A stretch of 64,000 nt of DNA from a bacterium (GTDB lineage: Bacteria; Actinomycetota; Acidimicrobiia; Acidimicrobiales; Bin134): NCBI GenBank assembly GCA_026705465.1, contig JAPPAP010000039.1, positions 62,001 through 126,000 of the forward strand, in the 5' to 3' direction. Below the pieces are notes generated by a model, which worked only from the letters and a program-made list of their open reading frames with translations, did not search any database and was not told the DNA's origin. This document shows, in pieces, positions 1 to 64,000 of this stretch (positions are counted from its first letter, which is position 1; each line of letters begins with the position of its first letter). The translations under genes were made by a program, and so were the position numbers.

Positions 1-240
1 GTCTCTCATGAGCTCGCGATGGCGATTGATGGCAGATTCGACGAGCTCGCCGGGGTCGGCGAAGTATCGGTAGAGGGATCGCAGGGAAAGACCGGACCGC
101 TTGGAGACCTGCTCGATGGTTGGAATCAGCGACTCCTCGGCAAACATTTCCAGGACGGTGTCGAGAGCGGTATTGATGTTGCGCTCTCGGCGGGCGACCC
201 TCCCGTCGACCGAAGCGTCGGTGCGGTCCACGTCGGTCAT
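1..240 (-). CDS. TetR/AcrR family transcriptional regulator, N-terminal part (cut by window edge)
   Basis: The reading frame begins with ATG at 240 on the minus strand and runs off the left edge, giving 80 residues. About residues 18-65 look like a TetR-type helix-turn-helix: helix 1 around ALDTVLEMFAEE, then TIEQVSKRSGLSLRSLYRYF, where the recognition helix and the S-L-Y-R-Y-F signature are typical of the family. TetR proteins usually repress nearby genes and are released by a small ligand, which binds the C-terminal domain not seen here. The gene lies 64 bases downstream of the DUF1330-like gene on the same strand and may be co-transcribed with it. It is the obvious candidate regulator for the promoter boxes at 1030-1057 and 1690-1719, but that link is inference. 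Confidence 0.85.
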   Translation of the reverse strand, partial: MTDVDRTDASVDGRVARRERNINTALDTVLEMFAEESLIPTIEQVSKRSGLSLRSLYRYFADPGELVESAINRHRELMRD

Positions 241-304
241 CGCGGTTTGACGGTAGCAGTCACTTGAGCGTCGGAGTCGTCGGTGTCAACGAGGTGAACG
301 CGCA

Positions 305-1021
305 CTAGAACAACACCCGGGTGGGGTCAGTCAGCGACCGGGCTACGTCGTCGAGGAGCGGGTCGGCGATCACTGCGTAGTTGGCCTCGTCGTGGGCGGT
401 CCCGCCGGTCGCCAGCTCTTCGGCCATTGCCGGGGAGATCAAGTCGAATCGGGCTTCGGCAAACGTCCGGTGATCGCCGAGGAACCGGTCTTCCACCCAG
501 AACCGGCCGATGCGGGTCGATTCGATGGCCTCGGCCAGATCGGGATACGAGGCGTCGGCCACAACTTGGAGAAGCAGGAGCTGGTCGGTGGCTGCTCCGG
601 ACGCCTGGGGCGGTATCGGGTCGTCTTCCGCCGGGAAGGTCGCCATGACGATGGTGAACTCCATTCCCGCGTCCTTGTGAACGTGAGACTCTTGGAAGTC
701 CTCGCGCATGGTCATCTCGGCTATGGCGGCGCGGTAGGGGTACTGCGCGATGGCGATCCGATCCCACTCGGTTTCGTCGCCAAGCAGCTGATGGACCACC
801 GGTGCGAGCAGGATGATGCGGGCGCCCACCGCCCTCAACTGCTCGTGGGGTGCGTAGACATTGTCGGCCTCGACGCCTGAGAGCGTGGAGGTCCGGCCAT
901 CCCCGTAGTCGGCGACGGCTCGGTACTTCATCAGATTGAGCGCCCACATCGGCCCGCCGGGATCCTCTCGTTCGAACCAGGAGGCCACGTAGGTGTCGTT
1001 CAGCGCTCCATACCGGGGCAT
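305..1021 (-). CDS. DUF1330-like dimeric alpha-beta barrel protein
   Basis: A 238-residue soluble protein. The N-terminal part has the feel of DUF1330/EthD-type ferredoxin-like folds: 'MWALNLMKYR' near residue 25, then a 'RIAIAQYPYRAAIAEM' segment near 90 and 'HKDAGMEFTIVMATFP' near 120. In DUF1330 proteins the equivalent segments form the beta strand and the 'yPsraaf..m' helix. The second half (from about 140) may be a second copy of the fold ('LLLLQVVADASYPDLAEAIE'). Function is unknown; relatives are often in catabolic or secondary-metabolite loci. A good promoter lies directly upstream (1030-1057) with the -10 element 8 bases from the ATG, so the mRNA is probably leaderless. The gene is real by codon bias; the family call is moderate. 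Confidence 0.65.
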   Translation of the reverse strand: MPRYGALNDTYVASWFEREDPGGPMWALNLMKYRAVADYGDGRTSTLSGVEADNVYAPHEQLRAVGARIILLAPVVHQLLGDETEWDRIAIAQYPYRAAIAEMTMREDFQESHVHKDAGMEFTIVMATFPAEDDPIPPQASGAATDQLLLLQVVADASYPDLAEAIESTRIGRFWVEDRFLGDHRTFAEARFDLISPAMAEELATGGTAHDEANYAVIADPLLDDVARSLTDPTRVLF

Positions 1022-1029
1022 GGGCGGAC

Positions 1030-1057
1030 CTTATAGTATTGCGCCTTTCACTGGCAA
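1030..1057 (-). promoter_or_regulatory. Promoter with shared box TTGCCAGT-N8-CAATAC, upstream of the DUF1330-like gene
   Basis: On the minus strand, TTGCCA (1057-1052) and TATAAG (1035-1030) are spaced by 16 bases, and the ATG follows 8 bases after the -10 element. The promoter is overlapped by an inverted repeat, AGTATTG (1035-1041) and CAATAGT (1055-1061). The same TTGCCAGT-N8-CAATAC arrangement occurs upstream of the gene at 1075-1656. This suggests common regulation, perhaps by the TetR protein at the left edge. Confidence 0.5.
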
Positions 1058-1074
1058 TAGTTTGGGGCGACCGC

Positions 1075-1656
1075 CTAAGCCGCGTCGTCGGGCGAGGCCA
1101 GGCGGCGGAGACGGTTTCTGTAGGGGCCATATCGCCAGACGAGATCATCTCCGTCGCGATAGCGGGTGACCACCAGGCGCTTGCCCCCCAGATAGAGGTT
1201 CAGACGACCCTCTTCGAACCGGGCCGCCACTTCGATTTGGCCGCCGCCGACCCCCTCGTCGCGCACGCCTCTATCAAGGGTGCCGTCGGCGAACATGTCG
1301 TGAATAATCCCAGCCGCGGTGATTACCACTCGGTTGCCCGCCTGCTCATTGCGTTCGATGTGGCCCCTCAGCGGTCCCCGGTATACCTGCCACACCCCGC
1401 GAAGGTCAGGGGCACCTTCGGCCAGCGGCTCGTCGCAACCGGCCAGTACCAGCGGCGGCCACTCCCGCCACCGGCCGGGGGGCGTTCGGACAACCGGCAA
1501 GTCGACCGCTTTGGTAGAGGCCGACTGGAGATCTGGCGCCAACTCCGGCAGGAGGTAGTGCTCGCTTCCGACCGGAGGCTTAGGTGGGTGGCGCCGCACC
1601 CGAAGCGGTGCCGCTGCCGTTGAACCGAGAGCCTTCACCACATCGCCGATTCGCAT
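1075..1656 (-). CDS. Hypothetical protein, predicted beta-rich C-terminal half
   Basis: A 193-residue protein that I do not recognise. The ATG at 1656 is preceded by a good ribosome binding site (TTGGAGGATC on the minus strand). The N-terminal half is basic and proline-rich with no clear fold. The C-terminal half, from about residue 87 ('GVWQVYRG'), alternates short hydrophobic strands and turns (NRVVITAAGIIHDMFADG, IEVAARFEEGRLNLYLGG, RLVVTRYRDGDDLVWRYG), as in small lipocalin-like or other beta-barrel proteins. No signal peptide, membrane helix or cysteine cluster is seen apart from a single Cys. It is transcribed toward the DUF1330-like and TetR genes and shares their promoter box. Confidence 0.6.
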   Translation of the reverse strand: MRIGDVVKALGSTAAAPLRVRRHPPKPPVGSEHYLLPELAPDLQSASTKAVDLPVVRTPPGRWREWPPLVLAGCDEPLAEGAPDLRGVWQVYRGPLRGHIERNEQAGNRVVITAAGIIHDMFADGTLDRGVRDEGVGGGQIEVAARFEEGRLNLYLGGKRLVVTRYRDGDDLVWRYGPYRNRLRRLASPDDAA

Positions 1657-1689
1657 CGCCGATCCTCCAAATCAATTGCGTCTAACACT

Positions 1690-1719
1690 GGTATAAGGTA
1701 TTGGCATCAATACTGGCAA
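1690..1719 (-). promoter_or_regulatory. Second copy of the TTGCCAGT-N8-CAATAC promoter box
   Basis: On the minus strand TTGCCAGT (1719-1712) is followed after 8 bases by CAATAC (1703-1698), then TTATAC (1696-1691), a plausible -10 at 17-base spacing from TTGCCA. GTATTG/CAATAC around GCAT (1698-1713) also forms an inverted repeat, and a further CAATACT lies at 1722-1728. It would drive the hypothetical gene that starts at 1656; the stretch to 1835 also contains the ppc promoter region. Confidence 0.45.
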
Positions 1720-1835
1720 AACAATACTCACATCGGCTGCTCATCAGCGGCAGGCCCCGAGCTGACCACCGAATCATTTGCCGCCGCCGCGGAGAGCATT
1801 GACCCCATTACGCGTAGAATAAGAGTCTCAGAGTC

Positions 1836-4559
1836 ATGGCTTCGGCAGACCATTTGGACCAAATCGACTCGGCGCTTCGCAACGACATCAGGCGGCTGGG
1901 CAACCAACTTGGCGATGCCCTGGTACGCCAGCACGGTCCTGAGTTGCTCGAGCGTGTGGAGCAGGTGCGGACCATGGCCCGGGGCCTGCGGCGCGACGAG
2001 GAGTCGGGCGCGGCGCTGGCAGAGGTGCTCGACGATGTGGATGTGGTGGAGGCCATCCGCCTGGTAAGGGCATTCACGGTCTACTTTCACCTGGCCAACA
2101 CCGCCGAGCAGGTCCACCGCATCGAGGATCTCAACGCCGGTGGACTTGCCGGCAGCCTCCGCTTTGCTGACACGGTGGCCAAGCTCCAAGACCTTGGTAT
2201 CGACCGGGCTGAGATCGTGGCCGCCACCCGAGGTGCCGACCTCCGACCGGTGTTCACTGCTCATCCCACCGAGGCCTCCCGCCGGTCGATACTCGACAAG
2301 CTCAACGAGATCGCCGTGCTCATCGAGCGCCGAAGCGAGGCCAGCAGCGGGCCGGCCGACCGGAATCGAGTCGATCGCCGCATCGATGAGCTCATCGATG
2401 CCATCTGGCAGACCGACGAGCTTCGCCGAGAGCGGCCCGATCCCGTTGACGAGGCCCGCTCCATCCTCTACTTCCTCACCGAGATCGCGGCCGACGGGGT
2501 TCCCGAGCTGTTCGACGACGTCGATGCTGTGCTGCGAAGCATCGGTGGGTCGCTGGACGGGCCCCAGGTACCGGTCCGCTTCGGGTCGTGGGTGGGCGGC
2601 GATCGTGATGGCAACCCCAATGTCACCCCCGAGACGACGCTGGAAGTGCTGAACTTTCAGCAGGGGCGGGCGCTGCGCCTGCTGGTGGCCGAGGTCGAGG
2701 AGTTGTCGTCGGAACTATCGGTTAGCACCGCCGTTACCGCCATCACCCCTGAATTGCAGGCCCAAATCGAAGCCGACCGGGATGACTTTCCCGACGTGGT
2801 ATCCCGATTCAGCAAGCTGAGCGCGGGCGAGCCCTACCGGCAGCGCTGTTCGGTGATCCACCAGCGCCTCTTGGAAGCCACCGCTCAGCCTCCCGGCCCG
2901 AGGGCTTATGGGTCGCCCGCCGACATGGAGGCCGACCTGGCCGTCATGGCCCGATCGCTCGAGGTCAACGGGGGATCGCTGATGGCAAGCGGCCGTCTGG
3001 CCCGCGTCCGACGCATCCTGGCCATGATCGGCTTCCACCTCGCCATCCTCGACATCCGTGAGAATGCCGCCGCCCACCACCATGCCCTTGGTGTGCTCTT
3101 TGCCGAACTGGGCATCGACTACCGCTCGCTGGCCCGCTCGGAGCGCACCGCGCTGTTGGCCGCCGAGCTTGACAGCCGTCGCCCACTGGCTCCCCCCGGG
3201 AGGTCGAGTGCCCAGGGCTCGCTGGCTCTGTTCGCGGCCCTGCGATTAGCCCTCGACCGCCACGGCGACGGCGTCATCGAGAGCTACATCGTCTCCATGA
3301 CCCAGGGCGTGGACGATGTGCTCGCCCCCGCGGTGCTGGCCCGCGAGGTCGGCTTGGTGGACATACCCGGGGGCGTCGCCCGAATGGGCTTCGTGCCGCT
3401 ATTTGAAACCATCGACGATCTCCGAGGAATCGGGCCCATGCTCCGGGAGCTATTCGCCGTTCCTGCCTACCGTCAACTGGTGCAGCTCAGGGGCGACCGG
3501 CAAGAGGTGATGGTCGGATATTCCGACTCCAACAAAGACGGCGGCATAACCACCTCGCAGTGGGAGATCCACAAGGCGCTACGGGAGATCGCCGAAGTCT
3601 CGGCGGAGACCGGCATCCAAGTCGTGGTGTTCCACGGCCGGGGCGGCACGGTAGGGCGAGGCGGCGGCCCAACGAATGCCGCCATCTTGTCGCAACCAGC
3701 CGGGGTGGTGGCCGGAGCGATGAAGATCACCGAGCAGGGCGAGGTGATCGCCGACAAGTATGGATTGCCCCGACTGGCTCAGCGCAACCTGGATCTGGCC
3801 CTGTCGGCGGTGCTGGAGGCCACGGTCGCCCATCAGAGCCCCCGCCACGGCGATGGTGGCATCGACGCCTGGAACGACATCATGGAAATCATGTCGACGG
3901 AGGCCCATCAGGCGTACCGCAGACTGCTGGATGCCCCTGGTTTTGTGGAGTACTTCCAAACCTCGACCCCCGTAGAAGAGCTGACCGCCATGAACATCGG
4001 CTCGCGCCCAGCCCGTCGCTTGGGGTCGAAGGCTGGTATCGATGATCTCAGAGCCATCCCCTGGGTCTTCGGGTGGACCCAGTCGCGCCAGATCATTCCC
4101 GGTTGGTTTGGGGTGGGCACCGCGCTCGAGGCGGCCCACCGAGCGGATTGCGGCGAACTGCTTCCGGCAATGTACGAAGGCTGGCAGTTCTTCCGCACAT
4201 TCATCTCCAACGTGGAGATGACCCTGGCGAAGACCGATCTGGCCATCGCTGGCCACTATGTCAATCGCCTCGTCGTCCCCGAACTCCATCACTTCTTCGC
4301 CGCCATCGCCGAAGAGCACGACCTCACGGTGGCTCACATCGCGAAGCTGACCGGCGGCGATCTGCTCAACGATCTTCCGGTGCTCAAGAGGACCCTGGCC
4401 GTTCGTGATGCTTATCTCGATCCCATAAGCGTGTTGCAGGTAGAACTCCTGGCTCGATCGCGGGCCGGGGTTGATTCCCCCGAATACGCCAGACGCATTC
4501 AGCGAGCCCTGCTGCTTACCGTGAACGGCATCGCCGCCGGACTTAGAAATACTGGCTAG
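1836..4559 (+). CDS. ppc: Phosphoenolpyruvate carboxylase
   Basis: Adds bicarbonate to phosphoenolpyruvate to give oxaloacetate and phosphate, refilling the TCA cycle (cytosolic, Mg2+-dependent homotetramer in the family). The 907-residue length is normal for bacterial Ppc. The catalytic His lies in 'FTAHPTEASRR' (His143), and the second signature 'VMVGYSDSNKDGG' and the glycine loop 'FHGRGGTVGRGGGP' are intact. The C-terminal 'GIAAGLRNTG' is the usual conserved tail. The ATG at 1836 lacks a clear Shine-Dalgarno; a TAGAAT hexamer at 1815-1820 could be the -10 of a short-leader transcript. It stands alone, with its own promoter region between 1657 and 1835. Confidence 0.97.
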   Translation: MASADHLDQIDSALRNDIRRLGNQLGDALVRQHGPELLERVEQVRTMARGLRRDEESGAALAEVLDDVDVVEAIRLVRAFTVYFHLANTAEQVHRIEDLNAGGLAGSLRFADTVAKLQDLGIDRAEIVAATRGADLRPVFTAHPTEASRRSILDKLNEIAVLIERRSEASSGPADRNRVDRRIDELIDAIWQTDELRRERPDPVDEARSILYFLTEIAADGVPELFDDVDAVLRSIGGSLDGPQVPVRFGSWVGGDRDGNPNVTPETTLEVLNFQQGRALRLLVAEVEELSSELSVSTAVTAITPELQAQIEADRDDFPDVVSRFSKLSAGEPYRQRCSVIHQRLLEATAQPPGPRAYGSPADMEADLAVMARSLEVNGGSLMASGRLARVRRILAMIGFHLAILDIRENAAAHHHALGVLFAELGIDYRSLARSERTALLAAELDSRRPLAPPGRSSAQGSLALFAALRLALDRHGDGVIESYIVSMTQGVDDVLAPAVLAREVGLVDIPGGVARMGFVPLFETIDDLRGIGPMLRELFAVPAYRQLVQLRGDRQEVMVGYSDSNKDGGITTSQWEIHKALREIAEVSAETGIQVVVFHGRGGTVGRGGGPTNAAILSQPAGVVAGAMKITEQGEVIADKYGLPRLAQRNLDLALSAVLEATVAHQSPRHGDGGIDAWNDIMEIMSTEAHQAYRRLLDAPGFVEYFQTSTPVEELTAMNIGSRPARRLGSKAGIDDLRAIPWVFGWTQSRQIIPGWFGVGTALEAAHRADCGELLPAMYEGWQFFRTFISNVEMTLAKTDLAIAGHYVNRLVVPELHHFFAAIAEEHDLTVAHIAKLTGGDLLNDLPVLKRTLAVRDAYLDPISVLQVELLARSRAGVDSPEYARRIQRALLLTVNGIAAGLRNTG

Positions 4560-4698
4560 GGAATCCCAGAAATCAACTGGCTCGACCTCAAGGTGGCATC
4601 GGGTTTGGTTGACGAGGAGTGGGGAGCAGCCCAAATGAAATTGTGGCAACTACTACTAGCGTGTCTCTTTTGTGAGTATTGCGGCCATAGGCTAGAAC

Positions 4699-7062
4699 TT
4701 GAGGGTGAGCGATGTGAGTGCCACGAATGAGGCTGCCGTGCTAAAGGAGCGACTCTCGCAGCTATCTGAAGCATTCATGCGCATTAGCGAGAGCCTTGAC
4801 TTTGACACAGTGTTGCAGGAGACACTGGACAGCGCCCGGTCGCTCACCGGTGCTCAAGTTGGCGTGATTGTGCTGGTTACCGACCAGCAGAGGACCGCGG
4901 AGTTCTTGTTCTCCGGCATGACGCCCGAACAGGCTGGCGAACTTGAGCAGCTGTCCAACAAATGGGAGCTCTTCGAGCACTTCTACGGCATTGAAGAACC
5001 ACTACGGCTGGACGGCTTCCAGAGCTACCTCAAAGAGCGCGAACTCTCTGAGTTCCGCGCCCCTTTTCCGATTAGCCCGGCCACGGCCTATCTGGGGGCG
5101 CCAATCCGGTACCAAGATCAGCGGGTCGGTGCCATCTTCATGGCCGAGAAGGAGGAGGGGTTTTCTGTCGAAGACGAGGAAACCCTGGTCATGTTCGCTT
5201 CCCAAGCGGCACTGGCCATTTCCAATGCTCGTCAGTATCGGCAGGAGCAGCGGACGAGGGCCGACATGGAAGCCCTAGTCAATATCGCCCCTATGGCTGT
5301 CCTGGTCTTTGAAGCCAAGACGGGGGAGCTGAGATCGGTCAACCGGGAGGCGATGCGGATCATTGGTGACTTGGGCCTGACGGGCGACTCCCTGCACCAG
5401 ATAGTCAGCGCCGCGACTTATCGGCGCGCCGATGGTCGGGTGATCTCGAAGGATGGGATTCCCCTGGAACAAACGATGAATTCGGGGGAGACCGTTTGGG
5501 AAGAGGAGATCATCATCGAGTACCCCAATGGCCAGGAATTTGTTGCCAGTGTGAACGCCACCCCCATTCGCGGCGCCGACGGTTCGGTGGAGTCGGTGAT
5601 CGTGACGGCGCAGGACTTGGCCCCCCTCGCTGAGTTGGAGCGGCTGCGTACCGAGTTCTTGGGCATCGTCGGACACGAGCTCCGCTCGCCGCTCACCGCC
5701 ATCAAGGGGTCCACTTCCACGCTGCTGGAGGGCCAGTTCTCACTCGACCCCGCTGAGATGATCGAGTACCACCGCATCATCGACGAGCAAGCCGATTACA
5801 TGCGCGATCTGATCAACAACCTCACCGACATTGTGCGAATTGAGTCGGGAACGCTGGCGGTCAATCCGGTGCCCCTCGAGCTGGCTCGATTGGTGGATGA
5901 GGCCCGCAATGTTTTCTTGAGCACTGGGGGCCGGGAGCACATCCGAATCGATCTCCCCTCTGACTTGCCCTTGGTGATGGCCGATCAGCGGCGCATGGTC
6001 CAGGTGTTCATCAACCTTCTCACCAACGCGGCGCGCAACTCCAACGAAAATTCAACAATCAGCTTGGAGGCCCGGGTCCAAGACGTCCACGTCGCCGTCT
6101 CGGTGGCCGACACCGGCCGAGGCATTCCGGCCGAGCGGTTACCGCACCTGTTTGCCAAGTTCTATCAGCCGGATGGCCCCGACCAGAATCGTGATCTCGG
6201 GCTGGGCTTGGCCATCTGCAAGGGGATCGTGGAGGCGCACGGCGGGCGTATTTGGGCTGAGAGCGACGGCCCCGGCCTGGGCAGCACATTTACGTTCACC
6301 CTTCCTGTTTCTGAGCAGAGCACACCCCACGTCACCCCTCAAAGAACCAGAGCCGCGGCTCGGCCTCGAAGGACGGTTAGCAGCGAGCTGACCCGGATCC
6401 TCGCCGTGGACGACGATCCGAGGACGCTCAAGCACGTTCGTGACTCGTTGGCCAAGGCAGGATTCGAGCCGGTGGTGACTGGCGACCCTGACGAGGTGGT
6501 CTCGTTGATCGAGGAGACCGAACCCCAAGTGGTGCTCCTTGATCTGATGCTGCCCGGCAAAGACGGCATTGAACTGATGAAGGATGTGCTCGCCATTTCC
6601 GATGTACCGGTCATATTTCTGTCGGGCTACGACCAGGATGAGCTGATCACCAAGGCCTTCGAGATGGGCGCGGTCGACTACATAGTCAAGCCTTTCTCGC
6701 CCACCGAGTTGAACGCACGGGTTCGAGCTGCGTTGCGCAAAAGGCCAGATCAGCCGATGTCCTTCGAGTTGGACGACCTGACGATCAACTTCTCTGAGCG
6801 ATCCGTGACCGTCGCCGGAGAGGTGGTCGAGTTGACACCCACCGAATTCCGGCTGCTGGCCGAGCTATCTGCGAAAGCTGGCACGGCAATGGACCACGAC
6901 TACCTGCTGCAACGGGTGTGGGGTCCCGACCAACCGGGCGATGCTCGCCGGATGCGCACCGTGGTCAAGAACCTCCGGCAGAAGCTCGGAGATAATGCCC
7001 GCAACCCCCGCTATATCGTCACGGTGCCCCACGTTGGCTACCGCATGCCGAAGCCTACGTAG
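4699..7062 (+). CDS. Single-chain hybrid: GAF-PAS histidine kinase fused to a response regulator with OmpR-type DNA-binding domain
   Basis: A complete two-component pathway appears to be in one 787-residue polypeptide. Order: short helical N-terminus; GAF sensor (about 30-180); PAS-like domain (about 190-305); HisKA with H-box 'GIVGHELRSPL' (His326); HATPase with N box 'LLTNAARNS', 'DTGRGIP' and 'GLGLAI' (to about 540); basic linker; receiver domain (about 566-680) with acidic triad 'VDDD', phospho-acceptor Asp615 in 'LLDLMLPG' and Lys664 in 'IVKPFSP'; winged helix (about 690-785) with 'LTPTEFRLLAEL' and 'VGYRMPKP'. It has no membrane segment, so it senses a cytosolic or diffusible signal. 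The closest known layout is KdpD-like kinase plus KdpE-like regulator joined in frame. The start may be TTG 4699, GTG 4705 or GTG 4714. It ends 3 bases before the convergent Fe-S gene. Confidence 0.9.
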   Translation: MRVSDVSATNEAAVLKERLSQLSEAFMRISESLDFDTVLQETLDSARSLTGAQVGVIVLVTDQQRTAEFLFSGMTPEQAGELEQLSNKWELFEHFYGIEEPLRLDGFQSYLKERELSEFRAPFPISPATAYLGAPIRYQDQRVGAIFMAEKEEGFSVEDEETLVMFASQAALAISNARQYRQEQRTRADMEALVNIAPMAVLVFEAKTGELRSVNREAMRIIGDLGLTGDSLHQIVSAATYRRADGRVISKDGIPLEQTMNSGETVWEEEIIIEYPNGQEFVASVNATPIRGADGSVESVIVTAQDLAPLAELERLRTEFLGIVGHELRSPLTAIKGSTSTLLEGQFSLDPAEMIEYHRIIDEQADYMRDLINNLTDIVRIESGTLAVNPVPLELARLVDEARNVFLSTGGREHIRIDLPSDLPLVMADQRRMVQVFINLLTNAARNSNENSTISLEARVQDVHVAVSVADTGRGIPAERLPHLFAKFYQPDGPDQNRDLGLGLAICKGIVEAHGGRIWAESDGPGLGSTFTFTLPVSEQSTPHVTPQRTRAAARPRRTVSSELTRILAVDDDPRTLKHVRDSLAKAGFEPVVTGDPDEVVSLIEETEPQVVLLDLMLPGKDGIELMKDVLAISDVPVIFLSGYDQDELITKAFEMGAVDYIVKPFSPTELNARVRAALRKRPDQPMSFELDDLTINFSERSVTVAGEVVELTPTEFRLLAELSAKAGTAMDHDYLLQRVWGPDQPGDARRMRTVVKNLRQKLGDNARNPRYIVTVPHVGYRMPKPT

Positions 7063-7065
7063 CGG

Positions 7066-9741
7066 TTAGTCGTTTTCTTCGCGCTCCGCGATAAGGGCGG
7101 CGGCCTGGGTGGGCCACTTCCACTTGCTGATTCGACCGGGGATTTCCAGGGCAGCCTCAAGGTTGCGCACGCCGTCGTCGTCGAGGCCGGCCAAATCCTC
7201 ATAGGTGACAATGCCGTGTTCAGGCAACGCCCTGGCCAGCGCGGGGTCGGTGCCCTTGATGCGGGTGAAGTCGTCCGGGCGCTGCGTCGGTGCTGAAGAC
7301 GGGGTGTCCACGGGGGGTGGTGCCGTTGCTTCCGGCTCAGTCTCTGGGGCAGCAGGAGCCGCAGCTTCGGGAACCTTGGTCTCTGGCTCAGCTTCGGGAG
7401 TTGCCGATTCTTTGGGCGCGGATGCTTCGGTCTGCGGCTCCGGTTCAGCTTCCGGCGGGGCCTCCACGGCTACCGCAGCATGCGGCTCTTGCACCTCGAC
7501 CGCCACGGCTTCGGGGGCGGGGGTGCGGATGGTGAGCAGGTCGGACTGTCGGGCGGCGTCTTGGGCGGCGTCGCGGTTCTCCAATGCCTCCAGCAGGTGC
7601 ATGGAGATGTCGCCCACCACCACGTCGTCATCGGCCCCCTCGGCCTTGATGCCGTCGTCGATCATGATGTAGCAGAACGGGCAGGCGGTGGCGATGCGGT
7701 CGGCCCCGGTGGCCAGCAGCTCCTGCGAGCGCTCCACGTTGACCTGTTTGCCGATGGTCTCCTCCATCCACATGCGAGCACCGCCAGCCCCGCAGCACAT
7801 TCCCTTGGTTCCGTTGCGCTCGGCCTCCACCACCTCGACGCCGCCCAGCGATCCCACCACTCGGCGGGGGGCCAGGTACACGTCGTTGTGGCGGCCCAGA
7901 TAGCAGGAGTCGTGGTATACGACCCGCTCGTCCAGGCGGGCACCGGTCATGTCGAGGCGTCCATCGTCGATCAGCGCTTCGAGGAACTGGGTGTGGTGGA
8001 CCACCTCATAGTGACCGCCGAGCTGGGGATACTCGTTGGCCAACGTGTTGAAGCAGTGGGGGCACTGAGTGACGATCTTCTTGACCCCCATTTCATTGAG
8101 GGTCTCGATGTTCTGCATGGCCAGCATCTGGAAGATGTACTCGTTGCCCGAGCGCCGGGCCGGATCGCCGGTGCAGTTCTCGGCCGGTCCCAATATGGAG
8201 AAGCTGATCCCAGCCCGTTGGAGCAGCTTGGCTACCGCCCGGGTGACCTTGCGGTTCTTATCGTCGAAAGATCCGGCACAGCCCACCCAGTAGAGGTACT
8301 CGGACTCCAGAGGGTCGCCCCCGTCGAGTACGGAGATGCCCTCAAACTCCTCTGCCCACGCCCCTCGATCGCCCTGGGACATGCCCCACGGGTTCCCCGA
8401 GTTCTCCATCGACCGGTAGGCCTGGCCCAACTCGGTGGGGAAGTCGGACTCCATCAGCGACAGGTAGCGGCGCATGTCGAGGATCTTGTCGAGAATCTCG
8501 ATGTTCACCGGGCAGATCTCATCGCACGCCTTGCAGGAGGTACACGCCCAGACTTCCTCGCCGGTGATCCGCTCGAATAACGAGTTGGCCTCTACTTTGA
8601 TCTCCGGAACCGCGCCCAGTGGCGGGGTGGTGGCCGGCTCGCCGGTGGCGGCCATGACCTCGCCGGTCTTGAGCACGATCTCCCGGGGGTCGAGCGGCTT
8701 GCCGGTGGCATGGGCCGGGCATACCGACGTACACCGCCCGCACATGGTGCAGGCATCGGTGTCCAGCAGTTGCTTCCAGGTGAAGTCCTCCACGGTGGCG
8801 GCGCCGAACGACTCCAGGTCGGTCTCCATCAGGTTGGGCATGGGCTTCATGGCGCCCTTGGGCCGGTCTTTGTCCCGCAGGTACATATTCAGCGGGGAGG
8901 TGAACATGTGGCGCAGCATGGTGATGGGTAACAGCACCAAGAAGGCCACAAACGCGATCACGTGGCCGGCCCACCAGATCTGATGCCAGTGGTCCAGGCC
9001 TTCGAGGCCCCGCATCTGGGTGGCCACCTGATAGCCGAGCACCGACCACTTCTCGTAGTCGGGCACCCCGTGGTTGGCGATGCGGAAGACTTCGGCGCCG
9101 AACCCGGTGACGCCGATGGCGAAGAAGGTGCCCAAGATCACCGCGTGTTCAGGCCGCGATTTGATGCGGATGCGATAGGGGCGCAGCCGCCGGGGGCCGT
9201 AGCGGCGGACGATGGCCCACATCACGCCGACCAGGAAGATGGCTCCGGCGATGTCGCCCACCGCCGAGTACACCTGGTACACCCGGCCGTGGAGGAACTT
9301 GGCCCCGTCAGGGAGTTGCTCGTCGATCTCCAGGGTGGTGGTGACGCCCAACAAAATGATGAACCCGACGTAGATCATGGTGTGCATGACGCCAGCGCCG
9401 GGCTCCCGCAGCAGGGTGCGCATGTACATGCCCCGTCGGAGGTCCTCGAGGCGGGTCTTAGCGTTGGCCAGAGTGGTGCGGCGGTTGTCAGGGCCGCCCC
9501 GTTCCCAGTTCTTCACCCGCTTGGCGAATTCCCAGGATGCCCACACCAGGAAGATGGGGATGATGGTGTAGAAGGCAGCCTTCCACCCGCTGGGGATGTT
9601 CTCCCAGGGGTGGCGGGTGATCTCAGCCGGGTTCTTGAATTCGGTGATAGCGGAGGCGATGCCTGAGGCAATGGTGAAGGCGGCGAAGCCCAGCCCGAGG
9701 CCGAGGACAATGTGGAAGGGACGCAGGCGCTTTGGGTCCAT
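7066..9741 (-). CDS. Membrane-bound Fe-S oxidoreductase (heterodisulfide reductase / nitrate reductase gamma-like) with C-terminal helix-hairpin-helix domain
   Basis: The 891-residue protein starts with about six membrane helices (residues 1-290) resembling the haem-binding gamma subunit of nitrate reductases. Next come two 4Fe-4S motifs, 'CTMCGRCTSVCP' and 'CTSCKACDEICP', and two CCG domains of HdrB/GlpC type ('WVGCAGS', 'QCPHCFNTL', 'HDSCYLGRHN', 'GMCCGAGGARM', 'ACPFCYIM'). It resembles the mycobacterial iron-sulphur reductase Rv0338c and probably passes electrons between a soluble donor and the quinone pool; the partner is unknown. After the catalytic part there is a Pro/Ala/Glu-rich linker (about 720-820) and a C-terminal helix-hairpin-helix-like domain ('RIKGTDPALARALPEHGI'), usual in nucleic-acid or scaffold proteins and rare here. 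Monocistronic, divergent from amt. Confidence 0.88.
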   Translation of the reverse strand: MDPKRLRPFHIVLGLGLGFAAFTIASGIASAITEFKNPAEITRHPWENIPSGWKAAFYTIIPIFLVWASWEFAKRVKNWERGGPDNRRTTLANAKTRLEDLRRGMYMRTLLREPGAGVMHTMIYVGFIILLGVTTTLEIDEQLPDGAKFLHGRVYQVYSAVGDIAGAIFLVGVMWAIVRRYGPRRLRPYRIRIKSRPEHAVILGTFFAIGVTGFGAEVFRIANHGVPDYEKWSVLGYQVATQMRGLEGLDHWHQIWWAGHVIAFVAFLVLLPITMLRHMFTSPLNMYLRDKDRPKGAMKPMPNLMETDLESFGAATVEDFTWKQLLDTDACTMCGRCTSVCPAHATGKPLDPREIVLKTGEVMAATGEPATTPPLGAVPEIKVEANSLFERITGEEVWACTSCKACDEICPVNIEILDKILDMRRYLSLMESDFPTELGQAYRSMENSGNPWGMSQGDRGAWAEEFEGISVLDGGDPLESEYLYWVGCAGSFDDKNRKVTRAVAKLLQRAGISFSILGPAENCTGDPARRSGNEYIFQMLAMQNIETLNEMGVKKIVTQCPHCFNTLANEYPQLGGHYEVVHHTQFLEALIDDGRLDMTGARLDERVVYHDSCYLGRHNDVYLAPRRVVGSLGGVEVVEAERNGTKGMCCGAGGARMWMEETIGKQVNVERSQELLATGADRIATACPFCYIMIDDGIKAEGADDDVVVGDISMHLLEALENRDAAQDAARQSDLLTIRTPAPEAVAVEVQEPHAAVAVEAPPEAEPEPQTEASAPKESATPEAEPETKVPEAAAPAAPETEPEATAPPPVDTPSSAPTQRPDDFTRIKGTDPALARALPEHGIVTYEDLAGLDDDGVRNLEAALEIPGRISKWKWPTQAAALIAEREEND

Positions 9742-9873
9742 GGCGTCCCCAACCTAGTGGCCGACACTGCCCGGTTCCGTACTCAAGCAGGGACGACGAG
9801 ATGGGCGGGGCCTGCTTGAAGTTCACAGCGCAGAAACAATCGTGAAACTTGGCCTTTCTACCGTGTTCCCGAT

Positions 9874-9896
9874 TGCGCCAGAGCCGCAGTGGCGCA
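9874..9896. promoter_or_regulatory. Inverted repeat in the leader of the ammonium transporter gene
   Basis: TGCGCCA (9874-9880) and TGGCGCA (9890-9896) form a perfect 7-bp inverted repeat with a 9-base spacer, 34 bases before the amt start. It could be an operator for a nitrogen regulator or a hairpin in the mRNA leader. Only the symmetry is seen; no factor can be named. Confidence 0.35.
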
Positions 9897-9929
9897 GGCG
9901 CAGAACTCGGCGAAGGAGGGCCGGTAACC

Positions 9930-11294
9930 ATGAAAAGGAAATTCGGAATAGGAGCGCTGATTGCCGCCGTAACGGTGCTGATCGGGGCCGTTCCCGCAGC
10001 AGCCCAAGAAGGCGGCGCCGAGGCCGTGCAAGTGGTGTTGGACAACCTGTGGGTGTTCATCGCCGGCATCTTGGTGTTCTTGATGCAGGCCGGTTTCGGC
10101 ATGGTCGAGGCCGGGATGACCCGGGCCAAGAACGTCGGGAACATCATGGCCAAGAACCTGGCCGACATGTGCATCGGCGCGCTGGCCTTCTTCGCATTCG
10201 GCTACGGCATCGCCTTCGGCACTGACGGCGGGTCGCTTATCGGCACCGACGGCTTCTTCTTGAGCGGTACGTTCACTACATTCGGTGACGGGCTCAGCAC
10301 TCCCACCTTCTTTTTCTTCCAGGTGGTGTTCGCGGCCACCGCGGTGACCATCGCCTCGGGCGCCATGGCCGAGCGGACCAAGTTCACCGCCTATCTGGTG
10401 TTCAGCTTCTTCATGACCGCGCTGATCTACCCGGTGGTTGTCCACTCCTTCTGGCATGGTGACGGCCTGCTCTCCGATCTGAAGATCGGCGACGCCCGGT
10501 TCGGCGATTTCGCCGGTTCCACCATCGTGCACAGCACCGGCGGCTGGGCTGCTCTGATGGGGGCCATTTTCCTCGGGCCCCGCATCGGCAAGTACGACGA
10601 GAACGGCAACCCTCGGGCCATGCCCGGCCACAACATCGCCTTCGTGGTGCTGGGCGTGTTCATCCTGTGGTTCGGGTGGTTCGGGTTCAACCCCGGCTCG
10701 GAGCTGGCGGCAGATGATTTCGTGATGCGAGCGGCGGTCACCACGCTGTTGGCCGCGGCTGCTGGAGGCGTTGCTGCTGGGACGATCATCTGGCGCAAGG
10801 CCGGCTCCCTGGACGTGGCCATGACCGGCAACGGTGTGCTGGCCGGGTTGGTTGGCATCACCGCCGGTACCGGCACCATGAACCCATTGGGCGCAGTGGT
10901 GACCGGCGCCATCGCCGGCGTCATCGTGGTGTACTCGGTGCTGTTCTTCGACCGGGTCCGCATCGACGACCCGGTAGGTGCCATCTCGGTCCACGGTGTT
11001 TGCGGCGTGTGGGGGACCCTGGCCGTGGGCCTGTTCTCCCGCTATGACGATGCATTCGTCGGCCAGGACAACGCTGGCCTCTTCTACGGCGGAGGCATCG
11101 ACCAGCTGGTTGTGCAGCTCATCGGCGTGGTGCTGGTATTCGTGTGGGTGACGGTCACCACCGGCATCTTGTTCGCGGTGATGAAGAAGACCATGGGTCT
11201 ACGGGTGTCTCGTGAGGAAGAGATCGGCGGTCTCGACCTCCATGAACATGGAGTGCCGGGCTACGGCCCTGACACCTCCGTATCTGTGGGGTGA
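9930..11294 (+). CDS. amt: Ammonium transporter (Amt family)
   Basis: Conducts ammonium across the cytoplasmic membrane as a trimer of 11-helix subunits. The ATG at 9930 is preferred over upstream starts because AAGGAGGG sits at 9912-9919 and the first 26 residues form a signal peptide ('LIAAVTVLIGAVPAAAQ'), common in Amt proteins. Family marks include 'MQAGFGMVEAGMTRAKN', 'DFAGSTIVHSTGG' with the pore His, 'WFGWFGFNPGS' and 'ISVHGVCGVWGTLAVGLF' with the second pore His. The protein has 454 residues, normal for the family. No glnK/PII gene follows, unlike the common amt-glnK pair. The end is close to the convergent gpmA. Confidence 0.96.
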   Translation: MKRKFGIGALIAAVTVLIGAVPAAAQEGGAEAVQVVLDNLWVFIAGILVFLMQAGFGMVEAGMTRAKNVGNIMAKNLADMCIGALAFFAFGYGIAFGTDGGSLIGTDGFFLSGTFTTFGDGLSTPTFFFFQVVFAATAVTIASGAMAERTKFTAYLVFSFFMTALIYPVVVHSFWHGDGLLSDLKIGDARFGDFAGSTIVHSTGGWAALMGAIFLGPRIGKYDENGNPRAMPGHNIAFVVLGVFILWFGWFGFNPGSELAADDFVMRAAVTTLLAAAAGGVAAGTIIWRKAGSLDVAMTGNGVLAGLVGITAGTGTMNPLGAVVTGAIAGVIVVYSVLFFDRVRIDDPVGAISVHGVCGVWGTLAVGLFSRYDDAFVGQDNAGLFYGGGIDQLVVQLIGVVLVFVWVTVTTGILFAVMKKTMGLRVSREEEIGGLDLHEHGVPGYGPDTSVSVG

Positions 11295-11330
11295 TCTCCT
11301 ACAGCCCACTAACCACAAGCCCGTAGGCGC

Positions 11331-12089
11331 TCAGCCCGCTTGCTTGGCCACCGCTGCGGCCGCTTCGGCAGCCGCGGCGGGGTCGAGTGAGCGGGCGAGT
11401 GTCGCTTTGGCCTCGATGGGCATCATGTCGATTCCGAGTTCGTAGACCAGCGGCATACCGGTGGGGATGTTGAGGGTAGCGATGGCGTCGTCGTCGATTT
11501 GGTCGAGGTGCTTGGCCAGCGCCCGCAGGCTGTTGCCGTGGGCCGAGACCAGCACCAATCGACCGGCCCGCAAGTCGGGGATCACCTCGTCAAACCAGTA
11601 GGGCATCAGCCGCTCCACCACGTCGGCGAGGCACTCGCCTTTGGGCAGCTGCTCCGGGGGAATGTGGGCGTAGCGGGGATCGGTATTGGGGTTCCACGGG
11701 TTGTCGTCGGAGATGGGCGGCGGCGGCGTGCGATAGCCCCGGCGCCAGGCATTGAGCTGCTCGTCGCCGTAGCGCTCTCGGGTCTCAAACTTGTCCAATC
11801 CGGTGAGGTCGCCATAGTGGCGCTCATTCAGCCGCCAGTCTTGTTTCATGGGCACTGATGTCCGACCCATTTCGGCTAAGGCCAGTTCCGCAGTGCGAAT
11901 GGCCCGACTCTGCACCGAGGTGTGTACGACATCGGGCAGCAGCCCGGCCTCGGCCAGCGCCCTCCCGCTAGCTCGGGCCTCAGCTTCCCCCTTTTCGGTG
12001 AGGTCGCAGTCGTACCAGCCGGTGAATTGATTCGAGGCGTTCCACTCGCTCTGCCCGTGGCGAAGCAGGATCAGTATTGCGGGATTCAC
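11331..12089 (-). CDS. gpmA: 2,3-bisphosphoglycerate-dependent phosphoglycerate mutase
   Basis: Interconverts 3- and 2-phosphoglycerate in glycolysis and gluconeogenesis. The 252-residue protein opens with the phosphohistidine motif 'LLRHGQSEWN', continues with 'FTGWYDCDLTEKGEAEA', and has the second catalytic His in 'VLVSAHGNSLRALAKHL'. Length and motifs are those of the cofactor-dependent GpmA/GPM1 family. The start is GTG at 12089. The C-terminal Ala-rich tail ('DPAAAAEAAAAVAKQAG') is a little unusual and probably flexible. It is divergent from dnaK; the HAIR operator at 12114-12134 lies 25 bases upstream of its start, so HspR could in principle also affect it. Confidence 0.96.
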   Translation of the reverse strand: MNPAILILLRHGQSEWNASNQFTGWYDCDLTEKGEAEARASGRALAEAGLLPDVVHTSVQSRAIRTAELALAEMGRTSVPMKQDWRLNERHYGDLTGLDKFETRERYGDEQLNAWRRGYRTPPPPISDDNPWNPNTDPRYAHIPPEQLPKGECLADVVERLMPYWFDEVIPDLRAGRLVLVSAHGNSLRALAKHLDQIDDDAIATLNIPTGMPLVYELGIDMMPIEAKATLARSLDPAAAAEAAAAVAKQAG

Positions 12090-12113
12090 TCTGAGCAGCG
12101 TAGCGGCTTCAAC

Positions 12114-12134
12114 CCTTAGTGAATATCACTCAAG
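12114..12134 (+). promoter_or_regulatory. HAIR-like operator (HspR binding site) upstream of dnaK
   Basis: CCTTAGT-N7-ACTCAAG at 12114-12134 matches the published HAIR consensus CTTGAGT-N7-ACTCAAG at 12 of 14 positions, with the exact 7-base spacer and a perfect right half. HspR, encoded as the fourth gene of the same operon, is the known ligand of HAIR, and DnaK is its usual co-repressor. This is thus a feedback loop visible in the sequence. The site lies 71 bases before the dnaK ATG. Confidence 0.75.
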
Positions 12135-12205
12135 TTTTGGGATATTAGTAATTGAGGGGTATCCTGAAAGCCGAAAATACCGAACTTCAAAAGGAGTCGA
12201 ACACA

Positions 12206-14050
12206 ATGGGAAAGGTTGTCGGCATCGATCTGGGCACCACCAACAGCGTGGTTGCAGTGCTCGAGGGCGGCGAGCCCACGGTCATCGCCAACACTGAAGG
12301 TTCTCGCACCACTCCGTCGGTGGTGGCCTTCTCCAAAGAAGGAGAGGTACTGGTGGGAGAGGTGGCCAAGCGCCAAGCCATTACCAACCCCGATCGCACC
12401 ATCCGCTCGGTGAAACGCCATGTCGGCACCGACTGGTCGGTGGGCATCGACGGCAAGGACTACAGCAGTCAGGAGATCTCGGCCCGGGTGCTGCAAAAGC
12501 TCAAGCGGGACGCCGAGACCTATCTGGGCACCGAGGTGACCGAGGCGGTGATCACCGTTCCGGCCTACTTCGATGACGCCCAGCGCACCGCCACCAAAGA
12601 AGCCGGCACCATCGCCGGACTCGACGTACTGCGGATCATCAACGAGCCCACCGCGGCCGCGCTGGCCTACGGCCTCGACAAGGGCGACACCGACCAGACC
12701 ATCTTGGTTTTCGACCTAGGCGGCGGAACTTTCGACGTGTCCGTCCTGGAGATCGGCGATGGGGTCTTCGAGGTGAAGTCCACCAGCGGTGACACCGCCC
12801 TCGGAGGCGACGACTGGGACGATCGAGTGATCGGATGGTTGGTGGACTCCTTCCGCAACGACCACGGAGTGGACTTGAGCAAGGACAACATGGCCATGCA
12901 GCGGCTCAAGGAGGGCGCGGAGCGGGCCAAGATCGAGCTGTCGCAGGCTCAGAGCACCAACGTGAATCTGCCGTTCATCACCGCCACCGATGCCGGCCCC
13001 CTGCACATGGACTACGAACTGACTCGGGCCAAGTTCCAAGACCTCACCAGCGACCTGCTGGACCGGTGCCGCAAGCCGTTCGAGCAAGCTCTCTCCGATG
13101 CCGCCCTGTCGGCGGGCGACGTAGACCACGTGATCCTGGTGGGCGGCTCCACTCGGATGCCCGCGGTGGTTGATCTGGTCACCGGGATGACCGGCACCCA
13201 GCCCCACCAGGGGGTCAACCCCGACGAGGTGGTGGCAGTGGGTGCGGCGGTCCAGGCCGGAGTGCTCAAGGGCGAGGTCAAAGACGTGCTGCTGTTGGAC
13301 GTGACCCCTCTGTCGCTGGGCATCGAGACCAAGGGCGGCGTGATGACACGCCTCATCGAACGCAACACCACCATCCCCACCCGTCGTACCGAGGTGTTCA
13401 CCACCGCGGACGACAATCAGCCCACGGTGGAGATCCATGTGCTCCAGGGGGAGCGCGAGATGGCCGCCTACAACAAGACGCTGGGCAAGTTCCAGCTGGT
13501 GGACCTGCCCCCCGCTCCCCGCGGTGTTCCCCAAATCGAGGTGACCTTCGACATCGATGCCAACGGCATCGTCCACGTGTCGGCCAAAGACCGGGCCACC
13601 AGCAAGGAGCAGTCCATCACCATCACCGGACAGACCTCGCTGGACAAGGGCACCATCGATCAGATGATCGCTGATGCCGAGGCCCACGCCGCTGAGGATG
13701 CCCGCCGCCGGGAGGAGGCCGAGGCGCTCAACAACGCCGACAGCCTGGTGTACCAGGTGGAGAAGCTGCTGGCCGATGCTGCTGACTCGATGGACGCCGA
13801 CACCAAGTCTGAGGCCGAGGCCAAGTTGGCCGAACTGAAGTCGGCCGTCGACGAGAAAGACCTCGACCGCATCCGCTCGGCCACTGAGGCGCTGTCGGCC
13901 CTCAGCCAGCAGATCGGCGCGGCCATGTACGAGCAGGCTGCTGCCGCGGCTGAGGATGCCCCGGGCGATTTCTCGGCCGATGCCCCTGATGAGGACGACG
14001 GTATTGTGGATGCCGAGATCGTTGAGGACGACGACGGAGAGCCCCAGTGA
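12206..14050 (+). CDS. dnaK: Molecular chaperone DnaK (Hsp70)
   Basis: ATP-driven chaperone that binds exposed hydrophobic peptides; it works with DnaJ and GrpE encoded next to it. The ATG at 12206 is chosen because AAAAGGAG lies at 12188-12195 and the product begins '[18 protein letters not shown]', the classic N-terminus. Other marks are '[13 protein letters not shown]', '[16 protein letters not shown]', '[12 protein letters not shown]' and '[11 protein letters not shown]'. The substrate-binding domain and lid follow, and the end is acidic ('[16 protein letters not shown]'). The 614-residue length is standard. First gene of dnaK-grpE-dnaJ-hspR, controlled by the HAIR site at 12114-12134. 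Confidence 0.98.
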
Positions 14051-14601
14051 GCGACCAGCCCGTGGTGGGCGATCTGGCTGACACCGAAGAGCAGACTCAG
14101 ATCGAATCGGACGAGGCAACGGACGGCTCGTCCACCGAGGACCTGCTTGAGTTCGACCCTGATGCGGCTGTCGAGCCCGAAGAGCCCCCCTCAGTGGAGG
14201 AACTGCTATCCCAGCGAGACGGCTATCTCAACGACCTCCAGCGGGTGACGGCCGAATTCGCCAACTACCGCCGCAAGGCGGCTGAGCGCCAGCAGGAGAC
14301 GGCGGCTGGGGCCGAGGCGGGCATCGTGGAGAAGATGCTGCCCGTGCTTGATGCCTGTGAGGCCGCGGTGGCTCAGGGGATTGAGGACGTCATTCCGATT
14401 CGAGACGCCCTCTATGGCGCGCTGGAGAAAGAGGGTCTGGTTCGCCTGGACGACCCTGGCGCGCCGTTCGATCCCAATTGCCATGAGGCCGTTGTTCACG
14501 AGCCCGGAGACGGAGAGGCGGTGATCGCCGAGGTCTTGCGGGCTGGCTACCAGTGGAACAGCCGGGTGTTACGGCCAGCCATGGTGAAGGTAAAGGGGTA
14601 G
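14047..14601 (+). CDS. grpE: Nucleotide exchange factor GrpE
   Basis: Homodimer that releases ADP from DnaK. The GTG start at 14047 overlaps the dnaK stop (GTGA), a translational-coupling arrangement. The 184-residue protein has an acidic disordered N-terminus (1-55), a long coiled-coil helix with '[19 protein letters not shown]', and the C-terminal beta domain ending '[16 protein letters not shown]', the conserved GrpE signature ('GY....R.LRPA.V.V'). The usual partner gene dnaJ follows after 9 bases. Confidence 0.96.
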
Positions 14602-14610
14602 CCCAAGATC

Positions 14611-15510
14611 ATGGACGTCAAACGGGAGTGGCTGGAGACCGACTACTACAAAGTGCTCGGCGTCTCCTCTTCCGCGTCCGACAAAGAGATCACCAAGGCC
14701 TACCGCAAGCTGGCCCGCAAGCTCCACCCCGACGCCAACCCCGACGACGCCAAAGCAGAGGAGCGGTTCAAAGAGGTCTCGGCCGCCTACGACGTGTTGG
14801 GCGATGGCGAGCGCCGGGCCCAGTACGACCAGGTGCGCCACATGGGGCCGATGAACTTCCAGGCCGGGCCGGGCGGGTTCACCATGGAAGGCGACCTGGC
14901 CGACATCTTCTCGGCATTCATGGGCGGCGGCCGCTTTGACCGGGGAGGTCCGCCATTCAGCGGTCAATCCCGTGCTATGCGGGGCCACGACCTCCAAGCC
15001 CACCTGACTCTGGACTTCGGCGAGGCCGTGCAGGGCGTGACTACCGACGTGACGCTGGCTGGCGCCACCGGCCAAGCCGGCCGCTCCATCTCAGTTCGGA
15101 TTCCGCCCGGAGTCAGCGACGGTCAGAAGATCAAGCTGGCTGGCAAGGGAGAGCCAGGAGCTAATGGGGGACCGCCTGGAGACCTGTATGTCAAGGTCAA
15201 GGTCAAACACCATCCGGTGTTCGGCCGTAAGGGCAAGAACCTCACCGTTACTGTTCCTGTGTCGTTTGCGCAGGCGGCTCTGGGTTCAGAGATATCGGTT
15301 CCCACATTCGAAGGCGACCCGGTGACGCTGCGCCTGTCCCCCGGCAGCCAACCCGGACAGGTTCTGCGGGTGCGGGGCAGGGGGGTGAAGGGCCGCAGAG
15401 GAACTGGCGACTTGCTGGTGACCATCGACGTGGAAGTACCCATCGAGTTGAGCGACGAGCAGCGCCGAGCCCTGGAAGCATTCCAGAAAGCGATGGAGGC
15501 AAGACCATGA
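14611..15510 (+). CDS. dnaJ: DnaJ/CbpA-type co-chaperone without zinc finger
   Basis: Stimulates the DnaK ATPase through its J domain (residues about 10-75), with the HPD tripeptide in 'RKLHPDANPDD'. A Gly-rich linker follows ('FMGGGRFDRGGPPFSG'), then two beta-sandwich substrate-binding domains. The four CxxCxGxG zinc motifs of class A DnaJ are absent, and the 299-residue length fits a class B (CbpA-like) protein. In mycobacteria the equivalent operon encodes a zinc-finger DnaJ1, so this operon carries a simplified partner; a class A paralog may exist elsewhere. The stop overlaps the hspR start (ATGA). Confidence 0.94.
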   Translation: MDVKREWLETDYYKVLGVSSSASDKEITKAYRKLARKLHPDANPDDAKAEERFKEVSAAYDVLGDGERRAQYDQVRHMGPMNFQAGPGGFTMEGDLADIFSAFMGGGRFDRGGPPFSGQSRAMRGHDLQAHLTLDFGEAVQGVTTDVTLAGATGQAGRSISVRIPPGVSDGQKIKLAGKGEPGANGGPPGDLYVKVKVKHHPVFGRKGKNLTVTVPVSFAQAALGSEISVPTFEGDPVTLRLSPGSQPGQVLRVRGRGVKGRRGTGDLLVTIDVEVPIELSDEQRRALEAFQKAMEARP

Positions 15511-15839
15511 TCGACCCTCGAGGCCGCGACCGGGCGGTGTATGTCATCTCGGTGGCCGCCGAGCTGGCCGGGATCCATCCCCAAACCCTCCGGATCTACG
15601 ATCGCCGGGGCCTGGTGCAGCCGGCCCGCACCGGTGGGGGCAGCCGGCGCTACAGCGATGCCGACATCGAGAAGCTCCGCCGGGTACACGAGCTCACCAG
15701 CGAGGGCATGAACCTTGACGGTGTCGAGCGGGTGCTGGCCCTGGAAGCCGAAGTAGCCCGACTCAGGGAACAAGTGGCGCGCCTCACTCGGGAGCTGGAG
15801 TCCAAGCGGGCCGACATCGTTCTGTATCGAAGAAAATGA
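15507..15839 (+). CDS. hspR: Heat-shock repressor HspR (MerR family)
   Basis: Represses the dnaK operon by binding HAIR sequences, usually together with DnaK. The 110-residue protein has the MerR winged helix with 'VISVAAELAGIHPQTLRIYD' and 'GSRRYSDADIEKL', then a coiled-coil dimerisation helix ('VLALEAEVARLREQVARLTR') and a basic tail. The sequence is characteristic of actinobacterial HspR. It overlaps dnaJ by 4 bases and ends the operon; its target is visible at 12114-12134. Confidence 0.96.
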   Translation: MIDPRGRDRAVYVISVAAELAGIHPQTLRIYDRRGLVQPARTGGGSRRYSDADIEKLRRVHELTSEGMNLDGVERVLALEAEVARLREQVARLTRELESKRADIVLYRRK

Positions 15840-15873
15840 GCCGAGGCGGATAGAGTTCAGCCCTGCTGCCTTT

Positions 15874-17151
15874 GTGACTGTGACACCGACCCTCGCCCCC
15901 GATCTCTCCAACCTCTCCGTGGCCTATCAAGCTGTCCGGTCTCACACCGACGCGCTTTCCGCTCCCTTGAGCAACGAGGATCAGTGCATACAGTCGATGC
16001 CTGATGTCAGCCCCACGAAGTGGCACCGGGCTCATGTCACGTGGTTCTTCGAGACCTTTCTTCTCAAGCCCCGCTTGCCCGGCTACCGCGAATATGACCC
16101 GGCATTCGGCTACCTGTTCAACTCCTACTACGAGGCGGTGGGAGACCGGCACCCCCGACCTGAGCGGGGCAATCTCTCCCGGCCGTCGTGCGATGAAGTA
16201 GCTGCCTACCGTGCTTATGTGGATCGGGCCATGGCCGAGCTACTGGCCGGTCCAATAGTCGACAGCACCGCCGAGCTGGTGGCTCTGGGCCTCCACCATG
16301 AGCAACAGCACCAGGAGTTGCTGCTCATGGACATCAAGCACGTGTTGTCGACCAATCAGGCGCTGTGGCCCGCCTACCACGATCCCCCCTCGTCGTTGGC
16401 AATGTCGCCCAACGGACAGCCGACGACCGGCTGGGTTGGCTTTGAGGGCGGAGAGGTGTGGATCGGCCACGACGGCGTCGGTTTCGCCTTTGACAATGAG
16501 AGTCCCCGCCATCGGGTCATCCTGCCTCCATATCAGCTCGCCGATCGGCTCGTGACTTGCGGACAGTGGCTGGAGTTTATGGCCGAAGGAGGCTATGACA
16601 CCCCCACCCTTTGGTTGTCCGACGGCTGGTATCAGCGGCTGGAACACTGCTGGGAGGCCCCTTCCTACTGGGACTTCCATCCCGAGGAAGGCTGGCGGGT
16701 GTTCACGCTGCACGGGCTTCAACCATTGGCGCTGGAAGAGCCGGTGTGTCACCTCTCGTTCTATGAGGCCGATGCCTTTGCCCGCTGGGCCGGTGCCCGG
16801 CTCCCCACCGAAGCCGAGTGGGAGCACGCCGCCGTCGCTCAGAAGCCGGAGGGCAACCTTGGCGACCAAGGCCGGTGGCACCCCGCTCCCGCCCCGTCGG
16901 GTAACGGCCTCCGCCAACTCTTCGGAGATGTGTGGGAGTGGACCGCCAGCCCGTACGGCCCCTATCCCGGGTTCCGTCCTGCTCCGGGTGCGGTCGGGGA
17001 GTACAACGGCAAATTCATGGTCAATCAGTTCGTGCTCAGGGGTGGGGCCTGCGTCACTCCGCCGGGGCATATTCGAGTTACCTACCGCAACTTCTTCCAT
17101 CCCCATACCCGGTGGCACTTCTCCGGGATGCGCTTGGCTGGGGACGCGTGA
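15874..17151 (+). CDS. egtB: Ergothioneine biosynthesis sulfoxide synthase EgtB
   Basis: Non-haem iron enzyme that joins hercynine with a thiol (gamma-glutamylcysteine or cysteine) using O2, forming the C-S bond of ergothioneine. The N-terminal DinB-like domain carries the iron ligands: His51 in 'KWHRAH' and the HX3HXE motif in 'HHEQQHQELL' (His142, His146). The C-terminal half is an FGE-sulfatase domain with 'RLPTEAEWEHAA', 'LFGDVWEWTASPY' and 'FVLRGGACVTPPGHIR'. The start is GTG 15874, 425 residues, family-typical. The stop overlaps the egtD start. egtA, egtC and egtE are not here. Confidence 0.95.
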   Translation: MTVTPTLAPDLSNLSVAYQAVRSHTDALSAPLSNEDQCIQSMPDVSPTKWHRAHVTWFFETFLLKPRLPGYREYDPAFGYLFNSYYEAVGDRHPRPERGNLSRPSCDEVAAYRAYVDRAMAELLAGPIVDSTAELVALGLHHEQQHQELLLMDIKHVLSTNQALWPAYHDPPSSLAMSPNGQPTTGWVGFEGGEVWIGHDGVGFAFDNESPRHRVILPPYQLADRLVTCGQWLEFMAEGGYDTPTLWLSDGWYQRLEHCWEAPSYWDFHPEEGWRVFTLHGLQPLALEEPVCHLSFYEADAFARWAGARLPTEAEWEHAAVAQKPEGNLGDQGRWHPAPAPSGNGLRQLFGDVWEWTASPYGPYPGFRPAPGAVGEYNGKFMVNQFVLRGGACVTPPGHIRVTYRNFFHPHTRWHFSGMRLAGDA

Positions 17152-18131
17152 TGATCGAGCCGGTTGTCGACACCTATGTGAATCGGGCTTGGATAGATCA
17201 AGCGCTGCGGGCCGATGTGGCCGAGGGGCTCGTCTCCCAGCCCAAGGAACTGCCCCCCAAGTGGTTCTACGACGATCGGGGCAGCGAGCTATTCGACCAG
17301 ATCACCCGACTGCCCGACTACTACCCCACCCGTCGAGAGCGGGAGATCCTCGAACGGGAGATAGACGTGATCGCCGAGCGGTCGGGGGCCGACACCGTGG
17401 TGGAACTGGGCTCGGGCACTTCAGAGAAGACCCGTATCGTATTGAACGCCCTGGCTGCTACCGGGCGGCTCCGCCGCTACGTGCCGTTCGATAACAGCGA
17501 GGCCACCCTGCGAAACGCGGCCGCGGAGTTGGCTGAAGCTTACGAGGGTCTGGCCGTCCACGGTGTGGTAGGAGACTTCGAGCACCACTTGGGCCACATT
17601 CCCGATGGCGGCTGCCGGCTGATCATGCTCTTAGGCGGCACCATCGGAAACTTCCCCCCTGCCCCCCGCAAGGACTTTCTGGCCGCGGTGGCCAACACCA
17701 TGGCGCCGGGCGACACATTCCTTTTGGGTTTCGACTTGGTCAAGGATCTCGATCGACTGATCGCGGCCTATGACGACCCCGAGGGCGTGACCGCGGCATT
17801 CAACCGCAACGTGCTGTCGGTAGTCAACAACCGCCTCGACGCCGATTTCGATTTGGAGCAGTTCGAGCACGAAGCCCGCTTTGATCTTGAAGAAGAGTGG
17901 ATTGAGATGTGGCTGCGGTCGCGCTGCGACCAGCAGGTGACCATTGGCGGACTGGGAATGACCGTGGACTTTGCCCATGGCGAGCGCATGCGGACCGAGA
18001 TCAGCGCCAAGTTCCGGCCCGAGAACATCGGCCCCGAGCTTGCCGGTGTCGGCTTGGCCATGGAGCGCTTGTGGACTGACGCCCGAGGCGACTACGCGCT
18101 GACCATGTCCCGGATGGTGGCAAGGCGCTAG
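17151..18131 (+). CDS. egtD: L-histidine N-alpha-methyltransferase EgtD
   Basis: Trimethylates L-histidine with S-adenosylmethionine to hercynine, the first step of ergothioneine synthesis. ATG 17151 (or GTG 17148) is selected because the frame upstream is only the shadow of egtB. The 326-residue protein has the EgtD marks 'PKWFYDDRGSELFDQI' and 'YYPTRREREIL', the SAM-binding 'VVELGSGTSEKT', and 'LGGTIGNF' further on. Overlap with egtB (TGATG) shows a two-gene operon that would yield ergothioneine if C-S lyase and thiol supply come from other loci. Confidence 0.96.
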   Translation: MIEPVVDTYVNRAWIDQALRADVAEGLVSQPKELPPKWFYDDRGSELFDQITRLPDYYPTRREREILEREIDVIAERSGADTVVELGSGTSEKTRIVLNALAATGRLRRYVPFDNSEATLRNAAAELAEAYEGLAVHGVVGDFEHHLGHIPDGGCRLIMLLGGTIGNFPPAPRKDFLAAVANTMAPGDTFLLGFDLVKDLDRLIAAYDDPEGVTAAFNRNVLSVVNNRLDADFDLEQFEHEARFDLEEEWIEMWLRSRCDQQVTIGGLGMTVDFAHGERMRTEISAKFRPENIGPELAGVGLAMERLWTDARGDYALTMSRMVARR

Positions 18132-18241
18132 TCCTCCGGGGGCTGATCGTCGTCGTCCGCCCAAATGCCCTTTATTGCTCGTCAATCCCCGGCTGGGCGC
18201 GAGTAGTGTCAATTCGTAAGCCACGCTGATGAGGTAGCGCT

Positions 18242-19524
<1,283 letters not shown>

Positions 19525-19528
<4 letters not shown>

Positions 19529-20805
19529 GGGTCTGCGTCGTTGGCAGCGGGGGCCGGGAGCACGCCCTGGCCCATGTGCTGGCCCGGTCGAGCGATGTGG
19601 TGGTAACCCCGGGAAATCCCGGCATTCCCGGTTCGACTCCCGTCCCAGCCACTGAAATCGATGCCGATCTGTATGTGATCGGCCCCGAGGCTCCCCTAGT
19701 TGACGGACTGGCCGACGAACTGCGATCCGCAGGCCGGCTGGTCTTCGGCCCCGGGGCCGACGGCGCCCACCTGGAGGGATCCAAAGCGTGGATGAAGGAG
19801 CTGCTGGTGGCCGCCAGTGTGCCAACCGCGGGCCACGGATCGTTTACCGAGATTGAACCGGCCCTCCGCTTTCTGGACGACATGGGCGATCTGTTTGTGA
19901 TCAAGACCGATGGACTGGCCGCGGGCAAGGGGGTGCTGGTCACCGAGGATAGGGCGGAGGCCGACGACGCAGTGCGGGCCTACCTCTCGGGGGAGGCCTT
20001 CGGCGACGCCGGGCGACGGGTGGTGATCGAAGAGGGTCTCACCGGACCCGAACTGTCGGTGCTGGCGGTATGCGACGGCCGTCGCGCCGTGCCGCTGGCC
20101 CCGGCCCAGGACTTCAAACGCATCGGCGAGGGAGATGTCGGTCCCAACACCGGCGGCATGGGCGCGTATTCCCCCGTGCCGGTGGCAGGAGCCGACGTGG
20201 TGCAAGAGGTGATGGACCAGGCGGTTGTGCCCACACTGGGCGAGCTCCGTCGGCAGGGCATTGACTATCGAGGCGTGCTCTATGCCGGGCTCATGCTGAC
20301 CCCCCAAGGCTTGAGAGTGCTGGAGTACAACGTGCGCTTCGGCGATCCTGAAGCCCAGGTGGTGCTGCCCCGGCTGCGGTCTGATCTGGCCGACCTGCTG
20401 GCCGAGGCCGCAGCCGGCAACTTGACGACAACGCCGGTGTACGGCGACGACGCCGCAGTAACGGTCGTGTGCGCCTCCGAGGGCTATCCCACCTCCCCCC
20501 GCACCGGCGATCTCATCGCTGGTATTGAGGCGGCCAATGCCGTCGAGGGGGTGACGGTGTTCTGTGCCGGGGTGGCATCAGCCGACGAGGGCCAACTCGA
20601 CGCCATTTCGGCTGGTCAGAATGGCCAAGGGTTGGTTACCGCCGGGGGTCGAGTGCTCAATGTCACCGGTCAGGGACCCGACTTGGCCACTGCCCGGGAG
20701 CGGGCTTACGCCGGGGTCACCCACATTGACTGGCCGGGCCGCTACGTTCGCTTTGACATCGCCGCCGCGGCGGTTGAGAGCGCTTCACAGAGGGAATCAG
20801 CATGA
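19525..20805 (+). CDS. purD: Phosphoribosylamine-glycine ligase
   Basis: ATP-grasp enzyme making GAR from phosphoribosylamine and glycine. It begins at GTG 19525 overlapping the purA stop (GTGA). Visible motifs are the N-terminal '[15 protein letters not shown]', '[13 protein letters not shown]' (ATP-grasp lysine region), '[12 protein letters not shown]' and '[18 protein letters not shown]'. The 426 residues match the family. It is translationally coupled to purA and purE. Confidence 0.97.
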
Positions 20806-21257
20806 GTCTGAAAATCGCGGTCATCATGGGTTCGTCCAGCGACGAGGACACCATGGCTCCGGCCCGAACCACGTTGGAGCAGTTCGGGGTGGAGTGCCAT
20901 TGGGAGGTCATGTCGGCCCATCGCACGCCGGAGAAGGTCCGCCAGTTTGTGTCCGGGGCCCGCGATGCTGGGTTCGGGGCCGTCATCTGCGGTGCGGGCA
21001 TGGCCGCTCACTTGGCCGGTGCAACCGCGGCCCAGACCACCTTGCCGGTGATCGGCGTCCCCTTGGCCGGGGGAGCATTGAACGGGGTGGACTCCCTGTA
21101 TTCCACGGTGCAGATGCCCAAGGGGATCCCGGTGGCCACGGTGGCCATTAATGGCGCCATGAACGCGGCCCTGCTGGCCATTCAGATTCTGGCGGTGACC
21201 GATACGGGTCTGGCCGAGAGGCTGGCCGCCCATCGAGCTGAGATGGCCGGTGGCTGA
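20802..21257 (+). CDS. purE: N5-carboxyaminoimidazole ribonucleotide mutase
   Basis: Rearranges N5-CAIR to CAIR. The 151-residue class I PurE has '[12 protein letters not shown]', '[11 protein letters not shown]' with the catalytic His, and '[10 protein letters not shown]'. Class I PurE depends on PurK, which is not in this block and must be elsewhere. The ATG overlaps the purD stop, and its end overlaps the purB GTG by 8 bases. Confidence 0.97.
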
Positions 21258-22650
21258 GAGGGACTTGATCCCCGACGTTCTGGCCGATCGCTACGCCAGC
21301 GCGACGATGGCGGCCATCTGGTCGCCGGAGGGCAAAGTTAAAGCTGAGCGCCGCCTGTGGGTGGCTGTGCTAGAGGCCCAGCGGGATCTTGGCATCGAGG
21401 TTCCCGACGAGGCAGTCGAGGCCTATCGAACTGTGATCGATCAGGTGGACTTGGACTCCATCCGGGAGCGGGAGCGGGTCACCCGCCACGATGTGAAGGC
21501 CCGCATCGAGGAGTTCTGCGCGCTGGCCGGATACGAGCACATCCACAAAGGCATGACGTCACGCGACCTCACCGAGAACATCGAGCAGCTCCAGGTACGC
21601 GACTCGCTGCGCTTGGTGCGGGACAAGTTGGTGGCCGCGGTGTGTGCTCTGGGCCGACAGGCCGACGCCCATGCCGAGTTGGTGATGGTGGGCCGCTCCC
21701 ACAACGTGCCCGCTCAGGCCACCACCTTGGGCAAGCGGTTCGCCAACTACGGCGAGGAGGCCCGGGCGGCCTTGGAGCGGATCGACGACTTGCTGGGCCG
21801 TTACCGCCTGCGGGGACTCAAGGGTCCGGTGGGCACCCAGCAGGACCAGCTTGATCTGTTTCTTGGCGATGCGGGCAAAGTAGCTGAGCTGGAGCAGCGC
21901 ATGGCTGCCAGCCTCGGGTTTGCGGCCACGATGGGCAGCGTGGGGCAGGTTTATCCCCGGTCGCTGGACTACGACGTGGTGTCTGCCCTGGTGCAGGCGT
22001 CGTCGGCGCCCGCCAACCTGGCCCGCACTATCCGGCTCATGGCCGGCCACGGGTTGATCTCCGAAGGGTTCCAAGCCGGCCAGGTGGGCTCGTCGGCCAT
22101 GCCCGGCAAACGCAACGCCCGCACCTCCGAGCGCATCTGCGGGCTGTCTGCGGTGGTGCGGGGTTTCGCCGACATGGTTTCCTCCCTGGTGGGCGACCAG
22201 TGGAACGAGGGCGACGTGAGCTGTTCGGTGGTTCGCCGGGTGGCCCTGCCCGGGGCGTTTATGGCTCTCGACGGCCAGCTCGAGGCGGGGCTGGTAGTGC
22301 TCAATGAGCTTGTGGTATTCGAAGACGCGGTTGCCGCCGAGCTGGCCGCCAACCTGCCGACGCTCACCGCCACCCGGGTTCTGATGGCCTCAGTGGCCGC
22401 CGGAGCGGGCCGGGAAGAGGCCCATCGCGTCATCTCTGAGCACGTCCCCAAGGGAGAAGGGTTCTTCCCAGCCATTGCCGACGACGAGAGGTTGCCGATT
22501 GCTTCTGTCGACGTCGACCAGATCAAGAGCGATCTCCTGGCACTGACCGGTGCTGCCGCTGGGCAAGCCCGAGCCTTTGCGGCCAAGGCCCGAGAGCTGG
22601 CCACCGAAAATCCCGACACTGCCGCCTACCAACCGGAGTCGATCCTATGA
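21250..22650 (+). CDS. purB: Adenylosuccinate lyase
   Basis: Cleaves adenylosuccinate to AMP and SAICAR to AICAR, releasing fumarate. The 466-residue protein of the fumarase/aspartase superfamily has 'HKGMTSRDLTEN', 'GRSHNVPAQATTLGKR' and the signature loop 'GSSAMPGKRNARTSE'. The GTG start at 21250 lies inside the end of purE. The C-terminus overlaps purC by ATGA. Confidence 0.97.
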   Translation: MAERDLIPDVLADRYASATMAAIWSPEGKVKAERRLWVAVLEAQRDLGIEVPDEAVEAYRTVIDQVDLDSIRERERVTRHDVKARIEEFCALAGYEHIHKGMTSRDLTENIEQLQVRDSLRLVRDKLVAAVCALGRQADAHAELVMVGRSHNVPAQATTLGKRFANYGEEARAALERIDDLLGRYRLRGLKGPVGTQQDQLDLFLGDAGKVAELEQRMAASLGFAATMGSVGQVYPRSLDYDVVSALVQASSAPANLARTIRLMAGHGLISEGFQAGQVGSSAMPGKRNARTSERICGLSAVVRGFADMVSSLVGDQWNEGDVSCSVVRRVALPGAFMALDGQLEAGLVVLNELVVFEDAVAAELAANLPTLTATRVLMASVAAGAGREEAHRVISEHVPKGEGFFPAIADDERLPIASVDVDQIKSDLLALTGAAAGQARAFAAKARELATENPDTAAYQPESIL

Positions 22651-23537
22651 GCACCAAAGGCATCAATTTGCCCCCCGTTCATTCCGGCAAGGTCCGAGAC
22701 ATCTTCGACGCCGGCGACGACCGGCTGTTGATGATCGCGTCTGACCGCATCTCGGCATTCGATGTAGTGATGAACGAGCCTGTCCCCGAGAAGGGGCGGG
22801 TGCTGACCGCCATGTCGGCCTATTGGTTTGAGACATTGGCCGACGTGCTGCCCAGTCACCTCATCTCCACCGATGTGGCCGACTTCCCGTCCGAGGCCCA
22901 AACGAATGGGGTGGCTGGACGGACCATGCTGTGCCGTCGAGCCGAAATGCTGCCCATCGAGTGCATCGTGCGGGGGTACTTGAGCGGTTCAGCCTGGAAG
23001 GAGTACAAGGCCCAGGGCACGATGCACGGCCAGGCGCTTCCCGAAGGACTCCGGGAATCCGACAAGCTGCCCGAACCGGTATTCACCCCCTCCACCAAGG
23101 CCGAGTCGGGTCACGACGAGAACATCTCCTACGACCAGGCGGTGGAGCTGGTCGGCCCCGACTTGGCCGAGCAGGCCCGATCGGCGTCGCTGGAGCTGTA
23201 TCGCCGGGCGTCCGAGGCGGCCGCGGAGAAGGGCATCATCATCGCCGACACCAAGTTCGAGATGGGTCTGGTCGACGGGATCTTGGTGGTGGCCGACGAA
23301 GTGCTCACCCCCGACTCCTCCCGCTTCTGGCCGGTGGAGGGATGGGCGCCCGGGGCCACTCCACCGTCATACGACAAGCAGCCAGTACGCGACTACCTCA
23401 GCACCCTGGACTGGGACAAGCAGTACCCCCCGCCGCCGCTGCCCGACGAGGTGGTGGTAGCCAGTGCGGCCCGCTACGTCAGTGCCTACGAGATCATCAC
23501 TGGCCGCACCTTTGCCGACTGGCCCGGTGGTTCATGA
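22647..23537 (+). CDS. purC: SAICAR synthetase
   Basis: Condenses CAIR with aspartate using ATP. The 296-residue protein shows 'HSGKVRDIFDAGDDRLLMI', 'ASDRISAFDVVMNEPVPEKG', 'ECIVRGYLSGSAWKEY' and 'IADTKFEMG'. It is of the longer, yeast-like class seen in actinobacteria. It overlaps both purB and purS with ATGA junctions. Confidence 0.97.
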   Translation: MSTKGINLPPVHSGKVRDIFDAGDDRLLMIASDRISAFDVVMNEPVPEKGRVLTAMSAYWFETLADVLPSHLISTDVADFPSEAQTNGVAGRTMLCRRAEMLPIECIVRGYLSGSAWKEYKAQGTMHGQALPEGLRESDKLPEPVFTPSTKAESGHDENISYDQAVELVGPDLAEQARSASLELYRRASEAAAEKGIIIADTKFEMGLVDGILVVADEVLTPDSSRFWPVEGWAPGATPPSYDKQPVRDYLSTLDWDKQYPPPPLPDEVVVASAARYVSAYEIITGRTFADWPGGS

Positions 23538-23794
23538 GCGCCGCGTTCGATGTAGCAGTGGAGGTGAGCCTCCGTGACGGGATAGCCGACCCAGAGGGCC
23601 TGACCATCGAGCGGGCGCTGCCCGCGCTGGGCTTTGAGGGCGTAAGCGACGTTCGGGTGGGAAAGAGCCTGCGCTTTGCGGTGGAAGCCTCAGACGAAGC
23701 CGAAGCCCGCCAACAGGTGGAGGCCATGTGCGAGCGCTTTTTGGCCAATCCGGTTATTGAAGACGTGGACATTTCTCTCAGTCCAGCGTTATGA
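23534..23794 (+). CDS. purS: Phosphoribosylformylglycinamidine synthase subunit PurS
   Basis: Small (86-residue) structural subunit that bridges PurQ and the small-form PurL in the FGAM synthase complex. The ATG at 23534 overlaps the purC TGA. Typical sequence features are 'DVAVEVSLRDGIADPEGLTI', 'VSDVRVGKSLRF' and the C-terminal 'MCERFLANPVIEDVDI'. Its presence fits the small PurL (733 residues) and separate PurQ encoded nearby. Confidence 0.96.
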   Translation: MSAAFDVAVEVSLRDGIADPEGLTIERALPALGFEGVSDVRVGKSLRFAVEASDEAEARQQVEAMCERFLANPVIEDVDISLSPAL

Positions 23795-23828
23795 CAATTC
23801 TGGCCGCTTGTTCCGTTCGGAGGCACCG

Positions 23829-24491
23829 ATGACCACCAAGGTCGGCGTCGTCGTGTTCCCCGGCTCAAACTGCGAGCAGGATGTGGTGGAAGCGGTGGAC
23901 ACGATCGGGGGATTTGGGGAGCTCTTGTGGCATAAGGACACTGGCCTTGGGGACGTAGACGCGGTGGTGCTGCCCGGTGGCTTCGCCCATGGTGACTATC
24001 TCCGTACCGGGGCGATGGCCCGTTTCTCCCCGATCATGGATCCGATTGGGCGCTTTGCCCGCGACGGCGGACCGGTGGTGGGAATCTGCAATGGATTCCA
24101 GATTCTGACTGAGGCTCAATTGTTGCCCGGAGCTCTCTACAAGAATCGGGGACTCAAATTCCTGTGTCAGCCCACAATGTTGCGGGTTAATTCAACGGGA
24201 TCGGTACTGACTCGGGGCTTATCTGTTGGCGATGAACTCAACATCCCCATCAACCACTTCGAAGGCAACTTCATTTGCTCAGAACAAGTACTGGCCCAAT
24301 TGCACGACAAAAACCAGATAGTGCTCACTTATCGGGACAACCCCAATGGGGCAACCGCGGATATTGCGGGGATTTGCAACGAAAGCGGCAACGTGGTGGG
24401 ACTGATGCCCCATCCTGAGCGCGCCGCTCACCCGTTGCTGGGAAGCACCGACGGTGCTTTATTGCTGAAAGGGTTGATCAGCGGTGACTAG
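23829..24491 (+). CDS. purQ: Phosphoribosylformylglycinamidine synthase subunit PurQ (glutaminase)
   Basis: Class I glutamine amidotransferase that supplies ammonia to PurL. The ATG at 23829 follows CGGAGG (23817-23822), so the open frame further upstream is not used. The 220-residue protein has 'VVVFPGSNCEQDVV', the nucleophile Cys87 in 'GPVVGICNGFQIL', and the catalytic His/Glu in 'GLMPHPERAAHP'. The 3' half is less GC-rich than the upstream pur genes. Its stop overlaps the convergent hypothetical gene by 4 bases. Confidence 0.97.
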   Translation: MTTKVGVVVFPGSNCEQDVVEAVDTIGGFGELLWHKDTGLGDVDAVVLPGGFAHGDYLRTGAMARFSPIMDPIGRFARDGGPVVGICNGFQILTEAQLLPGALYKNRGLKFLCQPTMLRVNSTGSVLTRGLSVGDELNIPINHFEGNFICSEQVLAQLHDKNQIVLTYRDNPNGATADIAGICNESGNVVGLMPHPERAAHPLLGSTDGALLLKGLISGD

Positions 24492-24889
24492 TCAGTCGAA
24501 CGAGTGCGGGCTACTCCGGCTGCTTTCAGCACACTTGCCGGGACCCCGACCTCACGCCATGCCGCATAGGAAATACCTTTGCGGCCACTGTACTCGGCGG
24601 CGATAGCGATGAATTCGCTCTCAATGCCGCTGATGTCAATCGTTTCCTCTTCTTTTTCGAGTTCGGCTTCTAGGTCCATGAGCTCTTGGATCAGATGAAC
24701 TCGCTTCAACGGCTTGGCTTGGGCGATCTCACTAGGAAGTTCGGCAACCCGAGCCTGCATTCTTTCGGGAGAGCGCTGGCGTCCCCGCTTGGGCTTGCTC
24801 TGGTCAAGCGCATTCAGGTAGCGGCTGACCGTGCGCCCTTGAGCCTGTCCGAGGGCCCGTGCCGATTTGGCTTCTTCAGATACCATCAT
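24488..24889 (-). CDS. Conserved hypothetical protein inserted in the pur block
   Basis: A 133-residue charged, soluble protein on the opposite strand between purQ and purL. A Shine-Dalgarno (ATCAAGGAGCG on the minus strand) precedes two possible ATG codons at 24889 and 24886. The sequence is largely helical: a middle segment rich in Glu/Leu (about 50-85), then 'YSGRKGISYAAWREVGVPAS' near the C-terminus, a motif I associate with uncharacterised actinobacterial proteins that may be nucleoid- or DNA-related. The N-terminus 'EAKSARALGQAQGRTVSRYL' is Lys/Arg-rich with later 'KPKRGRQRSPERM', so nucleic-acid binding is possible but unproven. The flanking 24.1-25.3 kb is visibly less GC-rich than the rest of the block. 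Confidence 0.72.
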   Translation of the reverse strand: MMVSEEAKSARALGQAQGRTVSRYLNALDQSKPKRGRQRSPERMQARVAELPSEIAQAKPLKRVHLIQELMDLEAELEKEEETIDISGIESEFIAIAAEYSGRKGISYAAWREVGVPASVLKAAGVARTRSTD

Positions 24890-25022
24890 CGCTCCTTGAT
24901 CTGTTTGATCAGCTTGTTGATTGCCAATATAGAACTATATTCGGCGCGCTTATTCAAACTTAGAGACTCATCAGGTCAATTTTCTGGACATTCATCCCAT
25001 TTGGAAGTTCGGGTGGACTGAA

Positions 25023-27224
25023 ATGAATGAGCCACTACACCGGTCTTTGGGGTTGACAGACGAAGAGGCCGAAGCGATTGAGGAGATATTGAACCGCCCG
25101 CCCAATCATCTCGAATTGGCGATGTATGCGGTGATGTGGTCGGAGCATTGCTCTTACAAGTCCTCCCGGCTGCATTTGCGCAGATTGCCCACTGAGGCCC
25201 CCTGGGTGTTGGTCGGTCCCGGCGAGAATGCCGGAGTCGTGGATGTCGGCGACGGCATTGCTGCTGCGATACGAATAGAAAGCCACAACCATCCTTCGGC
25301 CATTGAGCCCTATCAGGGAGCCGCTACCGGAGTGGGCGGGATTCTGCGGGATATCTTCACGATGGGCGCCCGCCCGATTGCAGTCATGGATTCGTTGAGG
25401 TTCGGGCGCCCCGATGATCCCCGCAGCCGCTGGATCGCCGAAGGAGTGGTGTCGGGTATCTCCGGGTATGGCAACGCGGTCGGAGTGCCAACCGTGGGCG
25501 GCGAAACAGTCTTTGACAACACCTATGCCGGCAATCCGCTGGTGAATGTTCTGTGCCTCGGCTTGATGCCGGCTGATCGGTTGGTGCTGGGACAGGCCAG
25601 CGGCGAGGGGAACCTGGCTGTGCTGTTGGGTGCGTCCACCGGGCGTGATGGAATCGGCGGGGTGAGCGTGCTGGCGTCGGCTTCCTTCGGCGATGAGGAG
25701 GAGGCCGAAAAGCGCCCCAGCGTGCAGGTGGGCGATCCATTTGAGGAGAAGCGGCTCATCGAAGCCTGCCTGGCCCTGCTGGATGCCGGACTGGTGGTGG
25801 GGATCCAAGATCTCGGAGGCGCGGGGCTGACCTGCGCCACCAGCGAGACCGCATCCCGGGGCGGGGCGGGCATGGAGGTGGACGTGGCCGCTGTCCCCCG
25901 TCGAGAGCCGGGCATGGAGCCCTTCGAAGTGCTCACCAGCGAGTCGCAGGAGCGGATGCTAGCCATCGTCTTTCCTGACGGGCTTGACGATGTGTTGGCC
26001 ATCTGCGACCGCTGGGACGTACAGGCCTCAGTGGTGGGCCGGGTTACCGTGGGAGGACTTCTACGGGTGCGGGACGGTATCGACGGCCCGGTGTTGGCCG
26101 AGCTGCCCGCGGCCTCCCTCCACGAAGACGCTCCCTTGTATGACCGGCCTCGGCATCCCCCCGCAGATTGGGAAGATTTGAAAGCCGACGCTGCCGACCA
26201 GCTGCCGCCCCCCGAAGATGTGGGTGCCGATCTGTTGGCCATGCTGTCCGATCTGTCGTGGGTGTATCGCCAGTACGACCACATGCTGTTCTTGAACACA
26301 GTGGTCGGACCCGGGGGCGACGCCACTGTGCTGCGACTCAAGCATCCCGCCACTGGCGCTGATACTGGGCGTGGATTGGCACTGACCACAGATGGCAATC
26401 ATCGCTGGTGCGCGGTGGACCCCCGGGCTGGCACCGCCATGACTGTGGCCGAGGCAGTGCTCAACCTGGCCTGTGTAGGGGCTCGCCCGCTGGCCTTGGT
26501 CAACTGCTTGAACTTTGGCAATCCCGAGCATCCCGAGGTGATGTGGCAGTTCTCCGAGGCCGTGGACGGGATGGCTGAGGCCTGTGACGCCTTTGGCATC
26601 CCGGTGGTGGGCGGCAATGTGAGCCTCTACAACGAATCCAACGGCCACAACATCGACCCCACCCCGGTGATCGGTCTGCTTGGGGTGATCGACAGCCTGA
26701 TTCGCATTCCCCCCGGTTTGGCGTGGAGCGAGGGCGACCGGGTGATCGTGCTGGGGGCGGGCAGTGCCGAGTTGTCGGGCTCGCTATGGGCAGCCTCTCT
26801 TGCCGGACACAAACGGGGACGACTACCAGAGCTGGATTACGAACAGCATCGGCGGGTGGCTGGCCTGGCGGCTGGTCTGGTGGCCGACGACCGGCTGTCG
26901 GCAGTCCACGACGTGTCCAGCGGGGGTTTGGGTGTGGCTCTGGCCGAGATGGCCGCCGTCTCCGGGATTGGTTTCCGAGGCGCTCGCATTCACAACCACG
27001 CCGACTTGTTCGGCGAGGCCCCCTCCCGGGTGGTGGCCGCGGTGGATCCCGAGTTGCTGCCCGAAGTGGAGGCGGCGGCGGCGGCGACCGGGGTGACCGT
27101 CGCCCGAATCGGACTGGCCACCGGCGACCGCTTCGCCATCAAGGGTCTGCTGGATTTGGATATGTCGGCGATAACTGACCACTGGCGCTCGGCCATGTCA
27201 GATTTCGCGGGTCAGGCTCAATAG
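25023..27224 (+). CDS. purL: Phosphoribosylformylglycinamidine synthase subunit PurL (small form)
   Basis: ATP-dependent conversion of FGAR to FGAM with ammonia from PurQ. The 733 residues fit the small PurL that requires PurS and PurQ. Visible are '[20 protein letters not shown]' near the N-terminus, '[20 protein letters not shown]', 'VGGETVFDN', '[13 protein letters not shown]' and '[12 protein letters not shown]'. ATG 25023 is preceded by a gap of 133 bases from the opposite-strand gene, which must hold a promoter for the purL-purF-purM unit. Confidence 0.97.
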
Positions 27225-27252
27225 GTGAGACTCAACATGTCAGACTTAAGCA

Positions 27253-28785
27253 GTGGCTGACCCCATGGACGACTCTCCCAGGGAGGCCTGCGGGGTTGTT
27301 GGCATCTATGCCCCTCATGATCCCGTCGCCCATCTGAACTATTTGGCCCTGTACGCGTTGCAGCACCGGGGCCAGGAGTCGGCCGGCATTGCGGTGAGCG
27401 ACGGCGAGAACATCACCGTGGTCAAAGACATGGGCTTGGTGGCCACGGTGTTCGACGACCGCACACTGGCCACCCTCGATGGCTGTCTGGGCATCGGCCA
27501 CACCCGCTATTCCACCGCGGGGTCGAGCTCGTGGCGCAACGCCCAGCCCGTGTACCGCAGCACTGGTGACCATCAGTTCGTTTTGGGCCACAACGGCAAC
27601 CTCACCAACACCGCGAAATTGGCCGAGGAGACCTCGATTTTGCCCGGCATGGTGGGCTCGGACAGCGACTTGATTGCCGAGCTGCTGGCCATCGAGATCT
27701 CCGCCATGCCCCCTTCGAGCCGATCTGAGGGCAAGGTTCTCGAGCGGGCGTTGGAGAGGGTGCTGCCCCGGCTGGAGGGGGCGTTCTCGCTGGTGCTGGC
27801 CGACGAGAAGCGGGTGATCGGCGTGCGCGACCCCAACGGATTCCGCCCTCTGTGCTTGGGCCGGTTGGATCGGGGGTGGGTGCTGGCATCGGAGACTCCG
27901 GCCCTCGACATCGTGGGGGCCCACTTCCTGCGGGAACTCGCTCCAGGGGAGATGGTGGTGATCAACGGCGACGGGGTGCGCTCGATTCGACCGTTCCCCG
28001 AGGAGCAGGTGGATCCCCGGTTGTGCATCTTCGAGTTTGTGTACTTCTCCCGACCCGACTCGGTGATCTACGGCCAGAGCGTGCACCACGCCCGGGTGCG
28101 CATGGGCGAGCTGTTGGCTGAGCAGTCCCCGGTGGATGCCGATTTGGTGATGGGAGTGCCCGAGTCAGGACTGCCCGCCGCCGAGGGCTTCTCGCGGGCC
28201 AGCGGCATCCCCTACGGCCAGGGGCTGGTGAAGAATCGCTACATCGGCCGAACGTTTATTGCGCCCAGCCAGCAGATGCGGTCGATGGGGGTGCGGATGA
28301 AGCTCAACCCCCTGCGCGACAGCATCGAAGGCAACCGGTTGGTGGTGGTGGACGACTCCATCGTGCGAGGCACCACTACGAGGGCTTTGGTCACCATGCT
28401 GCGGGAGGCGGGTGCCGCCGAGGTGCACCTTCGCATCAGCTCGCCGCCGTACCGGTGGCCCTGCTACTTCGGGATGGACACCGGTGATCGCACCGAGCTG
28501 TTGGCCGCCCACCTGACCGTGGCCGAGATGTGCGACTACGTGGGGGCCGACACGCTGGCGTTCATCGATATCGACGGGCTCACCGAGGCCACTGGAGCGG
28601 TAGGGGCGGGATTCTGCAACGCCTGCCTCACCGGGGACTATCCGGTGGAAGTGCCGGTGGCCCCGCCAGTATCCATGGCCGCGAAGGTGGCCCCCGAAGA
28701 CCAGCCCTCGCTGTCCCTTTGGGCGACTGGAGTTGGCGAGGGGGTTGGGCCGGAGACGGGGTTGGAGGCAGCCGCTGATGGGTAA
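27253..28785 (+). CDS. purF: Amidophosphoribosyltransferase
   Basis: First committed step of purine synthesis: PRPP plus glutamine gives phosphoribosylamine. The product begins with a short propeptide ('MADPMDDSPREA') before Cys13 of 'CGVVGIYAP', which becomes the N-terminal nucleophile after processing. 'ALQHRGQESAGIAV' and the PRPP loop 'LVVVDDSIVRGTTT' are intact. 'FCNACLTGDYP' near the C-terminus and neighbouring cysteines match the Fe-S-containing, B. subtilis-type PurF. The C-terminal 45 residues are a low-complexity tail. Start GTG 27253, or ATG 27265, which would leave a shorter propeptide. Confidence 0.96.
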   Translation: MADPMDDSPREACGVVGIYAPHDPVAHLNYLALYALQHRGQESAGIAVSDGENITVVKDMGLVATVFDDRTLATLDGCLGIGHTRYSTAGSSSWRNAQPVYRSTGDHQFVLGHNGNLTNTAKLAEETSILPGMVGSDSDLIAELLAIEISAMPPSSRSEGKVLERALERVLPRLEGAFSLVLADEKRVIGVRDPNGFRPLCLGRLDRGWVLASETPALDIVGAHFLRELAPGEMVVINGDGVRSIRPFPEEQVDPRLCIFEFVYFSRPDSVIYGQSVHHARVRMGELLAEQSPVDADLVMGVPESGLPAAEGFSRASGIPYGQGLVKNRYIGRTFIAPSQQMRSMGVRMKLNPLRDSIEGNRLVVVDDSIVRGTTTRALVTMLREAGAAEVHLRISSPPYRWPCYFGMDTGDRTELLAAHLTVAEMCDYVGADTLAFIDIDGLTEATGAVGAGFCNACLTGDYPVEVPVAPPVSMAAKVAPEDQPSLSLWATGVGEGVGPETGLEAAADG

Positions 28786-28790
28786 CGCCC

Positions 28791-29846
28791 ATGGTTGAAA
28801 CCTACGAATCCTCGGGGGTGGACATTGCTGCCGGCGACGAGGCGGTGCAGCGCATCAAGCAGCATGTGCGCTCGACGTTTCGACCTGAGGCCATTGGCGA
28901 GATCGGCGGGTTCGGGGGGCTGTTCGACTTCGCCCGCCACGGCTACAAGAAGCCGGTGCTGGTGTCGACCACCGACGGGGTGGGCACCAAGGCGTATGTG
29001 GCCTCGGCGGCCGGCCGGTACAACACCATCGGCATCGACTTGGTGGCCATGTGCGTGGACGATCTGGTGTGCCAGGGGGCCGAGCCGCTGTTCATGTTGG
29101 ACTACATCTCGATGCGGAAGCTCGACCCCGAGCGGATCGAGCAACTCGTGGTGGGGGTGGCGGAGGGCTGCCGTCAGGCCGGCTGCGCACTTATCGGCGG
29201 CGAGATGGCCGAGCATCCTGGCAATGAGTCCGACGAGGGCTTCGAGCTGGTCGGGTTCGCGGTGGGGGTGGTGGAGCGGTCTCGGCTCATCACCGGGATC
29301 AACGTGCGCCCTGGTGACGCGCTCATTGGCCTGCCTTCGCCCGGCTTGCGCAGCAACGGTTACTCCCTGGCCCGTCGGCTGTACTTCGAGGTGGCCAAGC
29401 GGGGACTAGACGACCCGGCCTGGGAGGGAAGCTCCCACTCGGTGGCCGACGAACTGCTGCTCCCGTCGGTGATCTACGCCCCCGCGGTGCGGCACATGCT
29501 GGCCAAGGTGGAGGCCCAGGCCATCGCCCATGTAACCGGCGGAGGCATTGTCGGCAATCTGGAGCGGGTGCTGCCCGACAAAGTCGACGCGGTGGTCGAT
29601 CGAAGCAGCTGGGAGCTGCCCTCGGTGTTTGCCGAATTGCAGCGCATCGGCGAGGTGGCCGACGAGGAGATGGCCAAAGTGTTCAACCTCGGCTTGGGCA
29701 TGATCGTGGCGGTGAGAGACAAGGACGCCACCAAGGCCATCGACCTCCTGCGAACTGGAGGGCATCGAGCCACCATCGTGGGGGAGATCGAGAAAGGCGA
29801 CGGCCAAGTGTGGCTTGCCGGGGAGTTTGCAGAAGGGGAGCCTTAG
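28791..29846 (+). CDS. purM: Phosphoribosylformylglycinamidine cyclo-ligase
   Basis: Closes the imidazole ring to AIR using ATP. The 351-residue protein has 'YESSGVDIAAGDEAVQRIK', 'VSTTDGVGTKAYVA', 'GIDLVAMCVDDLVCQGAEP', 'LIGGEMAEHPG' and 'HVTGGGIVGNLERVLPD', all standard. It begins 5 bases after purF and its stop overlaps the convergent P450 gene by 4 bases, closing the purine block. purN, purH and purK are not in the window. Confidence 0.97.
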   Translation: MVETYESSGVDIAAGDEAVQRIKQHVRSTFRPEAIGEIGGFGGLFDFARHGYKKPVLVSTTDGVGTKAYVASAAGRYNTIGIDLVAMCVDDLVCQGAEPLFMLDYISMRKLDPERIEQLVVGVAEGCRQAGCALIGGEMAEHPGNESDEGFELVGFAVGVVERSRLITGINVRPGDALIGLPSPGLRSNGYSLARRLYFEVAKRGLDDPAWEGSSHSVADELLLPSVIYAPAVRHMLAKVEAQAIAHVTGGGIVGNLERVLPDKVDAVVDRSSWELPSVFAELQRIGEVADEEMAKVFNLGLGMIVAVRDKDATKAIDLLRTGGHRATIVGEIEKGDGQVWLAGEFAEGEP

Positions 29847-31129
29847 CGGGCTCGAACCACCACCGGGCAGGGATCGGCGGCCCGGGCTACGCCGCCGATT
29901 TGATCGGGACGCGGCCTGGGGTGGTCGAACAGGGGTTCGAGATCGTAGGTACCGAAGAGACGTTCGATCACTCGAGACATCGCCGTGACCGAGAAGGGCC
30001 GGGCCGGACAGGCGTGGGGACCGACGCCAAAGGTGATGACCAGCTCGGAGGGCAGCCCCGGAGGCGACACCAGGCGGGGGCCCTTCCATCGGTCGGGGTC
30101 GTAGCGGTCCAAACCCGGCCCGGCTTCCATGTTCGTCAGCGGCAGGAACGTTGCCAGCGAGGCCCCGGGGGAAACTTCGTAGGTCTGCGAGCCGTCGTCG
30201 ATGGTCACGGGTTCCAGCACCGTGCGAAGCATGATGGATCGCTGGCCGATCCGGGTGGATTCCAGCACGCAGCGCGACACAAGGTCTTGGTCGCCATCCT
30301 GTTTGGCCAGCACTCGGGCCAGCACATCGGGATGTTGAACCAAGTGGACCAGCGACCACCCCAGTGCCGCGAACAGGTTGGACATTGATCCGAGGTGGAC
30401 CAGGATCACGTCTCGGGCCACGCCGATTAGCCGTTCTGAGCCGGAGGCATCGGCCCACCGCTCCAGGATCATGTCCAGCAGGTCGCCGACAGGCTGGTGG
30501 CGGGTTGCAATGGAGTCGGCGAGGATCTGCTCGGCGATGGCCATGGCCTCGCGCTCGGCAGCCTTCTCAGACTGGGCCACTTCTTGCATCCGGGTGGGAG
30601 CCACGAATGCCTCGGACCCGTCGAGCTCATCCAGCGCCTCGATCAGCTCCTCGAATCTGTCTGAGCGCAGGATCTCACGGCCTCCCCAGCTGGCCAATCC
30701 CATGCGATGGCCGAGGCGGCGGGTGAAATCGAACAGGTCGATCTCATCGCCCGGACTCAGTTCTGAGAGCTGCATCGTGATCGCTATTTCCAGCGCCTCG
30801 AGGTAGCCGGTCACGTTGGGCCGTGTGAACAGTTCGTGGGGCAGGGTCCGCCGGCCGTCGAACAGCTCATCGGGCAGCTTGCGGACCAGCATCTTCCAAT
30901 CGGCGATGCCCTTGCTGGCCTGCTGTTCGGGGACGGCGTAGAAGTCCCTGAGGCCGGTCGGCGAGAACAAGAACAAGTAACGATCGTCGTTGCCGTCGAT
31001 CACGAAGGTATCGCCGCAAGCGGATCGAGCGGCGCCGATGGTGGCCACGGTGTCGCTGACCGGTCCGTCCCAGGGCAGCACGCAGTCGGCCACTCGGGGC
31101 ATCGGTGTGATTGCAGGCAGTTCAGCCAT
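29843..31129 (-). CDS. Cytochrome P450 lacking the I-helix threonine
   Basis: A 428-residue haem-thiolate protein. ATG 31129 is preferred, because an upstream in-frame extension would overlap the divergent promoter region. The haem-binding loop is 'FGVGPHACPARPFSV' with Cys374, in which the Gly that usually follows the Cys+1 residue is replaced by Pro-Ala. The K-helix ExxR is 'LESTRIG'. The I-helix region reads 'VHLGSMSNLFAALGWSLVHL': it has no (A/G)GxxT, the acid-alcohol pair used for O2 activation. In P450s such as CYP7/CYP8 the same loss occurs, with Asn near this position, and some of these act on steroids or rearrange peroxides. The substrate is unknown. It is divergent (98 bases) from a DUF7064-like gene. 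Confidence 0.9.
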   Translation of the reverse strand: MAELPAITPMPRVADCVLPWDGPVSDTVATIGAARSACGDTFVIDGNDDRYLFLFSPTGLRDFYAVPEQQASKGIADWKMLVRKLPDELFDGRRTLPHELFTRPNVTGYLEALEIAITMQLSELSPGDEIDLFDFTRRLGHRMGLASWGGREILRSDRFEELIEALDELDGSEAFVAPTRMQEVAQSEKAAEREAMAIAEQILADSIATRHQPVGDLLDMILERWADASGSERLIGVARDVILVHLGSMSNLFAALGWSLVHLVQHPDVLARVLAKQDGDQDLVSRCVLESTRIGQRSIMLRTVLEPVTIDDGSQTYEVSPGASLATFLPLTNMEAGPGLDRYDPDRWKGPRLVSPPGLPSELVITFGVGPHACPARPFSVTAMSRVIERLFGTYDLEPLFDHPRPRPDQIGGVARAADPCPVVVRAR

Positions 31130-31227
31130 CGGGGTCTTTTCTATCCGGTTTTCGCCCAGAGTTGGCCAAGAATCCGGCTTGGGCCTGTTTTCCCACTCCG
31201 AGAGTTCAAAGCCTATTGTCAACCCCG

Positions 31228-32232
31228 ATGGCCCTGAGCAACGCGGATGAATACCTCCACTCCCCACCGCCGGGCACCGATGCCCTGTGGAGCGACAACT
31301 TCTGGTTCTCGGTGTGCGACCGGGAAGCCGACGTATACGGCATCAACCACATTCACGCCAGCCTTTCCCACGGGTACGTCCGGGCCAGCGCCTTCTACGT
31401 GATCGACGGGGTGCCGGTGCAATGGGCCTCCCGCCAGCCGCTTGGCACCGAATTGGAGTTCTCGGCGCTGGGCGACGGGCGGCTGTCGTACTCGGTGGAG
31501 GAGCCATTTGCCCGCTATCGCTGGCAGCTGGATGCGCCCCGTTTCGGATTTGATCTGGTGTTTGAAGACCGCTTCGGCGTGTTCGACTACAACGACTGCT
31601 TCGGCGGCAACCCGCTGGGGGCCTATGAGGGATATGGCGGCCACTATGAGCAGGCCCTGATCTGCCGGGGCGAGTTGGAGACCAGGGGAGGGCCTCGGGC
31701 GGGGGAGCGCCGGGCGGTGGAGAGCTGGTCGCATCGGGACCACTCCTGGACCCACCGGTTCGAGCGACCCGGCCCCTGGGACGTGCGCCATCGGCGGACC
31801 CAACCTGAGTCGTGGGGCCACTTCTGGCCCTCGGTGCAGCTTCCCGACCGGCATCTCAACTCGTTTGGGTGGATGAGTCCGACTCAGCCTCTGCCCGGTG
31901 ACACGCCGTCGGTGGGGGGCTGGATCGGCGACGGCGATGGCACCCGCCCCTTGAAATCAGCCTCCTGCGTGCCTCGCTTGGAGGAGGACCAGCGGACCGC
32001 CATGGCCTTCGACATGACCTTTGAGACCACCGACGGCGAGGTGCTCACCGTGCGCACCGGCCGCAAGCACGCTCACACCCGCAACGGGCTCATGCGCGAC
32101 GAGAACGACGCCGAGGTTCGGCTGGATTGCCACGAGCCGTTCTTCGACTTCGAGGTGCTGGAGACCGGCGAGCGGGGCTACGGGGTGGTGGAGTACTCAA
32201 TCCATCCGCCTTGGCCCCGGTATCGGTACTAG
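31228..32232 (+). CDS. DUF7064/AttH-like beta-rich protein
   Basis: A 334-residue protein beginning at ATG 31228; a TATTGT hexamer at 31214-31219 ends 8 bases before it, so the transcript is probably leaderless. It is tryptophan- and aspartate-rich with many short strands: 'WSDNFWFSVCDREADVYGI', 'WSHRDHSWTHRFERPGPWDV', 'HLNSFGWMSP'. The 'SHRDHSWG'-like motif and the layout resemble actinobacterial DUF7064/DUF7065 proteins, which are thought to share the two-lipocalin fold of AttH and carotenoid hydratases (CrtC), enzymes or binders of hydrophobic molecules. Enzyme activity is unproven. It forms a unit with the following LLM oxidoreductase and hydrolase. Confidence 0.72.
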   Translation: MALSNADEYLHSPPPGTDALWSDNFWFSVCDREADVYGINHIHASLSHGYVRASAFYVIDGVPVQWASRQPLGTELEFSALGDGRLSYSVEEPFARYRWQLDAPRFGFDLVFEDRFGVFDYNDCFGGNPLGAYEGYGGHYEQALICRGELETRGGPRAGERRAVESWSHRDHSWTHRFERPGPWDVRHRRTQPESWGHFWPSVQLPDRHLNSFGWMSPTQPLPGDTPSVGGWIGDGDGTRPLKSASCVPRLEEDQRTAMAFDMTFETTDGEVLTVRTGRKHAHTRNGLMRDENDAEVRLDCHEPFFDFEVLETGERGYGVVEYSIHPPWPRYRY

Positions 32233-32282
32233 CCGGTTCGTAGGCTGATAGCTGTGGACTTCATAGGCAGAAATATGACCCG

Positions 32283-33203
32283 ATGAGATGGGGCATCCAC
32301 CTGCCCCAATTGGGCCGGTCTGCCTCGCTTGAGTTGCTGGTTGAGATTGCTCAGCAGGCAGAGGCCGCCGGCTTCGATGACGTGTGGACCGCCGACCATG
32401 TGGCGGTGCCGGTGGACTTGGAGGGGATGCCGTCGTTCTTCCCTGAGCCGGTGCCCCTGCTTTCGGCAGTGGCGGCCCATACCCAGCGGGTGGGGTTGGG
32501 TACGTCGGTGCTGATCCCCGCCTACCGGAACCCCATGCAGTTCGCCAAGCAGTGGGCCACCCTCGACTGGCTGGCACCGGGCCGCACCATCCTCGGTGTT
32601 GGGGCCGGGTGGCTGGAGCCGGAGTTCGAGGCCTGCGGCGTGCCCATGGTGCACCGGGCTCAGCGGCTGGACGACTACATCGACGGCTGGCGGGCCGCCT
32701 GGTCGGGGGCTACCGAATTCCAGAGCGAGTTCTTCAGCTTTTTTGGTGTGCGAATCAATCCCCAGCCGGCGGCACCGATCCCGATTTGGATCGGGGGCTC
32801 ATCGCCCGGAGCCCTGCGCCGGGCGGCCCGCTGCGACGGCTGGATGGGCACCTGGGCCCCGCCCGAAGTCTTCGCCGAGCGCCTAGAGGTGCTGCGGGCC
32901 GAGCAGGATCGCCTTGGTCCCACCCCCGGAGAAACCACCATCTCCATCCACATGGAGTTGAGACTTGGCGACCCGCTGGACAGCGCTGGTCGTTGGTCGG
33001 TGGTGGGCGACGGCTACGGCGACCGAGAAATGGTGATCGGCGACATCGGCCACGTCGTCGACACCTTGGCCCCCTACATCGACGCCGGCCTCGAGCATGT
33101 GCTGTTGGTCCCCTTGGCTCTCTCCCCCGACGAATGGCGCAACCACGTCGATGCTCTTGCTGGATTGATCAGCCAGGAGGGTGGGGAGGACATCCATGAG
33201 TAG
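32283..33203 (+). CDS. LLM-class (F420- or FMN-dependent) oxidoreductase
   Basis: Bacterial luciferase-like TIM barrel of 306 residues. The N-terminal 'GIHLPQLGRSASLELLVEIA', the 'DDVWTADHVAVP' strand-loop, 'RTILGVGAGWLEPEFEACG' and 'PIPIWIGGSSPGALRRAARC' are characteristic of the F420-dependent branch common in actinobacteria. It would transfer hydride to or from an organic substrate with F420 or FMN. Its stop overlaps the start of the alpha/beta hydrolase, showing coupling, and it follows the DUF7064-like gene by 50 bases. Confidence 0.92.
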   Translation: MRWGIHLPQLGRSASLELLVEIAQQAEAAGFDDVWTADHVAVPVDLEGMPSFFPEPVPLLSAVAAHTQRVGLGTSVLIPAYRNPMQFAKQWATLDWLAPGRTILGVGAGWLEPEFEACGVPMVHRAQRLDDYIDGWRAAWSGATEFQSEFFSFFGVRINPQPAAPIPIWIGGSSPGALRRAARCDGWMGTWAPPEVFAERLEVLRAEQDRLGPTPGETTISIHMELRLGDPLDSAGRWSVVGDGYGDREMVIGDIGHVVDTLAPYIDAGLEHVLLVPLALSPDEWRNHVDALAGLISQEGGEDIHE

Positions 33204-34056
33204 CAACTTGCCGGGGCGGCTTGAGGGGCCGACCGCTGCCGGATTGATGTACTCAGACACCGGCGGCGATGGGCCGGTAGTGGTGTTACTTCACGGAGTG
33301 CTGATGAACGGCACCCTGTGGGACGAGGTTGTCGGTGGCCTGCGGGATCGGTATCGCTGCATTGTCCCGGAACTGCCGTTCGGCGCTCACCGCACCCCGA
33401 TGCCCGATAACGCCGAACTCGATCTGGAGTCGCTGGCCAAGCTGGTGGCTGAGTTTCTGGTGGAGCTCGACCTCCACGATGTGACTCTGGTGTGTAACGA
33501 CTGGGGTGGGGCACAACTAGTGGTCAGCCCGGGCGATTCGGATCGGATGGCGAACCTGGTCTTGGTCTCCTGTGAGGCGTTCGACAATTACCCGCCCGGT
33601 TTGCCCGGCCGACTGCTCTGCCTCAACGCCTCCTTGCCGGGCGGCACCTTCTTGACCTCTCAGCTACTGCGGCCTCGCTGGATCCGCCACCTCCCGTTCA
33701 CCTGCGGCAACATGACCAAGAAGCGGGTGTCCAACGACCAGTTCATGAGTTGGATCCATCCGCTCCGCCACAACCGCAAGATTCGCCGCGACCTGGACAA
33801 GTACCTCCGGAACGTCCCCACGAAAAGCCAGTTGCTTGAGTGGGCCGAGCAACAGCGCTCATTTCAGGGACGAGTGCTCATCGTTTGGGCCCGCGAAGAC
33901 AAGCTCATGCCCCCCGCCCACGCCGAGCAGCTTGCAGAACACTTCAAAAACTCAGAGTTGGTGTGGATCGACAACAGCCGAACCCTCATCCCCATCGACC
34001 AACCCGAAGTTCTCACCACCCACCTAGAGAGATTCCTAGCCGCTGGTCAATCTTGA
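33196..34056 (+). CDS. Alpha/beta hydrolase with Asp nucleophile (haloalkane dehalogenase-like)
   Basis: A 286-residue alpha/beta hydrolase starting at ATG 33196 inside the end of the LLM gene. The oxyanion 'LLHGVLMNG' motif is present. The nucleophile elbow is 'LVCNDWGGAQLVV', with Asp102 where most hydrolases have Ser; Asp at this position defines haloalkane and fluoroacetate dehalogenases. The acid is probably the Asp in 'WAREDKLMP'. At the site of the usual catalytic His the sequence is 'DNSRTLIPIDQPEVL', without a His. The product may therefore be a non-hydrolytic or altered enzyme. It ends 24 bases before the convergent DUF222 gene. Confidence 0.88.
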   Translation: MSSNLPGRLEGPTAAGLMYSDTGGDGPVVVLLHGVLMNGTLWDEVVGGLRDRYRCIVPELPFGAHRTPMPDNAELDLESLAKLVAEFLVELDLHDVTLVCNDWGGAQLVVSPGDSDRMANLVLVSCEAFDNYPPGLPGRLLCLNASLPGGTFLTSQLLRPRWIRHLPFTCGNMTKKRVSNDQFMSWIHPLRHNRKIRRDLDKYLRNVPTKSQLLEWAEQQRSFQGRVLIVWAREDKLMPPAHAEQLAEHFKNSELVWIDNSRTLIPIDQPEVLTTHLERFLAAGQS

Positions 34057-34079
34057 AGCCGCCAATTGAAGTTTCCTAG

Positions 34080-35246
34080 TCACCGTCTCGGAGGAGGCTC
34101 GGGGGGTTGTTGCCAGGGGGGTCGGAGATAGGGGCGGCTGGTATCGGGGTGGTGTTCGACTGTCCAGTTGCGGTGGTGGACCTTGTGGTGGCAGGGGTGG
34201 CAGAGCAGCACGAGGTTGTCTTGTTGGGTGAGGCCGCCGTGTTGCCATTCGATGATGTGGTGGGAGACGCACCATTCGTGTTCGGCTCCGCAGCCGATGC
34301 ATCCTTGGTCTCTGGCTACGAGGGCCGCTCGGAGTTGGGGGCTGGGGTGGCGTTGGCGTCCTAGTGAGAGACATTGCAGGTCGGCGTCGAAGATGCCGGT
34401 GAGCACTTCGGCGTCGCAGGCCAGCTTGCGGAACTCGCCTTGGGGAAGAGGCGTGCCATCGGCCAGGCGGGGGTTGCCGAGTTGGCGGTGGATGGCGTCG
34501 TAGTCGGCGAGGATCAACAAGCTGGTGGGCTGGGGCTGCTGGTAATCGCCTTCGCCGGTCCGGGTCAAAAGCTCGGCGATGGCGTCGGCCCGGCGGTGGC
34601 GTGCCTCGAGCCGCTCGCGCCCTGTAGTGGCGTGCCAGGTCATGTCGGTCTTGTGGTTCAGCGCGGCGCGGATGCGCTGGGCGGTGACGGGGTCGAACAA
34701 TGCGAACAGGCGCCACATGCCGTCGTCCTGCTCGGTGAAGCTGGCCATGCGTGCTTTCTGTTGGCGCTCCAGCCGCTTGGCGCCGTCGTCGTCACCGGCT
34801 AGTTCATCTTGGTGCTCGCGCACGGTTCGTCGCAGCTGCTCGGGTGTCTGGTGTTCGGCGGCGGCCACCATCTTCTTTTCGTCGAGGGGGCCGCTCGCCG
34901 CGGCTGCTCCCAGGATCCGGGCGTGCTCGGTGGTGATGCGGCTGTCTGAGAGCGCCCCCCGGGCAGTTGGCAGGGTCTCCAACTGCTCGGCCTGGCGCAT
35001 GGTTCGCTGGGCCTGCTGGCCTGACTGGCGCAACTCGGCCTTGAGCGCTTCGGCAGTGTCGTAGGGGGTGGTGCGGCGCTTCTTCTCTGCCACTGCTTCG
35101 GCCAAAAACCCGTCCAGGCGGTTGCGAGCCTTCCCAATCTCACGCAGTCGCAAATCCAGAGAAGCATCATCCAACCCGGCCAAATCCACCGCGTCGACAT
35201 ACACGCCAACCCCGACATATCCCCTGGTCAACACCCCAGAAACCAT
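34080..35246 (-). CDS. DUF222 / HNH endonuclease-domain protein (13E12 repeat family)
   Basis: A 388-residue protein with the N-terminal DUF222 helical domain (charged, 'ALKAELRQSGQQAQRTMRQA') and a C-terminal HNH nuclease module ending in 'CIGCGAEHEWCVSHHIIEWQ' and 'NLVLLCHPCHHKVHHRNW', with both zinc Cys pairs and the His-His-Ile core. Such proteins occur in many copies in mycobacteria and other actinobacteria and are sometimes considered mobile or recombination-related; their function is unknown. The start is ATG 35246. It is divergent from the next gene, and no insertion-sequence ends are seen. Confidence 0.93.
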   Translation of the reverse strand: MVSGVLTRGYVGVGVYVDAVDLAGLDDASLDLRLREIGKARNRLDGFLAEAVAEKKRRTTPYDTAEALKAELRQSGQQAQRTMRQAEQLETLPTARGALSDSRITTEHARILGAAAASGPLDEKKMVAAAEHQTPEQLRRTVREHQDELAGDDDGAKRLERQQKARMASFTEQDDGMWRLFALFDPVTAQRIRAALNHKTDMTWHATTGRERLEARHRRADAIAELLTRTGEGDYQQPQPTSLLILADYDAIHRQLGNPRLADGTPLPQGEFRKLACDAEVLTGIFDADLQCLSLGRQRHPSPQLRAALVARDQGCIGCGAEHEWCVSHHIIEWQHGGLTQQDNLVLLCHPCHHKVHHRNWTVEHHPDTSRPYLRPPWQQPPEPPPRR

Positions 35247-35462
35247 GTCATTAGTCTATTGACGCCAGTGACAACATCTAGTGGAGAGGATGGCAAGAGA
35301 TGCACCAGCCAGTCGGTCCATTAGGAAACGGGACGCGGCGGCAGCCAAGACCATGGCCTCTTGGTTGTCCTTTGTCGTACGCAGATACGGTTCACGGTTG
35401 TGACTGGGCAGGGGGGTGGAGGGTCTTTGGGGCGTGTTGCGGAGGATCGTGGGGAGTCGAAA

Positions 35463-36446
35463 GTGAAGAAGGTCAAGAGTGCGATGACGGCGGGTAGTCG
35501 GCGGGGATTGGTGAAGGTGGCTGGGGTCGGGATGCTGACGGCATGGAGGGTTCGGGTTGGTGGGAGAGCCGCGATTGAAGGGACCAAAGAGCGCTCCGGG
35601 CAGGTGTTGTCGGCGGCGCAGGCACTGGTAGGGAGCGATGTGGCTGAGGACCTCAACCGGTTGGTGGCTGCTTCGGTTAAGGGAGCCCCGACGGTTTACG
35701 ACAGGGCCATGGATGCGAATTACCTCGATCCGGCGCTGCGCACTGGGCTAGGTGGCAGCTATCACCGGATCTTCGATGGAGGCCATACAGTCGCCGGGGC
35801 GTTCAGAGCCGCACGGGGGGTTTCGGACGAGGACACGGTGGTGCAAGAAGCGCTTGGAACGATCAAGGCGCTGCTGCGAGATGCGTCCACGCCCCGAGGT
35901 CTGCCGCTGGCCACATGGGACAAGTCCACCTTTGATTCTGTGGCTGCGGCACTAGAGTCGAAGTTCGGGATTCCCAAAGCCTGGTTCTACGAGCTGAACA
36001 CCTACGACGCAGCTGACCTGTTGGGCGCGGCCATCGGTGTGGCGTCGGTGATTTATCGGTGGAACAGCGCGGACACCGAGGAATTCGCCAGGCTGGCCTC
36101 GGTCATCGGAACATCGGCCGCATTCAGTACCAACCCCTCGTTGATGGTGGTCTCGGTGGTGTCCATGGCCCGGGCCTACAACAAGGCCAGCAGCGCCGAT
36201 GAGTTCGCCGAGTTGGTCGATGGGACCTTCAAGGGCGCGGCGACGTCCGGAGCCAGCCTGGCTGCTATCGCCGTAGCGGGTTCAGCCGGCGCGTCCGCCG
36301 GAGCGGCGCTAGTGGTCGGCGTGACCGCTGGCGTCCTCGCCTACAAGGTTTCCGACAAAGTGAGCCTCGTCGCCGTAGCCCGCTTCGCCAAAGACCAAGC
36401 AGCCGTGATCCTGGCCAACGCAAGGGGGACCGCCCGTCCCGCTTAG
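35463..36446 (+). CDS. Unknown protein with Gly/Ala-rich hydrophobic C-terminus
   Basis: A 327-residue protein that I do not recognise. GTG 35463 is chosen because GGGGAG lies at 35451-35456, six bases upstream. The N-terminus is basic ('KKVKSAMTAGSRRGLVK'). The middle (about 60-200) is mixed alpha-helical with 'ALRTGLGGSYHRIFDGGHTV'. The C-terminal quarter carries two adjacent Gly/Ala/Val-rich hydrophobic segments ('GASLAAIAVAGSAGASAGAA', then 'LVVGVTAGVLAYKVSDK'), which could be a helical hairpin able to enter a membrane, as seen in some small toxins and phage-like proteins. No cysteine motif or signal peptide. It lies between the HNH gene and a HAD phosphatase and is convergent with the latter. 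Confidence 0.62.
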   Translation: MKKVKSAMTAGSRRGLVKVAGVGMLTAWRVRVGGRAAIEGTKERSGQVLSAAQALVGSDVAEDLNRLVAASVKGAPTVYDRAMDANYLDPALRTGLGGSYHRIFDGGHTVAGAFRAARGVSDEDTVVQEALGTIKALLRDASTPRGLPLATWDKSTFDSVAAALESKFGIPKAWFYELNTYDAADLLGAAIGVASVIYRWNSADTEEFARLASVIGTSAAFSTNPSLMVVSVVSMARAYNKASSADEFAELVDGTFKGAATSGASLAAIAVAGSAGASAGAALVVGVTAGVLAYKVSDKVSLVAVARFAKDQAAVILANARGTARPA

Positions 36447-36490
36447 TGGGCCAATTGGAATTCACCGCTCAGGCAAGCGGGGAAAGGGCC

Positions 36491-37300
36491 TCAACTCACG
36501 AGCTTGGGGACGGTGGCCCAGCCGGAGTGTTCGGGGGGCGGGATGATGTGGTCAGCGTTGGCGACTTGGCTGGCGTAGCTGCCGGCGATGGCGATGCTGA
36601 TGGAGGCGGCTTCGAGAAGTTCGAGGTCGTTTACCCCGTCGCCGACGGCGGCGAAGTCGATGTCGAGTCCTTTCCAGCGGCAGAAGGCCTCGACGCCGGA
36701 CACTTTGGATATTCCGGGGGGCGACACCGTGAGCCGGCTTCCTCCGTAGAGGGGATCGGGTTCGTCGACTCGGGCGATACCCAGCGACTGCGAGTGAACT
36801 TCCTTGGCCGCCAAGTGTGCGAGATCGGAGGGCAGTCCGGTCAACACCAGCTCCAGTACATCGTCTTCCACGTCGCTGGGGCTGAGGGCGTGGTTGACGT
36901 CTTCGTCGAGGAATCTCAGGTGGTTGGGTTCGCTGGAGGGGTTCTTGGGTATCACCACATCTCCACCGGGATCGCCGCGGTCGTCGATGTACAGGCAGGG
37001 TCGGATGCCGTGGTCGTCGAGGACGTCCAGCAGCTTCCACAAAGCCGCAGAGTCGAAGGCGATGCGGTGAAAGCGCTCCTTGGTGGCGAAGTCCATCCCG
37101 ATCGAACCGTCTAGGGCCACCGCGGGCAGTTGGAGATCGTTCAAGTCGAACAGTCGGGAAATGTTCCGCAACCGCCGACCGGTGGCGGCCAACACCACGT
37201 GCCCCGCTGACTCCAGTTCGGTCAGTGCCTCCATGTGGGCCTTCGGAGCGACGCAGTCCAGCCCCCAGAACGTTCGATCCAGATCGGTGACAACCAGCAT
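36491..37300 (-). CDS. HAD-superfamily hydrolase (Cof-like)
   Basis: A 269-residue phosphatase of the Cof/SPP branch. Motif I 'VVTDLDRTFWG' supplies the nucleophile Asp6 and the acid Asp8; motif II Thr lies in 'LAATGRRLRNI'; motif IV is 'FAAVGDGVNDLELLEAA', with the conserved cap domain between. Cof-type proteins dephosphorylate sugar phosphates, nucleotides or cofactor intermediates; the substrate cannot be told. It is downstream of mscS by 15 bases and probably co-transcribed. Confidence 0.92.
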   Translation of the reverse strand: MLVVTDLDRTFWGLDCVAPKAHMEALTELESAGHVVLAATGRRLRNISRLFDLNDLQLPAVALDGSIGMDFATKERFHRIAFDSAALWKLLDVLDDHGIRPCLYIDDRGDPGGDVVIPKNPSSEPNHLRFLDEDVNHALSPSDVEDDVLELVLTGLPSDLAHLAAKEVHSQSLGIARVDEPDPLYGGSRLTVSPPGISKVSGVEAFCRWKGLDIDFAAVGDGVNDLELLEAASISIAIAGSYASQVANADHIIPPPEHSGWATVPKLVS

Positions 37301-37315
37301 TATTGGCAGGCGAGG

Positions 37316-38308
37316 TCAGTCGCCAGGGTTGAAGCGGCGCAGGATGCCGGAGCGGACCCGCCACCGGGAGAGCTGGCGAACCAGGGCGGGCGGCATGGTG
37401 GACTGGGTGCCTGGACCTTGGCTCGCCGAGATGATTCCGGCCCGGCCGCGGTAGGGCTGGGTGTCCTCGTTGTCTCCCGACCACACCACCACCTGCGGGA
37501 AGGCGATGGTTATGCCTGCGGCGGCAAAGCTCTGGTGTACCGAGAGGATCACGTCGTGACGGGTGGCCAGCTCCGTGGGCACGTCGCTTCCGTGCCAGTA
37601 GTAGAGCGTGAAGTCGATGCTGGACGACCCGAAGCGGGTCAACAGCGCCTGAGCCGGCGGCTCGGCGCTGACCCGTTCTACCTGCCCGAGGGCTTCGATC
37701 AGACACTCCGTGGCTGCTTGCAGGTTGGTGTCGTAGGCCACCCCCACTTCCAATTCGCTGCGCCGCAAGGACTCGCTGGTGAGGTTGACGATGGGCCCCG
37801 CCGCTACCTCGCTGTTGGGAACCCGCACCGCAGAACCGTCAAGGCCCCTCAGCACGGTTGTGCGGGAATCGATGTCGGTGGCAACTCCGAGGTGGTCGCC
37901 CAGCAGCACCGTGTCGCCCACCCTGAAGGGCCGACGGGCCTGAAGGATCAGCCCGGAGAAGAAGTTCTCCACCAGCTTCTGCAGTGCCAGCGCCAGCACC
38001 AAGCCGCCCAGCCCGATGGCGCCGATCAGCGGCCCTACCTGCACCCCCAGGCTGGTCAGCGCGTAGAACAGTCCGATCAGAAAGAGGAGATAGCCCACCA
38101 GCCTGGCGGTCACGATGGCCGCGAAGCCCGGCCCCACCACATGGATCAGCACTCTGCGTACTAGGCGAGCGGCCAGCACCGCCACAACAATCGTGGCCGC
38201 CACGATGATCCCGGCCTGTATCCAGTCGGACACGGTCAGGGCGTCGTCAATAATCGAGTCGTCAGATGACTGCGCCAGCAGATCAGCTGCGGCTGCGAAG
38301 ATCGTCAT
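37316..38308 (-). CDS. Small-conductance mechanosensitive channel (MscS family)
   Basis: A 330-residue channel that opens under membrane tension to release solutes. An extracytoplasmic N-terminus is followed by three transmembrane helices, of which the third is the Gly/Ala-rich pore helix ('GPLIGAIGLGGLVLALALQ'). The cytoplasmic vestibule includes 'FFSGLILQARRPFRVGDTVL' and the beta domain 'VPNSEVAAGPIVNLT'. Length and order match the minimal MscS. It starts at ATG 38308; a palindrome at 38343-38358 separates it from the upstream gene. Confidence 0.92.
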   Translation of the reverse strand: MTIFAAAADLLAQSSDDSIIDDALTVSDWIQAGIIVAATIVVAVLAARLVRRVLIHVVGPGFAAIVTARLVGYLLFLIGLFYALTSLGVQVGPLIGAIGLGGLVLALALQKLVENFFSGLILQARRPFRVGDTVLLGDHLGVATDIDSRTTVLRGLDGSAVRVPNSEVAAGPIVNLTSESLRRSELEVGVAYDTNLQAATECLIEALGQVERVSAEPPAQALLTRFGSSSIDFTLYYWHGSDVPTELATRHDVILSVHQSFAAAGITIAFPQVVVWSGDNEDTQPYRGRAGIISASQGPGTQSTMPPALVRQLSRWRVRSGILRRFNPGD

Positions 38309-38342
38309 TAGAACACTGCTCGTACGTCAATAGTCACTGCGT

Positions 38343-38358
38343 CGTCACTCTAGTGACG
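38343..38358. promoter_or_regulatory. 16-bp palindrome between mscS and the two-fold-repeat gene
   Basis: CGTCACT-CT-AGTGACG at 38343-38358 is symmetric apart from the central two bases. It lies 3 bases downstream of the stop of the minus-strand gene 38361-39203 and 34 bases upstream of mscS. It could be an operator for mscS or part of a weak terminator; no T-run follows. Confidence 0.35.
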
Positions 38359-38360
38359 CC

Positions 38361-39203
38361 CTACCGGTTCAGCAGCAGGCTGGCGGCCTGGGGGCAGGGC
38401 ATGCCGATCTCCACGCCGGCGGCGGCGGCAAGAGAGTTGGCTGCGGAGATGATGCCGTCGTGATAGTGCGAAAGGCCGCTTCCCATGCGGGCTCGGCGGG
38501 CGTCCACGGTGGCGCCGGCCAGGCCGTCGGCTTCCACGATGTAGAGCCCGGCCATCCCGGAGTCGTCCATGCCCCGTCCGCCGTCGGAGCAGATGAACCC
38601 GAACGGGCGGCACCGGCGCAGGTAGGGCACCGCCGAGCGTCCGGTGTGGCCGGCGGTGACCAGCACATTGCGGTCGGTGTCCTCGCTGGTACCAAAGGCG
38701 ATGGAGTCGGCCGCCACCACGCAGCGCCCGTCGGGGGAGGTCTCCATCACCGTGCGGTTGGTGATTTCTGAGGCGGCGGCCTCCACTGGGTCGTTGTCGA
38801 GCAGCACCGCAGCCGCGTCCCGCACGGCCATGCCCGTACTCACCCCGCAGTCCAAGGCCAGCTGGTTGACGAAGCTGACCACCCCATGTTCATAGAGGTG
38901 TATCCCATCGCCCAAGTGTGCGGTCATCACGTCGGCCACCGCAGCGGGAATGCCCAACGCCTCCAAGTACCACAACCCGGCAATGGCCGAGCCCTCCGGG
39001 CCCACCCCGCAGTCCATTCCGATCGCGGCCCGGGGCCGGTGCTCGGCGATGAACCGGGCGGGCAGCACCCCGCAGTACGAGGAGTTGACGCACACGTCCC
39101 GATCTCGGTTGGTCTCGTCCACGTCGTAGGCCGAGTCCATGCACATCACCCGGCCCCGAGCCGAGGCCAGCACCTCGGTCTGCTTGTCGGAGTCTGCGCT
39201 CAT
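38361..39203 (-). CDS. Unrecognised protein with internal two-fold repeat, copy 1
   Basis: A 280-residue soluble protein that I cannot assign to a family. It is clearly paralogous to the protein at 48074-48937: shared stretches include 'GVLPAR', 'LEALGIPAA', 'NVLVTAGHTGRS' and 'GFICSDGGR'. It also repeats itself. The first half has 'IAGLWYLEALGIPAAVAD' ... 'YEHGVVSFVNQLA' ... 'GVSTGMAVRDAAAVLL'; the second has 'MAGLYIVEADGLAGATVD' ... 'YHDGIISAANSLA' ... 'GVEIGMPCPQAASLLL'. Conserved Asp/Gly-rich positions (D-x-G near the start of each half) might bind a ligand or metal between halves. No signal peptide or membrane helix. The start overlaps the crotonase stop (ATGA), so both are in one operon, divergent from an acyl-CoA dehydrogenase operon. 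Confidence 0.85.
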   Translation of the reverse strand: MSADSDKQTEVLASARGRVMCMDSAYDVDETNRDRDVCVNSSYCGVLPARFIAEHRPRAAIGMDCGVGPEGSAIAGLWYLEALGIPAAVADVMTAHLGDGIHLYEHGVVSFVNQLALDCGVSTGMAVRDAAAVLLDNDPVEAAASEITNRTVMETSPDGRCVVAADSIAFGTSEDTDRNVLVTAGHTGRSAVPYLRRCRPFGFICSDGGRGMDDSGMAGLYIVEADGLAGATVDARRARMGSGLSHYHDGIISAANSLAAAAGVEIGMPCPQAASLLLNR

Positions 39204-39970
39204 CGTGCGGTTCTAGGCGGAAATTGGGGACGACGCTTCTCCATGAAGGCGGTGGCGCCCTCGATCATGTCGGGCGATCCGATGGCCTGGGCCAGAATAC
39301 CCAGCCCCGAGGCCATGTTGTCCCGCAGCTGGTTCCAGTACACGTTGGAGCTGATCTTGGCCGCCTCCAGATAGCGGGGGCTCATGGCCAGCAGCTCCTC
39401 GCACCACCGCTGCACCTCGGCCTCGAGCTCCTCGTCGGGTACCACGGCATTGATCCAGCCCATGTCACAGGCCTGTTGGGCGGTGTATTTGCGGCACAGG
39501 AAGGCCACTTCCTTAGCCCGCTTCTCACCGACGGTCATAGCCAAGAGATTGGTGCCCCCGAGCACCGGGGCGCTGCCCACTTTGACCCCGGTTTGGCCCA
39601 GCTCGGCCGATTCCGCGGCGATGGCGAAGTCGCAGGCCACCACCAGTTCGTTGCCGCCGCCGAAGGCAGGGCCGTTCACCGCCGCGATCACCGGCATGGG
39701 GGCGTTGCGGATGGCGTCGAACAGCTCCAGCGATCCGTAGAACATCGTCCGCAACTCATAGAAGTCGGCCTCGGCCAGATTGGCCAGGTACCCCCCGGCG
39801 CAGAACGCCCGCCCCTGGCCGGTGATCACCACCACCCCGGCATCGACGTGCTCCCGGAAAGCAGCGATGATCTCGTCAATAGTGTTGCGGTCATAGGAGT
39901 TCAGCCGCTCGGGCCGGTTCAGTCGCAGCCACACAACTCGGTCGTGCCGCTCGACGATGATGTCGCTCAC
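39200..39970 (-). CDS. Crotonase-family enzyme resembling MenB/BadI (ring-forming or ring-cleaving acyl-CoA lyase/hydrolase)
   Basis: A 256-residue enoyl-CoA hydratase/isomerase-superfamily protein, start GTG 39970. The oxyanion-hole segments are 'GRAFCAGG' and 'GPAFGGGNELVVACDFAIA'. The stretch 'FGQTGVKVGS'-like ('ELGQTGVKVGSAPVLGG'), followed by 'FLCRKYTAQQACDMGWINAV' and the C-terminal 'EKRRPQFPP', follows naphthoate synthase (MenB) and 2-ketocyclohexanecarboxyl-CoA hydrolase (BadI) much more closely than ordinary crotonases. BadI opens an alicyclic ring by hydrolysing a beta-keto acyl-CoA. The catalytic Asp/Tyr of MenB near 'GSFD' is not preserved, so chemistry is uncertain. It forms an operon with the two-fold-repeat protein. 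Confidence 0.88.
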   Translation of the reverse strand: MSDIIVERHDRVVWLRLNRPERLNSYDRNTIDEIIAAFREHVDAGVVVITGQGRAFCAGGYLANLAEADFYELRTMFYGSLELFDAIRNAPMPVIAAVNGPAFGGGNELVVACDFAIAAESAELGQTGVKVGSAPVLGGTNLLAMTVGEKRAKEVAFLCRKYTAQQACDMGWINAVVPDEELEAEVQRWCEELLAMSPRYLEAAKISSNVYWNQLRDNMASGLGILAQAIGSPDMIEGATAFMEKRRPQFPPRTAR

Positions 39971-40011
39971 GGTGGTGTCCTTTCCCCATACCGCATACTG
40001 TCCAGCATCGT

Positions 40012-41160
40012 ATGGCGTTCGAGCTCGACCACGACGTGCTGGCCATCCAACAGGAGGCCCGGGCGGTGGCTGCGCAGGTGGCGCCGTTCGCCGCCGAGGC
40101 CGACGAATGCAGCCATATCCACCAGCCGACCCTGGATGTGCTGCGAGCCAGCGATCTGTGCTCGCTGATGGTCCCGGCGGCCTTCGGGGGCCGCCACGAG
40201 CGAGTGGATCCCCTGGCGGTGTGCGTGGTGAGAGAAGCGTTCATGCGGGGCTCGGCCCATTTGGACTCGGTATTCGCCCTCCAGGGCATCGGAAGCTACG
40301 CCATCGCCGTGGCCGGCACCGACGAGCAGCGGGAGGAGTGGCTCCCCCGAGTGGCTAGTGCCGAGGTGCTGGCCGCCCTGGCCCTCACCGAGCCGGTGGC
40401 CGGATCGGACCTGCGGGGGATTGAGACAGCGCTCACCGACCACGGCGACGAGTTGGAGCTGAACGGGGCCAAATCGTTCATCTCCAACGCAGGGGCGGCC
40501 GGTTTCTACACCACCATGGCCAAAGAGGGCGACCGCTTCTCGCTGGTGCTGGTGCCCGCCGATGCCCTGGGGGTGTCGGTTGAACCCTCTCCAGAGATCA
40601 TCGCCCCCCATGTGCTGGGGGAGGTGAGCTTTGACCGGGTCCGCCTGCCGGCTTCAGCCCGACTCGGTGAACCCGGCGCCGGGTTCCGCCATGTGCTGGC
40701 CACCCTGTCGGTGTTCCGCATCTCGGTGGCCGGGGCCGCGGTCGGGCTCATGGACGGGGCCTTGACTTGCGCAGCCAACCACGCGGCCACCCGCGAGCAG
40801 TTCGGCCGGCCGCTGGTGCGGCTGGGGCCGGTTGCCGGGTTGCTGGCCGACTCCTGGGCTGAGCTGGAGGCCACCCGGCTGCTGGCCTATGCCACCGCGG
40901 AGGCCGCCCGGGACGACCCGTCGGCCCACCTCGACCGCTCTTCGCTGGCCAAACTGGCCGCCACCGAGGCGGCCACTCGGGTGGTGGACCGCTGCGTGCA
41001 GGTCATGGGCCGGTGGGGGCTCATTCGGGGATCGGATATCGAGCGCTACTACCGCCAGGCCCGGCCCATGCGCATCTACGAGGGCGCCTCTGAAGTGCTC
41101 CGGCTGGGCATCGCCACCCGACTGTGCGACGAAGTGGCTGACCAGCAAGGCGAGGAGTAG
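40012..41160 (+). CDS. Acyl-CoA dehydrogenase
   Basis: FAD enzyme that introduces a trans-2,3 double bond in acyl-CoA. The 382-residue protein shows the N-terminal helical domain, FAD-binding 'LALTEPVAGSDLRGIETAL', 'ELNGAKSFISNAGAAGFY', 'RFGRPLVRLGPV'-type helices ('REQFGRPLVRLGPV') and the catalytic base Glu in 'RIYEGASEVLRL', at the medium/short-chain position. A TACTGT at 39996-40001 ends 10 bases before ATG 40012, suggesting a leaderless mRNA. First gene of the ACAD-SDR-CMD-amidohydrolase set. Confidence 0.94.
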   Translation: MAFELDHDVLAIQQEARAVAAQVAPFAAEADECSHIHQPTLDVLRASDLCSLMVPAAFGGRHERVDPLAVCVVREAFMRGSAHLDSVFALQGIGSYAIAVAGTDEQREEWLPRVASAEVLAALALTEPVAGSDLRGIETALTDHGDELELNGAKSFISNAGAAGFYTTMAKEGDRFSLVLVPADALGVSVEPSPEIIAPHVLGEVSFDRVRLPASARLGEPGAGFRHVLATLSVFRISVAGAAVGLMDGALTCAANHAATREQFGRPLVRLGPVAGLLADSWAELEATRLLAYATAEAARDDPSAHLDRSSLAKLAATEAATRVVDRCVQVMGRWGLIRGSDIERYYRQARPMRIYEGASEVLRLGIATRLCDEVADQQGEE

Positions 41161-41163
41161 CTG

Positions 41164-41922
41164 ATGGCAGTGAATTGGGGTCTCGATGGCCATGTGACGG
41201 TGGTGACCGGGGCCAGTCGAGGATTGGGAGAGGCCGCGGTGCGGGCCATGGTGGCTGAGGGGGCCCAGGTGGTGGCTGCCGCCCGCTCGATTGATGCCTT
41301 GGATGCGCTGGCCGACGAGCTGGGCGACGCGGTGGCCGCGGTGTCGTGCGATATGCGAGACCGAGACGCAGTGGCCGGGCTGGTGGATGAGGGGCTGAGC
41401 CGGTTCGGCCGCCTCGACTCGGTCGTCAACAACGCGGGCATCGCCCCGGCATCCAAGTTTGTCGACCAGCCCGACGATGTGTTCGACGAGGTGCTGGCCG
41501 TGAACCTGGCCGCTCCCGCAGCACTGGCCCGACGAGCCGCCTCACACTGGATCGACGCGGGGCAAGCTGGCTCGGTGATCAACGTGGCCTCAACTTCAGG
41601 GCTCAAGGGCAAGCCGACCCTGGCCGCCTATTCAGCTTCCAAAGGCGGGCTGTTGCGGCTGACCGAGGCCCTGGCCGGGGAGTGGGCCCGCTACAACATC
41701 CGGGTGAACGTGATCGCCCCGGGAGCGTTCGAGACCGACGCCCAGGCCGCGGTGCTGGGCGATCCCGACACACTGGCAGCCCGGCTCCGCAAGATCCCCG
41801 CCCGGCGCATGGGCCAGCCCGAGGAACTGGGCCCGCTGGTGTGCTATTTGGCGTCGGAGGCGTCCGGGTTCGTTACCGGTTCGTGTTTCGTGATCGACGG
41901 CGGCGAGGTGTCCAAACTCTGA
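41164..41922 (+). CDS. Short-chain dehydrogenase/reductase (SDR), classical
   Basis: A 252-residue NAD(P)-dependent oxidoreductase. Cofactor motif 'TGASRGLG' at residues 15-22, 'NNAGIAPA', catalytic Ser in 'INVASTSG' and Tyr-Lys in 'AAYSASKGG', and the C-terminal 'GSCFVIDGGE'. It starts 3 bases after the acyl-CoA dehydrogenase stop, so both are co-transcribed. It likely oxidises a hydroxy group made in the pathway; the substrate is not deducible. Confidence 0.94.
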   Translation: MAVNWGLDGHVTVVTGASRGLGEAAVRAMVAEGAQVVAAARSIDALDALADELGDAVAAVSCDMRDRDAVAGLVDEGLSRFGRLDSVVNNAGIAPASKFVDQPDDVFDEVLAVNLAAPAALARRAASHWIDAGQAGSVINVASTSGLKGKPTLAAYSASKGGLLRLTEALAGEWARYNIRVNVIAPGAFETDAQAAVLGDPDTLAARLRKIPARRMGQPEELGPLVCYLASEASGFVTGSCFVIDGGEVSKL

Positions 41923-41975
41923 CCTGCCCGACGCTGGCCTTGTAAGTTTCTGAACCCATACGGAGGTAGCAACCC

Positions 41976-42734
41976 ATGACGATGCAGACTGCGGCAAAAG
42001 ATGCGCGAGCTGGGTCCAACAACGCAGTTCACAGCGAGTTGGGCAGCCCCGCGCTGGCAGGCGGGGAGTTGGCCGCCATCTCGCAGAAGTTCGCCGAAGG
42101 CTACGCTCGCATCCGCGACGTGACCGACCGCGATGGCGCCTGTCCGGCCTGGGCCAAGGCGCTGTACATGGCCTGCGCCGCCGCGGTGCGGGGCCAGCCG
42201 GAGATGACCCTTCGGGAACTGGCCCGGTCCAGCGAGCTGGGGTTGAGCCTGAGCGACGCCCGGGGAGCATCGCTGGCGGTGCTCATCTCCCGGGGCGAGG
42301 CCACCTACGACGCCTTTGCCCGGGCCATCGACCAAGCGTTCGACATTGCCGCCGATCAGTCCTCCGAGCCGATTCCCGATTTCGCCCTCGACCGCCAAGC
42401 GGCGCTGGACTATTTCCAGAGCTATTTCGGCTTCGTGCCTGACTACATCGAGGTGATGGCCGACAACGCCCCCCGAGCCTTGGAGGGCTACGTACTGATG
42501 CGGCAGTGGTCCTTGGCCGAGAACATGCTCGACGCCAAGCACGTGGAGCTGCTGCTGTGCACCATCAATGCCGCGGAGTTCTCCAGCCGGTTTGTGAACA
42601 TCCACGCCAATGGCGCCCGCAACGCCGGGGCATCCGAAGCCGAGATCACCGAGGCGGTGGTGTGCGCCATTCCCATCTCTGGCGTGGCCTCCTGGCTGCC
42701 GGGGGCCGACGGGATCATGGAAGGCCGCCAATAG
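41976..42734 (+). CDS. Carboxymuconolactone decarboxylase/AhpD-like protein without the CxxC pair
   Basis: A 252-residue all-helical protein made of two CMD-like halves: one around residues 55-110 and the other around 150-235, ending 'NAGASEAEITEAVVCAIP'. AhpD-type peroxidase members carry a Cys-x-x-Cys within the 'E.C..C...H' helix. Here that helix reads 'LLCTINAAEFSSRFVNIHAN', with only one Cys, so a disulfide reductase role is unlikely. It may be a decarboxylase-like catalyst or a structural/binding member. The start is ATG 41976 after 'ACGGAGGTAG' (41960-41969). It is in a set with ACAD, SDR and an ACMSD-like amidohydrolase. Confidence 0.82.
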   Translation: MTMQTAAKDARAGSNNAVHSELGSPALAGGELAAISQKFAEGYARIRDVTDRDGACPAWAKALYMACAAAVRGQPEMTLRELARSSELGLSLSDARGASLAVLISRGEATYDAFARAIDQAFDIAADQSSEPIPDFALDRQAALDYFQSYFGFVPDYIEVMADNAPRALEGYVLMRQWSLAENMLDAKHVELLLCTINAAEFSSRFVNIHANGARNAGASEAEITEAVVCAIPISGVASWLPGADGIMEGRQ

Positions 42735-42777
42735 GGTTGCCCGCCACCTCCAAGGCAGGCAGCGGAGGCTCACCCCC

Positions 42778-43758
42778 ATGAGCGGGCTTATCGACGTCCA
42801 CGCCCACATCGTGCTGGAGGGCACGATGGGTGCGGCCGGTCCGTGTGGCCCCGAGATCGGCGCCCACGATGACGGCACCCCCTGGTTCCGGGTGGGTGGC
42901 TACCAGCTCGACGGGGTGGCCTACCGGGGGTCGCTGTTTATCGAGCTGGACATGCGCTTGGAGGCCATGGACGCCCAGGGCATCTCGGTGCAGGCCCTGT
43001 CGCCCAACCCGCTCACCTATCTGCACTTCATCGAGCCCCCGTTGGCTGTCGACTTCTGCCGCCGCCACAACGACGCCCTGGCTGCCGCGGTGGCTGCCCA
43101 TCCCGATCGCTTCGTCGGATTGGCCGCGCTGCCTATGCAGGATGTCGACGCGGCCTGCGCTGAGCTCGAGCGGGCGGTGCGAGATCTGGGCCTCCTGGCC
43201 GGCTACACCGGCACCGACTTCGGCACCCCCCTCGACGATCCGGCCCTCGACCAGCTCTGGTCGCTGTGTACTGAGCTCGATGTTCCCCACTTCCTGCACC
43301 CCACCCAGTCGGGCATCGACGGCCCGCTGCTCGACCCCCGGCTGCGCCGCTGGGACCTCGACTTGGTGCTGGAGTACTCCTACGAGGAGACGGTGGCGGT
43401 AGCCACCCTGGTGTTCGGCGGGGTCACCGAGCGCCACCCCGAACTGGACCTGTGCCTGTCCCACGGCGGCGGCACCACGCCGGTGGTGTTGTCCAAGCTC
43501 CGCAAGCTGGCCGAGCGGCGCCCCGCCGCCCCCGAGTGGATCAAAGAGCCAGGGGCATTCGACCGAGCCCTCAATCGCCTGTGGTTCGACTGCCACATCA
43601 CTGGCGAAGCCGAGCTAGCTCTGGCCCTCGAGCAATACGGCACCGACCGGCTGGTCTACGGCACAAACTTCGGCGGCTGGGACAGGGGCACCGGCCCCGA
43701 CGTGGCCGACCTCGCCGAAACCCTCAACGCCAACGCCACCCGCTTGCTGAGGCTCTAA
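42778..43758 (+). CDS. Amidohydrolase family protein (ACMSD-like)
   Basis: TIM-barrel metal-dependent enzyme of the amidohydrolase_2 group. ATG 42778 follows AGCGGAGG (42761-42768); the preceding open frame is not needed. The 326-residue protein begins 'LIDVHAHIVLEG' (metal-binding HxH), and has 'LSHGGG' for a further metal His and 'DRLVYGTNFGG' for the catalytic Asp region. Relatives include ACMSD and gamma-resorcylate decarboxylase, acting on aromatic or unsaturated carboxylic acids as decarboxylases or hydratases. Last gene of the module; 57 bases to the RCC1-like gene. Confidence 0.9.
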   Translation: MSGLIDVHAHIVLEGTMGAAGPCGPEIGAHDDGTPWFRVGGYQLDGVAYRGSLFIELDMRLEAMDAQGISVQALSPNPLTYLHFIEPPLAVDFCRRHNDALAAAVAAHPDRFVGLAALPMQDVDAACAELERAVRDLGLLAGYTGTDFGTPLDDPALDQLWSLCTELDVPHFLHPTQSGIDGPLLDPRLRRWDLDLVLEYSYEETVAVATLVFGGVTERHPELDLCLSHGGGTTPVVLSKLRKLAERRPAAPEWIKEPGAFDRALNRLWFDCHITGEAELALALEQYGTDRLVYGTNFGGWDRGTGPDVADLAETLNANATRLLRL

Positions 43759-43815
43759 ATCAGAAGAAGAGGAACCAAGTTGGGTCGAGAAGCGTCTATT
43801 GCTTGAAAGGGGGCG

Positions 43816-45909
43816 ATGGTGCGCATTCGCTGGACTGCATTGATGTTGGTTGTCGCCATAGTGGCCACGGCTTGCTCAAGCGATAGCAGCGAAGGGGAGG
43901 GCATTGTCCGGGCAAAAGATCATGTGACTCCCACTGCCCCTTCAACAGCAACTGAGAGTGCGACACCGGGTCCTGCGCCAACCCTTACTCCAACTGCGGT
44001 AGCAGTCCTCGGTGCCGATGCTTCTTCGGTTCCAGCACCATCGCCCCCTAACACTCCTAGCCCGACGCCGTTGCCTTCGCCCACGCCGTTGCCGACCCCG
44101 GAACCGACAGCAGTGCCGGTATCAACTCCCGATACCGAGCCCTCTCCCACTCCCGCGTCCGATCCGGTTCCAATCCACGTCACAATCATCGACAATGTCA
44201 CTGGTTCTTGGACAGCTACCAGGGACGGTTCTTGGTCGGCGGTCTCGTCCGGCTCGGGCTACTCCTGTGGTTTGCACACGAACAGGACCGTCGATTGCTG
44301 GGCCAATCCGGGAATCGACCAAAACGACTACTACGGCCGTTTGGATGCTCCGGAGGGTGAGTTCTCCGCGATCTCGGCGGGGGAGACCCATGCCTGCGGA
44401 CTGCGGATCGACATGTCAATCGAGTGTTGGGGTGACTCGTTCTACGGCCGGTTGGATGCCCCGGAGGGCGAGTTCTCAGCGGTATCGACGGCGACCGAGC
44501 ACTCGTGTGCGGTTCGGGTAGATGGGGCGATCGAATGCTGGGGTTACTACCGCTCCAAGGTCGTCTTGGATGTGCCGGAGGGCGAGTTCTCGGCGGTGTC
44601 GGTTGGCTTATTCGATGCATGCGGATTGCGGGTTGATGGAACTGTCGAGTGTTGGGGCCGCGGCCGGAATCAAATGCTGGATGAGCCTGCCGGAAGGTTT
44701 GTGACGGTATCGGTTGGCCTAAATGAAGCGTGTGGGCTGCGTGCTAACGGGGCAATCGAATGCTGGGGGACAGAGCCCTCCGGCCAGTTCGCCGAGCTGG
44801 AAGGCGAATTTGCCGCGATATCAACTCGTGAAATTCGCGCCTGCGGCCTGCGTGTCGATGGGGTGCTGAAGTGTCGGGGTAGCAACTGGGTCGGGCGACT
44901 GTATGTAGAAGATGGCGAGGCGATAGTGCCGGAGGGCGAGTTCGCATCAGTTTCGGTGGGCTGGTTCCATTCGTGTGGCATCAGGACAGACGGAGTCATC
45001 GAGTGCTGGGGCTACTTGACATCAAGGGAAGCCATGTCCATCGAATACGTCGACTATTGGCCGTCCTATCGGAACGCAGCCACAGGCATGTGGACGGAGG
45101 TTTCAGCGGGCAGTCGCCATACGTGTGGTTTGCGGCCCGGCGGGGAAGTGGAGTGTTGGGGTAGCGATGCCTACGGACACTCAAACGTTCCCGATGGCAA
45201 GTACGTTTCTGTCTCGGCGGGAGGGGGTTCGTGGCGAACTGAGCAGGACGAGGTCTTGTCCCAGTCGCATTCCTGTGGATTGCGTGCTGACGACATCGGG
45301 GAGTGTTGGGGTGATAACGAGTTCGGCCAGTTGGACGTGCCTGAGGGTGAATTCTTGGCTGTGTCTGCCGGTGGGTTGCACTCGTGTGGGTTGCGCATCG
45401 ACCGAACAGCCGTGTGTTGGGGCGATAACGAGTTCGGCCAATTGGCAGTGCCTGATGGTGAATTTCTGGTTTTGTCTGCCGGTGGGTTGCACTCGTGTGG
45501 GTTACGCGTCGACCGAACAGCCGTGTGTTGGGGCGATAACGAGTTCGGCCAGTCAGATGCCCCTGATGGCGGGTTCTCGGCGATATCGGCAGGTGGCTCT
45601 CATTCCTGTGGTTTTCGACCAAATGGGGCCACTGAGTGTTGGGGCGACAACGAATACGGCCCGCTTTATGTTCCTCCCGGCCGGTATTCGGCGGTTTCAG
45701 CTGGCGATTTGTACTCGTGTTGGCTGCTTGTCGACGGATCTGTGGACTGCTGGATTATTTGGCCCGTCTATGACGGCTTTTTCCCGCAAGTCAGGAATCC
45801 GGACGGGGAGTTCACCGCAGTGTCAGCCGGAGCAAACCACAGTTGCGGAATACGGCTCGATGGGATTCTCGAGTGCTGGGGCGATAGGAGCCTTCTGGAC
45901 ATGCCGTAA
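43816..45909 (+). CDS. Cell-surface lipoprotein with about 14 Cys-paired RCC1-like repeats
   Basis: A 697-residue exported lipoprotein. Residues 1-20 are a signal peptide with lipobox 'VATAC' (Cys20). A Pro/Ser/Thr-rich linker (about 38-120) acts as a stalk. From about 140 to the end lie roughly 14 repeats of about 38-45 residues, in which 'CGLRxDGxIECWG' alternates with 'PEGEFSAVSAG'. These are RCC1/Alpha-tubulin suppressor-type beta-propeller blades, each with two Cys likely to form a disulfide. It may hold two seven-bladed propellers. Blades near 45300-45560 are nearly identical at DNA level, so recent duplication is likely. Function is probably binding or adhesion; no enzyme residues are apparent. 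RBS AAAGGGGG. Confidence 0.88.
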   Translation: MVRIRWTALMLVVAIVATACSSDSSEGEGIVRAKDHVTPTAPSTATESATPGPAPTLTPTAVAVLGADASSVPAPSPPNTPSPTPLPSPTPLPTPEPTAVPVSTPDTEPSPTPASDPVPIHVTIIDNVTGSWTATRDGSWSAVSSGSGYSCGLHTNRTVDCWANPGIDQNDYYGRLDAPEGEFSAISAGETHACGLRIDMSIECWGDSFYGRLDAPEGEFSAVSTATEHSCAVRVDGAIECWGYYRSKVVLDVPEGEFSAVSVGLFDACGLRVDGTVECWGRGRNQMLDEPAGRFVTVSVGLNEACGLRANGAIECWGTEPSGQFAELEGEFAAISTREIRACGLRVDGVLKCRGSNWVGRLYVEDGEAIVPEGEFASVSVGWFHSCGIRTDGVIECWGYLTSREAMSIEYVDYWPSYRNAATGMWTEVSAGSRHTCGLRPGGEVECWGSDAYGHSNVPDGKYVSVSAGGGSWRTEQDEVLSQSHSCGLRADDIGECWGDNEFGQLDVPEGEFLAVSAGGLHSCGLRIDRTAVCWGDNEFGQLAVPDGEFLVLSAGGLHSCGLRVDRTAVCWGDNEFGQSDAPDGGFSAISAGGSHSCGFRPNGATECWGDNEYGPLYVPPGRYSAVSAGDLYSCWLLVDGSVDCWIIWPVYDGFFPQVRNPDGEFTAVSAGANHSCGIRLDGILECWGDRSLLDMP

Positions 45910-45940
45910 GGGCAAGTTTCTGCTTCGCTACTGACCGACT

Positions 45941-45963
45941 CAGCGGGCTTGGGCGATGGCTTC
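45941..45963. repeat. 23-bp direct repeat, left copy, beside vapBC
   Basis: An exact 23-bp copy of the sequence at 46667-46689. At the right copy it encodes the end region of the NTF2-like protein (EAIAQAR on the minus strand). Here, in non-coding DNA downstream of vapC, the remnant reads in the same direction as EAIAQAR followed at once by a stop. It marks the likely left border of the inserted vapBC cassette. Confidence 0.8.
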
Positions 45964-45975
45964 GATTCTCCTGTG

Positions 45976-46368
45976 TTATGAGACGTAGAGAATCTCGATG
46001 TCTGCTTCAGTGATCTTCGGCCATTTGGTATCGCAAGTCACGACGGTCCAGCTCCGTTCGATGCCTAGGGCGACTACGGCGGCGTCAACCATCGGGAAGT
46101 TTCGATTGCCGTATTCGGCTCGCAGATCCCTGGCCCGGTCGGCGACGCCGTTGTCGAGCGTTTCTAGGCTGAACCCAAGCTGATCAAGCACCGCGGTCGC
46201 CTCTTCGAGCTTTTCCATGCGACTCGGATAGATCAACGCCTCGGCGTGGGTGATGTTCAAGATGGCGACACCGTCGGCTTCTAGGCAGCGCTGAACCGCG
46301 GCTCGATGGAACTGATGTTGAGGGTCGAGGATCGCAATGGCGATGTTGGCGTCGACAACGATCGTCAT
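45976..46368 (-). CDS. vapC: PIN-domain ribonuclease toxin (VapC-like)
   Basis: A 130-residue PIN domain. The acidic residues of the active site are visible: Asp6 in 'IVVDANIAIA', Glu in 'NITHAEALIYPS', Asp in 'FPMVDAAVVAL' and Asp in 'TVVTCDTKWP'. VapC toxins cleave RNA, usually tRNA or rRNA, when freed from VapB. The start overlaps the antitoxin stop (ATGA), the normal order. The cassette is bracketed by a 23-bp direct repeat. Confidence 0.92.
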   Translation of the reverse strand: MTIVVDANIAIAILDPQHQFHRAAVQRCLEADGVAILNITHAEALIYPSRMEKLEEATAVLDQLGFSLETLDNGVADRARDLRAEYGNRNFPMVDAAVVALGIERSWTVVTCDTKWPKITEADIEILYVS

Positions 46369-46595
46369 CGCTCTCCGGCTTCTGATCGTTGCTCATCCAG
46401 ATAGTCCTTGGGCCAGTCGATTCCCAACTCCCGACATCGGGCCGATACGGCATCAATGCGGGCTTCGAGGGCCTTTTCATGATGCTCCGCAACAAAGTCT
46501 CGGATCGCCTGCTGGGTTAGCCGGGAGAGATTGAGCCCGACACGACGGCTGACCTCGTCGAGCTCGTCGGGCAGATAGATGGTCCGATTCGGCAT
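46365..46595 (-). CDS. vapB: Antitoxin of the VapB/ribbon-helix-helix type
   Basis: A 76-residue protein. Its N-terminus 'MPNRTIYLPDELDEVSRRVG' and following 'LSRLTQQAIRDFVAEH' form a ribbon-helix-helix (CopG-like) DNA-binding domain; the acidic C-terminus would wrap VapC. It should repress its own promoter; an 8-bp inverted repeat starts within the ATG (46595-46623) in a very AT-rich promoter. Confidence 0.9.
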   Translation of the reverse strand: MPNRTIYLPDELDEVSRRVGLNLSRLTQQAIRDFVAEHHEKALEARIDAVSARCRELGIDWPKDYLDEQRSEAGER

Positions 46596-46623
46596 ACGTA
46601 TAATATATCAGAGTATATACGTA
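46595..46623. promoter_or_regulatory. Putative VapB operator
   Basis: TACGTATA (46595-46602) and TATACGTA (46616-46623) are a perfect 8-bp inverted repeat with a 13-base spacer, overlapping the vapB start codon and promoter. The AT-rich tract stands out from the GC-rich surroundings. The position and symmetry fit autoregulation by the ribbon-helix-helix antitoxin. Confidence 0.6.
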
Positions 46624-46644
46624 CATTGCACCGGATCTTTAGCC

Positions 46645-47148
46645 TTAGTCCTCCAGGCGGGCGGCCCAGCGGGCTTGGGCGATGGCTTCTATCTCAGGGT
46701 TGCCGTCGATGAAGGTTGGCTCTAGCAGGCGGTGGGCGATGCGCCAGCCGTCGGGGGTGCGGACCATCTGGTCGATGTACTTGCCGCCAATTGAATGGGT
46801 GTTTCCGCCGGGGGTGTCCGCGATGTACTTGGTGGCGATGAAGTAGCACCCGGCTATGGCCTCATCGCCGTTCACCTGGGCCCAGTGGCTGCCGTTCATG
46901 TGCTGGGCGCCATCCAGAGGCTCCAGCGAGGAGGCGCACTTGGCCACGATGGCCTCCAGGCCCTCGAAGACCTCACCCCGGAAGTCGGCGACCGCGTCGG
47001 GCAGGAAGATCTCCCCCAGCGCCTCCCAGCGGTGGTTGTCCAGTGACCAGGAGTAGCGGATTTGGATGTGGCGGATGGCGTCGCGGTCGAGCAGGTCCTG
47101 CATACGGTCCACGTCGAGGGCTTGGGTGTCGTCTGATCTGGTGTCCAT
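46645..47148 (-). CDS. SnoaL/NTF2-like protein
   Basis: A 167-residue cone-fold protein. 'RDAIRHIQIRYSWSLDNHRW' at the N-terminus, 'LGEIFLPDAVADFRG', and 'YIDQMVRTPDGWRIAHRLLE' near the end are typical of the SnoaL_4 / ring-hydroxylase beta-like group that isomerises or hydrolyses polyketide- and steroid-like substrates, or acts as a helper. It is divergent from the SDR at 47199 (51 bases). Its 3' end contains one copy of a 23-bp repeat (46667-46689). Confidence 0.9.
   Translation of the reverse strand: MDTRSDDTQALDVDRMQDLLDRDAIRHIQIRYSWSLDNHRWEALGEIFLPDAVADFRGEVFEGLEAIVAKCASSLEPLDGAQHMNGSHWAQVNGDEAIAGCYFIATKYIADTPGGNTHSIGGKYIDQMVRTPDGWRIAHRLLEPTFIDGNPEIEAIAQARWAARLED
46667..46689. repeat. 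23-bp direct repeat, right copy, inside the 3' end of the NTF2-like gene
   Basis: Identical to 45941-45963. The centre-to-centre distance is 726 bp, and the whole vapBC cassette with its promoter lies between. The pattern resembles integration at the 3' end of a gene with duplication of that end, but no integrase is visible. Confidence 0.8.
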
Positions 47149-47198
47149 AAGCCGGTCAGGTTACGGTGCCCGTCGCCAGTGATTCACAGGAGGTTGAT

Positions 47199-48035
47199 AT
47201 GAGCGGACGACTAGTGGGACGGGTGGCGGCCATCACCGGCGCGTCCAGCGGCATCGGCCGAGCCGCGGTCGAGCTGTTCGTGCAGGAGGGGGCCAAGGTG
47301 GCCTTGGGCGACATTCAGGACGACGCCGGACAGGCGTTGGCCGATTCACTGGGGAACGGGGCGGTCTACGTCCACTGCAACGTGACCTCCGAAGACGACG
47401 TGGCTGCGCTGGTGGACACCGCGACCGGCCAATTCGGCCAGCTCGACGTGATGTACAACAACGCCGGCATCGTGGGCGCGGTCGGGCCCGTCGACACCAC
47501 TCCGGCCGACGAGTGGCACGCCACCATGGACGTGCTGCTCCATGGCGTGTTCTACGGCGTCAAGCACGCAGCCCGAGCGATGAAGCCCCGCATGAGCGGC
47601 TCCATCATCTCCATGTCGAGCACTGCGGGGGTGATGGGCGGCCTCGGCCCCCACGCCTACGCCGCGGCCAAGCACGCCGTGGTGGGACTGACCAAGAACG
47701 CCGCCGCCGAGCTGTGCCGCTTCGGCATCCGGGTGAACTGCATCGCCCCCGCGTCCATGCTCACGCCGATGGTGGCCTTCGCCCATTCCGGCGACCACAC
47801 CAACATGGAGGGCACTCGGGCCGAGCTTGCCGAGTCCTCCCCGCTGATCGGCCGCCCCGGCCTGGCCACCGACGTGGCCAACGCCGCTTTGTGGCTGGCC
47901 TCCGACGAGTCGGGCTACACCAGCGGTCACACCCTGGGCGTCGATGCCGGATTCACCACCGGAGCCCGTGCCGACGCCCCCGGTTTCGCCGACTACGCCC
48001 CCATGATCCGCGAAGCCGGCCGCACCGGGCTCTAG
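47199..48035 (+). CDS. Short-chain dehydrogenase/reductase
   Basis: A 278-residue classical SDR. ATG 47199 is preferred because AGGAGGT sits at 47188-47194. Cofactor site 'ITGASSGIG', 'NNAGIVGAVG', catalytic Ser in 'SIISMSSTAG', 'HAYAAAKHAV' with the Tyr-x3-Lys, and a longer C-terminal tail ('GARADAPGFADYAPMIREAG'). It leads the SDR / two-fold-repeat / amidohydrolase unit (spacings 38 and 15 bases). Confidence 0.94.
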   Translation: MSGRLVGRVAAITGASSGIGRAAVELFVQEGAKVALGDIQDDAGQALADSLGNGAVYVHCNVTSEDDVAALVDTATGQFGQLDVMYNNAGIVGAVGPVDTTPADEWHATMDVLLHGVFYGVKHAARAMKPRMSGSIISMSSTAGVMGGLGPHAYAAAKHAVVGLTKNAAAELCRFGIRVNCIAPASMLTPMVAFAHSGDHTNMEGTRAELAESSPLIGRPGLATDVANAALWLASDESGYTSGHTLGVDAGFTTGARADAPGFADYAPMIREAGRTGL

Positions 48036-48073
48036 GCGAAGTGGAAATAACAATCAAGGAGTAACGTCGCACC

Positions 48074-48937
48074 GTGCCCGAAGAAGCCCCATTGCTGGCC
48101 AACGAGGAGGACCATCCCCAAGAGGTGGTCTACACCGACGGCGAGCGCCGGATCGTGACCATGGACTCGGCCCGGTATGTGGATGCCCGCAACCGCGACA
48201 ACGACGTGGTGGTGCCATCGTCGTATCTGGGCGTGCTGCCCGCCCGCCTCATGGCCCCCCACCGCCCGAAGGGGGTCATCGGCCACGACGGCTGCATCGG
48301 CAAAGACGGCGCCGGCATCTCCGGACTCTGGTTCTTGGAGGCGCTGGGCATTCCCGCCGCCACCGCCGATGGAATGAGCGCCGAGCTGGGTAACGGCCTC
48401 GACCTCTACGAGACCGGTGTCATCTCTCGGCTCAACATCTACGCCGAACGGTGCGGTGTGGTTGAGGGCATGGCGGTGTCGGAGGCAGCACAGCTGCTGT
48501 TGAACAACGACCCCGGAGAGGTGGACGAGGGCACCAAGATCCGCCGAGAGGTCAAGGCCACTTCAGACAGCGGGCGCGAGATTGTGGTCACCGACTCCAT
48601 CGTGTTCGCCCTGCCCGAGGACTCCCGCAATGTGCTGGTCACCGCCGGCCACACCGGGCGCAGCGGGGCCGACTTCCTCTTGGAGGTGAGCCCTCACGGC
48701 TTCATCTGCTCCGACGGAGGCCGCAGCAAGAACGACGCCGGCATCGCCGGATTGGCCATCACCGAGGCCCACGGACTGGCCGGCGCGTGCTGCGATGCAT
48801 GGAGTGCGCCGGTAGGGGACGCGTTCAAGGCGTACGATGAGGGGATCATCAGCGCGTGCAACCAGCCGGCCCGCGACCGGGGTGTCGAGGTGGGCATGAC
48901 CGTCAAGGACGCCGCCGCGGCCCTGCTGGGAGATTGA
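48074..48937 (+). CDS. Unrecognised protein with internal two-fold repeat, copy 2
   Basis: A 287-residue soluble protein (start GTG 48074 after AAGGAG), of the same unknown family as 38361-39203; by eye close to half the residues are identical. Internal repeat: half 1 (about 29-145) and half 2 (about 173-286) align, e.g. 'KDGAGISGLWFLEALG' with 'KNDAGIAGLAITEAHG', 'YETGVISRLN' with 'YDEGIISACN', and 'GMAVSEAAQLLL' with 'GMTVKDAAAALL'. Both halves also share a D-G/G near 'GHDGCIG' and 'CSDGGRS'. This two-domain pseudo-symmetry suggests a closed fold with a shared site. In both loci the gene sits with an amidohydrolase and SDR, so a step in the same catabolic route is likely. Confidence 0.88.
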   Translation: MPEEAPLLANEEDHPQEVVYTDGERRIVTMDSARYVDARNRDNDVVVPSSYLGVLPARLMAPHRPKGVIGHDGCIGKDGAGISGLWFLEALGIPAATADGMSAELGNGLDLYETGVISRLNIYAERCGVVEGMAVSEAAQLLLNNDPGEVDEGTKIRREVKATSDSGREIVVTDSIVFALPEDSRNVLVTAGHTGRSGADFLLEVSPHGFICSDGGRSKNDAGIAGLAITEAHGLAGACCDAWSAPVGDAFKAYDEGIISACNQPARDRGVEVGMTVKDAAAALLGD

Positions 48938-48952
48938 GAAGGACTGAACCAC

Positions 48953-50275
48953 ATGTCTGAGCCGACGCCCATCTTGATCACCGGAGGAACGGTGATCGAC
49001 GGCACCGGCACCCCGCCCCAGCCCGACACCTCGGTGCTGTTGGATGGCGACCGGATCGCCGCCGTCGGCCCCGATGCTGGTACTGATCAGCCCAACGCCA
49101 CCGTCATCGACGCCGCCGGATGCACGGTGATGCCCGGCCTCATCGACGCCCACGTCCACTGCACCTTCGACGACGTGCAATCCAACGACGAGCTGTTCTT
49201 CCACCGCGACCACACCCTGGCCGCGCTTATCGCCGCCCAGAACCTCCAAAAGCTGCTTATGGCCGGGGTGACCGGGTTCTGCGACCCCGACACTCTGTTC
49301 TCCATGGGCCCGTCGCTTCGCGATGCAGTGGACGCCGGCGTGGTGGAGGGCCCCCGCATGGCCACTGGGGTGCAGGCCCTAGTCACCTCAGTGGGCGGTA
49401 CCGCTGGACGGCTTATTCCCGATACAGGAGTGGTGGGGTACGCCCAGGTGGTGACCACCGTCGACGAGATGATCCAGATGACCCGGCGCCACATCAAGTA
49501 CGGGGCCGACTGGATCAAGATCCACGCCACCGGCTCGATCCCCCGCCACAAGGGCGAGCTATTGGCCTGGAAGCCCGAGGAGCTGAAGGCGGTGTGCGAC
49601 ACCGCCCACGAGCTGGAGACCCCGGTGATGGCCCACGCCCGCTCAGCCGACAGCACCCGGGCCTGTGCCGAGGCCGGAGTCGATCTCATCCTCCATGCGT
49701 CGTTCATGGACGAAGCCGGCCTGGAGGCGGTGATGGATGCCGGTGCTGCGCTCATGCCCACCTTCACCTTCCTGGCCAACCTGGCCGACTACGGCCACCT
49801 GGTAGGCGCCGGCGAGGGCATGCAGGACGTGTTCCGGGGCGAGATCGAGGCAACCGCCAAGATGATGGCCAAGGCCCACGACGCCGGGGTGCCGCTGCTG
49901 TGCGGCTCAGAGTCGGGGTTCGCCCTCACCCCGTATGGCCACTGGCACGCCCGGGAGATGGAGGTGCTGGTGGAGTCGGTGGGGCTGTCGCCGCTTCAGG
50001 CGATTTCCTGCGCCACCGCCAACGGGGCCATCGCCTTGCGCATGGAGGGCGAGGTGGGCACCCTGGCCCCCGGTATGGCCGCCGATGTGCTGGTGGTGGA
50101 CGGCGACCCGGCCACTGGCGTCACCGTGCTGGCCGACCGCTCCAATCTCCGCAGCGTCATCAGCCGGGGCCAGCCAGTGGACTTGGATCGTCCTTGGCCC
50201 AACCGGGCTTCGATCCCCGGTGAGAAGGTGGCCAACTGGGCCGCCCAGATCCTCACCCGGGATTTGTTGGGCTAA
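48953..50275 (+). CDS. Amidohydrolase family protein (imidazolonepropionase-like)
   Basis: A 440-residue metal-dependent hydrolase with the composite beta-sandwich/TIM-barrel layout. N-terminal 'ILITGGTVIDGTGTPPQPDT', metal-binding 'MPGLIDAHVHCTF', barrel motifs 'IHATGSIPRHKGE', 'PVMAHARSAD', 'LILHASFMDE' and 'LCGSESGFALTPYGHW', and the C-terminal 'LAPGMAADVLVVDGDP'. The group includes imidazolonepropionases, prolidases and aryl dialkylphosphatase relatives; it would hydrolyse a C-N or ester bond of a pathway intermediate. Starts 15 bases after the two-fold-repeat gene. Confidence 0.93.
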   Translation: MSEPTPILITGGTVIDGTGTPPQPDTSVLLDGDRIAAVGPDAGTDQPNATVIDAAGCTVMPGLIDAHVHCTFDDVQSNDELFFHRDHTLAALIAAQNLQKLLMAGVTGFCDPDTLFSMGPSLRDAVDAGVVEGPRMATGVQALVTSVGGTAGRLIPDTGVVGYAQVVTTVDEMIQMTRRHIKYGADWIKIHATGSIPRHKGELLAWKPEELKAVCDTAHELETPVMAHARSADSTRACAEAGVDLILHASFMDEAGLEAVMDAGAALMPTFTFLANLADYGHLVGAGEGMQDVFRGEIEATAKMMAKAHDAGVPLLCGSESGFALTPYGHWHAREMEVLVESVGLSPLQAISCATANGAIALRMEGEVGTLAPGMAADVLVVDGDPATGVTVLADRSNLRSVISRGQPVDLDRPWPNRASIPGEKVANWAAQILTRDLLG

Positions 50276-50310
50276 TTGGGTATTTTGCTCAAGACTCTTG
50301 GGTAATTTCT

Positions 50311-50538
50311 ATGTTCAGACAAATTGAAAGAAGGGTAGGGCTAGTTGTTGGTGCTGCGATCTACTTGATGATGTTCTCCTTATATGGCATTACTATGTCA
50401 AAGGCCTGGATTGCTCATGAAGTAGATGTGCCGATTCAGATTGCTTGTTCAGTCTTTATGGCGCTATTTGTTGTGCCTGACCTATGTGCTGACGTGTGCA
50501 GCTATGTGAGTAAGCGAAGGGCCATAAATGTCGAATAA
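50311..50538 (+). CDS. Small membrane protein, AT-rich
   Basis: A 75-residue protein with two hydrophobic segments (about 10-32 and 42-62) and the short motif 'ITMSKAW' between them. The composition is strikingly AT-rich relative to neighbours. No clear Shine-Dalgarno precedes ATG 50311. It resembles the next small gene in layout and in the 'TMS.xW' motif. No function is recognised, and it may be a pseudogene or foreign remnant. Confidence 0.45.
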   Translation: MFRQIERRVGLVVGAAIYLMMFSLYGITMSKAWIAHEVDVPIQIACSVFMALFVVPDLCADVCSYVSKRRAINVE

Positions 50539-50577
50539 CATGTACCAAGTGGTCTTTGTGGTAACAGCGACAGCTAT

Positions 50578-50862
50578 ATGAGCGTTGAATCAGATATGGA
50601 AGCAACCGGAGAGATAGCTACTTTTCGGAAGGTAGTGAGGTCATTAGTACGGTACATTTTCTGGTTGTTGGGCCTTCTTGCAACGCTTTCATATGTCTTA
50701 ACTATGTCTAATGTATGGCCGTATGAGAAATCTGATTTAGGGGACAAGGTATGGCATACAACGTACTGGATAATCATTCTTAGTGTGGTTGGCTCAACAG
50801 AACTTGCAAAGGTCCGAAACTTTATCAGGAAAAGGCTGGCCACTGGAACTGCGGAACCTTAA
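50578..50862 (+). CDS. Small membrane protein, AT-rich, likely paralog of the preceding gene
   Basis: A 94-residue protein with two hydrophobic segments (about 25-47 and 60-82) and 'VLTMSNVWPYE' at the same relative place as 'GITMSKAW' in the preceding gene; the C-terminal 'RNFIRKR' parallels 'CSYVSKR'. About 40-47% GC in the lines I counted. It ends 7 bases before the convergent P450 gene. Function unknown; divergent tandem duplication or a transferred pair is plausible. Confidence 0.5.
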   Translation: MSVESDMEATGEIATFRKVVRSLVRYIFWLLGLLATLSYVLTMSNVWPYEKSDLGDKVWHTTYWIIILSVVGSTELAKVRNFIRKRLATGTAEP

Positions 50863-50869
50863 CTGCTGC

Positions 50870-52072
50870 TCAAGCGGCAAACACCACCGGGTAGCGGCCG
50901 AAATAGGGCCGGGTGGTGGAGGCGTCCATTTCGGGCGGATCATCGGGGTCGGGGCGACAGCCGTGGTCGAACAGGGTCTGCACCGCCGCCGGCACCAGCC
51001 CGAACAGGTGGGCATCCATATCGTCTCCGTCCGCGAACGAGACGCCCGAGGCCAGGTCTTGGCCAATGCAGGCGTGCATTCCCTGTCCGAAGCTCAGCCC
51101 CCACGGGGCGACGCCGTCGGGCAACACTCGGTCGGGGTTGAAATCGGCGGCGTCGTCGCCAAACACCGACGGGTCCCGGTTCACCGACAGGAGATCAAGC
51201 GTGACCCGGTCACCTTCGGCGATGCGCACGCCGCTGGACAGGTCGATGTCGGCCAGCGCCCAGCGCATCCCGGTGGGGCTGGAGGGCTGGAGACGGATTG
51301 TCTCATGGGTGCACTGCTGCACAAAGAGCCGGTCTTCGCGCACCCGGTGCTCGTCTTCGGGGTGGTCGACTAACCAACCGAAGATGTTGTGAATAACGCG
51401 GTTGAAGGCGGTGGCGGAGGTGTGGGCCCCGGCCAGCATGTAGAAGGCGATCTCTCTGCGGATGGTCTCGTGGCTCAGCTCCAGGCGGTCTTGGTTGTGC
51501 ATCAGCACCATCAGCACGTCCTTGGGCAGGTCGTCGGCGGTGGCCTCTCCGGCTTCGAGTTGGTCGAGATACGCCTGGCGCCGAGCCATGCCGGGGGAGA
51601 GGAACTCGGCGTCGAATGCCTCTAGCGCATCCTCAATTTCTGCGATCTTGGCTTCCTTGTCACCGGTGTAATGGGCCAGGGTGGCCCCTTCAATGAACTT
51701 GGTGAGGTAGTCATACAGCCGGAAGGTCTCTTCCGGGGTGCCCTGAGGTCGATCCACCCCAGCGGTGAATGCAGCCAGGTTCATCATCAGCTGATGGCCG
51801 AGCTTGACCAGTTCAGCCCTGCCCTCGGTCAAATGGGGAGCCAGCGTGGATTCGATGATGGGCGGGAACAGATCCTGCTCGTACAACATGAAGGTGTCCC
51901 GACGGAAGAGGCGGTTCTCCAAGCGGCGGCGGTCTCGGTGCTCATCGCCGTGGAGGTTCACCACCACATCGCTCATGATCACCTCTCCGGCGTCGTACAG
52001 GGCTTGGCGAAGATTCTTGTTCCGGTAGCACTCCCGGGCATCGGCGAACGTGGTCACGGTGATTTCTGCCAT
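50870..52072 (-). CDS. Cytochrome P450 (family shared with the right-edge P450)
   Basis: A 400-residue P450. The I-helix is canonical, 'YMLAGAHTSATAF', with the Thr for O2 activation. The K-helix ExxR is 'HETIRL', and the haem loop is 'SFGQGMHACIGQDLASG' with Cys335. The N-terminus 'VTTFADARECYRNKNLRQAL' is closely matched by the gene at 63856. The start ATG 52072 has GGAG upstream on the minus strand. Divergent from the binding-protein gene of the ABC importer, so it may be induced together with uptake. Electrons could come from the ferredoxin at 62767. Confidence 0.94.
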   Translation of the reverse strand: MAEITVTTFADARECYRNKNLRQALYDAGEVIMSDVVVNLHGDEHRDRRRLENRLFRRDTFMLYEQDLFPPIIESTLAPHLTEGRAELVKLGHQLMMNLAAFTAGVDRPQGTPEETFRLYDYLTKFIEGATLAHYTGDKEAKIAEIEDALEAFDAEFLSPGMARRQAYLDQLEAGEATADDLPKDVLMVLMHNQDRLELSHETIRREIAFYMLAGAHTSATAFNRVIHNIFGWLVDHPEDEHRVREDRLFVQQCTHETIRLQPSSPTGMRWALADIDLSSGVRIAEGDRVTLDLLSVNRDPSVFGDDAADFNPDRVLPDGVAPWGLSFGQGMHACIGQDLASGVSFADGDDMDAHLFGLVPAAVQTLFDHGCRPDPDDPPEMDASTTRPYFGRYPVVFAA

Positions 52073-52147
52073 CTCCGGTATTTTGCCATAGCGAAATGTC
52101 TGTTAGGGTCCCGAACTTGTGTACGTCCATTTATCGGAGGGGAAATG

Positions 52148-53617
52148 ATGTCCAAGCTCTTTAAGGTCCTGGCTCTGCTGTTCGCAGCGGCTCTGGTTGC
52201 TGCCGCATGCGGCAACGACGATGATGACGGCAGCGGCGCAGCGCCCGCTCCGGCAGCCACCGAAGCCCCTGCTCCGGCGGCGGGAGACGACGATCACGAC
52301 CACGAACACGAGGACGACGACGACCACGACCACGAACACGAGGACGACGACGACCACGAACACGAGGAAGACGAGGGCATGGCCGAGGAGATGCCCGGCG
52401 TGGTCGAAGAAGACGACGACATGGTCGAAGAAGACGATATGGCTGAGGAGGTCGTTGTTGAAGGCTGTGGCGCCAACACCGACGGCGATGTGCGCGGCGT
52501 GGACAAGGAGAACGGCGTGATCACTATCGGCACATCCCAGCCCTTCAGCGGTCGGGCCGCTGTGGCTGGCGAAGGCTTGCTGGCCGGCATCCAGATGACC
52601 GTGGACGAGGTAAACGCCGCCGGCGGCATCGACGGCTGCACCTTTGAGCTGGCCTGGGAGGATGACCGCTTCGAGATCGAGCAGATGGTCATCAACGTCC
52701 GCAAGCTGATCGAGCAAGACAACGTGTGGGCGTTTGTGGGCACCGCAGGCTCACAGGCCATCCCGTCCACCTATCCCGATATCGAAGATGCTGGCACCCC
52801 ACTGTGGGGTCCGGTGTCACCTGCCGACCAGGACATTCAAGAGGTGTACCTCACCAACCCGACCCGCACTGAGCAGGGCAAGATCTGCATCGACTACTTC
52901 GCCGAGCAGGGTGTGACCAAGGTGGCGGCCATCGGCCAAGACAACGAGTTGGGCGTGGAGGCGTTCAACGCTATTGACGCTCAGGCGCCAATCAACGGCA
53001 TGGAGATCACGGCCAAAGAAGAGGTCGAGGTGCTCTCCGACGTGGTCGGCCCCGCCGTGCTGGCGGTGATCGACTCTGGTGCTGAGGCCGTGCTGACTGC
53101 ACTGGACAACGCCCAGAACGGCTTGGTGCTCGACCAGTTCCATGAGTTTGGCTTTGATGCTCTGGTGTGTTCCGATGCCGGCTCGTCAGGTGCTGGCGGC
53201 CAGAACACGGTGGGTTTGGCCAACCCCGAGGCTGCCGACGGCTACCTCGGTGCCCTTCAGGTGGCACTGCCCGACGGTGACCACGAGTTTGTCCTGCACT
53301 GGCGTGCGCTGTGGGACGCCTACGACGGCCCCGGCAAAGAAGGTGGTGCCCCCAACTTCAGCCTTCAGACCTATTCGATCGCCACTGCGTTCTTCGAGCT
53401 GTTCGACCGGCTGGACGGCGACTACTCATATGAGAATTTCCACGCCACCGCCGAGTCGTTGGTGAACGACCCGATTCTGGTGCCCGCCATCCCGCCGGTG
53501 GCCTGCGGGACACTTCCTGGCGGCCACAGCTGCGCTTCTGGTGCTGGCGTAGCCCAGTACGATGCCGACACGGAAACGTGGTCCCAAGTCCGCAGCTTCC
53601 AACAACCGAATTCCTGA
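52148..53617 (+). CDS. Branched-chain amino-acid-type ABC substrate-binding lipoprotein with His/Asp-rich insert
   Basis: A LivJ-type periplasmic-binding-protein-like lipoprotein of 489 residues. Signal peptide with lipobox 'LVAAACGND' (Cys21). GGAGG at 52136-52140 favours ATG 52148 over 52145. Residues about 47-78 are a tract of alternating His/Asp/Glu ('DHDHEHEDDDDHDHEHEDD'), followed by an acidic linker to about 105 and then the type I periplasmic fold ('VITIGTSQPFSGRAAVAGEG', 'EVNAAGGIDGCTFELAWED'). The His-rich tract resembles metal-binding loops of ZnuA-like proteins but is unusual for this family. First gene of the liv operon; a strong hairpin separates it from the permease gene. Confidence 0.92.
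   Translation: MSKLFKVLALLFAAALVAAACGNDDDDGSGAAPAPAATEAPAPAAGDDDHDHEHEDDDDHDHEHEDDDDHEHEEDEGMAEEMPGVVEEDDDMVEEDDMAEEVVVEGCGANTDGDVRGVDKENGVITIGTSQPFSGRAAVAGEGLLAGIQMTVDEVNAAGGIDGCTFELAWEDDRFEIEQMVINVRKLIEQDNVWAFVGTAGSQAIPSTYPDIEDAGTPLWGPVSPADQDIQEVYLTNPTRTEQGKICIDYFAEQGVTKVAAIGQDNELGVEAFNAIDAQAPINGMEITAKEEVEVLSDVVGPAVLAVIDSGAEAVLTALDNAQNGLVLDQFHEFGFDALVCSDAGSSGAGGQNTVGLANPEAADGYLGALQVALPDGDHEFVLHWRALWDAYDGPGKEGGAPNFSLQTYSIATAFFELFDRLDGDYSYENFHATAESLVNDPILVPAIPPVACGTLPGGHSCASGAGVAQYDADTETWSQVRSFQQPNS
52291..52350 (+). repeat. Tandem 30-bp DNA repeat encoding His/Asp-rich decapeptide
   Basis: Two 30-bp units (52291-52320 and 52321-52350) differ at one position (T/C) and encode the DDHDHEHEDD-type tract of the binding protein; a partial third unit follows. 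Such a repeat is prone to slippage, so tract length may differ between strains. Confidence 0.75.
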
Positions 53618-53623
53618 TCTAGA

Positions 53624-53667
53624 GGAGGCCGTGGGGCTAGCCGAGATCGGCTAGCCCCACGGCCTCC
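53624..53667 (+). terminator. Strong 21-bp hairpin after the binding-protein gene
   Basis: 53624-53644 and 53647-53667 are exact reverse complements (21 bp each; the middle two bases are GA). The stem contains the sequence GTGGGGCTAGCC and its partner. There is no clear T-run, so it may be an intrinsic terminator acting weakly, or an mRNA-stabilising or processing hairpin. It explains how the binding protein could be made in excess over the permeases. Confidence 0.8.
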
Positions 53668-53718
53668 CCAGATTCGGATCTTCAGCGAATTTCCTTGAGC
53701 GGCTGAGGGGGAACAAAG

Positions 53719-54816
53719 GTGGATCAACTCCTCCAGCAAATTGTGGTTGGCTTGGAGGCCGGCTCAAGCTACAGCCTCATCGGCATTGCCATTGTGGTCA
53801 TCATGAAGGCAACCGATGTGCCCAACTTCGCCACAGCGGAGATGGGGTTGGTGGCTGCTTACATGGCCTGGTTCCTGTCAGCCGAACCCGACAAGGGCGG
53901 CGTGGGTTGGCCATTCTGGTTGGCCATCGTGATCGCCTTGGTCTTTTCCGCCGTATTCGGGGCTGTCAGCCAGTATTTCCTGGTCCGACCGCTGACTGGC
54001 CTTTCCAACCAACCACTGGCGGTTTGCACTGCCCTTGGGCTGGGTGCCGTCAGCGTCTTCTTCCTCAATAAGGAAGGCTTGCCTTCGTTCTTGGATTGGT
54101 TCCCTGTTACCGATGAAGGATTCCCGCTGTATGTGGCAGTGATCTTGGCCATCGCCACCGTGGCGCTGACCTACACCATGCTTCGTGCGTGGGTGCAACC
54201 CCTGATCAAGGTAGATCACTTCCCGTTGCTGCTGCTGACCATCGGACTGACGTTCGCCCTCGGCGCGCTGATCGAGATCTGGTGGGGGGCTACCCCGCAC
54301 CGCTTCGATGCTCCATGGTCAGGAGAAACCTTCGACCTAGGTAGCACTCGCATCGGCTGGGATCAGGTCATAACTATCGCGGTGGGATTGGCCGTCGCCA
54401 TCGGATTGGCCCTGTACTTCCGGTCCAAGTGGGGGGTGCGGATGCGGGCCATTGCCGAGGATGGCCCCACCGCTCGAATGCTGGGCATCAACGCCGGAGC
54501 GGTGTCGCTCATTGCCTGGGCCATCGGCATCTTCGTGGCTGGGGCAGCCATGATCCTCAATACCAGTTCCACGATTCTGGAAACGGGGAGCGCTCACGGC
54601 CTCATTATCAACGGATTTATTGCCGCGGTGCTGGGAGGGTTCGTCTCCCTGGGAGGAGCATTTGCCGGAGGCCTGCTCATCGGATTGGGGGAGGCACTGG
54701 CCGGAGGACAGATCAGCACCAGCTTGCAGCCCACCATCGCGTTGTTGGTGGTTGTGGTGGTGCTGCTGGTGGCGCCGGGTGGTTTCAGCCGCGCTGCTCG
54801 GACTCGGGAGGTGTAG
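53719..54816 (+). CDS. livH: Branched-chain amino-acid-type ABC permease (LivH)
   Basis: A 365-residue integral membrane subunit with about 8-9 helices. 'LEAGSSYSLIGIAIVVIMKA' at the N-terminus, 'FRSKWGVRMRAIAEDGPTAR' (the EAA-type cytoplasmic loop that docks to the ATPases) and 'VLGGFVSLGGAFAGGLLIG' near the C-terminus are typical. The start is GTG 53719 after a weak GAGGGGG (53706-53712). It begins 101 bases after the binding-protein stop and 3 bases before livM. Confidence 0.93.
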   Translation: MDQLLQQIVVGLEAGSSYSLIGIAIVVIMKATDVPNFATAEMGLVAAYMAWFLSAEPDKGGVGWPFWLAIVIALVFSAVFGAVSQYFLVRPLTGLSNQPLAVCTALGLGAVSVFFLNKEGLPSFLDWFPVTDEGFPLYVAVILAIATVALTYTMLRAWVQPLIKVDHFPLLLLTIGLTFALGALIEIWWGATPHRFDAPWSGETFDLGSTRIGWDQVITIAVGLAVAIGLALYFRSKWGVRMRAIAEDGPTARMLGINAGAVSLIAWAIGIFVAGAAMILNTSSTILETGSAHGLIINGFIAAVLGGFVSLGGAFAGGLLIGLGEALAGGQISTSLQPTIALLVVVVVLLVAPGGFSRAARTREV

Positions 54817-54819
54817 GCG

Positions 54820-55923
54820 ATGTCGACCTCAACTATTCCTCCCCGTCCCCTATACCCTCCCTCGCCCCCTGGTATTGCTCGGTACCGGGAACAATTCACC
54901 ACTCTTGGAATATTCCTCTTTCTAGGGTTCTTGCCTTGGATTCCTATTTTTGGGTGGGTTGATATATTCGACACTAGCAATAACTTCGGAAGGGGCAATT
55001 TAGCCTTTGTCTTCGCCTATGGTGCCGCGGCCGTAGGATTTAATCTTCTTGTTGGATACTCTGGAACCTTAGGGTTAGCAGTTGCTGGCCTTTTTGCAAT
55101 CGGCGCTTATGGCACAGCCATACTCACTGCTCCCAGCGGCGTAAGGGAAGCCCAGGTTGGCTATGATTGGCCGTTTTTTCTGTCGCTCCCGGTAGTATGT
55201 ATCGCGGCAGCAATTATCGGAGTCGTAATAGGATTTCCGGCGGCAAGACTAAAGGGCTTCTTTCTTGCTATTGCGACGCTTGCTCTAGGGGATCTCATCA
55301 TCAAGATCATTAGTCTTGATGAGAAAGTGTGGAGCGGGCTAAAGACTAATGGTGGTACTGGCAAACAGGTTCCACAGTTTCGGATTCCTGGCCTGGATCG
55401 AGAGCTCAGCTATTATATGTTGTCACTAGGGGCGTTATTTGTCGCCATGGTTGCTTATGCAATACTGACCAATCGACGTTTGGGTCGTACATTGAAGGCT
55501 GTGCGTGACATCGATATTGCCACCGGCCCATTAGGCATTTCCTCCACCTATTACAAGCTAGTGGCTTTTGGACTGTCTGCATTTGCCGCGGCTTTGGGTG
55601 GCGCAATGTGGGCGCAGAACATTTCTTTTGCCCAGCCTGCTACTTTTGAAACCGATATGCTGGTCTTCTTACTTGTAGTCTTGATTGTAGGAGGTTTGTC
55701 TCATAAATGGGGACCACTCATTGGTGCAATTATCTTTGTGTATCTACGCCAGGAACTGCAAAGCACTCGGAAACTTCTATTCTTGATATTAGGCATCATA
55801 CTGATGTTGGCAGTCCTTATACTTCCTAGCGGTGTTGCTTCCCTTCCCAAACGATTCCGTGACAGTCGTTGGGCGAAGGATCTCCAGCGAAGGCTGGAGA
55901 CGTTGACGGACTTTTCACTATGA
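54820..55923 (+). CDS. livM: Branched-chain amino-acid-type ABC permease (LivM), atypical low-GC gene
   Basis: A 367-residue permease with about 9-10 helices: 'VFAYGAAAVGFNLLVGYSGT', 'IGVVIGFPAARLKGFFLAIA', then the cytoplasmic EAA-type loop 'GRTLKAVRDIDIATGPLGIS', and 'GGLSHKWGPLIGAIIFVYLR'. Its base composition differs sharply from the flanking livH and livG: the 60 bases from 54961 have 42% GC by my count, while neighbouring lines are above 60%. Codon choice (TTA, ATA, AGT) is different too. The reading frame is intact and coupled to livG (ATGA). Confidence 0.93.
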   Translation: MSTSTIPPRPLYPPSPPGIARYREQFTTLGIFLFLGFLPWIPIFGWVDIFDTSNNFGRGNLAFVFAYGAAAVGFNLLVGYSGTLGLAVAGLFAIGAYGTAILTAPSGVREAQVGYDWPFFLSLPVVCIAAAIIGVVIGFPAARLKGFFLAIATLALGDLIIKIISLDEKVWSGLKTNGGTGKQVPQFRIPGLDRELSYYMLSLGALFVAMVAYAILTNRRLGRTLKAVRDIDIATGPLGISSTYYKLVAFGLSAFAAALGGAMWAQNISFAQPATFETDMLVFLLVVLIVGGLSHKWGPLIGAIIFVYLRQELQSTRKLLFLILGIILMLAVLILPSGVASLPKRFRDSRWAKDLQRRLETLTDFSL

Positions 55924-56867
55924 GCGTCGTCGAAGCTGCTGCTCCGGGCGCCAATTCCGCCGATGCCGCCGCTTCATTGGCAGTAGACGACCTGCACGTG
56001 GCCTTCGCGGGGAACCACGTTCTCCAAGGCGTCGACTTGCGTTTCACCCCCGGCTTTAATGGGCTCATCGGTCCCAACGGGGCGGGTAAGACCACCGTAT
56101 TCAATGTGATCTCCGGCTACGTTCGCAATAACCAGGGCAACATTCGTTTGCATGGCGAAGATGTGTTGCATATGTCCCGCACCCAGCGGGTTAAGGCCGG
56201 CATCGGGCGCACGTTTCAAGCGCCGCGGCTGATTCTCGACGCCACCGTGATGGAGAACACCCTGTTGGGCCGTCACCACCTGTTCCGCTGGGGACACTTT
56301 GCCGAGCTGTTGCTTTTGCCCCAGCAGCGGCGGGAGGAGACCCAGGCCCGCCAGATCTGCATGAACATGCTCGACCGGTTCGGCCTGGCCGATATGGCCC
56401 ACGAAGATGCTGGGGCGCTGTCACTGGGCTCCCAGAAGCTGGTAGAGGTGGCCCGGGCATTGGTGGCCGACCCTACCGTGGTGCTGCTCGATGAGCCCGC
56501 CGCCGGGTTGGGCGCCGATGACGTGACTGTGCTCTTGCGGGGATTGCGGGAGATCCAGGCGGAACGCAATCTGTGCGTGATCATCATCGAGCACGATCTG
56601 CAACTGGTGACCAGCCTGTGTCCCAAGATCAGCGTGCTGCATTTCGGCGAGATCATCTCCGAGGGCAGCCCTGAGCACGTCACCTCCGATCCCGCGGTGA
56701 TCGAGGCCTATCTGGGCCACGGCTTCGAGATGGAAGAAGGCGGCGAGATTCACGAGGTGGAGGGGCCGCTGTCGGAGCACCACCACATCGACCACGTCGA
56801 GGAGGAGAGCACCCTAGAAGAGGTGTGGACCGACGACGACGCCCCCGAGCAGGAAGAGCCGTCCTAG
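55920..56867 (+). CDS. livG: ABC transporter ATP-binding protein (LivG) with His/acidic C-terminal tail
   Basis: A 315-residue ATPase. ATG 55920 overlaps the livM stop. Walker A 'GLIGPNGAGKTTVFNVISGY', the 'LSLGSQKLVEVARAL' signature region (a variant of LSGGQ), Walker B 'VVLLDEPAAGLGAD' and the 'IIIEHDLQLV' switch His are present. The usual family ends soon after 'YLGHGF'; this one has a further 46 or so residues of Glu/Asp/His-rich tail ('LSEHHHIDHVEEESTLEEVW'). The tail echoes the acidic/His tract of the binding protein, but here it is cytoplasmic. Overlaps livF by one base. Confidence 0.92.
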   Translation: MSVVEAAAPGANSADAAASLAVDDLHVAFAGNHVLQGVDLRFTPGFNGLIGPNGAGKTTVFNVISGYVRNNQGNIRLHGEDVLHMSRTQRVKAGIGRTFQAPRLILDATVMENTLLGRHHLFRWGHFAELLLLPQQRREETQARQICMNMLDRFGLADMAHEDAGALSLGSQKLVEVARALVADPTVVLLDEPAAGLGADDVTVLLRGLREIQAERNLCVIIIEHDLQLVTSLCPKISVLHFGEIISEGSPEHVTSDPAVIEAYLGHGFEMEEGGEIHEVEGPLSEHHHIDHVEEESTLEEVWTDDDAPEQEEPS

Positions 56868-57577
56868 TGCTGCTTGAGATCAACGACCTGGTTTCTGGCT
56901 ACGGCCGCCTGGAAGTGCTGCACGGCGTCTCGCTGTCGGTGGAAGAGGGCGAGATTGTGTCGGTGCTGGGGGCCAACGGTGCGGGGAAGACCACCCTGCT
57001 GCGGGCCATCTCCGGCGTGCTCGACACCTGGTCGGGATCGGTGGTGCTCGACGGGGAGAACCTGGGCAGCCTGGCCATAGAACGCCGGGCCATGCGAGGG
57101 CTCGGCCATCTGCCCGAGGGGCGGGGCATCTTCCAGAACCTGTCGGTGAAGGAGAACTTGGAGCTGGGCCTGGGATTGCGGACCGACGGCGCAGCGGCTA
57201 TTCGCAGAGACCGCGATCGACTGTTTGACCTGCTGCCCGCGCTGGCCGAGAAGATCGGTGAGCAGGCTTCGTCGCTATCGGGCGGACAGCAGCAGATGCT
57301 GGCGCTGGCTCGGGCCATGATCACCCGACCCAAGCTGCTGATGATCGACGAGTTGTCATTCGGCCTGGCCCCCAACCTGGTGGACCAGCTGTTCGAGCTG
57401 GTGGTGGACCTTCGAGAAGGAGGCGGCACCACTTTCTTGTTGGTGGAGCAGAACGCCGGCGTGCTGGAGGTGTCCGACCGCACCTATGTGCTGCGCACCG
57501 GCAACAACGACATCAGTGGGCCGTCGGCCGAGTTGCGGGCCTCTCACGATCTGGTCCGCTCCTATCTCGGCCACTGA
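56867..57577 (+). CDS. livF: ABC transporter ATP-binding protein (LivF)
   Basis: A 236-residue ATPase partner of LivG. GTG 56867 overlaps the stop of livG (TAGTG). Walker A 'VLGANGAGKTTLLRAISGVL', 'LPEGRGIFQNLSVKENLELG' (characteristic of LivF), signature 'SSLSGGQQQMLALARAM', Walker B 'LLMIDELSFGLAP' and the switch 'LLVEQNAGVLEVSDRTYVLR'. The complete importer is thus SBP-LivH-LivM-LivG-LivF; substrates of such systems extend beyond amino acids to aromatic acids, urea and amides. Confidence 0.94.
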   Translation: MLLEINDLVSGYGRLEVLHGVSLSVEEGEIVSVLGANGAGKTTLLRAISGVLDTWSGSVVLDGENLGSLAIERRAMRGLGHLPEGRGIFQNLSVKENLELGLGLRTDGAAAIRRDRDRLFDLLPALAEKIGEQASSLSGGQQQMLALARAMITRPKLLMIDELSFGLAPNLVDQLFELVVDLREGGGTTFLLVEQNAGVLEVSDRTYVLRTGNNDISGPSAELRASHDLVRSYLGH

Positions 57578-57582
57578 CGCTG

Positions 57583-58269
57583 ATGCCAGGCCTGGTGCTG
57601 GTAACCGGCGGGGCGTCGGGTATCGGTGCGGCCACCTGCCGAGTATTGGGGGGCACGGGTTGGGACGTAGTGGCTACCGACATCGCTCCCGCCGACGGGG
57701 TTGTCGGCCTAGACGTGACCGATGAGGTTGCCTGGGATCAGGTGCTGGACCAGGCGGGGCCGCTGGCCGGCCTGGTGAATTGCGCCGGCATCCGCACCCG
57801 CAGCTCGATTGCGGATACTTCGGTTGAGGAATTCCAACGCCATATGCGGGTGAATGTGGTCGGCACCTGGCTGGGCATCCGGGGGTTTTTGCGCCGCCAC
57901 CAGCCCGGCGAGTCAGGGGCCATCGTCAACGTGTCTTCGGTGAACGCAGAGATCGCGGTACCCGACCAGGCCCACTACGTGGCTTCCAAAGGGGCGGTGT
58001 CGGCGCTGACCCGGGCCGCGGCAGTGGAGGCTGCTCCGCTGGGGGTGCGGGTAAATGCGGTAGCACCGGGGCCGGTGCGCACCCCCATGACCGCAGAGCG
58101 GCTGGGCGACCCGGAGCAGGCCGCCTGGCTGGACGCCCGGGTGCCGATGGGCCGGGTGGCCGAACCGGCCGAGATCGCCGAAGTCATCTCGTTCTTGCTA
58201 AGCGACAAGTCGTCCTACATCACGGGCGAAGTTCTATTCACCGACGGAGGGTGGCACGGAAATGCCTGA
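57583..58269 (+). CDS. Short-chain dehydrogenase/reductase
   Basis: A 228-residue classical SDR: 'LVTGGASGIGAATC', 'LVNCAGIRTRSS', 'GAIVNVSSVNAEIAVPDQ' with Ser, 'AHYVASKGAVSALTR' with Tyr-x3-Lys, and 'ITGEVLFTDGGW'. ATG 57583 is 5 bases after livF, so it is within the importer operon. Its end overlaps the VOC gene by 8 bases. The position ties uptake to an oxidation step. Confidence 0.93.
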   Translation: MPGLVLVTGGASGIGAATCRVLGGTGWDVVATDIAPADGVVGLDVTDEVAWDQVLDQAGPLAGLVNCAGIRTRSSIADTSVEEFQRHMRVNVVGTWLGIRGFLRRHQPGESGAIVNVSSVNAEIAVPDQAHYVASKGAVSALTRAAAVEAAPLGVRVNAVAPGPVRTPMTAERLGDPEQAAWLDARVPMGRVAEPAEIAEVISFLLSDKSSYITGEVLFTDGGWHGNA

Positions 58270-58777
58270 CTCAACATCCAATTCGATTTCAGGGCTGGTG
58301 CCCCTCGACGACTTCTACCACTTCGGCGTTGTGGTTACCGACCTGGATGCGGCGATGGCCGAGTGGAGCGCCATCCATGGTTTCGAATGGGGAGTCGTCC
58401 AGAACCGGGAATTCATGGTGCGCCAGCCCAATGGGGTGGTGCTGGCTGAGTTCCAGTTCACCTACTCCATTGCCGGGCCACCCCACATTGAGCTGATCAG
58501 GGGAGCTCCCGGCACCGTTTGGGATCCGGCCACTGCGGGCGGCGTGCATCATCTGGGCTACTGGAGCCATGACCTAGTGTCCGACGCCCAACGACTGGCC
58601 GACGCCGGCTACGAGCCCTTGGCCTCTTACGACGCGGCCGACGGTCGCCCGCTGGGCTTCACCTACCACTGGTTGCCCACCACCGGACTCCGGGTGGAGC
58701 TGGTGGACGCCAACCGCCGCCAAGACTTCCTCAACTGGCTGGCCGGGGCCGACTTCCCCGCTGCCACTGACCGCTAG
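58262..58777 (+). CDS. VOC (glyoxalase/bleomycin resistance/dioxygenase) family protein
   Basis: A 171-residue protein of two beta-alpha-beta-beta-beta units. 'DFYHFGVVVTDLDAAMAEWS' with an N-terminal His, 'PPHIELIRGAPGTVWDPATA' with a Glu, 'GGVHHLGYWSHD' with a second His and 'LRVELVDANRR' with a second Glu are the expected metal ligands of this superfamily. It may be an epimerase, dioxygenase or lyase in the pathway. Starts inside the SDR gene (8-base overlap); strongly coupled. Confidence 0.88.
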   Translation: MPDSTSNSISGLVPLDDFYHFGVVVTDLDAAMAEWSAIHGFEWGVVQNREFMVRQPNGVVLAEFQFTYSIAGPPHIELIRGAPGTVWDPATAGGVHHLGYWSHDLVSDAQRLADAGYEPLASYDAADGRPLGFTYHWLPTTGLRVELVDANRRQDFLNWLAGADFPAATDR

Positions 58778-58807
58778 TCGACAATCCGCCGATAGCCTGA
58801 AATTGCA

Positions 58808-60145
58808 ATGGAAACCTTCGATGTAGTCGTCGTAGGAGGGGGACCGGGGGGCGCAGCGGCTGCTCTGGCCGCCGCCCGGGACGGCGCCTCGGTGGTGCTG
58901 TTGGAAGCCGACAATCAGCTCGGAGGCAACGCGGCCCGCTCCACTGGATATCTGGCCTTCGCCGATTTCGAAATGCAGGCCGACAACGGGGCTAATGACA
59001 CCCCAGAGGGCTTCTTGGCCGACATGCAGGCTGAGATCGATCGTCAAAAGCACCGCTACGGGCTGATTTTCGACGAGGATCTGGCCCGGCGCTACGCCGA
59101 GGAATCGGCGGCCACCTACCGGGAGCTCATCGAGCTTGGCTTCCGGTTCGACCGGTTCCTGCCCCGCCCGGTGCAGCACACCGTGGACCGGATGGTCAGC
59201 GTGGCCGATACCACCATGTTCACCACCTGCTTCGAGCCTGCACTTGTCGATGCCGGAGTGGATATCCGATACAAGAGTCGGGCGATTCGCTTGCGGAGCG
59301 ACGGCGAACGAGTCTCCGGGGTGGACACCGATACCCGCCGGCGCTTTGAGGCGGCTAACGGGGTCATCCTCGCCGCGGGCGGCTATCAGGCCAACTCGGA
59401 TCTACGCACTCGCTTCCAGCCCGAGGCCAAGGCCACCACCCCCTATTTGGGCACCGAGCTCTGCCGGGGCGATGGACACCTAATGGGGCTGGCAGTAGGC
59501 GGCGACCTGATCAACATGACCATGATCCCCCCGCTGGTCATGGTGGGTTCCGCGCTGGTGGAGGATGCCATCGCGGTGAACCGCAGCGGCCTTCGCTTCC
59601 ACGACGAGGCTGGTCCCTACGACGATCGGGTCGCGGCCCTGGAGGCCCAGCCCGATCAGCAGGCCTGGTATGTGTTCGACGACCGCGTCGCCCAGGCCAA
59701 GGCCCAGCTCGTGGACGAGATGCCCGAACCGGCGGTATCTGGGACCGACCCCGCTGGCCTGGCTGCGGCTATTGGGTGCGACGCCAACGGCTTATCCCAA
59801 ACGCTGGGTCGCTGGAATCACACCGTGGTATCGGGCACCGAGCGCGACCCCGAATTCGGCCGAGTGATCTTCGGCCAGCCCCGAACCGGCATCGTCGAGC
59901 CGCCGCTGTGGGCCGCCCCCATGGTGGTGGGCATCAACTTCCCGGCTGGAGGCTTCCGGGTCAACGCCGATATGCAGGTGCTCGACGTATTTGGCGACCC
60001 GATTGCCGGCCTGTTCGCGGTGGGCGACTGCGTGGGCGGGGTGAGTCCCGCCATCGGCCTGGGAGGAGTGAAGATCACCGCCGCCCTCACTCTGGGCCGT
60101 ATCGCCGGCCAGGCCATCGCTGGTCAGGTCAGCGCCGACTGCTGA
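58808..60145 (+). CDS. FAD-dependent oxidoreductase (FAD_binding_2; fumarate reductase/KstD-like)
   Basis: A 445-residue flavoprotein. Rossmann motif 'VVVVGGGPGGAAAALAAARD' at the N-terminus, 'EADNQLGGNAARSTGYLAF', 'GVILAAGGYQANSDLR' and the C-terminal 'GLFAVGDCVGGVSPAIGLGG' that closes the FAD site. This family reduces or oxidises the double bond next to a carbonyl (fumarate, urocanate, 3-ketosteroids). No haem motif or signal peptide. A TAGCCT at 58793-58798 ends 9 bases before ATG 58808, suggesting a leaderless mRNA. It ends exactly where the convergent flavoprotein gene ends (TGA/TCA). Confidence 0.93.
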   Translation: METFDVVVVGGGPGGAAAALAAARDGASVVLLEADNQLGGNAARSTGYLAFADFEMQADNGANDTPEGFLADMQAEIDRQKHRYGLIFDEDLARRYAEESAATYRELIELGFRFDRFLPRPVQHTVDRMVSVADTTMFTTCFEPALVDAGVDIRYKSRAIRLRSDGERVSGVDTDTRRRFEAANGVILAAGGYQANSDLRTRFQPEAKATTPYLGTELCRGDGHLMGLAVGGDLINMTMIPPLVMVGSALVEDAIAVNRSGLRFHDEAGPYDDRVAALEAQPDQQAWYVFDDRVAQAKAQLVDEMPEPAVSGTDPAGLAAAIGCDANGLSQTLGRWNHTVVSGTERDPEFGRVIFGQPRTGIVEPPLWAAPMVVGINFPAGGFRVNADMQVLDVFGDPIAGLFAVGDCVGGVSPAIGLGGVKITAALTLGRIAGQAIAGQVSADC

Positions 60146-61627
60146 TCAGTTCTGTTCGCGCTTCAAAGCGTGTTCGACGGCGATCTGGCCGAAGCACAGG
60201 GCCTCCGACAGGTTGGAACCGTCACTGGGGTAGAGCAGGCCGGAGGCTTGACCGAGTTCTCCGGCACCGTACAGGCCGCTGATGGGGTTGCCGAAGGCGT
60301 CCAAGATGCGCCCGTGGCGATCGCGGCGGGGACCCCCGGTGGTGTTCGATCCCCCTGGCCACAGCACCACGCAGTAGTAGGGCGGTTCATCGATGGGGAC
60401 CATGGTGTCGGCTGGGCGCCCCCACGGATCGGGTTCGCCGTTGCCACACGACTGGTTGTAGGCAGCCACGGTGCTTGCGGCTTGGTGGGCGGCTTCTCCG
60501 GTCATCCCCGCGGCAATGGCAGCTTCGGTAATGGTGTCGCCAGTGGCGATCCAGCCCTGTTCGATTTCGGCTGAGTTGTCGTCACTCCAGTCGTAGAGCC
60601 CGACTGCCACCGCGCCGAAATGAGCGTAGGTGAGCGGCCCGGCTTGACGTCGGGATTCATCGAAGAACCAATAGCAGGGCACCCGGGGGTGGGAGTTGGT
60701 GGCCGGATCGTAGGCCAGCAGGTCGTAGTAGAAGTCGTGGCGCAGCAGCGCTTGATTGTGCTCGTTGGCGAATCGGTCTCCAGCCCGGTCGCAGATCACA
60801 TAGCCGGGCGGGTCGATGCCGATGATGAAATTCAAGGGCTGTCCGTCGTAATCGAAGTGGCCGATCGCTCGGCCGATCATCTGGTTCATGTGCCACATGG
60901 AGGCCCCAGCCCCGGCGGCCATTCGCACTCCATCGCCGGTGTTGTTGGGGTTGCCGTAGAAGTGGACCGGGTAGACCCGCAGATGGTCGCGCTTGAGATC
61001 CTCGTCGAATTCGTAGCCGCCGCAGGCCAGCACCGCTCCTTTTCGGGCACCCAGAGCAATTAATTGGCCGCTTTGAGTCGCAGACAGCCCGATCACCCGC
61101 CCGTCCGCGTCTTGGACTAGCCGGGAGGCCGCGGTGTCCCACCGGATGGGGATCTCCCGTCGGGCTACCGCGGCAGCCAGTCCTTCGAAGAACCGAGGTC
61201 CAGCCCCGGCCGCGGCGGCCAACCGCTCGGCCACCCCACCGGGCTGCACGGCCACAATCGCCTCGGCACCCTCGAAACCAGGGTGCTCAGCCCCGGCAGA
61301 AGCCACCATGTCCAGGCCGCCAATAACGTCGTCAAACCACTCCATGAGTCCCGCAGCTCGCTCAGCCCAGGCATGAGAAACGTCGAAGGGCACCATGCCC
61401 GATGCGCAGACATCCAGATAGCGGGCCCCGGCGTCCACATCGGTGACGGTCATGACCATGCCCCCCGACATCCGAGTAGACGGGGTGTGGCAGTGTTCGG
61501 GGCTCTTTTCCACCAACACCACCGAGGCACCGGCATCGCAGGCGGTGATGGCCGCGGCCGCTCCCGCCGCGCCGAATCCCACCACCACGATGTCGTAGGT
61601 CTCGTCGAAACCCTGTGAGCTGTTCAC
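60146..61627 (-). CDS. FAD-dependent oxidoreductase (FAD_binding_2; 3-ketosteroid dehydrogenase-like)
   Basis: A 493-residue flavoprotein on the opposite strand, start GTG 61627. 'IVVVGFGAAGAAAAITACDA', 'EKSPEHCHTPSTRMSGGMVM', 'GAVLACGGYEFDEDLKRD' and 'GLYGAGELGQASGLLYPSDG' mark the FAD domain; 'LWPGGSNTTGGPRRDRHGRI' is typical of KstD/fumarate-reductase relatives. It is coupled to the NTF2-like gene at 61627-61965 (TAGTG overlap) and the SDR, forming a minus-strand SDR-NTF2-flavoprotein operon. Confidence 0.93.
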   Translation of the reverse strand: MNSSQGFDETYDIVVVGFGAAGAAAAITACDAGASVVLVEKSPEHCHTPSTRMSGGMVMTVTDVDAGARYLDVCASGMVPFDVSHAWAERAAGLMEWFDDVIGGLDMVASAGAEHPGFEGAEAIVAVQPGGVAERLAAAAGAGPRFFEGLAAAVARREIPIRWDTAASRLVQDADGRVIGLSATQSGQLIALGARKGAVLACGGYEFDEDLKRDHLRVYPVHFYGNPNNTGDGVRMAAGAGASMWHMNQMIGRAIGHFDYDGQPLNFIIGIDPPGYVICDRAGDRFANEHNQALLRHDFYYDLLAYDPATNSHPRVPCYWFFDESRRQAGPLTYAHFGAVAVGLYDWSDDNSAEIEQGWIATGDTITEAAIAAGMTGEAAHQAASTVAAYNQSCGNGEPDPWGRPADTMVPIDEPPYYCVVLWPGGSNTTGGPRRDRHGRILDAFGNPISGLYGAGELGQASGLLYPSDGSNLSEALCFGQIAVEHALKREQN

Positions 61628-61965
61628 TAGAAATCCCCGCCGTCAAGGGTCACCGTCTGGCCGACGATCATGCCGTCGGCCACCTCAAAGCGATCAGTGC
61701 CCGAGGTACCGTCGCCGGGGCCGCCCACCAGGGTCCAGGCCACTGCCACCAGGGTGCCCTCTAGTTGGGGTTCGGCGAATTCCACCCGGCCGTTGCCCAG
61801 GCGCTGGGGCACGGTGGTGAAGTAGTCGGCTATGGCGTCTTTGCCCTGATAGACCACGTCTCGCACCAGCACCGCATCGATGGTGTAGTCGGCGGCCATG
61901 GCCTCCGGGTCGCCGGTGTGCACTGCGTCGAGATGGTCTTTGACTGTGGTGAGCGGGTCACGCAT
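61627..61965 (-). CDS. SnoaL/NTF2-like protein
   Basis: A 112-residue cone-fold protein from ATG 61965 ('MRDPLTTVKDHLDAVHTGDP'); an in-frame start 24 bases further up would lie deeper inside the SDR gene. 'MAADYTIDAVLVRDVVYQGK' and 'RFEVADGMIVGQTVTLDGG' are typical. Members act as ketosteroid-isomerase-like enzymes or hydrolases. Overlaps the SDR by 8 bases and the flavoprotein gene by 3. Confidence 0.86.
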   Translation of the reverse strand: MRDPLTTVKDHLDAVHTGDPEAMAADYTIDAVLVRDVVYQGKDAIADYFTTVPQRLGNGRVEFAEPQLEGTLVAVAWTLVGGPGDGTSGTDRFEVADGMIVGQTVTLDGGDF

Positions 61966-62719
61966 TGGTGATGCCGAGGCTGAGGCCACCGTCCACCGTG
62001 AGCACTGATCCCGTGGTCCACTCAGCGCCGATCAGGTACTCGAACGCCTCGGCGATCTCGGAAACGGTGCCAATGCGGCCCAAAGCGTGAGCCGACCCCA
62101 GCCCTTCCAGCCGGGCTTTGGCCTCGTCGTCGCCCATCAGGCCGGCCCGCTGGTTCAATTCGGTGAACACCGCCCCCGGCCGCACGCAGCCCACCCGGAC
62201 CCCTTGGGGCCCTAGCTCTGCGGCCAGCACACCGGTGAGCGTCTCCAGCGCCCCCTTGGTGGCGGCATAGGGGGCCACACCGGGAAAGGCCCGCTGGGTG
62301 TGTACCGAGCCCACGAACAGCACGCATCCCTGTCGCTCTCGCAAGTGGGGCAGCGCCTCGCCCACCAGCATCATCCCCGCAACCACGTTGGTGTGAAACA
62401 CGTCGAGCAGTGCCTGTTCGTCGAGTTCATCCACCGGACCCCGATACATGTTCCCGGCGTTGCTGATCAGGGCGTCCAACCCGCCGCCGTGGTCCACTGC
62501 GGCCTCGATCATGGCGGTGCGGTCGGCGGCCACCGTCACGTCCCCGGCCACGGCCCGACACCCGTCGCCCAGCCGAGCGGACACCTCATCAACCCGATCT
62601 GGGCGGCGACCGGTGATGGTCACCCGCGCCCCCCGCCCGGCCAAGCGCTCGGCTGCCCCTGCGCCGATCCCCGATCCACCTCCGGTGATCAACACGGACA
62701 TGCCTTCGATGGGCTTCAT
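61958..62719 (-). CDS. Short-chain dehydrogenase/reductase
   Basis: A 253-residue SDR. 'MSVLITGGGSGIGAGAAERL', 'LISNAGNMYRG', 'CVLFVGSVHTQR' with Ser, 'APYAATKGALETLTG' with Tyr-x3-Lys, 'VLTVDGGLSLGITN'. First gene of the minus-strand operon SDR-NTF2-flavoprotein; 47 bases from the divergent ferredoxin gene. Confidence 0.93.
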   Translation of the reverse strand: MKPIEGMSVLITGGGSGIGAGAAERLAGRGARVTITGRRPDRVDEVSARLGDGCRAVAGDVTVAADRTAMIEAAVDHGGGLDALISNAGNMYRGPVDELDEQALLDVFHTNVVAGMMLVGEALPHLRERQGCVLFVGSVHTQRAFPGVAPYAATKGALETLTGVLAAELGPQGVRVGCVRPGAVFTELNQRAGLMGDDEAKARLEGLGSAHALGRIGTVSEIAEAFEYLIGAEWTTGSVLTVDGGLSLGITNA

Positions 62720-62766
62720 CGGTTAGCAAACTTATCGGGCGTGGTTCTCCCGTCTAGGGTCATGGC

Positions 62767-62982
62767 ATGGCCTATCGAGTGGAGATCGATCAGGACGAGT
62801 GCATGAGCTCGGGACGATGCGTGGCCGACTATCCCGCCGCCTTCGCCTTCGACGACGACGAGTTGGCCACCGTGCTGCCCACCGCAGGGAATCTCACCGA
62901 CCAACAGCTCCTCCGGGCCGCCCGCAACTGCCCCTCCCGGGCTATCCAGGTATTCGACGACAACGGCAACCTGCTGGAGTAG
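62767..62982 (+). CDS. 3Fe-4S ferredoxin, probable P450 partner
   Basis: A 71-residue acidic ferredoxin with the motif C-x5-C near residues 12-18 ('DECMSSGRCVADYP') and a third Cys in 'ARNCPSRAIQVFD'. Absence of the fourth Cys (Ser in its place) fits a 3Fe-4S cluster, as in actinobacterial ferredoxins that feed P450s. ATG 62767 is preceded by TAGGGT (62755-62760), a likely -10 of a leaderless transcript. The ferredoxin sits one gene away from the P450 at 63856. No ferredoxin reductase is present here. Confidence 0.92.
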   Translation: MAYRVEIDQDECMSSGRCVADYPAAFAFDDDELATVLPTAGNLTDQQLLRAARNCPSRAIQVFDDNGNLLE

Positions 62983-63048
62983 AACCGGGTCACCGCTGCT
63001 TATGGCGACCACCGCTGATTCGGAGACGGACCACTAAGGTTTGCGCTC

Positions 63049-63822
63049 GTGACGAAATCAATGATTGTGACCGGAGCGGGCCATGGGATTGGAGCGGAGA
63101 TCGCCCGGCAGGCTGCCGCTTCCGGCTATCGGGTGGGGGTGCTCGACATCAACGCTGAGGCCGCCGACCAGATTGCCCAGTCGCTGTCCGATGCAATGCC
63201 CCTGGTGGCCTCAAGCACCGACTCGGATGCGGTAGAAGCGGCATTGGATGCCTTCGGCACCCCCGATGCGTGGGTCAACAACGCCGGCATCGTGCGCTTC
63301 ACCCCGCTGGTCGACCATTCGGAGGACGACTGGCGGGCAGTGGTGGATGTGAACCTCACCGGCCCGTTTGTGTGCAGTCGGGCCTTGGCCCGCCGGCTCA
63401 TTGCTGAAGGCCGCAAAGGGTCGATAGTCAACATCGCCTCCATCAACGGCATCGCCCCCGGCCCCAATTCCGGGGCCTACAGCCCAACCAAGGCTGCGGT
63501 GATCCAACTCACCAGGCAGATGGCCATCGAATGGGGTTCGGCAGGCATCCGGGTCAACTCGGTGGCCCCTGGCATCATCGACGATGGCATGTCGGCCCCC
63601 ATCCTGGCCGACCCCGAAGTCCGGGCCACCCGATCGGCCCGCACCCCGAGCCAGCGTTTGGGCACCGCAGCCGATATCGCCCAGGCCGCGCTGTGGCTGT
63701 GCTCGGACGAAGCCGAATACGTCAACGGCCACAACCTGGTGGTGGACGGCGGCGTGGTTCATACCGTGCTGGCTGGAATGCCTCGCCCCGCTTCCATAGA
63801 CGGCATCGACGAACAAGGCTGA
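63049..63822 (+). CDS. Short-chain dehydrogenase/reductase
   Basis: A 257-residue SDR starting at GTG 63049, with TAAGGT (63035-63040) 8 bases upstream as a likely -10. 'MIVTGAGHGIGAEIARQAAA', 'WVNNAGIVRF', 'GSIVNIASINGIAPG' with Ser, 'GAYSPTKAAVIQLTR' with Tyr-x3-Lys, and 'NGHNLVVDGGVVH'. It precedes the second P450 by 33 bases and may act on the P450 product. Confidence 0.93.
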   Translation: MTKSMIVTGAGHGIGAEIARQAAASGYRVGVLDINAEAADQIAQSLSDAMPLVASSTDSDAVEAALDAFGTPDAWVNNAGIVRFTPLVDHSEDDWRAVVDVNLTGPFVCSRALARRLIAEGRKGSIVNIASINGIAPGPNSGAYSPTKAAVIQLTRQMAIEWGSAGIRVNSVAPGIIDDGMSAPILADPEVRATRSARTPSQRLGTAADIAQAALWLCSDEAEYVNGHNLVVDGGVVHTVLAGMPRPASIDGIDEQG

Positions 63823-63855
63823 TTCACCCGACCTGATCCAAGGAGACAAAACCCG

Positions 63856-64000
63856 ATGGCAGAGTTCACCCTCACCCGATTCGACGACGTTCGCGACGGC
63901 TATCGGCAAAAGGGCCTCAAGCAAGCGCTGTACGACGCCGCCGGGGTGATCATGGCCGACACCCTGCTCACCCTGTGGGGAGACGATCACCGTCGTCGCC
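63856..64000 (+). CDS. Cytochrome P450, N-terminal fragment cut by the right edge
   Basis: Only 48 complete codons are in the window. ATG 63856 follows AAGGAGAC (63839-63846). The start 'FTLTRFDDVRDGYRQKGLKQ' and next 'ALYDAAGVIMADTLLTLWGD' align without gaps to the P450 at 50870-52072 ('VTTFADARECYRNKNLRQAL'), with more than half the residues identical by eye. The catalytic region lies outside the window. Confidence 0.85.
   Translation, partial: MAEFTLTRFDDVRDGYRQKGLKQALYDAAGVIMADTLLTLWGDDHRRR

Follow-up and report, generated by a model that had tools for sequence, protein, structure and literature searches.

Does the stretch 4699-7062 of the window (here, the whole analysed stretch of 64,000 nucleotides from a bacterial contig) encode a real protein that senses a signal, passes phosphate and binds DNA by itself, and if so, how unusual is it? 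A first-pass annotation had proposed an in-frame fusion of a GAF-PAS-HisKA-HATPase kinase with a response regulator. The stretch is a single open frame of 787 codons with zero stops, and a Pfam search detects all six domains above the curated cut-offs and in the proposed order. On the forward strand, and with residues counted from TTG 4699, these are a DevS/DosS-like GAF domain (4795-5220, residues 33-174), a PAS domain (5299-5619, residues 201-307), the HisKA dimerisation and phosphoacceptor domain (5647-5850, residues 317-384), the HATPase_c catalytic domain (5983-6312, residues 429-538), a receiver (Response_reg; 6397-6726, residues 567-676) and an OmpR/PhoB-type winged-helix DNA-binding domain (Trans_reg_C; 6817-7047, residues 707-783). 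One chain therefore carries what defines a hybrid histidine kinase of the HisKA class, i.e. HisKA with its His, the N and G boxes of the HATPase and a receiver, as well as the succession of receiver and Trans_reg_C winged helix that defines the OmpR/PhoB family. Both phosphoacceptors, as claimed, are in place: His326 (codon 5674-5676) lies within GHELRSP and Asp615 (codon 6541-6543) within LLDLMLPG, and they are kept in 73/78 and 70/78 family members, respectively. Lys664 lies within VKPF, and the winged helix is likewise intact.

The protein also appears to be soluble, as had been assumed. No stretch has membrane-like hydropathy (the highest 19-residue mean, 1.41, falls in a receiver strand), and an AlphaFold model shows six folded domains joined by disordered linkers, with no membrane helix (mean pLDDT 82.7); being a monomer model with a modest pTM of 0.53, it does not fix the arrangement of the domains. 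The linker between kinase and receiver (6313-6390, forward strand) measures about 23-34 residues and the one between receiver and winged helix 12-27 residues. Nowhere in the protein is conservation lower than in the former, as would be expected of a tether.

Translation probably starts at GTG 4705, giving a gene at 4705-7062 on the forward strand, and not at the previously assumed TTG 4699, which is the longest possible start. GTG 4705 is preferred because the sequence GTGAGCGA at the gene start, common to the window and the three orthologues nearest to it (G013, G008 and G019), is kept there behind a conserved upstream block. This block, CTTTTGTGAG (4667-4676, forward strand), is shared by the same four sequences and is a predicted candidate for a -35 region or a regulator site. 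It is followed by the -10-like TAGGCT (4688-4693, forward strand), which reads TAnnnT in all four, and the spacing from TAnnnT to GTG is 11 bases in the window and in the two orthologues checked by script. The transcript is probably leaderless or near-leaderless from GTG 4705. A motif GTGWCKC-TTTT-GTGAG is also kept upstream in the window and the closest orthologues. An 11-base direct repeat was considered as an autoregulatory operator and discarded; the repeat itself is weak and is absent upstream of the other members checked. Nor does composition give a clear signal of foreign origin: the G+C content of the gene is 60.5%, against 64-65% in its neighbours, and its GC3 is 0.757, where the window averages 0.773.

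Most of the sequences compared here come from metagenome bins, the one circumstance in favour of a sequencing or assembly fusion or of a misbinned contig. However, orthologues from the same genus (78-81% identical) possess the same uninterrupted architecture, which rules out a sequencing fusion of two genes, and seven more copies of 784-798 codons from other genomes of this genus align from end to end. The identical architecture recurs in several independent genomes, among them a chromosome-level Dehalococcoidia (SAR202) assembly with seven copies. The window contig itself carries genes for PEP carboxylase (PEPC), an ammonium transporter, phosphoglycerate mutase and DnaK, whose order is kept in related genomes. 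Hence, we regard an artefact as extremely improbable. The proposed actinobacterial origin stands as well: compared with the DnaK proteins of three MAGs named Acidimicrobiia, that of the window shows 71, 65 and 66% identity, versus 55-63% for MAGs of other phyla, which identifies the host as an acidimicrobiial actinobacterium.

From which known systems the single parts derive is less straightforward. The regulator part had been called OmpR/KdpE-like, of which the OmpR-type holds and the KdpE-specific part does not. It matches both MtrA and KdpE, with the best score for MtrA (174 bits vs 131 for KdpE); the family profile ranks them in the same order (213 and 194), and MtrA of Mycobacterium tuberculosis is also first among PDB matches and thus the nearest solved structure to this part. 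MtrA stands alone, its kinase being another protein, MtrB. The kinase core resembles HK853 both in its sequence (34% identity) and in its fold (TM up to 0.77 on the target). The best annotated matches to kinase plus regulator outside the family are adjacent kdpD-kdpE genes; yet the NCBIfam equivalog cut-offs for KdpD and KdpE are missed by far (132 and 131 bits vs 1123 and 325). An origin of the fusion from KdpDE was considered but is not favoured over others, since PnpS/PhoR together with MtrA/PhoB are equally near or nearer by single-domain scores, and only the joint matches point to KdpDE because kdpD precedes kdpE. Like the window protein, the KdpD-KdpE and PnpS/PhoR-PhoB pairs combine a HisKA-HATPase kinase with an OmpR-type regulator; unlike it, they are two proteins with a stop between them. 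Kinases of the KdpD and PhoR types sit in the membrane.

For the GAF domain, the only strong match among solved structures is the haem GAF of DevS/DosS (E 4e-12). By our own reckoning of its place in the DevS construct, the proximal haem ligand, His149, corresponds to Ile125 in the window. Across 71 members the common residues at this position are V, I, A, S and L, and His is not among them. Haem sensing in the manner of DevS was therefore dismissed. DevS itself is not known to carry a receiver or a DNA-binding domain fused to it.

Reading the domains together, we consider it likely that this cytoplasmic protein acts as a self-contained two-component transcription factor in which His-to-Asp transfer within the dimer controls DNA binding. 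The GAF-PAS pair would sense an internal or membrane-permeant cue and control the dimeric histidine kinase; His326 would become phosphorylated and then donate its phosphoryl group to Asp615, on a receiver tethered within the same dimer. The chemistry would be this single transfer and not a multi-step phosphorelay, as the term first used for it implied. Two receivers would then pair via the usual OmpR/PhoB face (alpha4-beta5-alpha5) and place two winged helices on DNA. Asp660, Tyr661, Glu670 and Arg674 are invariant across 71 members; Asp660, Glu670 and Arg674 correspond to PhoB D101, E111 and R115 of the alpha4-beta5-alpha5 dimer face, Tyr661 is the switch tyrosine of the receiver, and the equivalent of PhoB R91 is Ile. 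The invariance of the dimer-face residues speaks for receivers that pair in the way usual for OmpR-family regulators. On the other hand, tethered DNA-binding domains would always be close together in the kinase dimer, and dimerisation driven by phosphorylation may then not be the switch. In the hybrid two-component systems (HTCS) of Bacteroides, contact between receiver and DNA-binding domain blocks DNA binding until phosphorylation (PMC11253607). By analogy, a similar inhibitory brake is plausible in the window family. Phosphatase activity of HisKA kinases needs Thr or Asn at the residue H+4. This residue is Thr in 33/78 members, Ala in 32/78 and Ser in the window; being often neither Thr nor Asn, it suggests that dephosphorylation is possibly weak in many members.

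Could the receiver also trade phosphate with separate partners, making this an ordinary hybrid kinase and a node in a wider network? Many hybrid kinases do hand phosphate to separate proteins (PMC12471899), and the host genome encodes other kinases and regulators. But the receiver has a DNA-binding output of its own, the Pfam search finds no HPt domain in the protein, and no partner gene recurs beside the 86 family loci surveyed. Besides the family itself, the neighbours of these loci form two clusters only, of four loci each, in a survey with crude ORF picking. The lack of recurring neighbour genes is consistent with a self-sufficient unit, and we judge the wider network to be rather unlikely.

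The family also contains copies in which the chemistry is lost. In 11/78 members the phosphorylatable His or Asp is missing, so not every copy can depend on phosphate flow. Asn replaces Asp615 in six related members whose kinase His is kept; His326 is replaced by Tyr in two members (one of which also has Glu at the Asp615 position) and by Arg in another two. The six Asn-bearing members form a clade (L051, L053, L058, L059, L061 and L092) from MAGs named Acidimicrobiia and Chloroflexi, and one same-genus paralogue (L024, G013:C69) has lost both sites while its frame is full-length. Such copies are either decaying or have switched to a control independent of phosphate. Together with the scarcity of Thr at H+4, they lend some weight to the idea that DNA binding is mostly phosphate-independent, with GAF, PAS and kinase as a dimerising sensor frame and the winged helix steered by conformation. 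Against this, the window and most members retain the full catalytic set, and unused residues would drift; as a description of the window protein we hold this idea to be improbable, and His-to-Asp transfer within the dimer remains our preferred reading.

How rare is the architecture? The expectation of rarity proves right within Actinobacteria and wrong as far as an isolated oddity is concerned, because the gene belongs to a large family from several phyla. Among 396 genomes sampled across the phylum Actinomycetota, the full family was found in one, the window's own; a second candidate (G464, L134) was set aside, since a stop divides its kinase from its regulator. The family is present in 9/248 genomes of the window's order, one of which (G105) has copies identical in sequence and coordinates to those of L050, one of the three Acidimicrobiia MAGs of the DnaK comparison, and genomes of the same genus hold further members at 60, 50 and 40% identity. 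Outside the phylum, the family is common in a certain set of MAGs, those with the labels Chloroflexota (SAR202, Caldilineaceae), Acidobacteriota, Gemmatimonadota and Gammaproteobacteria; full-length members there show 44-54% identity and number up to ten per genome. Of the 18 named genomes searched, 17 contain members, one to ten each. Nothing that we found shows many actinobacteria with this architecture already characterised, and the openly available literature, which is not all literature, yielded no paper on this family or architecture in sponge symbionts. The search of viral contigs, phages and plasmids gave no full-length relative.

Isolate names such as RHO, COS, IRC and APA agree with the sponges studied by Robbins et al. 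2021 (PMC8163846), which suggests that the family hosts are marine sponge symbionts. Lateral transfer among sponge symbionts is reported in that study, whose main text makes no mention of histidine kinases. At least one relative, from a groundwater Chloroflexi genome (L088), lives elsewhere; it matches without the GAF part.

The surroundings of the gene and its phylogeny both bear on movement. In the window and in G013, the fusion gene lies between the PEPC gene (1836-4559, forward strand) and an iron-sulfur/CCG-domain oxidoreductase gene (7066-9741, reverse strand), which is present in 20/22 same-genus genomes; in G019 it adjoins the iron-sulfur gene at the end of a contig. In G014 and G006, two single-contig genomes of the genus, the same junction is empty and measures about 70-75 bases, while in G007 it holds a different gene that reads, by eye, like a DNA methyltransferase. 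The flanks of the fusion gene in the window are 4560-4698 and 7063-7065, and the comparison loci are L126, L127 and L129. The large oxidoreductase combines two CCG domains with nitrate-reductase-gamma and 4Fe-4S domains, and its C-terminal tail is weakly matched by ribosomal L21/S2 and NADH dehydrogenase subunit E extension models. Immediately after the fusion stop in G013 (L118, about 10710-10790) there appears to be a tandem near-copy, of some 36 bases, of the 3' end of the iron-sulfur gene, possibly an insertion scar. Most simply, the gene was probably gained at a variable junction, which is a possible hot spot for single-gene gains; loss of the gene from the genomes with an empty junction may be an alternative to gain.

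In a tree of 78 members, the window falls into a supported group of ten acidimicrobiial copies. Two others, L021 and L108, lie inside a SAR202 clade, and further ones lie in a group with Chloroflexi. A topology with all 18 acidimicrobiial rows as one clade is rejected (AU p 0.0005), a non-monophyly that supports transfer, in an uncounted number of events, though paralogy can likewise break a clade. Since the window clade and L021/L108 as one clade are not rejected (p 0.16), the number of separate arrivals is uncertain. Because the junction is empty in same-genus genomes and the acidimicrobiial copies are not monophyletic, the gene behaves as single-gene cargo.

Fusions with a DNA-binding output are already known, chiefly HTCS, and the window family is a soluble OmpR-type variant of these. 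In one census, hybrid kinases made up 22.8% of kinase genes (PMC3018481). The statement that DNA-binding hybrids are mainly AraC-type proteins of Bacteroidetes agrees with a study of the Bacteroides HTCS of the BT4124 and BT1754 type (PMC11253607). In these, as in the window family, a single chain runs from the sensor kinase through the receiver to the DNA-binding domain, and each genome has many paralogues; their tethering reportedly loosens partner specificity (PMC11253607). They differ in that their kinase is a glycan-responsive membrane protein with AraC-type output, whereas the window protein is soluble, has GAF-PAS input and Trans_reg_C in place of the AraC-type domain, and lacks recurrent neighbour genes. 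A fusion of PAS, kinase, receiver and winged helix in one 689-residue frame is also seen in a Ktedonobacterales MAG (L101, about 7398-9464), yet it belongs to a different subfamily: identity is about 35%, a GAF match is lacking, and Ser takes the place of the receiver Asp.

Tethering would remove the need for partner recognition, so that copies could duplicate, diverge and move singly without cross-talk. We tentatively propose, although the odds are somewhat against the full proposal, a mobile one-protein family that spread between phyla sharing sponges, with up to ten paralogues per genome, as a soluble OmpR-type counterpart of the HTCS expansion in which some lineages have become independent of phosphorylation. 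The family would offer a second, independent case in which to ask whether signalling proteins, once tethered, no longer depend on recognising partners and are therefore duplicated and transferred more readily. Empty and filled versions of one site in same-genus genomes make the gain directly comparable. If the link to the habitat is confirmed, the family would be a marker of regulatory exchange within a symbiont community of multiple phyla.
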